From IMG/VR virus record IMGVR_UViG_3300033149_003758, positions 1 to 30,543 of that record: 30,543 nucleotides of DNA. One strand, written 5' to 3'. The first letter of the stretch is position 1; the number at the start of each line of letters is the position of its first letter. A program made the position numbers and the translations under genes. The DNA is from a virus. Positions 1 to 30,543 of the stretch are shown piece by piece. The notes beneath the pieces are model-generated. The model saw only the letters and a program-made list of their open reading frames with translations, was not told where the DNA came from and searched no databases.

Positions 1-513
1 CTTCTGCTCGTAAGTTTTTTCGGGGCCAGCTAATATTTTTTGCAATATTCCCTTTTTCTGTTGTTGGGCTTCTTCTAATGTTTTAGGAATTTGCAAAGAT
101 AAATCCTGCCACTTTTGGACTGACGCAATTGCGGCCCCCCCAGCAACCTGTAAATTATCTGCTGCCCTTAAAGCGTCTTTGGGCGTAGCCTGTTCATAAG
201 AAGGCGTGGGGAACTCGGGCACATCCTTAAGCTCTTTCACACTTAACTTTGTTTCCAGAGGGGGTGTTGGGGGTGGGCTTATTGGTCCGCCGTTACCCAA
301 AAACCGCTGCATTTGTTGCCTTATTTCCGGCATTTTGCCCATTACGCCTGTCAATCCCTGCGCTATCTCTTGAAGTTTCTGTTCTTTGGTGGGAAGCTGT
401 GCCCTTACATCCTCTAACCGTTTCCGAATTCTTGCCTTTCTGTCTTCAGGAATATTGGGATTACGCAAGTATCCCTCCATCGTTTTTATTCTTTCTTGTA
501 ATGTTTTTGCCAT
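1..513 (-). CDS. Proline-rich coiled-coil virion protein, partial (C-terminus beyond window)
   Basis: An open frame begins with ATG at 513, preceded by AAAAATT, and runs without a stop to base 1. The visible part is 171 codons and the rest of the gene lies outside the window. Residues 1 to about 75 are rich in K, R, E and Q and look helical. A proline stretch (GGPISPPPTPPLE, about residues 85-97) follows, then another charged helical part ending in EEAQQQKKG. I see no enzymatic motif. It directly follows the DNRLRE tail protein gene, so a tail or tail-associated role is the best inference from position. The family is not recognised. Confidence 0.75.
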   Translation of the reverse strand, partial: MAKTLQERIKTMEGYLRNPNIPEDRKARIRKRLEDVRAQLPTKEQKLQEIAQGLTGVMGKMPEIRQQMQRFLGNGGPISPPPTPPLETKLSVKELKDVPEFPTPSYEQATPKDALRAADNLQVAGGAAIASVQKWQDLSLQIPKTLEEAQQQKKGILQKILAGPEKTYEQK

Positions 514-540
514 AATTTTTAGTTTTATTTATAATGACCT

Positions 541-2574
541 TTATTCTTCTGCTACAATATGTAAATAATGATAAGTAACATCGGCTGCATTTAGTGCATC
601 TAATTCTACTCTATATCCGTTAGACAAAACGGTTAAAGTGCCCTCTATCTTATTTGAAGAATTGATATATAAATAAAAACTTCTTGTATCACTCTTTCCC
701 ACGGTAACAGCCGCAGAATCTTCTCCTCCAGCATATATACAATAGGCATTTCCTTCTTGCTGTGTCCCCTGACAAGTAGAATGTCCCAAACCATTGGCAC
801 CACAACTTCCGCTTATCGTTATTTTTCTGGGCCTGAAACCCGTAAAAATAGTCCTGCCATTTGCGAAAGTAGGCGATGCTAAGGTGCCGCCTATCTGTTC
901 ATTGTTTATATGTATCCCATTTCCGAAATCTATGAGTAATTTTGTCGTGCTCAATGACCTTCCTATTGGTTTTATATAAGTGCCGGGCGTAAGCGAAATG
1001 CCTCCGCTTGTAGAAAGATAATATCGTCTATTGGCAGTTAACCCAGACATTTTGGCATAAATTCCGCTGCTTTGAACAGCTATTATGTCGTCAGCATTCC
1101 CAGATTCTACTGCTATTCCGATTACATTAAAAGTGGATGTTTGATTTGCCGAACTTGCGACAAATACTTTATCAGTATCCGTTATCGTTGTTAGCTCTAA
1201 ATATGGCTTATATCCTGACTCGCTGGAACTGAATGTAATATAATCTGGGTGGTCCACAACAGTAAGAGATTTTACCTTTAAATAAAGGCCGTTATTAGTT
1301 ATTCTGCCAGTTTTCCAATCTAAATATAAATCTGTAATATCAAACGATACCCACCCATCGCTATTGGCATCAAAGCTTACAGTATCATAACAAATGCTTC
1401 CTGCCGCTGGTTTGTTGTTCCAAGTAACAGTGCCCTCATCCCAGCTTGCCGACACGGAATATACCCCAATTTCAATGCTATCTGTCCCTGTAATATTTGA
1501 AGAATAAACATCAATTTTCAAAAGGACTTGTGTAACATCATCTGGCAAGGAAGATATGTCAAATTGTAATAATGTTTCATAATACTGGTTTCCGTCTGCG
1601 TCTGCCGTTCCCACTCGCATAAAGTTTCCCGAACCATAATTGGTGTCTGGATTAGGCTCATCAACATAAGAATCATTGGTTGCGGTTGAGCTATTGGTTG
1701 TTCCCGATTGTCCGAGGCAAACCATTTGTCTAGCATTTATGCTTTCTCCACAAGTGTATGTTTCATAATTTCCATCAACAGAAGTAAATGTTCCGGGAGT
1801 TCCCGCAGTAATACATCTAAACATTATCCCGCTCTTTACTATTAAATCTCCGACAGCGTGTGTTCCGGTCGTTGGCAAATCGGTTTCATTTCCCATCGCT
1901 ATTCTTGGCTGCCCCATCCAGTTAGTCGAAAGGTCTAAATTAACCTTTGTGGCTGTTTGATTGTTGTTACTGACAACCAAACCCTTCCCTTGTCCTAAAT
2001 TTTCTATTAATACCACATCAGCCGTATCAGCAACATCTCCCCCAGCGGGGGTGGCTTTCGTGAACCAAGCAGCATAACCGTTTGATTGCGTTCTGCCATA
2101 AATCCCAGTAGCACTTTTTCCACTCTGGACATCGGCAAAAATAATATAACCAGCGTCTGGGTCGCCATTTATTTGCCCTACCGTATTATCGTTTGAATCA
2201 AATAAATCTATTTTATTATTGGCACCGTCTAAAACAACCCTTTTACCGCTGTTAGCAGTTTGAATTGTTCCACCAGTAATTGTTCCTCCCACTAATGTAA
2301 AATCAGTCCCATCATAAGTAAAGTATTTGTTCGATGCGGTATCCCCCATCGAAAGCTTATAAGCATCAGTATCATATCCCAAGAAAAATCCCGCTCCCGT
2401 GTTGTATGCTGTTTGTCCGCTTCTTATACACCCTCCGCTATCCAAAGAAATATCACTTCCCCGTATATGCCCACCAATGAAAGTCTTCCTGGTCATATAA
2501 TTATCAGCGCTTACCTCACTATCAAGGGAAACTAATTTTATCGGGTCAGTAATAATTTTTTTAATCTCGCTCAT
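541..2574 (-). CDS. Tail fibre-like protein with DNRLRE (CBM96-like) domain
   Basis: This 677-residue protein begins MSEIKKIITD and is full of short G/T/S/N-rich strands typical of phage fibres. Around residues 295-460 there is a DNRLRE-type module. It opens with DSYVDEPNPDTNYGSG, continues with a TLLQFDISSLPDDV-like strand and a SWDEGTVTWNNKP motif, and ends near YLELTT. DNRLRE domains are extracellular jelly-roll modules, some of which bind carbohydrate. The N-terminal third has GG-x-I-x-G turns like fibre shafts, and the C-terminus (SNGYRVELDA...) looks like a small beta tip. The ATG overlaps the stop of the preceding gene by 4 nt, so the two are probably co-translated. A receptor-binding or adhesive role is inferred from composition and position. 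Confidence 0.75.
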   Translation of the reverse strand: MSEIKKIITDPIKLVSLDSEVSADNYMTRKTFIGGHIRGSDISLDSGGCIRSGQTAYNTGAGFFLGYDTDAYKLSMGDTASNKYFTYDGTDFTLVGGTITGGTIQTANSGKRVVLDGANNKIDLFDSNDNTVGQINGDPDAGYIIFADVQSGKSATGIYGRTQSNGYAAWFTKATPAGGDVADTADVVLIENLGQGKGLVVSNNNQTATKVNLDLSTNWMGQPRIAMGNETDLPTTGTHAVGDLIVKSGIMFRCITAGTPGTFTSVDGNYETYTCGESINARQMVCLGQSGTTNSSTATNDSYVDEPNPDTNYGSGNFMRVGTADADGNQYYETLLQFDISSLPDDVTQVLLKIDVYSSNITGTDSIEIGVYSVSASWDEGTVTWNNKPAAGSICYDTVSFDANSDGWVSFDITDLYLDWKTGRITNNGLYLKVKSLTVVDHPDYITFSSSESGYKPYLELTTITDTDKVFVASSANQTSTFNVIGIAVESGNADDIIAVQSSGIYAKMSGLTANRRYYLSTSGGISLTPGTYIKPIGRSLSTTKLLIDFGNGIHINNEQIGGTLASPTFANGRTIFTGFRPRKITISGSCGANGLGHSTCQGTQQEGNAYCIYAGGEDSAAVTVGKSDTRSFYLYINSSNKIEGTLTVLSNGYRVELDALNAADVTYHYLHIVAEE

Positions 2575-4016
2575 ATTGTATGTCCAGATATTTTTATATT
2601 TTTGATACTAACAGGATTAGTTGTCGAACCGTTAGACCAATCCAATTCTAATCTAAAATTTTCACAAGCTGTTTTTGGGTGCAGTGTTTTAGAAGTAACT
2701 GCGCCATTATCAGTATAAGATATAGTTTTAGTATCAAGCGCCGTTCCCTGATTATCTCGCAATATTATATCTACCCTTGCCCCAGTTGCTAATTGTTCAA
2801 AATTTATTAGCACTTCATCTATCATCGATTTACCAGCCAAAGTATTAACATCAAATAGTAGCGACTTCCAATAACAAGCAGTATCATATCCGCTAAATTT
2901 GGCTAACCGATAAGCAGTAGAGCCGTCATAGGAAGCCACAATAGGCGTCCCAAAAGGAGCGGCCAATCCTCCAACCGTGGAATGTCCGCCATCGGCTAAT
3001 TGAAACAATATTCCTGGCAAACTTTTATCAGCTGCCCCATATCCATATATCTTTCCACCAGACACCCAAATAATAAAATTCTTATACTCTGTAACTTGAT
3101 AATATTGAGGCAACGAACCCTTAAAAGAAGCCAACTCTCTAATTTGAACTCCATTAACATATCCTAATTTATATCCGCCAGTAGAGGTTATGTCCTGATA
3201 AAACACATAAACAATGCCATTTTTAACATATAAAGCGCCCAATCTGCCCTTAAAAGAAATTACGTCTTCCCAACTTGGAGATTCGCCATCCCATATATAT
3301 ACAGAACCATTGACCTTGTTGTCGCCCGCCAAATCTGGCTCATTAGCCGAAATCCACAACCTGTTTAAGTTCCATTTAATATCCTGAACTTCAGCGTTGG
3401 TGGGCAAATCTAATGCATCATCATCCCAAGTAGTTCCGTCATAATCAGCCACATAATGACCGTGTCCTAAAAATAATTTATCCGCTCCCACTTCCAGCGG
3501 CAAAGGGCCTCCCCTTGTAATAGAAGCAGATTTTACAGCAGTAGCCCAATCGTCATCAAAATCAGCATCAGCGTCTCTGGTTAAGTCGTATTTCCCCACA
3601 TCGCCAGCATTATCGTCATAATGGGAATAATATATTTCACCCTTAAAATACTCCACGTCTTCGGCTACAACCGTTCCCGTGCCATTTATAGAATGCGGCA
3701 ATACTGGGTCGGCGGCATTGTTAGTAACTGTTGTAGATGATATTTCATAAAGCTTATCACCCCCAACCGCAAAACTTAAATCATTAGCTTGGGCCCTGTC
3801 TAAAATTCCCCTAATTAAAGTAGAGACAACACCAGCCTCTATGCCATTGGTTAGGTTAACTAATCCTGGCCCCTGTGTAATATATGCAGGATTGGTTAAA
3901 TCTACATTCTGCATATCCCCTGCCATATTGCGGTTTCCGTAAGAAGGATATGTGCTTAAATAATAAGCAGGAGCAAATCCGCCTATAAAGTTTGGTATAT
4001 CAATTTCCCATTTCAT
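2571..4016 (-). CDS. Beta-propeller-like tail protein
   Basis: I start this 481-residue protein at ATG 4016 (MKWEIDIPNF), one base after the TAA of the upstream gene. A longer frame from 4109 would read back through the end of the upstream coding region. The sequence has repeated blocks of 40-60 residues built as strand-turn-strand with motifs such as GDKLYEIS, KGEIYYSHYD, GADKLFLGHGHYVADYDG, NRLWISANE and GGKIYGYG. That pattern is typical of beta-propellers in phage tail or head-completion proteins. The last 90 residues (VNTLAGKSMIDEVLINFEQL...) look like a beta-sandwich. No catalytic residues are evident. The function is inferred from fold pattern and position among tail genes. Confidence 0.7.
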   Translation of the reverse strand: MKWEIDIPNFIGGFAPAYYLSTYPSYGNRNMAGDMQNVDLTNPAYITQGPGLVNLTNGIEAGVVSTLIRGILDRAQANDLSFAVGGDKLYEISSTTVTNNAADPVLPHSINGTGTVVAEDVEYFKGEIYYSHYDDNAGDVGKYDLTRDADADFDDDWATAVKSASITRGGPLPLEVGADKLFLGHGHYVADYDGTTWDDDALDLPTNAEVQDIKWNLNRLWISANEPDLAGDNKVNGSVYIWDGESPSWEDVISFKGRLGALYVKNGIVYVFYQDITSTGGYKLGYVNGVQIRELASFKGSLPQYYQVTEYKNFIIWVSGGKIYGYGAADKSLPGILFQLADGGHSTVGGLAAPFGTPIVASYDGSTAYRLAKFSGYDTACYWKSLLFDVNTLAGKSMIDEVLINFEQLATGARVDIILRDNQGTALDTKTISYTDNGAVTSKTLHPKTACENFRLELDWSNGSTTNPVSIKNIKISGHTI

Positions 4017-4017
4017 A

Positions 4018-5958
4018 TTAGTGTTTAGACTGGTGTGTCCAAGATGAAGTATGTTTATTTTTATTAGTCCAAGAAGCTGTATGTTTAGTTCCTTGCGTCC
4101 AAGAGGCAAGGTGCTTGGTTGCCTCTCTCCACCAAGTTCCAGGAATGCTTATAATTCCTCTCAGCGTAATGCGGTCGGTTATTGTCTTGACAAATTTGGT
4201 TAATTTAGAAAGCGCATCAGTTAAGCCTATAGAATCTGTTAAAGATAAAAAGAATGTTTGAATTTTACTTATTGTATCAACCAATGGAATTGTTTCTGTT
4301 AGCGTCTTTTTGAATTTGGTTAGCTTAGAAACAACTCCTTGTAGTGAAATAGCGTCAACGATTGTTTGCTTGAAACCCTGAATTTTGGAAACTACATCGT
4401 TTAAAGAGACAGATTCAATTAAAACCCTTTTAAAGCCTACAATTTTTGAAAGAATCTCATTTAAAAAAATCTGTTCTGTTAGAGTTGTTTTTAATCTCTG
4501 AATTCCACTTATCACATCTGTTAATCCTATAACATCGCTTAGTGTTTTATAAAACTTTTGAATCCTGCTTACTACATCATTAAGAGAAATTGCCTCTGTG
4601 AGAGTTAGCTGGATATTTTGTAAAATCGAAGCAATAACTTGCCCGACCAAAACGATGTTTTCCGTTATTGTTTTTTTAAATTTGGTTAAAATCGAGGCTA
4701 TATCGGTTAAGGACAATTGCTCAACTAATGTTTTATAGAGGCCTTGAATTTTCGCCACAACATCAGTTAAAGGAAGAATGTCAGAAAGAATTTTTTTGTA
4801 ATTAGATAGCTTGCTTGTTGTTTCGGACAAGCTCATAACATCTGAAATTGTAAGAAACATTCCCTGAGACTTAGTGACGGCTTCTGCCAACGCAACAACA
4901 TCTGTACAAGATTGCGTATAGGCTGTTTCCTCACTCCCATAACTCACCAAACTATCATTTCCTGAGTTGTAAGAGGCTTTTATCCAGGCGGCAGAACGGA
5001 CAACATTGGAAATACGGACTTCATCCATTAGTCCGTCCATAAATTCTTCCAAATTCCCCCCCCAACCACCAGCTCCGATTCTGAATTCTGAATATCCTGG
5101 AGTAGTGGTTGTTGTATCTTCTGTTTGTGCGGTAGTCGTTACGTCAAGAAAAATCTTTATAATATCATTCGTTGTATCTCTAACAAAAACCAAGTAATGC
5201 CAAGCTCCTGTTGTGATAGAGTCCCCGGGCGTAGCAGCATAGGGATTGTTATCTCCATCATATAAATTTACATACGCCTGTCTTCCTACTCCCGACGGAT
5301 TTTTAATTCCCATTAGTGCCCAGTAATTTGAATAAGAAGCAACATTGCTTTCAAGCAACCGCCTGCCGACACCAACATCTAACGAGTCTATCTTCACCCA
5401 TGCTTCTAATGTAAAATCACTACCAAGATTCGTATCTTCCGTAAGGGTTATAACATCATTGACTCCATCGAAGTCTTGACCTTTTGCTATTTTGGCATCT
5501 GCCTCAATCGGCTCATTCGCAGCCACCTTTGTTCCGTCTTTATTATTAGATGTGCTATCTTCTACCGTTGAAGTTGTTAGGTCTTTCAAGTGCCATACTT
5601 CTTTAAAGTTGGCATCCCAAACATTAGTTGGATCGGCCCCATCTGCCGTGTCTGTGGTTCGGTAGTAAATGTAAAATTCTGTATCAGCTGAACTTGAAAC
5701 TGATGGTATTTTTACCCAGTATTCTGCCAATGAGTTAGCTGAATCGTGTCTTTCTCTTTCGTATTTTAATAAAGTGCTTCCATCACTTGAAGTAAATCGT
5801 ATATCAAATCCATCTGAATTTGCCTTACTAAAATCAAAATTGGTGCTTGTTAGTTTTACAAGAACTGGAAAATCGGTCAGGTCAGAATCTATCTTGGTGT
5901 TGTCTATCGTTATCTTTTTTCGGGTTGTATATTCTAATCCGTCTACTGTCCAAGCCAT
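4018..5958 (-). CDS. DUF2341-LamG tail protein with about twelve 20-residue repeats
   Basis: The start is taken at ATG 5958 (MAWTVDGLEY), which follows the TAG of a small upstream gene by one base. The in-frame ATG at 5973 lies inside that gene. Residues about 5-105 match the DUF2341 pattern (RKKITIDNTKID, DFPVLVKL, FDIRFTSSDG, YYRT). Residues about 110-330 form a LamG/concanavalin-like jelly roll (WHLKDL, FDGVNDVITL, FTLEAWVKI, GLMDEVRISN). The C-terminal half is about twelve near-identical 20-residue repeats, then three 10-residue repeats of the form KHxxSWTxx. DUF2341 plus LamG is a known surface carbohydrate-binding pair. I infer a long fibre or adhesin whose repeat array sets its length. 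Confidence 0.75.
   Translation of the reverse strand: MAWTVDGLEYTTRKKITIDNTKIDSDLTDFPVLVKLTSTNFDFSKANSDGFDIRFTSSDGSTLLKYERERHDSANSLAEYWVKIPSVSSSADTEFYIYYRTTDTADGADPTNVWDANFKEVWHLKDLTTSTVEDSTSNNKDGTKVAANEPIEADAKIAKGQDFDGVNDVITLTEDTNLGSDFTLEAWVKIDSLDVGVGRRLLESNVASYSNYWALMGIKNPSGVGRQAYVNLYDGDNNPYAATPGDSITTGAWHYLVFVRDTTNDIIKIFLDVTTTAQTEDTTTTTPGYSEFRIGAGGWGGNLEEFMDGLMDEVRISNVVRSAAWIKASYNSGNDSLVSYGSEETAYTQSCTDVVALAEAVTKSQGMFLTISDVMSLSETTSKLSNYKKILSDILPLTDVVAKIQGLYKTLVEQLSLTDIASILTKFKKTITENIVLVGQVIASILQNIQLTLTEAISLNDVVSRIQKFYKTLSDVIGLTDVISGIQRLKTTLTEQIFLNEILSKIVGFKRVLIESVSLNDVVSKIQGFKQTIVDAISLQGVVSKLTKFKKTLTETIPLVDTISKIQTFFLSLTDSIGLTDALSKLTKFVKTITDRITLRGIISIPGTWWREATKHLASWTQGTKHTASWTNKNKHTSSWTHQSKH
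4150..4910 (-). repeat. In-gene array of about twelve 60-bp (20-aa) repeats
   Basis: On the minus strand the encoded unit is roughly x-I-x-L-x-D-V-V-S-K-I-x-x-F-K-K-T-L-T-E, 20 residues or 60 bp. About twelve units run in tandem; one unit is two residues longer (NIVLVGQVIASILQNIQLTLTE region). The regular hydrophobic spacing suggests an amphipathic solenoid or coiled bundle. DNA identity between units is well below 100 percent, so the array is old rather than a recent expansion. Confidence 0.85.
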
Positions 5959-5959
5959 A

Positions 5960-6064
5960 CTACTTATGGGCAATTACCCACAAAAGATAAATAATATAAA
6001 TTAAAGCTGGCAACAAAACAAAGAATTCTGGATGCCAAGTTTTTTGAATTTTCATAGATGCCAT
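5960..6064 (-). CDS. Small single-span membrane protein (34 aa)
   Basis: An ATG at 6064 (or in frame at 6055) opens a short frame with one hydrophobic segment (FFVLLPALIYIIYLLWVIA) flanked by KIQKTWHPE and the basic end HK. It ends with TAG at 5962-5960, one base before the ATG of the DUF2341 protein, a spacing that argues it is a real translated gene. The topology could suit a second holin, a pinholin or a tail-associated membrane peptide. No family is recognised and the role is unknown. Confidence 0.6.
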   Translation of the reverse strand: MASMKIQKTWHPEFFVLLPALIYIIYLLWVIAHK

Positions 6065-6101
6065 AAGCACATATATTTCAAACTATTTTTCATTAGTGCC
6101 C

Positions 6102-6572
6102 TTAATCCACATCAATTTTATATGTCAATTCTAAAGTATCATTCGCAGCCAAATTCTTAGCAGTAAACGTTTGTCGTGCCAACATAATGCCAGAAGCAGC
6201 AGAAGAGGTATCGAATATACCAGCACCCTGAACTGTTTGTGCTCCAGTCGCAGTCCAAGTATGGACTAATTGTGCGGTATCATTGGTGTCATCAGTAGTT
6301 ACTCTTGTGCAAGTAGCAGCAGCTCTTCCAAGACCATTTGCAGTAATTTCAGAAGCCAATCCAGTATCATCAGCAGTAGCGGCGGTTGCGGAAGAATCTA
6401 ATGCAATCCATTTAAATCCACCAGACGTTGCCTCGTTAATCAGGCCAGCCACCTCTGCCTTACCCGTTTTAGTAACCGTATTATCAACCCACTCTTCTGA
6501 CAAAAGCTCTCCGTCTCGATAATGACGAATTCTAAATCTTCCTTTTAAGGTTAAAACTCCGTTTAATTTCAT
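6102..6572 (-). CDS. Tail or virion structural protein (156 aa)
   Basis: This 156-residue protein starts MKLNGVLTLKGRF after AAAATT. The N-terminal 30 residues (GRFRIRHYRDGELLSEEWVDN) form a short beta domain. The rest is T/A/G-rich with a conserved-looking core, GLINEATSGGFKWIALDSSATAATADDTGL and LVHTWTATGAQTVQGAGIFD (shown in parts). I recall similar short T/A-rich proteins in tail regions of many siphophages and podophages, often annotated as tail or fibre proteins, but cannot name the family. It sits between a glycosyltransferase gene and the membrane microprotein and fibre genes. Confidence 0.65.
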   Translation of the reverse strand: MKLNGVLTLKGRFRIRHYRDGELLSEEWVDNTVTKTGKAEVAGLINEATSGGFKWIALDSSATAATADDTGLASEITANGLGRAAATCTRVTTDDTNDTAQLVHTWTATGAQTVQGAGIFDTSSAASGIMLARQTFTAKNLAANDTLELTYKIDVD

Positions 6573-6589
6573 AATTTTATATTTCTTAA

Positions 6590-7270
6590 TTACTTTGCGA
6601 CCTTTTTATTAGTAATTTGTTTTTCTCCCGTAAGCCCCAAATAAATATCCTTTAAATCGAATGGTGTCCAATGAGAAGCAGGATAATCTAAGTGACAATA
6701 TACTTTAAATCCTTGTTCTTTTGCCCTTCGGCAGAAGCTCAAATCTAATCCTTCTTTTTTGATTCCGTTTTCATCGTAATAGTTAGTAAATGGAGCATTC
6801 ATTTTGGGGTGTTTTAATACCTCTCGTTTTATGATTATCACTCCCGTTCCGATAGCATCACATTCTACCAACCCCTCATCTCCATTAAAATCTATTATGT
6901 GATATGGCTTTTCGGGATTTCTTTTGGGGTCATATCTCAACACCAGCGGAATAATGGCGTGTTGTTGCCAGGCAAAACACAATCCCCCAATAATGTCTTT
7001 CTGGTAATCGGCCAAGTTGATTATGTTCTGGGCGGGAACTATGTCACTGTCCACCATCATTAAGTAGTCAAATTCTGGTCTTTTCAAAAACTCCTGGACA
7101 ATTATATTCCGATTATTAGATATCGGCTTGTGGGCTGGAAAAGTAATGCTAATTCTATACTTGGCCTGCTCTGACCATTGAAGTATCCGCTGGACAAGCT
7201 CTGTCCTTATCCAACCCTGATTAAGAATGGCTAAATAAATTCCTTTGTTTTTATATTGTATCTGTGTCAT
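6590..7270 (-). CDS. Family 2-like (GT-A) glycosyltransferase
   Basis: The 226-residue protein has a GT-A pattern. An N-terminal Rossmann-like strand (KGIYLAILNQGW) is followed by SNNRNIIVQEFL and a strand ending in the metal-binding DxD motif (MMVDSDIV, D74-D76). An acceptor-side GTGVIIIKREVL and a late EGLDLSFCRRAKEQGFKVY follow, typical of the catalytic-base ED/D region. It probably transfers an activated sugar to a glycan or protein. It overlaps the adaptor gene by 20 nt and is the only glycosyltransferase downstream of it, inserted between two virion genes. That placement would suit a glycosylase of virion proteins, although host-surface modification is equally possible. Confidence 0.75.
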   Translation of the reverse strand: MTQIQYKNKGIYLAILNQGWIRTELVQRILQWSEQAKYRISITFPAHKPISNNRNIIVQEFLKRPEFDYLMMVDSDIVPAQNIINLADYQKDIIGGLCFAWQQHAIIPLVLRYDPKRNPEKPYHIIDFNGDEGLVECDAIGTGVIIIKREVLKHPKMNAPFTNYYDENGIKKEGLDLSFCRRAKEQGFKVYCHLDYPASHWTPFDLKDIYLGLTGEKQITNKKVAK

Positions 7271-7976
7271 AAGGTTGTATTCTGGGCTTCATATCTCTAT
7301 GACGAGCCCCATAAAATTTTTGTAAATCCTCTTTGGTTAATAATAATTCTCTCTGTAAATTCGGGATTTTTTCTGACAGGTTATAGCCAATGGCGTAATC
7401 CAAAGATGCCCCCAACGGCAACAACCGATGGAAGTCTTCAACAAATCCTGGCTCGGTAGATGTGTCAGTAGAGCTAAATTCCGATATATTCCTTGAAAAA
7501 TATAATTTCAAAGAATCATCAACTCCTGTTTGAGCCGTATCTGGTTTGGGATATAATACCAACGACCTTCCAAGAACATCATAATATAGCGGAATCCCAG
7601 CAGTTTCCAAAAACTCACCCATAGCAGTCTTAATTTGGGCTTTGTCTATCGGGTCAAGGGTTGTCCACTCTCCGTGAGTATCTTTGATTTCCACCCTGTC
7701 TATTTTTTGGGCAGTTGAAGGAATCTCATAATCCTGCTGGTCATTTACCAAATCTGTTGTAGCTATCGGAAGATTGGTATAATTGCTGTCATCATACTCC
7801 CAAGTTCCAGTAGCCTGCCAAATCCAAGAATTAACTTGTCTATAACGACCATTTATCAAACGGGTGAATATTTTAAGACGAGTAGCGTTGCCAGAAATGT
7901 GCCCATCATCCATTCCCAGCAATGTTTCGCACTCTTGTATCATTCCCGTTTTTGAGGTCGTATCATTGAACTTCAT
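7251..7976 (-). CDS. Head-tail adaptor (connector) protein
   Basis: The 241-residue sequence starts MKFNDTTSKTGMIQECETLLGM and contains LINGRYRQVNSWIWQATGTW, DYEIPSTAQKIDRVEI and a late helical LLLTKEDLQKFYG. I have seen this arrangement in phage proteins annotated as adaptor/connector, where the helical core docks beneath the portal and the loops are T/D-rich. It would join the portal ring to the tail. Such genes normally follow the major capsid gene closely, but here an 8-kb sugar cassette separates them. It overlaps the preceding sugar-dehydrogenase-like gene by 14 nt, so the cassette and adaptor are transcribed and probably translated together. Confidence 0.65.
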   Translation of the reverse strand: MKFNDTTSKTGMIQECETLLGMDDGHISGNATRLKIFTRLINGRYRQVNSWIWQATGTWEYDDSNYTNLPIATTDLVNDQQDYEIPSTAQKIDRVEIKDTHGEWTTLDPIDKAQIKTAMGEFLETAGIPLYYDVLGRSLVLYPKPDTAQTGVDDSLKLYFSRNISEFSSTDTSTEPGFVEDFHRLLPLGASLDYAIGYNLSEKIPNLQRELLLTKEDLQKFYGARHRDMKPRIQPYDTDTI

Positions 7977-8664
7977 AATCTTTATTGCGTTTTAATAATA
8001 ATTTTGCCATCCAATTATCTAAAATTTTTGCGTTGGGCAAAATGCAATGGCCTTTTATCGCCCCCTTCATATGTCTTAGCACTGGCCTATTAACCCAAGG
8101 CATTCCCAGCTTATGATAGCCCTCGTTATAGGTTTTATTCGGGTCAATATATATATCATAAAAATCCAGTCCTTTTTCTTTGCACCACCGATAAATTTCT
8201 TTTTGTATCATTATCATTAGCCCATATTGAGTTGTCGACCATAATTTTAGCGCTTCTGTTGTTTCGGGCTTATCAACAAACTTAATAGCAATCCCCAGTG
8301 CCTCAAAATACTTACTAACTTCTTCGTTATATTTTCCGCCTATATATTTTACGAATGTTCTGATTCCATCATCTAAATGTGGATGAACGCCCCTTACGGG
8401 CGAATGCCATACATTTCTGCCGCATTTTCTGGTTGTTCCGAGGGCAACCGTAGAATGAATCACCGTATATTTGGGATGGTATGTTTTAATATACTTCTTA
8501 ACAAAATCAACGAAATGCTCTGAATAAGGAAAACAAATGTGCATTATTTGCACCCCCTTAACAGAAATAGGGGTTTTGTCCATTATTTGAGTTTCGTAAT
8601 ATGAAGCTAAGACTTTATATAAGGATTTCCCCACCTCACCTGCTCCGATTATGAGTGTTCTCAT
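7963..8664 (-). CDS. Nucleotide-sugar dehydrogenase-like NAD(P)-binding protein
   Basis: The 233-residue protein opens with a Rossmann dinucleotide-binding loop, MRTLIIGAGEVGKSL (GxGxxG, residues 7-12). Strands ending in HICFPYSEHF and VIHSTVALGTT correspond to the N-terminal domain of UDP-glucose/GDP-mannose 6-dehydrogenases. A helical central part (TTEALKLWSTTQYGLMIMIQKEIY) resembles their dimerisation domain. It is much shorter than the usual 400-plus residues and lacks the UDP-binding C-terminal domain and an obvious catalytic Cys motif. It may be a reduced dehydrogenase or another NAD-dependent enzyme. It starts within the nucleotidyltransferase gene (29-nt overlap). Confidence 0.6.
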   Translation of the reverse strand: MRTLIIGAGEVGKSLYKVLASYYETQIMDKTPISVKGVQIMHICFPYSEHFVDFVKKYIKTYHPKYTVIHSTVALGTTRKCGRNVWHSPVRGVHPHLDDGIRTFVKYIGGKYNEEVSKYFEALGIAIKFVDKPETTEALKLWSTTQYGLMIMIQKEIYRWCKEKGLDFYDIYIDPNKTYNEGYHKLGMPWVNRPVLRHMKGAIKGHCILPNAKILDNWMAKLLLKRNKDYEVQ

Positions 8665-9088
8665 AATTTTTTAATAAATCTGATGAACTATTTAATTTTC
8701 CTCCCAAGTTAAAAACCATTTTAATTCCCAGTCTTTTACAAATTTTTGCTTCTGGGATATTTTTAAGCGTTCTATCTCCGCCATTTGCAAATATGTCTGG
8801 ATTCAATAATTCTAATGTTTTTCTAATAGTTCTATCCCTATCTATAGAAACAATAACCTTATCTACAACCCTTAAGGCAGCGATTATCATCGCTCTTTCT
8901 GACGCCAGCATAAACACTTTCCCATATTTTAATCGTGTTTGCTCATCATTGTTGACAATTACAATTAGCTCATCTCCGAGCTTTTTGGCTCTATAAAACA
9001 AGTCTATATGCCCTATGTGCAGCGGATTAAAGTATCCGCTGACTGCGACGACTTTATGAGAAGAAGTCTTTGATTTTTTGAATAACAT
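8636..9088 (-). CDS. HxGH cytidylyl/adenylyltransferase (TagD/HldE-C-like)
   Basis: This is a 150-residue nucleotidyltransferase. GYFNPLHIGHIDLF carries the HxGH nucleotide-binding motif (about residues 23-26). SERAMIIAALRVVDKVIVSIDRDRT, FANGGDR and the late SSSDLLKNY correspond to the RTxGISTT-like end motif of the family. Members couple glycerol-3-phosphate, heptose-1-phosphate or similar phosphates to CMP or AMP. In this cassette it is likely to activate a sugar or polyol phosphate for one of the glycosyltransferases. The start overlaps the aminotransferase gene by 35 nt. The substrate cannot be deduced from sequence. Confidence 0.75.
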   Translation of the reverse strand: MLFKKSKTSSHKVVAVSGYFNPLHIGHIDLFYRAKKLGDELIVIVNNDEQTRLKYGKVFMLASERAMIIAALRVVDKVIVSIDRDRTIRKTLELLNPDIFANGGDRTLKNIPEAKICKRLGIKMVFNLGGKLNSSSDLLKNYENTHNRSR

Positions 9089-10151
9089 AATCTTGTTTCT
9101 TCTGGGTTAAATCACTTCCAGAAGGCAAATAAAGAGTTTCTTTCCCAAGCCGATTGGCAATGGGATATTTTTTATATGGCTCTTTGTATGGCTTTTGCCA
9201 ATGAATTGGGAAAAATCCCGTTCTGGTTTCAATACCATTTTTAGCCAAGTATCTCGTTAGCTTGTCCCTGTGGCGACCGACTCTAATAAGATACATCCAA
9301 TAAACATTTTTGGCATAAAGCTTTTGTATCGAGAAGCCCACAATCCCTTCCAAGTTCTGAGTATAATAATTAGCATTATTAATCCTTGCCTCGATGAATT
9401 TGTCCCATTTCTCTAATTGTCCCAATCCTATTGCGGCCTCAATGGAGCTCATCCTTAAATTCCATCCTATTTTCTTGTGGTCAAAATGTCTTTTTTCTGA
9501 AAAATAATATGCTCTTAATTTCCGTAATTCTTTGGCTATTTTTTTATCGTTGGTAATTATCGCCCCCCCCTCTCCGGTGGTTATTATTTTGTTGGCATAG
9601 AAACTCCAACAGGCAATGTCCCCAAAAGTTCCGACCTTTTTACCCATAAATTCTGCCCCGTGGGCTTCAGCACAATCTTCTATAACATAAAGGTTGTGCC
9701 TACGGGCTATTTCTAAAATTTTATCCATTTCACACGGGTGTCCATAGATGTGAACTGGCATTATCGCTTTTGTCCGACGAGTAATCTTGTCTTCAATTTG
9801 AGAGACATCTATGTTACAAGTGTCCCAGTCAGCATCTACCAAAACTGGTTTTGCCCCCGTCCAGACAACGGCATTGGCACAGGCAATCATCGTAAAGGTC
9901 GGAATGATTACTTCGTCTCCCTCGCCAATCCCCAAAACTTTTAAGGCCAAAAATAATGCTGACCCGCCAGAGTTTACGGCCACGCAATGCTTAACACCAA
10001 TTTTCTTGGCAAATTCTTGTTCGAACAATTCTACAAATCCCCCCGTGCTTGAAATGCGGTTCTCTTTCAGGACTCTTAATACCCATTTTTTTTCTTCTTT
10101 TCCAATACTGGGCTCACAAACCCTTATCGGGTTCTTTGTAATATTTGACAT
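9054..10151 (-). CDS. DegT/DnrJ/EryC1-family sugar aminotransferase
   Basis: This is a PLP-dependent NDP-4-keto-sugar aminotransferase. I start it at ATG 10151 (MSNITKNPIRV, 365 aa); ATGs at 10160 and 10184 lie deeper in the cupin gene. Visible family marks are STGGFVELFEQEF, NSGGSALFLAL (phosphate-binding), GDEVIIPTFTMIACANAV, VIEDCAEAHGA (Asp159 that contacts the PLP pyridine nitrogen) and SFYANKIITTGEGG, with Lys188 as the PLP-linking residue. The C-terminus contains GIETRTGFFPIHWQKPY, usual in perosamine and dTDP-amino-sugar transaminases. With the adjacent SDR epimerase/dehydratase it would make an NDP-amino-deoxy sugar. All catalytic residues appear present, so it is likely active. Confidence 0.88.
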   Translation of the reverse strand: MSNITKNPIRVCEPSIGKEEKKWVLRVLKENRISSTGGFVELFEQEFAKKIGVKHCVAVNSGGSALFLALKVLGIGEGDEVIIPTFTMIACANAVVWTGAKPVLVDADWDTCNIDVSQIEDKITRRTKAIMPVHIYGHPCEMDKILEIARRHNLYVIEDCAEAHGAEFMGKKVGTFGDIACWSFYANKIITTGEGGAIITNDKKIAKELRKLRAYYFSEKRHFDHKKIGWNLRMSSIEAAIGLGQLEKWDKFIEARINNANYYTQNLEGIVGFSIQKLYAKNVYWMYLIRVGRHRDKLTRYLAKNGIETRTGFFPIHWQKPYKEPYKKYPIANRLGKETLYLPSGSDLTQKKQDYVIQKIKDFFS

Positions 10152-10377
10152 CTTTTTCATCTGGCTCGCCAAAGGCGATTTCATAAATGCTTCCCCTGCC
10201 TCCTATTTGGTGTTTTACTCCACGGGGAACATAAATAAGCCACAACTCATCTCTATTTTTATGAGTTTGAAAATGGGTATAACCCCCTTCGAAGGTAAGT
10301 TTTTTAACCCAAAATCCTTTTCCCTCTAAAAAGACTTTGTAATATCCCCACCTTCTTCTTGCTCTTCGAAACACCAT
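10114..10377 (-). CDS. Short cupin (mannose-6-phosphate isomerase type II-like C-terminal domain)
   Basis: The 87-residue product has the cupin pattern found at the C-terminus of bifunctional mannose-6-P isomerase/GDP-mannose pyrophosphorylases. It contains RRWGYYKVFLEGKGFWVKKL, then THFQTHKNRDELW (metal-binding His cluster and Glu), then YVPRGVKHQI and IYEIAFGEPDEKDVKYY. Relative to the usual domain, about 25 residues between DELW and the YVPRGVKH strand are missing (the gsG-TaEV-dG region), so one beta hairpin is lost. It overlaps the epimerase gene by 52 nt and the aminotransferase gene by 38 nt. It may be a trimmed sugar isomerase or epimerase, or a binding protein. Activity is uncertain. 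Confidence 0.6.
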   Translation of the reverse strand: MVFRRARRRWGYYKVFLEGKGFWVKKLTFEGGYTHFQTHKNRDELWLIYVPRGVKHQIGGRGSIYEIAFGEPDEKDVKYYKEPDKGL

Positions 10378-11294
10378 TTTTTATTATTGGCGATATACCA
10401 GTTAATTGTTTTTTCCAGGCCCTGTTTTATGGTTGTTGTCGGGCGACCCTTAATAACTTTAAATACTTTTGAATTGTCGCACCATAATTTATTAACATCA
10501 AACGGCCTCAGCTTGGATTTATCAATTTTAATGGTAATTTTCTTTCCCAAAATATCGCCTATCATATATGCCAGCCCCTCAATAGAATACGTCTTTCCAG
10601 AACCAAGATTATATACCTCTCCTGGCTTGCCTTTTTCCATTAACTCAACAGCCATTTTGGCTTCGTCTTCTACATACAAAAAATCTCTCATTGCTTTAAT
10701 ATTCCCCAAATGAACAACATCAAAGCGGGTTAGTTGGGTAATCATCTCTGGAATAACATATTCGTGGCTTTCTCTCGGACCATAACAATTAAACTGCCTC
10801 AATATAATAACTGGCAACCCGTGCTCCTTAAACAGCGTAAAGGCCAATCTGTCTCCTGATAGCTTAGCAACGGCATAAGTAGAGTGCGGGAAAACTGGTG
10901 TTTCTTCTGTAATGGCTCCCTGCCTGCTTCCATATACTTCGGAAGATGACCAATACATTACTTTCTTAATCCCCATTGCTTCACAAGCCAATAAAACATT
11001 TAGTGTCCCAACGGCATTGACATCGAAGAACTTTCGTGGTCTTTCATAACAATCAGGGATATACGGCTCGGCAGCCAAATGATACACTTCGTCCATATTA
11101 TAAAGAGCCACTTCCAGCCTCGAATAATCTAAAATGTCAACTTCTCTAAACTGGGCTTTGGGATTTATATTTTTTAAAGAGCCAGAAACCAAATTATCTA
11201 AAACGAATACGTTCTCGCCTTTTTCTACTAAAACATCGACTATGTGACTTCCAATGAAGCCAGCCCCGCCGATAACGGCTATATTTTTATTCAT
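10326..11294 (-). CDS. NDP-sugar epimerase/dehydratase (extended SDR)
   Basis: The 322-residue enzyme has the NAD-binding motif GGAGFIG (residues 9-15), VYHLAAEP, the catalytic SSSEVYG with Ser near 117, and the YxxxK pair (Tyr140 and Lys144). VIILRQFNCYGPRE and FLYVEDEAKMAVELMEKGKPGEVYNLGSGKTYSI are typical of UDP-glucose 4-epimerase and GDP-mannose 4,6-dehydratase relatives. It acts on a nucleotide sugar, with the product probably going to the DegT aminotransferase next to it. The start overlaps the end of the HAD phosphatase gene by 8 nt. Length and motifs are complete, but the exact substrate is not readable from sequence. Confidence 0.88.
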   Translation of the reverse strand: MNKNIAVIGGAGFIGSHIVDVLVEKGENVFVLDNLVSGSLKNINPKAQFREVDILDYSRLEVALYNMDEVYHLAAEPYIPDCYERPRKFFDVNAVGTLNVLLACEAMGIKKVMYWSSSEVYGSRQGAITEETPVFPHSTYAVAKLSGDRLAFTLFKEHGLPVIILRQFNCYGPRESHEYVIPEMITQLTRFDVVHLGNIKAMRDFLYVEDEAKMAVELMEKGKPGEVYNLGSGKTYSIEGLAYMIGDILGKKITIKIDKSKLRPFDVNKLWCDNSKVFKVIKGRPTTTIKQGLEKTINWYIANNKKWCFEEQEEGGDITKSF

Positions 11295-12009
11295 AGCGTT
11301 TTAATAAATGATTAATTAATTGTTTGGCCGACATATAATAGTCAGCAAAAATTTCTTTTGAAGTTGATACTGCTATTCCTGCTTCAGCTAACATCTCAAC
11401 ATCATTTATTCTATCGCCAACAGCGATGGTCTTTTCACCAGATATCTTTAATATGCGACACAGATGTCTCAATCCAGTTCCCTTAGATACGCCCCTTCTT
11501 TGAATATCAAATGCCTCTCCATTCCACATAACCCTTAGCTCATTGTCTCTGTCATATCTCTTGACAATCTCATAAACTTCTGGTATTTCTTGGCTGGCGT
11601 GAACGGTCAGAATAAAGTTCTTCGGCTCAAATCCTTTAATTGGAAGCTGGGCAATCTCTCTCTTGATATTGCTTATCTTCTCAAAATACATCTCTCCATA
11701 CCTCTCGTGCTGATATAGCTTCCCGTCTATCAATGACAAATTGCCATTTTCAGCCTGTAGAATCACTCCATCTCCCAAAATCTTATAATACATATTTTGG
11801 AGATATATCAGTCCCCTGCCAGAAGAGATAGCGATTCGGATATAGTGCTTTAATCGGTTAATCGGTTCAGCCAAATCATCAGTAATCTTGTTCGTTTCCA
11901 TCTTCAAAACATACTTATCAGCGGTTTCGGTCTGCTCTATTTTCGTTCCCCTCGGCACAGAAACTCCATCTGAGTCTAATATAAGTAATTTAACTTTATT
12001 GAAGTCCAT
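11287..12009 (-). CDS. HAD-superfamily sugar phosphatase (Cof/HAD-IIB type)
   Basis: The 240-residue protein shows all four HAD motifs. They are LLILDSDGV (nucleophile Asp12 and acid Asp14), IAISSGR (Ser62-63), a Lys in RRGVSKGTG (Lys176) and AVGDRINDVEML (Asp199, Asp203). The C2-type cap between motifs II and III resembles mannosyl-3-phosphoglycerate, sucrose-phosphate and phosphoglycolate phosphatases. In this setting it would remove phosphate from a sugar or glycerate intermediate. Its ATG overlaps the end of the glycosyltransferase gene by 14 nt, so the pair is translationally coupled. The substrate is not known. Confidence 0.82.
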   Translation of the reverse strand: MDFNKVKLLILDSDGVSVPRGTKIEQTETADKYVLKMETNKITDDLAEPINRLKHYIRIAISSGRGLIYLQNMYYKILGDGVILQAENGNLSLIDGKLYQHERYGEMYFEKISNIKREIAQLPIKGFEPKNFILTVHASQEIPEVYEIVKRYDRDNELRVMWNGEAFDIQRRGVSKGTGLRHLCRILKISGEKTIAVGDRINDVEMLAEAGIAVSTSKEIFADYYMSAKQLINHLLKRYE

Positions 12010-13009
12010 AAATGGCTTCTAAATATTTATCTTTGAGTGTATCCCAACTAAATTCTTCGGCTATTTTATCTGCTCTTTTAGACTCCTTGCGGATATCTTT
12101 ATTTGCCCATTCTTCTATCTTTTTGGCTAATTTTATCGGAGAAATAATCGCACAATCTATTTCTCTTTTTATAAAAATTCTGCTCATACTTTCTGGCTTA
12201 AACAACCATTCTTTCGGCAAATATGTGTTGTGCGGATAAATATCGGTTGTCAAAACTGGCATTCCAGAGGATAGTGCTTCTTGAATCGGCAACGACAATC
12301 CGTCAAACTTATGCGGCCAAACATAAACATCTCCTTCTGAGAACAACTTTTCCTGCGGCAAGTCTCCATATTCTATCTTGACCCTTGAATCGTTAATCAC
12401 ATAAGGAAAATACATTTGTGAGCGAACCAAAAACTTTACATCTTTTTTTATTAAAGAAATTGCCTGAAACAGCTCGTGCCAACTGTTCCTTTGCATATGC
12501 CCACCGTGTCCATTATTAAAAACAAATGTTACAGCCTTGTTTCTCTGCTTAAATGGAAACTTTTTCCTATCCGTCGGGATTGGGAGATAAATCGCTTTTT
12601 TAACTCCAACGGTATTGTCCACTATCTCATCATAATCCAGCATAGAAGGACAAATCATTAAATCAGGAGATGCTGGCAATGCCTGCGGTGTCCATTCGTA
12701 ATTAGGAATCAGTATTGATTTAACCCCTTTTTCTTCGGCCCGTGAAAACAAATTCCAATTATATGGCGTTTCAAATGTCAGCAAAATATCAATATCTTCT
12801 AAAAAAACATCTATCTCTTCTAAGTCGGGAATTCCTCGTTTAGTAATAATAGAGTTCTCTGGATATCTTTCCAGATAAGCGGGATAAGTGTTATTATAAA
12901 CAATTAAAACTTTATGAATTGGCAGATGGTTATAAAAGTCTTGGCTTAATCTCCCAAGGCCCGAATCATCTGCCCGAGCCACCAGGCCGATTCTTGTGTT
13001 TTGATTCAT
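11996..13009 (-). CDS. Family 4-like (GT-B) glycosyltransferase
   Basis: I start this gene at ATG 13009 (MNQNTRIGLVARADDSGLGRL, 337 aa), 10 nt after the stop of the HNH-kinase gene; the frame from 13093 would read back into that gene. The N-terminal half has RIGLVARADDSGLGRLSQDF, the start typical of GT-B enzymes. The C-terminal half has EGDVYVWPHKFDGLSLPIQEALSSGMPVLTTD, the ExFG(L/S)..EAxA(C/S)G motif region of GT4 retaining enzymes. TDRKKFPF is the usual linker after the acceptor domain. It should transfer a sugar from an NDP-sugar to a growing glycan. Confidence 0.85.
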   Translation of the reverse strand: MNQNTRIGLVARADDSGLGRLSQDFYNHLPIHKVLIVYNNTYPAYLERYPENSIITKRGIPDLEEIDVFLEDIDILLTFETPYNWNLFSRAEEKGVKSILIPNYEWTPQALPASPDLMICPSMLDYDEIVDNTVGVKKAIYLPIPTDRKKFPFKQRNKAVTFVFNNGHGGHMQRNSWHELFQAISLIKKDVKFLVRSQMYFPYVINDSRVKIEYGDLPQEKLFSEGDVYVWPHKFDGLSLPIQEALSSGMPVLTTDIYPHNTYLPKEWLFKPESMSRIFIKREIDCAIISPIKLAKKIEEWANKDIRKESKRADKIAEEFSWDTLKDKYLEAIYGLQ

Positions 13010-13019
13010 CTTTTTAATA

Positions 13020-13862
13020 TTAAAATAAAATATATTTTTTTTCGTCTTCTGTTGGAGGCTCAAACGGAGAATCGGAATACTTCTTGCCACCACCCATTAA
13101 ATAAATAAACTTACATCCAGTTATTCTTCTCACCATTTTTCTTAGTTCGCTATATGGACAAATCGTAGAGACAATTATATCAAATCCTTGTTCCCTAAAT
13201 GTTTTGGCAGCCCTGGCAATTCTTAAATTATTTTCTATTCTGTCTTTTTTAGAAAATCCCAAATCTTTTGAAATGCTGTTTCTCATTGCATCTCCGTCAA
13301 GCCATATTGCATATTTAATTTTTAATATTTTCTTCGCTAATGTAGATTTTCCAGCCCCAGAGCGTCCGAATATCCATATAACCCGATTATGCAACTTCCT
13401 GTGACAAGCCCTACAAAGAGTTACGCCATTATTGATATTAAACCTTTCTTCTTTAAATATTCCCCATCTCATTTTGTGGTGTGCCTCCAAATACCCACGC
13501 TGTCCACAAAACTGACAAGTATAATTATCTCTTTCAAAAACTGCCTCCCGCCATTTTTTATATTCTATTCTATCCCTATCTCTTTGCTTCCCACCTTTCC
13601 AGTTTGGGTGCTTTTCTCCCCTTATTTGCAAGAATTTCTTTCCCTTGTTCCACGGAATTTGCCCTTTCCTAAATTCAGTTTTGGGAGAGCGTCTTTTCCC
13701 TCTTAGCCATTTCCAATAACATCTATAAGAACAAAATTTTCTATATCCTGGAATTTCTTTTCCACAATACAAGCACTTTTTTGTCGGCCTTTTATTGTGA
13801 GGGACAATACCCTTCTTAAACCAACCTTTATTTATTCCATTTTTAGGAATTCCTTTTGGCAT
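13020..13862 (-). CDS. HNH homing-endonuclease-like domain fused to APS-kinase-like P-loop domain
   Basis: This 280-residue protein has two parts. Residues 1-158 look like a phage HNH homing endonuclease: repeated K-G/WNKG elements, a treble-clef zinc finger (C30, C33, C44, C48), then HNH residues C116, C119, H128-H129, N145, C150, C153 and H158. Residues 160-280 start abruptly with VIWIFGRSGAGKST (Walker A, 166-174) and continue as an adenylylsulfate kinase: WLDGDAMRNSISKDLGFSKKDRIENN and VSTICPYSELRKMVR. The C-terminal lid of CysC is abbreviated. The ATG overlaps the upstream stop as TAATG, as a native kinase gene would. I infer that the HNH gene invaded the kinase start. A TTG just before the kinase part could serve as a second start. 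Confidence 0.85.
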   Translation of the reverse strand: MPKGIPKNGINKGWFKKGIVPHNKRPTKKCLYCGKEIPGYRKFCSYRCYWKWLRGKRRSPKTEFRKGQIPWNKGKKFLQIRGEKHPNWKGGKQRDRDRIEYKKWREAVFERDNYTCQFCGQRGYLEAHHKMRWGIFKEERFNINNGVTLCRACHRKLHNRVIWIFGRSGAGKSTLAKKILKIKYAIWLDGDAMRNSISKDLGFSKKDRIENNLRIARAAKTFREQGFDIIVSTICPYSELRKMVRRITGCKFIYLMGGGKKYSDSPFEPPTEDEKKYILF

Positions 13863-14095
13863 TATTTTTTTCCTAATTTAAATAATCTTGCGAACCAATA
13901 ATGATAATTATAATACAAGCAGGTATTTAATATATTCCAAGCGATAGAAGAATTTATTGCCCATTTCCATTCCCAAATATCTTTCGTTACTCCAAAAAAC
14001 ACATACCAAAAACAGGACTGAATAATAATAATATGAATTCTATAGATTATTCCGCTAACCCCTAATAATTTAACTTTTATTCTTCTTAGCTTCAC
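13862..14095 (-). CDS. Small membrane protein, DUF2061-like
   Basis: This 77-residue protein has two hydrophobic segments. The first is IYRIHIIIIQSCFWYVFF; the second is SSIAWNILNTCLYYNYHYWFARLF. The end, YYNYHYWFARLFKLGKK, resembles the YYLHERxW ending of DUF2061 inner-membrane proteins. From memory, DUF2061 genes often sit beside sulfate-activation genes such as cysC, which fits the APS-kinase-like gene immediately downstream (TAATG overlap). The start lies 26 nt inside the nucleotidyltransferase gene. The biochemical role of DUF2061 is unknown, so any link to sulfate or PAPS handling is an inference. Confidence 0.6.
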   Translation of the reverse strand: MKLRRIKVKLLGVSGIIYRIHIIIIQSCFWYVFFGVTKDIWEWKWAINSSIAWNILNTCLYYNYHYWFARLFKLGKK

Positions 14096-14417
14096 GAATT
14101 TTTGTTGCTGATATTTTTTCTAATTCTTCGGGTAGTCGTATTTCTCTTATTCCCCAACCGACCTTTCTGCCATAACATACCTCTATAATATCGGGAATTC
14201 TAATAATCTTTACTTGCGACCCCCAGCTTCCAAGTGCTTTTTGTATCATTTTCCTGCGTGCCCTATATGTATAAGGATTATCAGAACTAATCTTGGTATC
14301 CCGAATTGCAATACAAACATTTTTACCCTCATTTAAAACCTTCTCTATGAGAGCCTTATGCCCCTTGTGAAAGGGCTGATACCTCCCAATAAACAAACTA
14401 TATTGCATCATAGCCAT
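14070..14417 (-). CDS. NMNAT-like HxGH nucleotidyltransferase
   Basis: The 115-residue protein begins with two possible starts, MAM at 14417 and MQYSLF at 14408; the latter fits the family better. It carries FIGRYQPFHKGHKALI, almost the GRFQPFHxGH signature of NadM-type NMN adenylyltransferases. It also carries NPYTYRARRKMIQKAL and the closing ISATKIREAKK, equivalent to the ISxTxxR motif. It transfers AMP or CMP to a phosphate acceptor. Its position between a sulfotransferase and an APS-kinase-like gene makes a role in sulfate activation tempting, because ATP sulfurylase shares the HxGH fold. The motif itself, however, is of NMNAT type, so NAD metabolism or sugar activation are also possible. 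Confidence 0.72.
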   Translation of the reverse strand: MAMMQYSLFIGRYQPFHKGHKALIEKVLNEGKNVCIAIRDTKISSDNPYTYRARRKMIQKALGSWGSQVKIIRIPDIIEVCYGRKVGWGIREIRLPEELEKISATKIREAKKNKS

Positions 14418-14976
14418 AATATTTTACCTCTGGATAAATTATTTGGTTAAATTGCTCTTTTTGTTCGTCTGTCCACTCTTCCCAAGAAGGGAATTTGTGT
14501 GCTTTGGCGTGGTCTGGCTGTCCCCTTAAATCTTCTAACCTGATAACTGGCAGTTCTAACTTTCTTAGTCTCTCATTTATAATCCGCCAATACCAACAAG
14601 TCTTTTCAAATTGAGTCAAATCGTCCCAGCCATTATCAAACAATTTAACATTGTGATAATCTATATTATCGCCAGAATATAAATCATTAGACATTAAAGA
14701 CCTAACAACCTTTCTCGGGTCTCTTACCAAATGGAACATCGTAGCTTCGGGGAACAACTCTCTTATTGCCTCTGCGTGAGGAACAAGAAACGAATTACAC
14801 TCCCTTTCAAGCCCTAAGAAGTATTTTTTTATATACTGCTTAGAAAACTCCCTATCGTAAAATGCTTTTACATAGACCTGGGCGTCTTCTCTTTCTTGCG
14901 GCTCGTGGCGGATTTGAAATAATGTTGCCACAAACCTTGTTCCAGAGTGCCCAGTTCCAACAATAATTAACATCAT
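14398..14976 (-). CDS. PAPS-dependent sulfotransferase-like protein
   Basis: The 192-residue protein matches the bacterial sulfotransferase pattern. IIVGTGHSGTRF at residues 4-15 is the 5'-phosphosulfate-binding loop. HLVRDPRKVVRSLMS near residues 82-96 is the 3'-phosphate-binding motif, with Arg85 and Ser93. A helical WRIINERLRK and the strand LPVIRLEDL follow, as in the family. These enzymes move sulfate from PAPS to a hydroxyl or amine of a glycan or other acceptor. Neighbouring glycosyltransferases suggest a glycan acceptor, and the downstream APS-kinase-like domain could supply PAPS. It overlaps both neighbours (4 nt upstream, 20 nt downstream), indicating one operon. Confidence 0.82.
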   Translation of the reverse strand: MMLIIVGTGHSGTRFVATLFQIRHEPQEREDAQVYVKAFYDREFSKQYIKKYFLGLERECNSFLVPHAEAIRELFPEATMFHLVRDPRKVVRSLMSNDLYSGDNIDYHNVKLFDNGWDDLTQFEKTCWYWRIINERLRKLELPVIRLEDLRGQPDHAKAHKFPSWEEWTDEQKEQFNQIIYPEVKYYGYDAI

Positions 14977-15893
14977 ATTGTTTCTAATAACTTTTTAACT
15001 CTGTCAGAGTATTTATAATTTTTAATTACCTGCTCGTATCCTGCCTGCCTTATTGCTTCCCTCTCGTCTTCGTGCCCCAAATAATACTTAATCTTTTCTA
15101 TTAGTTCTGGATAAGTCTTATAAGAAACATAGTGTTTCCCATCTTCAAACTCTTCTTTCAACCCCTCGCATCGTGGGTGAATTAAGAATCCACCACTTCC
15201 TAAAATCTGATAAATCCTTGACGACCAATAAAAGTCATCTGCTGGATGTATCGGAGCAATCAGAATCTTTGCCGAGGCACAAAAGTCTTTAAGCTCCGTT
15301 CCGAACACATTGTTATAAACCTCAAAGTCCTTACCAAATTCATCTTTTATCATTCTAATAAATCCCTCTCTGCTGCCATATACTCTCCCCAAAAAAGCAA
15401 CCTTTTTATCATATTCTGGTCTATATTTCCCCTCATAATCAATTGTTACGTCTCCTATGCCCTGTCTCAATAAGTGAAGATTGGGATAATTAGTCCTTCT
15501 AACAAATGTTCCGTCAGTGACAAAGCCGTGATCCACAAACGGAAGAACAATGTTCATCCACGACTGGCGTGGGAATTGTCCCGTTTCCAATGTTTCCACT
15601 GTCAAGTCTGCTATTTTATCAAAGAACCAAAATGCTTTTTTACAAGTAACATAGGTCAGAAACTTAGCCAATTCTGATGGGTGAACTTTTACTCTCCATC
15701 CTCCCTTGTGGAAAAAGAACAAATCTGCTCCTTCCATATTTATTGTCTGTAAAACCCTATTCTTGTCTTGGTGGAATTCGTCCTCTGGAATGGCAATTAC
15801 TTTGTGCCCGAATTTCTCAAATGCCCTTTTTATATGCTTTTCAGTGGCATCAGAAAATGGATTGTTAAACTGGCCTAAATATGCAATCGTCAT
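14973..15893 (-). CDS. CgeB/YkvP-like GT-B glycosyltransferase
   Basis: The 306-residue protein has an N-terminal Rossmann-like half (MTIAYLGQFNNPFSDATEKH). Its C-terminal half carries KKVAFLGRVYGSREGFI, DFCASAKILIAP and FYWSSRIYQILGSGGFLIHPRCEGLKEEF, followed by DGKHYVSY. This is the pattern of the CgeB/YkvP glycosyltransferase group, where the R-x-Y-E/Q-x-L-x-x-G segment binds the nucleotide sugar. It probably adds a sugar to a surface glycan. It overlaps the upstream acetyltransferase gene and the downstream sulfotransferase gene by 4 nt each, so these products may act on the same glycan. Confidence 0.82.
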   Translation of the reverse strand: MTIAYLGQFNNPFSDATEKHIKRAFEKFGHKVIAIPEDEFHQDKNRVLQTINMEGADLFFFHKGGWRVKVHPSELAKFLTYVTCKKAFWFFDKIADLTVETLETGQFPRQSWMNIVLPFVDHGFVTDGTFVRRTNYPNLHLLRQGIGDVTIDYEGKYRPEYDKKVAFLGRVYGSREGFIRMIKDEFGKDFEVYNNVFGTELKDFCASAKILIAPIHPADDFYWSSRIYQILGSGGFLIHPRCEGLKEEFEDGKHYVSYKTYPELIEKIKYYLGHEDEREAIRQAGYEQVIKNYKYSDRVKKLLETI

Positions 15894-16192
15894 ATTTTTT
15901 TAAGATATAATTCTCCTGCTTCTTGCTTATAGAAATTGGGAATACTACAAATATGTTTAAATCCATTTGCCCCATAGAACCGCTGTGCTCCCTTGTTGCT
16001 GTTCCGGGTAAACAGATATATGCAGGAAACACCCCTGCTCTGAGCAATCTTAGCCACCCTTCTAACCAGCTTACTTCCAAACCCCTTTCTCCTGAAATTT
16101 TCTTTGACAAACATATTCGTAATCTCCAAGTTCTCCCCATGTAAAGGTATATCATATATGATATATCCTTCTTTTGTGTCTATCTTTGTCAT
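15890..16192 (-). CDS. GNAT-family N-acetyltransferase
   Basis: This is a compact 100-residue GNAT domain. The core is ITNMFVKENFRRKGFGSKLVRRVAKIA, with the acetyl-CoA pyrophosphate loop R/Q-x-x-G-x-G (RRKGFG). NSNKGAQRFYGANGFKHI, the usual motif B, follows. It would acetylate an amine using acetyl-CoA, possibly the amino sugar made by the DegT transaminase of this cassette; that link is inference. It is the first gene of the cassette, starting 64 nt after the capsid stop and just after a strong hairpin. The N-terminal strand is short but present. Confidence 0.8.
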   Translation of the reverse strand: MTKIDTKEGYIIYDIPLHGENLEITNMFVKENFRRKGFGSKLVRRVAKIAQSRGVSCIYLFTRNSNKGAQRFYGANGFKHICSIPNFYKQEAGELYLKKI

Positions 16193-16210
16193 GCTAACTC
16201 GCTTTCCCTG

Positions 16211-16242
16211 CTCGGCTCACCGGGAAAACCAAATGAGCCGAG
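16211..16242 (-). other. Strong intergenic hairpin between capsid gene and sugar cassette
   Basis: CTCGGCTCA (16211-16219) pairs perfectly with TGAGCCGAG (16234-16242), nine base pairs with a 14-nt loop. No U-tract follows on the minus strand, so it is unlikely to be a simple intrinsic terminator. It could be an RNA processing or stabilising hairpin that sets the high capsid/low cassette expression ratio. Confidence 0.6.
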
Positions 16243-16255
16243 AGAGCTAACATCG

Positions 16256-17285
16256 TTAGTTGTTAGATATAATTCTAACGCCTGCGTCTCTTAGTGAAGC
16301 AGCGCCATAAGCAATGCTTCCATTGACTTTAATCCTCAAATCTTCGCCTCTTTGTTCGTTCAAATCAATCGGTAATTGGGTAGCATAAGCAACGGCTTCT
16401 CTGTGAACCAATAGATTTCTATGCCCACCTTCGCTTCCAGCAGTTCCAGAAGGAATTTGCTCTTCAACGAAAACAGGAATACCATAGAGAACACCTTTTG
16501 CTATAGCCGCACCAACTACTGGAGCTTGTCCTTGTCCCCATCCTGCTTGAGAAGCATCATAATACTTAGCGTTTTTGATGACCTCTCTCCAATAAGCATA
16601 TGGATGGAAGAAGAACGCCATATCATTCAAGGGAATACTATTGGATTCAGCAATGGAAATTGCTTTCTCAATGCTGGTAGCCAAAATATCAGTTGCAGAA
16701 TCTCCAACACTATTCGTAATGTAAGTGGCAGCGGTGTAATCCCATAAAGCGCTATCAAATGTCTTAGCCAAATCGTGTCCCAAATCTCTCATATAAGTGT
16801 TCAATACATTATATTTGTCGTGGATTTGAGCAGCTTGGAAATCAGACAGATAGAACGCAGCACCCTTCCATTGGTTGATGGTCAGAGTAGTAGAAGTATC
16901 AGATACATCAGTAGCCGTTACTTCACCATTAGTGGTTTTAATGTCACTAACGGTAAACCTCTGAGCAAACTTTGGGATGTGCACGGAATCTCCGCCAGCC
17001 TCTACATCACTGGAATAATCAGTAAAGAATTTAGCAGCAACCAAATTCTCCTTAAAATATTCAGTAACTTTCGGACTCCAAATCTCCAATTGTTAATCTT
17101 ATAGTTGAATTCCTATAAGTTCAGACTGTCGCATCGCCTTTCGGCGTCCCCTCGCTCAGTCGTTCACGGTGGCTTTCGCCTTCCGCCCTGTTAGCATCTC
17201 AGCCTCCAAGTCAATCAGAGGGGATTTTACACGCCCAAGATTATGGTTCAGGCGTGAAAACAGTATAAGTCTGTGCTTTAACCAT
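16256..17285 (-). CDS. Major capsid protein, gene split by a group I intron
   Basis: This is an HK97-fold coat protein. Exon 2 (17086-16256) encodes 276 residues beginning EIWSPKVTEYF. They include FFTDYSSDVEAGGDSVHIPKF and a C-terminal SIAYGAASLRDAGVRII typical of phage coat proteins. Read alone, exon 2 would need a TTG start one codon after a TAA. Exon 1 (17285-17250) is ATG plus 11 codons, MVKAQTYTVFTP; its ATG overlaps the scaffold stop as TAATG. Joining after CCT at 17250 to GAG at 17086 gives VFTPEIWSPKV, the usual P-E-I-W coat start. The spliced product is 288 residues. The coding sequence is therefore join(17250..17285, 16256..17086), complement. Confidence 0.88.
17087..17249 (-). ncRNA. 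163-nt group I self-splicing intron in the capsid gene
   Basis: The exon ends in U and the intron ends in G, as in group I introns. P1: exon CACGCCU (17256-17250) pairs with the guide GGGCGUG (17236-17230), with a U-G wobble at the 5' site. P10: AAUCUU (17242-17237) pairs with exon 2 GAGAUU (17086-17081). P3: UCCCCUC (17224-17218) with GAGGGGA (17153-17147). P6: CGG/CCG topped by GGC-GAAA-GCC (17180-17171). P7: GACUG (17161-17157) with CAGUC (17128-17124). P8: CGCC-GAAA-GGCG (17146-17135). P9: CUUAUAG (17119-17113) with CUAUAAG (17104-17098). P4/P5 are weaker (UUGG/CUAA with AGC/GCU). There is no internal ORF. The length is small for this class. Confidence 0.87.
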
Positions 17286-17836
17286 TATACTTCAGCCTCA
17301 CCTCCTCCTTTTCTCTGTCTTAAGCTTTCTTCAAAAAGCCTTTTATGTTCTTCGGGAGACATTTTGCCAATGTCTTCCAACCTTTTGGACTTCGCAGAGG
17401 GAGAAGAAGGTTCTGGTGTTTGTTTTTCTTTTGCGACCTTTTCTCTCAATGCTGCGACATACAGTTTAGCTTCTTCGGTTTTAGCAGCTTCTTCTGGAGA
17501 AAGACTTTTTGCCCTTGAAAGCATTGATATAAAATCAAGCTCTTCGGGCGAATAGTCCTTAAGGGCAGAAACAGTTTTGGCTAAATCAAAAGGATCAACA
17601 ACGGCTCCAACAGGTTTTGGTTTGGACTCCAATTGTTCCTTTAGTCTCTTGGCCTCTTCTTCTGCCTTTTTCATCCTGGCATACAGCCTTTTGTTCTTTT
17701 CAGACAATCCTTTCTCCAATTCCGAAGAAGTCATTTCAGAGTTGTCAGAAGTCTCTTCTTCCTGCGAGGTTTCTTCTTCAGAGGTTTCCTCTTCCTCTGG
17801 GTTTAAAGAGTTATCCTTCTCGATATCATCTTTCAT
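17285..17836 (-). CDS. Capsid scaffold protein
   Basis: The 183-residue, highly charged protein has an acidic N-terminus (EEEETSEEETSQEEE), a coiled-coil centre (KGLSEKNKRLYARMKKAEEEAKRLKEQLE) and a basic helical C-terminus (EDIGKMSPEEHKRLFEESLRQRKG). This composition, the position between portal and capsid genes, and the abundance of E and K are typical of scaffold proteins that direct procapsid assembly and leave or are cleaved before packaging. No protease gene is visible nearby. The stop overlaps the capsid gene ATG by one base (TAATG), coupling the two. The start follows UUUAAAAUU, the A/T-rich start context seen across this genome. Confidence 0.82.
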   Translation of the reverse strand: MKDDIEKDNSLNPEEEETSEEETSQEEETSDNSEMTSSELEKGLSEKNKRLYARMKKAEEEAKRLKEQLESKPKPVGAVVDPFDLAKTVSALKDYSPEELDFISMLSRAKSLSPEEAAKTEEAKLYVAALREKVAKEKQTPEPSSPSAKSKRLEDIGKMSPEEHKRLFEESLRQRKGGGEAEV

Positions 17837-17896
17837 AATTTTAAAGAGTATTATGAACTCAACGGTGTTTTAATGGGTTTCCGCCTCCCACGACCT

Positions 17897-18127
17897 TTAT
17901 ATAAAATTTTGGTCTTCTTTTTGTTTCGGGGCTTCTAAAATGTCTAATGTTTGAAGCCACATCTTCATTTCTTGAATAAACCGTATTTCTAAATCACGAC
18001 GCTCCCTGTCATCAATATCCATAGAAAAAACATTCTCTTTTAAGTCCTCAATCCGCTTATTAAACAAACTGCGCAAGATTTTTTTATTTCCCTTCAAAAA
18101 GTTTTGTTCTGTCTTGTTTAACTTCAT
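17897..18127 (-). CDS. Small head-region protein (76 aa), unknown function
   Basis: A 76-residue, predominantly helical protein (MKLNKTEQNFLKGNKKILRSLFNKRIEDLKEN shown in part) with DIDDRERRDLEIRF and an MKMWLQTLDIL helix. It lies between portal and scaffold genes, starting 15 nt after the portal stop. Small genes at this place are common in phages. I do not recognise the family. Charge and helicity would suit a short coiled-coil or a minor head factor. Confidence 0.6.
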   Translation of the reverse strand: MKLNKTEQNFLKGNKKILRSLFNKRIEDLKENVFSMDIDDRERRDLEIRFIQEMKMWLQTLDILEAPKQKEDQNFI

Positions 18128-18142
18128 AAGGTTTATATAGGA

Positions 18143-19867
18143 TTATAGCGTTGTGGCTGTTTGTGTCTGTTGGGGAGTAACTACTGGCGGGATACGAGCC
18201 ATTGACCCGCCCCTTTTAGCTGGTTGAATTTGCTCTAATGTTCCTCCCAAAGAAGGCTCTTCTTCGTCAAATTGTATCGGAGAAATTCCAGCCAAATCCA
18301 GCAGCTGATAGAATATTTTCCTTGTTCGCTTATCTTGTAGAATAGTCGGATTCTGAGCCAACATTGCCATCACCGTTTGAAGCGTAGCCATTTTGGAAGC
18401 CAAATCAATCTGTTCAGATGTTATAATAATGTTTATTTTGTATTTAAGATTATCGTAATAGCCTTTCGGGATATCGATGTCTTTATGTCTTTTAATTCCT
18501 TCCCAGGCAAGCGCTTTCAATAATTCTTTCTCTCTTGGGCCGGGAATTCTGCCAGTCCGGGCGATGTATCCAACCAATGCTTTATTAACCCGGTGATTCG
18601 CTATCAGCCGCCTCAATTTTTCAACCTCATCTTCGTCAAACTCACTTAACATCAATTTATGAATTCCCTTTCGGCCCTTCTTAAATTCTGGAATAATCCA
18701 ATCATAAAACAACTCTTTTAAAAATAATCCCAAATCTTCTCGTTTAAGGTCAAAATACCCTCCGGCCATTTTGGTGGCCAATATCGCTGACCCTAATGGC
18801 GTTCCTGATGGCGGACGCTCTCCCCTGATAATATCACGAGAAAATGTCCGTCTGTCCATTAACTCATCCCACCTCATCTCTTCCTCTCTATAAAAGGACA
18901 AATTCCTTTCTTCCATTTGGACAGGAGACAATTGGTCATTGGTAATGATAATCTCTCCGTCTTCAATATCCACCAAAAGATTCCCAGCAATCCGTGAGTC
19001 TCTGGTCTGGTAAATGTGCTTGGATGTCCAATGAGCCCCGTGTGCTTTATAATTAGCTATCTTGTTCTGGTAAATCTGGGTATGGAATAATTTTTCCGGC
19101 TGTCCTCTTCCCAACCACCTTCCGGGAATTTTGTCCCAATGAAGCTCTTTGTAAATGTCTTCAATCTTTTTCTCGTCTTGGTGTAATAGAATGGCTCTTT
19201 TTTGCTTGCGGGCTTTATCGCTGGTGGCAATAATAAAATAATTGCCGTCCATATCTTCCACCCTTCCGAAATATTCCCAAACCTTAATATGTCCGCCTTC
19301 CTCAAACTCATCTATGGCATCTTCAATATTATTCCACGGCTGTTCCCTCAATTGAGCAGGAGAATAATCGTGTTCTTCAATCACATATTTGGCATTAACT
19401 AAACTCTCGGCCGTTGGTTCTACTTTAAGGTTTTGCAAGGGAACCATATAAACTTTGCTTTTAGCTTTTTTCAAAACTACTGTTCCATATTTCGGCCAGT
19501 TATAAACTATCTTATTTAGCAGCTGACCGAATTTTTGCTCTTTCATCCATATCTTTAAGTCTTTTTCAAACAACCATACAGGATAATATGACTGCCCCTC
19601 CTCAGCAATAATTCGGATATCCTTAGTATCCAAATCAACCATCTTAGAAGCCACCTGGGTTGGGCTTTCTATAACATTATAAAACGGCCTTAGAAACCCC
19701 AGCGAGTCAAAGGCGTGATCCCTGTATCTATCTACCCAATACAAATCTATCAGTTCTATAATATCGCTATGAGTTTTAGCGAAAACAGGATTACAATCTA
19801 ATTGGGTTTTCTCAAAATTATCTAAATCGTTATTTAGTTGTTCACAAACTGGACATTCTGTTTTCAT
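18143..19867 (-). CDS. Portal protein
   Basis: At 574 residues, the protein has the length of a portal and lies between TerL and scaffold. It starts MKTECPVCEQLNN with an unusual CxxC, then DLYWVDRYRDHAFDSLGFLRPFYNVIES. It continues with long helical and beta segments including KIWMKEQKFGQLLNKIVYNWPKYGTVVLKKA and VKVEPTAESLVNAKYVIEEHDYS-like stretches (given in parts). The C-terminal part contains the helical barrel-type sequence and a Q/T-rich tail. It would form the dodecameric ring at the capsid vertex through which TerL moves DNA. Its ATG overlaps the stop of the preceding 45-residue gene (ATGA). The assignment rests mainly on size, order and general pattern. Confidence 0.8.
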   Translation of the reverse strand: MKTECPVCEQLNNDLDNFEKTQLDCNPVFAKTHSDIIELIDLYWVDRYRDHAFDSLGFLRPFYNVIESPTQVASKMVDLDTKDIRIIAEEGQSYYPVWLFEKDLKIWMKEQKFGQLLNKIVYNWPKYGTVVLKKAKSKVYMVPLQNLKVEPTAESLVNAKYVIEEHDYSPAQLREQPWNNIEDAIDEFEEGGHIKVWEYFGRVEDMDGNYFIIATSDKARKQKRAILLHQDEKKIEDIYKELHWDKIPGRWLGRGQPEKLFHTQIYQNKIANYKAHGAHWTSKHIYQTRDSRIAGNLLVDIEDGEIIITNDQLSPVQMEERNLSFYREEEMRWDELMDRRTFSRDIIRGERPPSGTPLGSAILATKMAGGYFDLKREDLGLFLKELFYDWIIPEFKKGRKGIHKLMLSEFDEDEVEKLRRLIANHRVNKALVGYIARTGRIPGPREKELLKALAWEGIKRHKDIDIPKGYYDNLKYKINIIITSEQIDLASKMATLQTVMAMLAQNPTILQDKRTRKIFYQLLDLAGISPIQFDEEEPSLGGTLEQIQPAKRGGSMARIPPVVTPQQTQTATTL

Positions 19868-20001
19868 CTTTTTTTTCTTTTAACTTCGCCACGATAGGAT
19901 TTACCATTTAGAAAACAAATGTGAATATACTTTCCACCCTTTAGTTTTTTAGTCCTTATGCGCCCTCCCCTCCTTCTGCACTTGTTAAATCCTGCTGGCA
20001 T
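19864..20001 (-). CDS. 45-residue basic microprotein in the head operon
   Basis: ATG at 20001 opens a 45-codon frame that ends with TGA overlapping the portal ATG (ATGA at 19867-19864). The product is very basic: CRRRGGRIRTKKL, GGKYIHICFLNGKSY and GEVKRKKR. I recall similar tiny proteins with a G-G-R-x-R-T-K-K-L and Y-x-x-I-C-x-x-x-G-K-S-Y pattern next to phage terminase genes, but no function is known to me. Overlap with the portal start and conserved-looking motifs support it being real. Confidence 0.7.
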   Translation of the reverse strand: MPAGFNKCRRRGGRIRTKKLKGGKYIHICFLNGKSYRGEVKRKKR

Positions 20002-20002
20002 A

Positions 20003-20188
20003 TTATTTATGAAATTTTCGAAATTTTCTAAGAGTCAACGCCAGTCGGGCCCTCCTGCCCAACTTACCCTTTTTCTTAGCGGCTGCCCTCAGCTTTTTTA
20101 AAGGAATCCTGTGTCCCTTTTTAACTTTAAGTGACCTTCTGAAAGCCCCCTTCTTCTTGATAGCTTTTTGTATCCACCTTCTTGCCAT
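20003..20188 (-). CDS. 61-residue arginine/lysine-rich microprotein
   Basis: This small gene encodes MARRWIQKAIKKKGAFR followed by a helical segment and KKGKLGRRARLALTLRK. About 40 percent of residues are K or R. Similar short proteins with the K-K-G-K-L-G-R-R-A-R-L-A-L-T-L-R ending occur between terminase and portal genes in many uncultivated phages, to my recollection. It may bind DNA or RNA. The gene starts 4 nt after the TerL stop and is followed directly by the 45-residue gene. Confidence 0.75.
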   Translation of the reverse strand: MARRWIQKAIKKKGAFRRSLKVKKGHRIPLKKLRAAAKKKGKLGRRARLALTLRKFRKFHK

Positions 20189-20192
20189 ATTT

Positions 20193-21506
20193 TTATATCG
20201 GGCTTAAATGTTTAATTTTCGACTTTGATTTTAAGTATTGCTGAAATGCCGTTGGAGGATTAGCTTCTCCTGTCAACCCCCAAACAGCCAATGCCAATGA
20301 ATCTACGCAATCATCGTGCAATCCTTGCGGAGCCGAATATCGTATGTTTCTTAACGGCTGGCCGGTTTTGGGATTTATCAGCTGGTATCCGAATGATTCT
20401 AATTCGTCTATCAATGTTGGATTATTGGGAATCCAAACCATCTTTTGCTCAATATAAATGGACAACTTTTCAATTAAATCCTTTTTGGACTTACCGCTGA
20501 AATTAAATTCATCTACCAGCAATCCGGTTCGCTCTAAATCGTCTTTGATGGGCTGCCCCACGCCGGTAGAATCCACAATAATCCGAGCATTATTATATCT
20601 TCGGGCAACTGACTGGATTCGTTTTTTTTGAAAAGGATAATCAATATCCTTAAATCTATCCCAATAAACCACTCCGTTATTGTATTTGTCAACAACCGTA
20701 ATCACCGTAAAATCCTCGTGCTTTCCCAAATCTACCCCCATAACATAGAAATGCCCACGAACCGCATCCCGCAAAGTGTCTTTAACGATATCTCTTACCC
20801 CCCTGAACACGGAGGCAGCATCATCTAAAAATTTAGCCTCATATTCTTGTTTAAAAATCTGAATTGGGAGTTCTTTTTGCAACCGTTCCCATTCGCTCTT
20901 AGGAAAATGCGGATTATCTATTGACCTAAAATGCCAAGATTGCCCATCTTCCCATTGTTTAGCCTTTTGCCAGTGCTGGTAAAACCAGCCCTTGCCAGCG
21001 GGAGTAGAAATGACCAATGATTTGCCCTGCCTGGATGTTAATCGGGCAGACAAATACCTGTCCCAAATATTGGAAGAAAACCTGGCCGCCTCATCTAATA
21101 TTGCCAAATCCAATTCTTCGCCCATCAAAGTAGTCGGGACATCGATTGATTTACACTCCAAAACAGAATTCCATTCTTTGATATAAGCTTTTTGGGGATA
21201 GCGCTCTGAAAAATATTTTAAAAGCCGAGGATCATATTTCCCAGCAAACTCCTTGGCGTAGCTGAATATCTTACCCGCCATATCATATGTCAAAGAAACA
21301 ATCCATATTTTCTGAACAATCCATATTTTCTGATTATCGGCCAGTAGCCTTTTGAAAGCCTCATATCCGCTCAACATTGACTTTCCCCACCTTGTTCCAG
21401 CGCATATTACTTTATGCCGGGCATTAGATTGAATAACATCCATTTGCCCCGGATGCGGCTTCCAGCCGATGGCTTCCATTAGCTTTTTGTCGGATATTTT
21501 TTTCAT
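20193..21506 (-). CDS. terL: Terminase large subunit
   Basis: This 437-residue packaging motor has an ATPase domain with Walker A AGTRWGKS (residues 36-43) and Walker B plus catalytic Glu in LAILDEA (Asp138, Glu139). An SLVIST-type motif III follows (KSLVISTPAGKGW). The RNase H-like nuclease domain starts with VMGVDLGKHEDFTVITVVD, has RIIVDSTGVGQPI in the middle and DDCVDSLALAVW near the end, giving the usual acidic triad. It cuts concatemers and pumps DNA into the head through the portal. The start overlaps the TerS stop (TAATG). Residues 60-71 carry a duplicated hexapeptide KIWIVQ-KIWIVS from an 18-bp tandem repeat, close to the ATPase core. Confidence 0.95.
   Translation of the reverse strand: MKKISDKKLMEAIGWKPHPGQMDVIQSNARHKVICAGTRWGKSMLSGYEAFKRLLADNQKIWIVQKIWIVSLTYDMAGKIFSYAKEFAGKYDPRLLKYFSERYPQKAYIKEWNSVLECKSIDVPTTLMGEELDLAILDEAARFSSNIWDRYLSARLTSRQGKSLVISTPAGKGWFYQHWQKAKQWEDGQSWHFRSIDNPHFPKSEWERLQKELPIQIFKQEYEAKFLDDAASVFRGVRDIVKDTLRDAVRGHFYVMGVDLGKHEDFTVITVVDKYNNGVVYWDRFKDIDYPFQKKRIQSVARRYNNARIIVDSTGVGQPIKDDLERTGLLVDEFNFSGKSKKDLIEKLSIYIEQKMVWIPNNPTLIDELESFGYQLINPKTGQPLRNIRYSAPQGLHDDCVDSLALAVWGLTGEANPPTAFQQYLKSKSKIKHLSPI
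21298..21333. repeat. Perfect 18-bp tandem duplication inside terL
   Basis: ACAATCCATATTTTCTGA occurs twice without a gap (21298-21315 and 21316-21333). It is in frame and doubles six residues on the strand after Walker A. Confidence 0.95.
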
Positions 21507-21841
21507 TATTCTACAACCACTTCATTCCTCTTATCCCTGATAGTATAATCCACTTGTTGCTTATTATATCCCTTCAAATCAAAAATCTGCTTAATCGCCT
21601 TAAGCGACGCATCTTTATCCTTATCCAAGGCTATTTCGTTCAACCTATCCAAATATTTGGAATCATCTAATTTGGCAAGCAGCTGCTGCCAGCCACGGGA
21701 CTTTGTCATTAGATGAGGGTTTTTAGCATAAGCATCGCTTCCGCCAGCTTTTTTAATGGCTTTGCTAATAGGCAGAGGCTTGCCCTCAACTATTGATTCC
21801 ATCTCAATATCAAAAGTTCTTTTTTGTAATTGTGTTGCCAT
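21506..21841 (-). CDS. terS: Terminase small subunit (probable)
   Basis: I use ATG 21841 (MATQLQKRTFDIEMESI, 111 aa); a frame from 21931 would add 30 residues through a hairpin leader that does not look coding. The protein has an N-terminal helical part with ISKAIKKAGGSDAYAKNPHLMTKS, like the HTH recognition region of small terminases. A central helical pair (ALDKDKDASLKAIKQIFDLKGY) and a short tail follow. It would bind the packaging site and stimulate TerL. The stop overlaps the terL ATG as TAATG. The assignment depends on position, size and HTH-like sequence. Confidence 0.78.
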   Translation of the reverse strand: MATQLQKRTFDIEMESIVEGKPLPISKAIKKAGGSDAYAKNPHLMTKSRGWQQLLAKLDDSKYLDRLNEIALDKDKDASLKAIKQIFDLKGYNKQQVDYTIRDKRNEVVVE

Positions 21842-22159
21842 ATTTGTGTTTTTTGGATATTTTCTGGGGAGGTGATATATATATAATCTCACATACCCGA
21901 TTTTAGCCTCCCCTCCCCCCTCTTGTCGCATAATAGCTCTTATCAGACATTCACCAATCCCTTGTTTTCCTTGATTTTATAGGGTTTTTAGGCTATTTAT
22001 TAGGAGAAAAAGTAGAATTTTATCAATTTTTGATGATTTTTTTGTATTTTTTTTGTGTTTTTTTGTTTGTGTGCGTGTGAATACTTATCCTACACCTCTA
22101 CTCTTCTTCTTTCCCTTTATTACTTTTCTTTATTCCTTTTCTTTTTCTTTTCTTTATAT
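21842..22159 (-). promoter_or_regulatory. Purine-rich non-coding leader of the packaging/head operon
   Basis: This 318-nt stretch has no convincing gene. The right part is almost all A and G on the transcribed strand (runs such as AAAGAAAAGAAAAAG). A possible but weak sigma70-type promoter is TTGATA, 18 nt, TAATAA. Close to terS, GGGGAGG pairs with CCTCCCC (21907-21913 and 21866-21872), enclosing an A/T hairpin GTGA...TCAC. This may shape terS translation. Confidence 0.45.
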
Positions 22160-22273
22160 CTATGCTTCATAACTTCTTTTCTTCATCTTTTCTTTCTGTC
22201 TCCTCTGGCAGGCGCCAATTTGGCTTTCTTCTAAGTTACATTCATTTGCGCAGCCAAAACATTTCATTTTCAT
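22160..22273 (-). CDS. 37-residue Cys-rich (zinc-binding?) microprotein
   Basis: An ATG at 22273 overlaps the stop of the preceding gene as ATGA and opens a 37-codon frame ending in TAG at 22162-22160. The start MKMKCFGCANEC has Cys at 5, 8 and 12, and a fourth Cys at 22 (IGACQRR), a possible zinc site. The tail is basic and helical (RRQKEKMKKRSY). The start-stop overlap is the main reason to believe it. Function unknown. Confidence 0.6.
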   Translation of the reverse strand: MKMKCFGCANECNLEESQIGACQRRQKEKMKKRSYEA

Positions 22274-22521
22274 AGCAATATATCTTTTTCTGTTATCATT
22301 GATAAATCCACTTCCTCGTAAGGAATAGACTTATTCGGTTTCCCTGGTTCCTTTTGTTTCTTTTTCTTCTGTTTAAGATATAATTCAAAGCCTTTCCGGT
22401 AGGCTTCGCTTCCATAACTATTTTTTACTGCTTTTAAGTTTGGATTGTGGAACATTTTATCTCGCTTTTTGAATTCTTTTAGATATTGGCTTCTTGCTAT
22501 TTGTTCTTTCCAAGTTTCCAT
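22270..22521 (-). CDS. Basic helical protein (83 aa), unknown function
   Basis: The 83-residue product starts METWKEQIARSQYLKEFKKRDKMF. It contains AYRKGFELYLKQKKKKQKE and ends with the acidic EEVDLSMITEKDILL. No family is recognised. The dipole of basic core and acidic tail might suit a nucleic-acid or RNA-polymerase-binding factor. It lies between the sigma region-4-like gene and the zinc microprotein, so it could be part of the switch from early to late expression. That is only inferred from position. Confidence 0.55.
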   Translation of the reverse strand: METWKEQIARSQYLKEFKKRDKMFHNPNLKAVKNSYGSEAYRKGFELYLKQKKKKQKEPGKPNKSIPYEEVDLSMITEKDILL

Positions 22522-22560
22522 ATTTCAATAAGTTTCCATAAAATACCCCTTTATTTTATA

Positions 22561-22812
22561 TTACCATCCTAATACCTTTTTTGTTGTCATCCTTGCCCGG
22601 TATAAATACTTTTTAACGCTCCCGATTGAGATACCCAAAAGGCTGGCTATCTCCCTATACTTATAACCCTCAATTCTTAGTTTCATTGATTGGCTCTGCC
22701 TCTTTGGCAATTTTTTTAATGCCCTTTCTATATCCACCTGAGCTTTCATTGTGTTTAAGGCCTGCCAATCATCTGAAACATCTATCCCTTGATAAGTAAA
22801 GATTACTGTCAT
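22561..22812 (-). CDS. Stand-alone sigma region-4-like HTH transcription factor
   Basis: The 83-residue protein is close to region 4 of ECF-type sigma factors. A helix (TMKAQVDIERALKKLPKRQSQSM) is followed by the HTH LRIEGYKYREIASLLGISIGSVKKYLYRARMTTKKVL (in parts; recognition helix about 60-72). It has no region 2, so it cannot open a promoter by itself. It may act as an activator, an appropriator of host RNA polymerase or a partner of another sigma subunit. It sits exactly where early genes end and packaging genes begin, and directly downstream of an intrinsic terminator, so a late-gene regulator role is likely. Confidence 0.75.
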   Translation of the reverse strand: MTVIFTYQGIDVSDDWQALNTMKAQVDIERALKKLPKRQSQSMKLRIEGYKYREIASLLGISIGSVKKYLYRARMTTKKVLGW

Positions 22813-22814
22813 TT

Positions 22815-22848
22815 TAATTAAAAACCCAAAAGCTCCTAACTTTTGGGT
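22815..22848 (-). terminator. Intrinsic terminator/attenuator before the sigma-like gene
   Basis: On the minus strand ACCCAAAAG (22848-22840) pairs with CTTTTGGGT (22832-22824) around a 7-nt loop and is followed by TTTTTAATT. It is a good intrinsic terminator that ends just before the ATG at 22812. Transcription into the sigma-like gene would therefore need read-through or another start. Confidence 0.78.
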
Positions 22849-22911
22849 ATCGCTTACGATATGTAGTTTCTGCCGGCGTACCAGCAGCTTAACTCCCAGC
22901 TTAACTCCCTT
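22849..22911 (-). promoter_or_regulatory. Hairpin-rich leader upstream of the terminator
   Basis: The sequence between the zinc-ribbon gene and the terminator holds a 12-bp tandem duplication (22886-22909, AGCTTAACTCCC twice). It also holds a 7-bp hairpin CTGCTGG-TACG-CCGGCAG (22887-22870 on the minus strand) and a small ATCG-TAAG-CGAT hairpin. Successive hairpins before a terminator resemble a leader that controls read-through. No known riboswitch is recognised. Confidence 0.4.
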
Positions 22912-23100
22912 TTAATTCCCTTTATTTATTTTTTTAATATCTTCTGTTTTTATTAGCTGCCTCAATTGAACATCGACCACTATCCAAAATTCCAGCTTAC
23001 AATCCCTGCAATACTTCTTAAAAACCTTCCCCTCTTTTAACTGATCGTCGGGAATCTCATCTATTTTAGCTCCGCATTTTGGACAATGGACAATTTTCAT
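22912..23100 (-). CDS. Zinc-ribbon protein (62 aa)
   Basis: The product starts MKIVHCPKCGAKIDEIPDDQ and has CPKC and CRDC pairs (Cys 6, 9, 31, 34) forming a classical zinc ribbon. A hydrophobic strand LEFWIVVDVQL and a short basic helix follow. Such small ribbons are common in phage early regions and usually bind nucleic acid or protein partners. The ATG overlaps the stop of the HNH gene by 4 nt. It has no close family that I can name. Confidence 0.7.
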   Translation of the reverse strand: MKIVHCPKCGAKIDEIPDDQLKEGKVFKKYCRDCKLEFWIVVDVQLRQLIKTEDIKKINKGN

Positions 23101-23444
23101 TTTTCCAAATACTCATTTAATCGTTTTATAGTATCTTGATACCATTTTAAGGTCATATAACTGCCTACAGGGCGATTAAGGGCCTTCTTGCGCAAATTAT
23201 TATACCATTTCTGCCCTCGTTTTTTTACAATTTCTGCTGATAATGAAGAATCTGTATGATGTAGCCGATAATGACAACCCTTACACAATACAATCCCACC
23301 ATCCAAATCATATCTTAAATGCCCATAATTGCTCTTGGGAAAGAAATGGTGAACCTGCTCTGCTGGTTTTCCACACAACTCACAAAACTGCCCGTGTTTT
23401 TTGATACAGGCGAACATCCAAAGTTTATCTGCCTTACTGCGCAA
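23097..23444 (-). CDS. HNH endonuclease / NinG-like protein
   Basis: This HNH protein of 115 residues has CELCGKPAEQVHHFFPKSNYGH, then GGIVLCKGCHYRLHH, giving two CxxC zinc pairs, the HH of the active site, an Asp/Asn region and a final His. A helical C-terminus follows. It resembles phage NinG/Rap-like recombination nucleases and generic HNH proteins found in early regions. The start used is TTG at 23444; ATG at 23417 (MFACIKKHG) is an alternative. The start falls in a 7-bp tandem duplication, which also affects the preceding gene. It could process recombination intermediates or be a homing enzyme. Confidence 0.75.
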   Translation of the reverse strand: MRSKADKLWMFACIKKHGQFCELCGKPAEQVHHFFPKSNYGHLRYDLDGGIVLCKGCHYRLHHTDSSLSAEIVKKRGQKWYNNLRKKALNRPVGSYMTLKWYQDTIKRLNEYLEK

Positions 23445-23686
23445 TGCGCAATCGTTTCTTTTTTTGTTGGGTCGTTACCATAAATTTCCCAATTTCTTTT
23501 AGAGCCTATACTCAACTTAGCGTAAGGGTCAAACTTATATCTCTTAGCCACAGCAGGGTCTATCTCGCATAAAAAATCAATAATTATAGGATAATCCCTT
23601 CTATTCTGGGGATTTTTCCAGCTCCAAGTATTAGCGATATTTTCAATTTCTTCTATTGTATATTTAATTTTCTTTTCTTTCTTCAT
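23315..23686 (-). CDS. Early protein of unknown function, C-terminus extended by 7-bp duplication
   Basis: I start this gene at ATG 23686 (MKKEKKIKYTIEEIENIANTW); the frame from 23767 overlaps the previous gene. The first 85 or so residues look like a real, mostly helical protein (WSWKNPQNRRDYPIIIDFLCEIDPAVAKRY in parts). After KKETIAHCA the frame runs 130 nt out of frame through the HNH gene. A perfect 7-bp tandem repeat lies exactly at this point. Removing one copy gives KKETIAQ followed by TAA. So the last 36 or so residues are probably an artefact of a recent duplication. The family is not recognised. Confidence 0.55.
   Translation of the reverse strand: MKKEKKIKYTIEEIENIANTWSWKNPQNRRDYPIIIDFLCEIDPAVAKRYKFDPYAKLSIGSKRNWEIYGNDPTKKETIAHCAVRQINFGCSPVSKNTGSFVSCVENQQSRFTISFPRAIMGI
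23439..23452. repeat. 7-bp tandem duplication shifting a stop codon
   Basis: GCGCAAT is present twice (23439-23445, 23446-23452). With one copy the upstream gene would stop at TAA within a few bases and overlap the HNH start only slightly. Confidence 0.85.
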
Positions 23687-23702
23687 GGGTTTATTGGATT
23701 GG

Positions 23703-23969
23703 TTAAGAAGTTGAATTAAATTGTCTATAAATAGGATTTCTTTCAAATTTCCAAGAAGCAGGGTCATTTTCTCTAAAATAAAACTTTCTATTACAGGAAT
23801 TATCCTTTTGCCCTATTTCGTTTATTAATTTTGCCAATATAAAAGCTAACATATCATAATCTAAATCCCATAATTCTTTTCCATCTATTTGTATTCTTTT
23901 TGAAATTAGTTTTTTCATTTCTTCCCAATTATATTTATTTCCAATTTTAATTTCCTTTTCTTTCTTCAT
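23703..23969 (-). CDS. Early protein (88 aa), unknown function
   Basis: An 88-residue protein, MKKEKEIKIGNKYNWEEMKKL at the start, with a long helix ending in LAFILAKLINEIGQ and a polar tail containing CNRKFYFRENDP. It is one of three neighbouring genes that start with the same MKKEK codons and the same CAAACC-type leader. It overlaps the upstream zinc-motif gene by 23 nt. No family is recognised and no catalytic motif is visible. Confidence 0.6.
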   Translation of the reverse strand: MKKEKEIKIGNKYNWEEMKKLISKRIQIDGKELWDLDYDMLAFILAKLINEIGQKDNSCNRKFYFRENDPASWKFERNPIYRQFNSTS

Positions 23970-24171
23970 AGGTTTGTGGTGTTAAGTTAAAAACCTGAAA
24001 AACATTTTTCCCCGAAGATATACTTTCCGAATAACTATAGATATAACCCTCTACAGAAGTAAAGGTTGGGGGCGTTGCCCCGCAATCGGCACAGATCTCT
24101 ACTTTTAAATAAGTATCATAATAAACATTTCTGTGTAGACATCTTTTCCCCCTTTTCTTTTCTTTCTTCAT
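23947..24171 (-). CDS. Small protein with C-H-C-C metal-binding motif (74 aa)
   Basis: The start MKKEKKRGKRCLHRNVYYDTY and the following EICADCGATPP give a CxH...CxxC metal-binding pattern (Cys11, His13 and a CADC pair) at the N-terminus. The rest is a T/S/Y-rich stretch without features. It is similar in layout to small zinc proteins in phage early operons. The stop overlaps the next gene's start region by 23 nt. Function unknown. Confidence 0.65.
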   Translation of the reverse strand: MKKEKKRGKRCLHRNVYYDTYLKVEICADCGATPPTFTSVEGYIYSYSESISSGKNVFQVFNLTPQTYEERKGN

Positions 24172-24182
24172 AGATTTAGTGG

Positions 24183-24275
24183 TTAATGATTAAAAATTAA
24201 AATAATTACAATCATTACTAAAATACCCGTTATCGCTCCCAGCAAAAATGCGTCAATTTTGTCTTTAATAAACAT
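24183..24275 (-). CDS. 30-residue membrane microprotein
   Basis: ATG at 24275 opens a frame for MFIKDKIDAFLLGAITGIL followed by VMIVIILIFNH and a TAA at 24185-24183. It has one clear transmembrane helix with a positively charged amphipathic start, and it fits into a gap between two genes. The role is unknown; such peptides can act on the host membrane. Support is composition and fit to the operon only. Confidence 0.5.
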   Translation of the reverse strand: MFIKDKIDAFLLGAITGILVMIVIILIFNH

Positions 24276-24292
24276 TTTTTAATGATAAATTA

Positions 24293-24820
24293 CTATTCTT
24301 CATCAATTTCTTCTTGAGCTAATTTTGCTAATTCGTCTTTCTTTTCCAAAAATAATATCTCTAACAAGACTTCTTTGCCCTTTTCTGTTAAAGATATTCC
24401 GTCGTTAATGTATCCAGCCTTATAAAGTTTTTGAAGCTTTTTATCTAAAAGCCTTTTAGCTAATGTAGTTATTTTATTCATAGGTTTAATATTATTTACT
24501 TTATAAAATTTATATTTTCCCCTATCGAATTTTTCTATCCCAGCATCATCATCAAGCAATTCTCTTTTTAATTTTTCTTTCGTAATAGTCGAACACTGTT
24601 GCTTCCATTTCGATGCGCAATTTTCACAATACGAAAGAACAACCGCATCTTTATTCTTGAATAATATCATCTGTCCCCTCCCCTCTCCCTTTTCAACCTC
24701 ATTGAAGGTGCTAATAAAATCACCAACTTCCAAATAGTTCCATAATTCATCAAAAGTCATTCTGCTTCTGTCTATTTCCTGACTTTTCCATAGTTTTATC
24801 TTCTCTGTATTTTCTTCCAT
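24293..24820 (-). CDS. Two-part early protein with possible internal start (175 aa)
   Basis: Residues 1-110 hold a small beta-rich domain (DELWNYLEVGDFIST, GRGQMILFKNKDAVVLSYCENCASKW) with a CxxC. Residues 114-175, MNKITTLAKRLLDKKL onwards, form an independent winged-helix-like segment (LYKAGYINDGISLTEKGKEVLLEILF). I recall this second part as a stand-alone small gene in other uncultivated phages. At codon 114 the DNA reads AAACCTATGAAT, the same start context as other genes here. The gene may thus yield a full-length protein and a 62-residue C-terminal product (24481-24293). Function unknown; the second part could bind DNA. Confidence 0.65.
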   Translation of the reverse strand: MEENTEKIKLWKSQEIDRSRMTFDELWNYLEVGDFISTFNEVEKGEGRGQMILFKNKDAVVLSYCENCASKWKQQCSTITKEKLKRELLDDDAGIEKFDRGKYKFYKVNNIKPMNKITTLAKRLLDKKLQKLYKAGYINDGISLTEKGKEVLLEILFLEKKDELAKLAQEEIDEE

Positions 24821-24854
24821 AAACTTACTTTTGTTTTAATTATTATTTCGACCT

Positions 24855-25331
24855 TTAATGGTAAATTATAATCTCCTTTTGCCTTAATCCCCACTCCAGC
24901 GCCTTCTTATAGTTATCCCAGCCATATCCAACCCAAATATCGTAACGGCCATTATACCTACTATGAGTTCTATCAGCACATCTGAATATTGTCCCATCAA
25001 GCTCTATCGGAGTTCCAAATGGTATCCAAGAAGGACAAGCCATAACTCCTCGTCTGGCTATTTCTCCTGAAGCGGTTATACAATCCCTATTCGGGCAAGT
25101 TTCCATTTCTGAATAAGCTGTAATCGTTGCCAGCGTCCTGTATCTTTTCCAGCTAAAGGGGGAGACGTCGGATTGAGCCAGCTGATTTTCATAGAAGTTT
25201 CGGTTTTGATACTCTCCTGTTTCTGGTTTTCTGGCCAGAATTAGTATCTGGGCAATAAATAGTAAAACTATTGCTCCCCAGATAAGCAGGGTAATCCAAT
25301 CTATAAGGGGTGGTTTATCATCGTTAGTCAT
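24855..25331 (-). CDS. Membrane-anchored 3D-domain (RlpA/MltA-barrel-like) protein
   Basis: I start at ATG 25331 (MTNDDKPPLIDW, 158 aa), which has the AAACCT leader; earlier ATGs overlap the upstream gene. A membrane segment (WITLLIWGAIVLLFIAQILIL) is followed by an outer domain: TLATITAYSEMETCPNRD, ITASGEIARRGVMAC, IPFGTPIELDG and YDIWVGYG. It resembles the 3D (Asp-Asp-Asp) double-psi beta-barrel of MltA and RlpA-type cell-wall enzymes, including the AYS and G.vA...PfGT elements. A normal Asp in the CADRTHSRY region is present. It may cleave or bind peptidoglycan from the outer face of the membrane, aiding lysis or blocking superinfection. Confidence 0.72.
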   Translation of the reverse strand: MTNDDKPPLIDWITLLIWGAIVLLFIAQILILARKPETGEYQNRNFYENQLAQSDVSPFSWKRYRTLATITAYSEMETCPNRDCITASGEIARRGVMACPSWIPFGTPIELDGTIFRCADRTHSRYNGRYDIWVGYGWDNYKKALEWGLRQKEIIIYH

Positions 25332-25338
25332 AGGTTTT

Positions 25339-25566
25339 CTAAACATAAATAACCCTATCGGGATACTTCTTACAATAATCAATTATCTTTTTCATTTTTC
25401 TTATACCCTTATTCGTTAATGTCCCAAAATGAACATCGTTAATATGCTTTATGTGTAAACCGCTGGAAAATATTTCCTCCATCCTTTTCTTGCTCGTTCT
25501 TGGATAAACAAAATTGGAAGAAGTAAAATAAAAACATTTATTGATTTGATTTTGTTTTTTGGTCAT
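25339..25566 (-). CDS. Early protein (75 aa), unknown function
   Basis: The 75-residue product has an N-terminal MTKKQNQINKCFYFTSSNFVY and a central SKKRMEEIFSSGLHIKHINDVHFGTLTNKGIRK. The latter resembles a winged-helix or MADS-like element in pattern only. It ends with KKIIDYCKKYPDRVIYV. It starts 4 nt before the stop of the metallopeptidase gene. No family is recognised. Confidence 0.55.
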   Translation of the reverse strand: MTKKQNQINKCFYFTSSNFVYPRTSKKRMEEIFSSGLHIKHINDVHFGTLTNKGIRKMKKIIDYCKKYPDRVIYV

Positions 25567-25973
25567 AAGTTTCTGCTGTCTAAAATTTTAGCTATTAAAA
25601 ATCCTATTAAAGAAGCAGTTTTTTCTATGTCTCTTTTTGTTCCCTCTAATTCATAAATCAAGCAATGTCCGACCTCGTGTCCTAAACCCAATTTAATATA
25701 CCGTTTAAACCCCTCCGTTAGTCCTTTATCTGGCATTTGGTCAAAAATCCCTTGGTAAATATGGAATTCAGCATTAAAAGTTGATGGCTCGTAACCCACA
25801 GAAAACTCACCATTGCTTGAATTTGTTTCTTGATCTTCATATCTAATTTGATGTGCCTGAATAATCGGAACAAAAGTAGTTATCTCTGATATTACCTCTT
25901 TAATATAATTTTTTACCTTTTCAATTTCTTTTTCTCTAACCGTTATTCGTTTTTTAATCATTTTTTTAGTCAT
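25563..25973 (-). CDS. HExxH zinc metallopeptidase-like protein
   Basis: Start at ATG 25973 (MTKKMIKKRITVRE); a TTG start at 25982 would lie in a palindrome. The 136-residue protein has the metal motif GLGHEVGHCLIYELEG (HEVGH at 99-103) in a helical C-terminal part and a mixed N-terminal half. Small phage proteins of this type include ImmA-like anti-repressor peptidases and SprT-like proteins. No HTH is attached. A 14-bp imperfect palindrome lies directly upstream of the gene, which would suit a regulated gene. Substrate unknown. Confidence 0.65.
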   Translation of the reverse strand: MTKKMIKKRITVREKEIEKVKNYIKEVISEITTFVPIIQAHQIRYEDQETNSSNGEFSVGYEPSTFNAEFHIYQGIFDQMPDKGLTEGFKRYIKLGLGHEVGHCLIYELEGTKRDIEKTASLIGFLIAKILDSRNL

Positions 25974-25981
25974 ACTGTACA

Positions 25982-25995
25982 ATCCTATACAGGAT
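25982..25995. promoter_or_regulatory. Operator-like palindrome upstream of the metallopeptidase gene
   Basis: ATCCTATACAGGAT has perfect ATCCT/AGGAT arms and a near-symmetric centre. It lies 9 nt upstream of the ATG, in the 39-nt gap before the gene. It may be an operator or just a small hairpin. Confidence 0.35.
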
Positions 25996-26012
25996 AAGAC
26001 ATCGTTATTGTC

Positions 26013-26315
26013 CTATAACCTAAACTTAAATATTTTTAGTGGCGGGCTGCCCTGAAACATACTTGGCATTTCCTCGTATTCCTTGTTTTCGACCTTTTGT
26101 TTTAATTGTTTCTCGTCGGGCGGGGTCATAAATACCTCTCTTTCACCCACTTTTATAACAAATTTTGCCACGCCCTTTTTAATAGCTTCTCGCAAGAATT
26201 TTTCGTTTAAGCCGATATTCCAACCATTTTCGAAAAAAGGCTTATGGATAGTGGGGAACCACCATATCTGTCCATCAATTATCCTCGATTCAAATTGTAG
26301 GCCCCAGATTTTCAT
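26013..26315 (-). CDS. Early protein (100 aa), unknown function
   Basis: The 100-residue protein starts MKIWGLQFESRIIDGQIWWFP and continues with WNIGLNEKFLREAIKKGVAKFVIKVGEREVFMTPPDEKQLKQK (in parts). It appears to be a small alpha/beta protein. It overlaps the replication-protein gene by 4 nt, so the two are probably translated together. I see no known motif. Confidence 0.6.
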   Translation of the reverse strand: MKIWGLQFESRIIDGQIWWFPTIHKPFFENGWNIGLNEKFLREAIKKGVAKFVIKVGEREVFMTPPDEKQLKQKVENKEYEEMPSMFQGSPPLKIFKFRL

Positions 26316-26767
26316 ACTTTACCAGTTCCTAAAATAAATTTTTTAAAAGATTTTCTTTTATGTATTCTATTCTTATCTATTCTTATCTTATCTATTCTAT
26401 TCTTATCTTCTAAAAGTGACTTTGAAGTAACTTTGAAGTATCTTTGAGGATACTTCGTATAATTATCAGAGTATTTTCTCATTTTAGGTATTGATAAAGC
26501 CCCATTTTTCAACGCTTTCTGGCTTATAAGATTTAATTCAGCAAAACGCTGTAAAAGTTCATCAATTTTTGGTTCAGGAAGAGTGCTAACCAATTTTAGG
26601 GTTTTTTTCCACTTTAATTTACTCGGGAAGCGATAATTTTTACCTTGTTGAGCGACTAATTCACAACAAATCCAATAAAAACCATAACCCTCCATACCAT
26701 ATTCAGCTATAATTTCTTTGAGTGCTATATCGGTATAAGCGGTGGATAAATGTTGAAACCATTTCAT
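26312..26767 (-). CDS. DUF4373/replisome-organiser-like replication protein
   Basis: The 151-residue protein starts MKWFQHLSTAYTDIALKEII and EYGMEGYGFYWICCELVAQQ, the signature of the DUF4373/Lin1244-type N-terminal domain of phage DnaD-like replication initiators. A winged-helix part follows (FAELNLISQKALKNGALSIPKM). The C-terminus is a short basic repeat (EDKNRIDKIRIDKNRIHK) encoded by a pentanucleotide repeat tract, then KSFKKFILG. It lacks the DnaD-type C-terminal domain that loads helicase. The short form may be truncated by slippage in the repeat. A role in replication initiation is inferred from the N-terminal domain. Confidence 0.75.
   Translation of the reverse strand: MKWFQHLSTAYTDIALKEIIAEYGMEGYGFYWICCELVAQQGKNYRFPSKLKWKKTLKLVSTLPEPKIDELLQRFAELNLISQKALKNGALSIPKMRKYSDNYTKYPQRYFKVTSKSLLEDKNRIDKIRIDKNRIHKRKSFKKFILGTGKV
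26363..26407. repeat. Pentanucleotide repeat tract in the replication protein gene
   Basis: Nine consecutive 5-nt units, TATTC or TTATC on the plus strand, encode the KNRIDK-like repeats. A change of one unit would shift the reading frame of the C-terminus. Confidence 0.8.
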
Positions 26768-26780
26768 AAAAGTAATTTAT

Positions 26781-26838
26781 GCTCCCCTGCCGTAATGCGT
26801 TATCTCCTTACAAGTATAAGCCCCACGAACAGGGGAGC
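26781..26838 (-). promoter_or_regulatory. Stable hairpin leader of the replication protein gene
   Basis: GCTCCCCTG and CAGGGGAGC (26781-26789, 26830-26838) form nine perfect base pairs around a 40-nt loop. The loop contains CTTATACTTGTAAG, itself partly self-complementary, and an AGGAG. The hairpin occupies most of the gap between the broken topoisomerase-finger gene and the replication gene. No U-tract follows. It may control translation of the downstream gene. Confidence 0.5.
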
Positions 26839-26855
26839 TACCCAAAATAATAAAA

Positions 26856-27336
26856 CTACTCTTCAAATCCCAAAAGCTGTTTAACGTATTTTTTAATCTC
26901 TGATAGTTCATTTATCACCTTTTGCTCAAAAACATCTGTTTTATAAGTTACTTTAGCTGGCTGGGAAGAGGTTGAATCGTTTGTAGAATTTTCTGCTGGT
27001 GGATTCCAAGTATATTTACACTTAGGAAATCCCGTGCAACCCCAAAAATGATAGGGTTTTCCTGCTTTTGATACCCCTTTTCGCTCTTTTAGGGGCATAT
27101 TACATAGTGGTTTGTCTGGATAGTTTTCGAAAGCGGTGTCAACTATTTTTTTAGCTTTTTTTAACGCCTCATCTAACGAAATCTCAGGATTGGTCATTAG
27201 CATAGAATTAACTGCTTTAGCAAATAGCTCCCAACGAAATCTCAGGATTGGTCATTAGCATAGAATTAACTGCTTTAGCAAATAGCTCCCGGCGCTCCTT
27301 GGCTACCCAGTCCGTTTCATTTGGTTGACTTGCCAT
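26856..27336 (-). pseudogene. Topoisomerase-type zinc-finger protein gene split by a 58-bp tandem duplication
   Basis: Without the duplication the frame would read MASQPNETDWVAKERRELFAK...SMLMTNPEISLDEALKKAKKIV, about 140 residues. The present sequence has 58 extra bp, so the ATG at 27336 yields only 39 residues (ending LGAIC, stop at 27219-27217). A second frame restarts at ATG 27203 and makes 115 residues. The conserved part holds CNMPLKERKGVSKAGKPYHFWGCTGFPKCKYTW in parts, a C4 topoisomerase-type finger, then a Ser/Thr-rich linker and a C-terminal coiled coil ending KKYVKQLLGFEE. It may be a single-stranded DNA-binding helper of replication. Whether the duplication is real or an assembly error is open. 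Confidence 0.8.
27175..27290. repeat. Perfect 58-bp tandem duplication
   Basis: The 58-bp unit starting AACGAAATCTCAGG and ending AATAGCTCCC is present at 27175-27232 and again at 27233-27290. The length is not a multiple of three, so it breaks the frame of the zinc-finger gene. Confidence 0.95.
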
Positions 27337-27865
27337 ATTTTTTAAGCTGTTTATGAAAGTTTAATACGACCTTTTGAATGGTTTCCCACCTTTTGTCAGA
27401 TGGTTTATATAAATAACATCTTATATCAAATCTTCTGTCAATGTTGTTTCTAAATACTCCCAAATATACAGGAAGATTAAATGCCTGATGCTCTACTTCC
27501 AATTGGTCTTTCCATTTTTCGGGAATATCAGTAGTAATTCTCATCGGTGCCTTGGTTTCTATAACACAATGGTCAAAAACGAAATCGGGCTTAACCACTA
27601 ATGTAATGTCTTCTATCTCTATCTCCTTTGGTATGTTGTAAAAATGGTCTATGTTTAGTGCGTTTAATATTCTTTCCAGCATTTCCTCGTCTGCTATTCC
27701 GCTTATTATATTCTTGGCCCCTTGTTCGTCTATCTCTTTGCGTTCAAAAAAGTTTTCAGGAGTTAAATATCCTTTTCTTATAGAGTAAATATCGCTTGCC
27801 CAATAACGCCCGATTTTCCTTTCATGTCCGTTATCTCTATTAACATAATCAGTAAATAGGCTCAT
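27317..27865 (-). CDS. PD-(D/E)XK nuclease (RecB/Cas4-like)
   Basis: The 182-residue protein has ITLVVKPDFVFDHCVIETKAP, a textbook PD-(D/E)xK core with Asp94, Glu103 and Lys105, preceded by helices. EVEHQAFNLPVYLGVF follows, a QhxxY-like helix and strand as in RecB-type nucleases. It begins MSLFTDYVNRDNGHERKIGRYWASDI, in which ASDI resembles the motif before the nuclease core in Cas4-like proteins. It lacks the Cys cluster of Cas4. It is probably an exonuclease or recombinase partner acting on phage DNA. Its stop lies 20 nt inside the next gene. Confidence 0.82.
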   Translation of the reverse strand: MSLFTDYVNRDNGHERKIGRYWASDIYSIRKGYLTPENFFERKEIDEQGAKNIISGIADEEMLERILNALNIDHFYNIPKEIEIEDITLVVKPDFVFDHCVIETKAPMRITTDIPEKWKDQLEVEHQAFNLPVYLGVFRNNIDRRFDIRCYLYKPSDKRWETIQKVVLNFHKQLKKYGKSTK

Positions 27866-27874
27866 TGTTTGCTG

Positions 27875-28132
27875 TTAGTCGGGACAAATCCACAATTCTC
27901 CCGGCCCGTGTTCTATTCCGTGAAGCCAATGCTTCCCGCATTTAGCACAAACAACCTCTGTCTTGAATTTTTTGGGCTCGTAATTCTTAGACAACAAATC
28001 TATGACAGTTTCAAAATCATCTTTGTTCAAGGCCAATTGAGCATCTCTTCTAATGTAAGCAGGGATTTCCAAATTTTCTTTAATGGTGGTTTCTAATGTT
28101 TCTCTTATTTGATCATTGGCTTGATTAGACAT
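27875..28132 (-). CDS. First early gene: helical protein with C-terminal Cys motif (85 aa)
   Basis: I start at ATG 28132 (MSNQANDQIRETLETTIKEN). The ATG at 28162 is about at the predicted transcription start and less likely. A helical N-terminus (AYIRRDAQLALNKDDFETVIDLLSKNY) is followed by VVCAKCGKHWLHGIEHGPGELWICPD, a CxxC...C zinc-ribbon-like tail. It is the first gene behind the sigma70 promoter and thus probably expressed immediately after infection. The function is not recognised. Confidence 0.7.
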   Translation of the reverse strand: MSNQANDQIRETLETTIKENLEIPAYIRRDAQLALNKDDFETVIDLLSKNYEPKKFKTEVVCAKCGKHWLHGIEHGPGELWICPD

Positions 28133-28146
28133 AGTTTTAAGGTTAG

Positions 28147-28155
28147 TTTTCCACA
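28147..28155 (+). promoter_or_regulatory. DnaA-box-like site 1
   Basis: TTTTCCACA differs by one base from the DnaA consensus TTATCCACA. It lies just downstream of the predicted transcription start of the early promoter. Confidence 0.5.
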
Positions 28156-28166
28156 GCTTCATTTTT

Positions 28167-28194
28167 AGTATAAATCTTTTTAGACGCTTGTCAA
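28167..28194 (-). promoter_or_regulatory. Early sigma70 promoter
   Basis: On the minus strand TTGACA (28194-28189), a 16-bp spacer and TATACT (28172-28167) make a near-consensus promoter. Transcription should start near 28160 and run through the early genes. It is the only promoter in the window that I would call strong. Confidence 0.85.
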
Positions 28195-28204
28195 CCTTCT
28201 GGGC

Positions 28205-28213
28205 TGTGGATAA
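28205..28213 (-). promoter_or_regulatory. DnaA box 2 (perfect consensus)
   Basis: TTATCCACA on the minus strand is an exact match to the DnaA box. It lies upstream of the -35 element. With site 1 it flanks the promoter, about 58 bp centre to centre. Confidence 0.65.
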
Positions 28214-28221
28214 CTTTTTTG

Positions 28222-28233
28222 GGCATATATGCC
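28222..28233. promoter_or_regulatory. Perfect 12-bp palindrome GGCATATATGCC
   Basis: GGCATATATGCC is fully symmetric, with near-symmetric TTG/CAA flanks. It lies about 28 bp upstream of the early promoter -35 and could bind a dimeric regulator. Confidence 0.45.
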
Positions 28234-28237
28234 AATC

Positions 28238-28267
28238 TTGGTGTTACTATTTTTGGTATTACTATTT
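28238..28267. repeat. Two tandem 15-bp iteron-like repeats
   Basis: TTGGTGTTACTATTT and TTGGTATTACTATTT lie directly adjacent, with 14 of 15 bases equal. Together with the DnaA boxes and the A/T-rich setting they suggest a replication origin or an operator array. Confidence 0.5.
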
Positions 28268-28270
28268 TAA

Positions 28271-28297
28271 TTAAAAGCGCCCCCAAATAGGGGGCGC
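28271..28297 (-). terminator. Intrinsic terminator of the lysis operon
   Basis: On the minus strand GCGCCCCC and GGGGGCGC (28297-28290, 28284-28277) form eight perfect pairs with a 5-nt loop, followed by TTTTAATT. It ends the lysis genes just before the early control region. Confidence 0.9.
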
Positions 28298-28301
28298 CCA
28301 T

Positions 28302-28379
28302 TTACTCCTCTTCCTCTTCCTCTTTTGATTCTTCTTCTAATTCTGATTCTTCTTCTGGAGCTATTGTTGTTGCTGTCAT
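28302..28379 (-). CDS. 25-residue acidic microprotein
   Basis: ATG at 28379 encodes MTATTIAPEEESELEEES followed by a poly-Glu end and a TAA at 28304-28302. The stop is just before the terminator stem. Thirteen of 25 residues are Glu. It lies directly behind the holin gene in the lysis operon. The short length and low complexity make its reality uncertain. Confidence 0.5.
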   Translation of the reverse strand: MTATTIAPEEESELEEESKEEEEEE

Positions 28380-28398
28380 ATTTATTTTAGGTTGGTTT

Positions 28399-28605
28399 CT
28401 ATGCGACCTTTTGTTTCTGAGCCTTTAATTTTTTTACCATCTCCTTTGTAAAAAATTGAACGGTAGCAAAAATAGGAATGGCCCATCCCAACTGAATATC
28501 TGTTAAATAAACAATCAATAATGCCAAAAAAGCATCAAGTGATTCCCACAGCCACCTCTGAACCTGTTTTGTTTTTAAGAATTTTACGAACACTTTTACA
28601 AACAT
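28399..28605 (-). CDS. Holin-like membrane protein
   Basis: The 68-residue protein has a basic amphipathic N-terminus (MFVKVFVKFLKTKQVQRWLW) and two hydrophobic segments, SLDAFLALLIVYLTDIQLG and WAIPIFATVQFFT. A charged C-terminus (KEMVKKLKAQKQKVA) follows. Size, charge distribution and adjacency (4-nt gap) to the M23 lysin gene fit a class II-like holin that permeabilises the membrane at the end of infection. It starts behind AAAATT. The family cannot be named with certainty, and similar small phage membrane proteins need not be holins. Confidence 0.7.
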   Translation of the reverse strand: MFVKVFVKFLKTKQVQRWLWESLDAFLALLIVYLTDIQLGWAIPIFATVQFFTKEMVKKLKAQKQKVA

Positions 28606-28609
28606 AATT

Positions 28610-30319
28610 TTATCTCTTTTGATTGATTGCGACCTTTAATTTATTCAATGCCCAAATTAGGGGGAATAGCAACACCCTCATTCTGCCAACAGATGGGCGT
28701 TCTAATTGTTCCATAAAGTTTTTGGCTATGGTTTCATCAGAGAAATACGGCATCGGATCAACCGCTCCCCCATATTCGGGATTTATGCTTTTCCACTTCC
28801 CGTTCTCGTATTTATACACATATAATCCATAATGCAGGTGCGTTCCCCTGTATGGCTTCCCCGTTGTAGGTTTGGGATATACGAGCCCTGAGTTACCAAG
28901 CCAAAGCGGTTTTCCGTTTCTTCTAACATAGATAATGTGATTTGGAACTTCTATACAATAAGCATAATCATTATATTTTTTCTTCTCGGTTTCATTTTTC
29001 CGTAAGGTATATCTTGTATGTTTTCCCTCTAATAAAATCCAGTATGGTTTTTTTGAAATAATCTCCTGCCCATTTATGAATGCTGATTTTTTTCTATTTA
29101 CTTTGAGAGGATTTCTTTCGTGAATAACCCCATAAGTACCAATCTTTAATAACAATTCTTGCATTTGATCAGCTAATAATTTTTCTCCAAAAACATAATA
29201 TTTTGAACCTTTATGTGTCCATCCGTCTCCCAACCAATAAGCATTAACAAATATTTTAATTTGGCGAGGAGATAAATCAAAAATAAATTCAGGAATTTTT
29301 TTATTATTTTTCTTTCCATATTGTTGTAAGTAGTCATATAGTTGTTTGGAACAAGCGATAAAATCTTCTCTCGCTTGATAAAAATGTAATGGCAACCTTT
29401 CCAACAAGCGAATAATTATTTCTCTTTTCTTTTTATTATTAAATGATTGAGTTATACCACTACGTCCTACATTAACTTGTAACCATCCATCCGACAACCA
29501 CCAACCCAAGAATTCAAGCCAGTCGTCCATTAAAATTTTTAAGGAAGGATTAGTTCTTGTTGTTCCCCATCTGTCTCCGACATATTTTCTTGCAGGCAAA
29601 ATAAACCATTTTTTTTCTTTTCCTTTCCAATTTCCACCCCCCGCCCTAATACTACTTATTTTTCTCGGCAACTGATTAAAAGGAATTATTCTTGGTTTTT
29701 TCGTTTTGCGATTTTTAAATCTCCTCTCACCCTCATCCCAGACAACAATATTATGGTCTTCTGAAAACGCAAAATCTAATTTATCGTTTCTTCTTTGTTT
29801 AGGATAAATAAGTTCATCGTAATATTTTTTAATATATCCTGTGGGTTTTTTATATTCTATATTAAGTGTTTTTGGATTTAATGTAATAACTTTTTCATTT
29901 CTGTTAAGCTTTTCAAATTTTTTCCATCCCTCATCTGTTAATATCTCTGTTTCTTTATCAAAACAATTGCCCATTCTGCCGATTAACTGCCCCCGTTGGA
30001 CACAATCACCAACCCTGACCAAAACCTCGCTCAGATGCCAATATACGCTCTTGTAGAGGGTATTCCCGTCCTGATATCTAATATATACCCCATTTCCTCT
30101 GGTTGACATCGGGTCATCGGCAACAACCCTTATGACCACTCCTTTGTGAGCGGCCACTATTCCTATCCCATAGCAGTTTATCTCATTGCCATTAACAAAA
30201 TCAATGCCATTATGCCCTGGCAATCCCCATTGTTTGTATCTGTCGGAGTTTGCCCCAAACGGCTGACTTATTGTCGTTTTTTGTCCTTTCCTATATTTTA
30301 ATGGCGAGTGTAATTTCAT
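28610..30319 (-). CDS. M23-family peptidoglycan hydrolase (endolysin) interrupted by an intein
   Basis: The 569-residue precursor has N-extein residues 1-118 with the M23 metal motif GHNGIDF (His36, Asp40) and YWHLSEV (His95). The C-extein, residues 477-569, has SGLVYPKPTTGKPYRGTHLHYG in parts, with the HxH motif at His494 and His496. Between them, residues 119-476 are an intein. The spliced product would be about 211 residues, normal for an M23 lysin domain, with a basic C-terminal tail. It cuts peptide cross-links of peptidoglycan. The gene follows a structured RNA and precedes the holin-like gene, so it is the phage lysin. Splicing is required to bring the metal ligands together. Confidence 0.9.
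   Translation of the reverse strand: MKLHSPLKYRKGQKTTISQPFGANSDRYKQWGLPGHNGIDFVNGNEINCYGIGIVAAHKGVVIRVVADDPMSTRGNGVYIRYQDGNTLYKSVYWHLSEVLVRVGDCVQRGQLIGRMGNCFDKETEILTDEGWKKFEKLNRNEKVITLNPKTLNIEYKKPTGYIKKYYDELIYPKQRRNDKLDFAFSEDHNIVVWDEGERRFKNRKTKKPRIIPFNQLPRKISSIRAGGGNWKGKEKKWFILPARKYVGDRWGTTRTNPSLKILMDDWLEFLGWWLSDGWLQVNVGRSGITQSFNNKKKREIIIRLLERLPLHFYQAREDFIACSKQLYDYLQQYGKKNNKKIPEFIFDLSPRQIKIFVNAYWLGDGWTHKGSKYYVFGEKLLADQMQELLLKIGTYGVIHERNPLKVNRKKSAFINGQEIISKKPYWILLEGKHTRYTLRKNETEKKKYNDYAYCIEVPNHIIYVRRNGKPLWLGNSGLVYPKPTTGKPYRGTHLHYGLYVYKYENGKWKSINPEYGGAVDPMPYFSDETIAKNFMEQLERPSVGRMRVLLFPLIWALNKLKVAINQKR
28892..29965 (-). mobile_element. Intein with LAGLIDADG homing endonuclease (358 aa)
   Basis: The intein begins with Cys119 (CFDKETEILTDEGW, block A), has block B around FAFSEDHNIVVW (His189) and ends with CIEVPNHIIYVRRNGKPLWLGN, Asn476, followed by Ser477. 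Two LAGLIDADG-type motifs, LEFLGWWLSDGW (268-279) and IFVNAYWLGDGW (356-367), give the endonuclease. The usual penultimate His is Gly here, as in some other phage inteins. It sits at the conserved G-N/S-T/S-G site just before the HLHY metal motif of the M23 enzyme. Confidence 0.9.
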
Positions 30320-30368
30320 AAGTTTAACGCCTTAGTTCTAAAATAGTTTTAATTATTCATGCCTCTAT

Positions 30369-30543
30369 TCTGTGCTTAGGCGTTTTACAGATTGGCTTGG
30401 AATTTAATCCACCTTGCGGGTAAAGGACCCTGAGGGACTTTCAACCCTTGCATATTGTCGGATACTGGTAACCCGACTTTTGCACCCTGTGCGTGCCAGT
30501 ATCCCAAGCTACATTTTTGCGAGCATTCAGCCCATAGCACAGA
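30369..30543 (-). ncRNA. Candidate structured RNA upstream of the lysis operon (may extend beyond window)
   Basis: On the minus strand UCUGUGCU (30543-30536) pairs with AGCACAGA (30376-30369). It is extended by GGGC/GCCU (30533-30530 with 30381-30378, one G-U that favours this strand). Inside are GCUUGG/CCAAGC (30509-30504, 30400-30395), GAUACUGG/CCAGUAUC (30503-30496, 30468-30461) with a small GCAC-GUGC hairpin, and a long hairpin GGGU-AAAG-CCC with its complements (30447-30418). The end of the window cuts the outer stem, which may continue. I do not recognise the class. About 50 nt separate it from the lysin ATG. Confidence 0.6.

Follow-up and report, generated by a model that had tools for sequence, protein, structure and literature searches.

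The 30,543 nt of DNA examined here (IMG/VR record IMGVR_UViG_3300033149_003758, from an uncultured phage; the whole stretch is called the window) raise the question of where the major capsid gene begins. In the list of open reading frames the capsid ORF (17089-16256, minus strand, 277 codons) opens with TTG. A sequence-only reading had pointed to this opening and to an exon of 12 codons, begun by TAATG and lying upstream across a gap of 163 nt, a description borne out by the sequence and its coordinates, and had proposed that the gap is a group I intron. Structure, covariation, splice boundaries (from homology and from the empty site in siblings of L126) and a patchy distribution among relatives make it almost certain that the 5' end of the capsid gene is split by a compact group I intron that lacks an endonuclease and belongs to a phage subfamily, with splicing predicted from the sequence.

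The split capsid gene

17250-17285, minus strand: exon 1 of the major capsid gene, ATG...CCT, MVKAQTYTVFTP (sequence; in relatives that lack the intron, a peptide of this type runs directly into exon 2)
17087-17249, minus strand: group I intron, 163 nt, without an ORF (126.5 bits with covariance model R1; site occupied in L126, L128, L129/L151, L131 and L147)
16256-17086, minus strand: exon 2 of the major capsid gene, EIWSPKV..., PF25209 Phage_capsid_4 and phrog_267 major head protein (profile matches)

The ATG of exon 1 overlaps the stop codon of the upstream gene (TAATG), and the last base of its 12 codons is T17250; exon 2 opens with GAG ATT TGG, and joining T17250 to G17086 gives MVKAQTYTVFTP/EIWSPKV. 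Without such joining, the exon-1 frame is interrupted by stop codons within the intron. Each of the two best PHROG capsid scores rises when exon 1 is added, one from 91.3 to 95.0 bits and the other from 41.3 to 46.1 bits.

Structure of the intron

The intron begins with G17249 and ends with G17087, and the elements of its core and of the hairpin that follows were located by alignment, by the covariance model (CM) or from the sequence itself.

17218-17224, minus strand: 5' strand of P3, UCCCCUC (alignment and CM)
17187-17210, minus strand: P4 (CUUG/CAGG) and a short P5 (GGC/GCU), with J4/5 and J5/4 adenosines (folding, alignment and CM)
17167-17185, minus strand: P6 (CGG/CCG) and P6a (GGC-GAAA-GCC) (alignment and CM)
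17157-17161, minus strand: 5' strand of P7, GACUG (sequence; comparison with L126 and L131)
17147-17153, minus strand: 3' strand of P3, GAGGGGA; 7/7 P3 pairs covary in the family (alignment and CM)
17135-17146, minus strand: P8, CGCC-GAAA-GGCG (alignment and CM)
17124-17128, minus strand: 3' strand of P7, CAGUC (sequence; comparison with capsid-site introns)
17098-17119, minus strand: P9, CUUAUAG...CUAUAAG (sequence)

P7, the guanosine site, is present as GACUG/CAGUC and is pseudoknotted with P3. Every pairing drawn by eye in the sequence-only reading (P1 with its U-G pair, P10, P3, P6, P7, P8 and P9) is found in the window, and the stretch of exon 1 plus intron folds with a z-score of -3.2, with one of 200 shuffles folding as well. 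The short P5 deviates from the family consensus in the CM alignment, no P2 was seen in the window intron, and no ORF lies inside it that could represent an endonuclease gene, a trait of homing introns. Classical T4-type introns of subgroup IA carry P7.1 and P7.2 between the 5' strand of P7 and the 3' strand of P3; neither is found in the window intron, where this interval consists only of AGC (17156-17154), and membership in subgroup IA was rejected.

A subfamily of phage introns

A blastn search of the 163 nt against phage records gave a match of 73% within a split coat gene of P22 type (MW202674), and a core pattern running from the 5' to the 3' strand of P7 matched at least 119 stretches of viral contigs. 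Covariance model R1 was trained on 39 non-redundant ORF-less introns from other viral contigs, none of them from this capsid site. Under the group I structure 97.1% of the cells in the training alignment pair, compared with 77.3% in shuffles, and pairing drops to 39-50% in slid controls; changes on both sides occur in 22 of the 30 pairs, with covariation in P3, P4, P5, P6 and P8. Since P7 was prescribed by the search pattern, it does not vary in the training set, and its variation is visible only among the capsid-site introns, where L126 and L131 have GACUA/UAGUC versus the GACUG/CAGUC of the window. R1 scores the window intron with an E-value of ~7e-30, and a scan for a second intron of the subfamily in the window found none (next best place, 9.4 bits).

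One pattern covering the full core occurs in 65 stretches of viral contigs versus three in 257 Gb of genomes from bacteria and archaea, so that the subfamily appears, from these pattern counts, to live mainly in phages. Sampled members of the family split predicted head, portal and tape-measure genes. An intron of the same subfamily (92 bits) lies at 2493-2628 of Roseobacter phage CRP-118, between two ribonucleotide reductase CDSs, and the loci L011 and L199 each hold two matches to the subfamily pattern.

The Rfam group I model (RF00028), which had been proposed as a check, failed to find the intron: searches of the window and of the locus at E<=10 did not match it, and at the gathering score no group I match was obtained in 16 sampled family loci. 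Membership in RF00028 takes a score of at least 50 bits, a value that the window intron does not reach. Since the T4 nrdD intron scores 105.3 bits with the same Rfam library, the model works, and its silence is not counted against the intron; the missing match is read as a limit of the model and not as the lack of a defining trait of group I introns. The RF00028 seed is without ID and IE introns, and phage introns exceed the current subgroups (PMC11878797).

The same site in related capsid genes

An alignment-based search yielded 29 capsid relatives, to which another scan contributed L155-157; searches that started from a single capsid or terminase sequence returned zero capsid relatives, making alignment-based queries necessary, and none were found in GTDB genomes. 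Introns with a LAGLIDADG-like ORF, located in the peripheral P6 region, interrupt the identical P/E codon boundary in L126 (656 nt), L128 (608 nt), L131 (628 nt) and L147 (650 nt), while L129/L151 carry an ORF-less intron of 202 nt there. The L128 contig (also L117, under which it was among the core-pattern matches) shares a downstream gene type with the window phage; its capsid is split as VFRP/ELWTP, and its ORF matches LAGLIDADG_1 with an E-value of 0.00022, just below the Pfam cut-off. The site is uninterrupted in L124/125, L127, L130 and L132-136, and in the more distant L137-146 and L148-150. Intron-free relatives read an exon-1-like peptide straight into exon 2 (for example TVFKP/EVWSP, RAFTP/EIWSP). 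L155-157, close siblings of L126, are intron-free and read MATQTFRAFTP/EIWSPRINY; exon 2 of L126 and of L157 is 96% identical in protein and 85% in DNA. The splice sites proposed from the sequence are those at which the relatives are split, and the expected T-P-E-I-W product has a continuous counterpart in intron-free capsids. Relatives that start at the TTG or lack exon 1, named beforehand as evidence against the intron, were looked for, and the relatives instead carry the exon-1 peptide.

In the capsid tree, intron-bearing tips are scattered among intron-free tips, the pattern to be expected if a mobile intron is gained and lost. The window and L129 introns are reciprocal best cores (87%), and their exon 2 DNA is 63.5% identical. 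Because among the relatives the site is found empty, with an ORF-less intron or with an ORF-bearing one, the window intron most likely derives from a LAGLIDADG-type homing intron at the same position that lost its ORF; we infer the direction and timing of the endonuclease loss, as well as past homing, from this comparison. The capsid site would then show a homing cycle frozen at several stages.

A second capsid position is interrupted in L152, which is 99.5-100% identical to L139 over the compared stretches except for a 192-nt insert in L152. The insert (L152:3505-3696; empty at L139:3487/3488) is ORF-less, has T before it and G as its last base, and is weakly matched by R1 in a wider search (17.6 bits, E 0.046). 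The insert appears to be a further small group I intron, whose empty site L139 preserves.

Splice sites and the start of the capsid protein

17250-17260, minus strand: exon side of P1, UUUUCACGCCU, with the splice-site U at 17250 (sequence, pairing test)
17237-17242, minus strand: intron side of P10, AAUCUU, pairing with GAGAUU of exon 2 (17086-17081) (pairing test)
17225-17236, minus strand: internal guide sequence of P1, GGGCGUGUAAAA (sequence, pairing test)
17087-17096, minus strand: 3' terminus of the intron, UUAACAAUUG, with the final omega-G (motif UAACAN(1-6)UG in the family)

In the window, P1 pairs at 7/7 positions with a U.G at the splice site, and P10 at 6/6. Both pairings follow changes in the exon sequence: among just six capsid-site introns, with sites set by homology and several pairings containing one or two mismatches, cognate exon-guide pairs of P1 total 38 where permutations average 29.3 (2/720 permutations as good), and cognate pairs of P10 total 31 where permutations average 26.7 (4/720 as good).

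The terminus of the intron bears on the explanation in which no splicing takes place, translation of the capsid begins with the TTG at 17089, and the 163 nt upstream are a structured leader or a dead intron. The 277-codon ORF does open at that TTG, and NTG directly precedes exon 2 in all capsid-site introns. However, the NTG belongs to a conserved terminus, UAACAN(1-6)UG, which occurs downstream of 80 of 104 family cores versus 6 of 104 control stretches (a few matches fall inside the P9 loop and not at the intron end), and the terminal ATG of L091 cannot be a gene start since its frame stops after seven codons (CAA ATT AGG GTA TGG TGG TAC TAA). In the window sequence the TTG is without a Shine-Dalgarno-like sequence, whereas exon 1 is preceded by AGGAGGAGG, and the exon-1-like openings of intron-free relatives likewise argue against a start at the TTG. 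Given the family-wide terminus and the L091 frame, the TTG is best read as the last three bases of the intron and not as a start codon; the TTG as capsid start was rejected, and the unspliced explanation is very improbable. An addition to the intron reading, that the terminal NTG allows translation of unspliced or 3'-cut RNA, so that splicing efficiency sets the ratio of full-length to N-terminally shortened capsid, is equally doubtful; if true, it would be a regulatory use of the intron.

Under the intron reading, the transcript would fold into a P3-P8/P4-P6 ribozyme, guanosine would attack after U17250 of the P1 U.G pair, and the freed hydroxyl of exon 1 would attack after omega-G17087 while P10 keeps exon 2 in place. 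Ligation would join ...TVFTP to EIWSP..., producing the only properly started capsid message. We infer splicing itself, and with it any speed and efficiency, from the sequence comparisons described above. The stop codons in the exon-1 frame must be skipped somehow, and the exons could be joined without splicing, for example by translational bypass of the kind seen in T4 gene 60; but a complete group I core with covariation, a U.G splice site, P10 and omega-G, together with homing-endonuclease-like ORFs inside the same element in relatives, leave this idea scarcely credible. A variant that is compatible with the preferred reading holds that the same intron is spliced, but only with the help of a protein from the phage or its host. 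In its favour, splicing in vitro has failed for some predicted phage introns (PMC11878797) and the window intron is very compact; against it, the core elements and P9 hairpin of the window intron are all intact. A protein requirement is possible, though rather unlikely.

Size and comparison with known introns

At 163 nt, the window intron is the shortest of the capsid-site introns (the others span 202-656 nt) and shorter than the family members without an endonuclease gene for which both ends are predicted (174-260 nt, n=29); it is short because only P9 follows the core and the P6 region holds no ORF. The suggestion that it is among the smallest introns of its kind holds with regard to compactness but not as a record: a degenerate 67-nt rDNA intron has been called the smallest for which ribozyme activity was demonstrated (PMC3160393), and group I introns of Jug phages average ~206 nt (PMC12363816). 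The latter are likewise short and reside in essential phage genes, with metatranscriptomes supporting splicing of 37/76, but they come from huge gut phages (PMC12363816).

That the capsid gene relies on self-splicing is retained as a prediction, while the novelty attached to it had been overstated. Splicing of a capsid intron in mycobacteriophage LittleE was demonstrated by RT-PCR and N-terminal sequencing (PMC3706429); as in the window, the major capsid gene is interrupted after a splice-site U, the intron ends in G, and splicing restores the full-length capsid. The LittleE intron differs in being ~819 bp long with a LAGLIDADG-like ORF, and is described by its authors as most likely group I, so that the likeness is one of description. 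Lactococcal phage Tuc2009, as cited in PMC3706429, also has a group I intron in its capsid gene, again alike by description. The introns of L126, L128, L131, L147 and L129/L151 share with the window the codon boundary and homologous capsid genes, but are 608-656 nt long with an ORF or have an extra 3' domain. The coat-gene insert of Caudoviricetes sp. ctn9Y15 (MW202674.1, L122) is of the same subfamily (R1 120.4 bits), but its coat gene is annotated as P22 type and the insertion site is different. This coat gene (L122 2693-4208) was deposited as two P22 coat CDSs plus a hypothetical protein, and the gap is the intron. Phage capsid-gene group I introns have precedents in LittleE and Tuc2009, and phage introns that are small and lack an ORF are common; what is new here is a compact member of a widespread phage group I intron subfamily.

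Other possible mobile elements in the window

28610-30319, minus strand: ORF of an M23 peptidase whose middle part contains a LAGLIDADG_3 domain, with intein-like CFDKETEILTDEGW
13020-13862, minus strand: in-frame fusion of an HNH endonuclease domain and an APS-kinase-like P-loop domain

The insert in the M23 peptidase ORF is probably an intein, and the HNH part is possibly a homing gene in or beside a kinase gene. No intron of the capsid-site subfamily was found near the HNH/APS-kinase ORF (R1 scan, <=9.4 bits).

Implications

Capsid and other structural genes serve as markers in viromics, and the subfamily splits such genes unflagged by the Rfam model; R1, or the short core pattern, can be used by others to locate such introns. 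The capsid site, which is found empty, with an intron that encodes an endonuclease, and with an intron that does not, offers a comparative series for the homing cycle in nature. For the phage itself, the findings suggest that a ribozyme reduced nearly to its core is required for the most abundant virion protein of this uncultured lineage.
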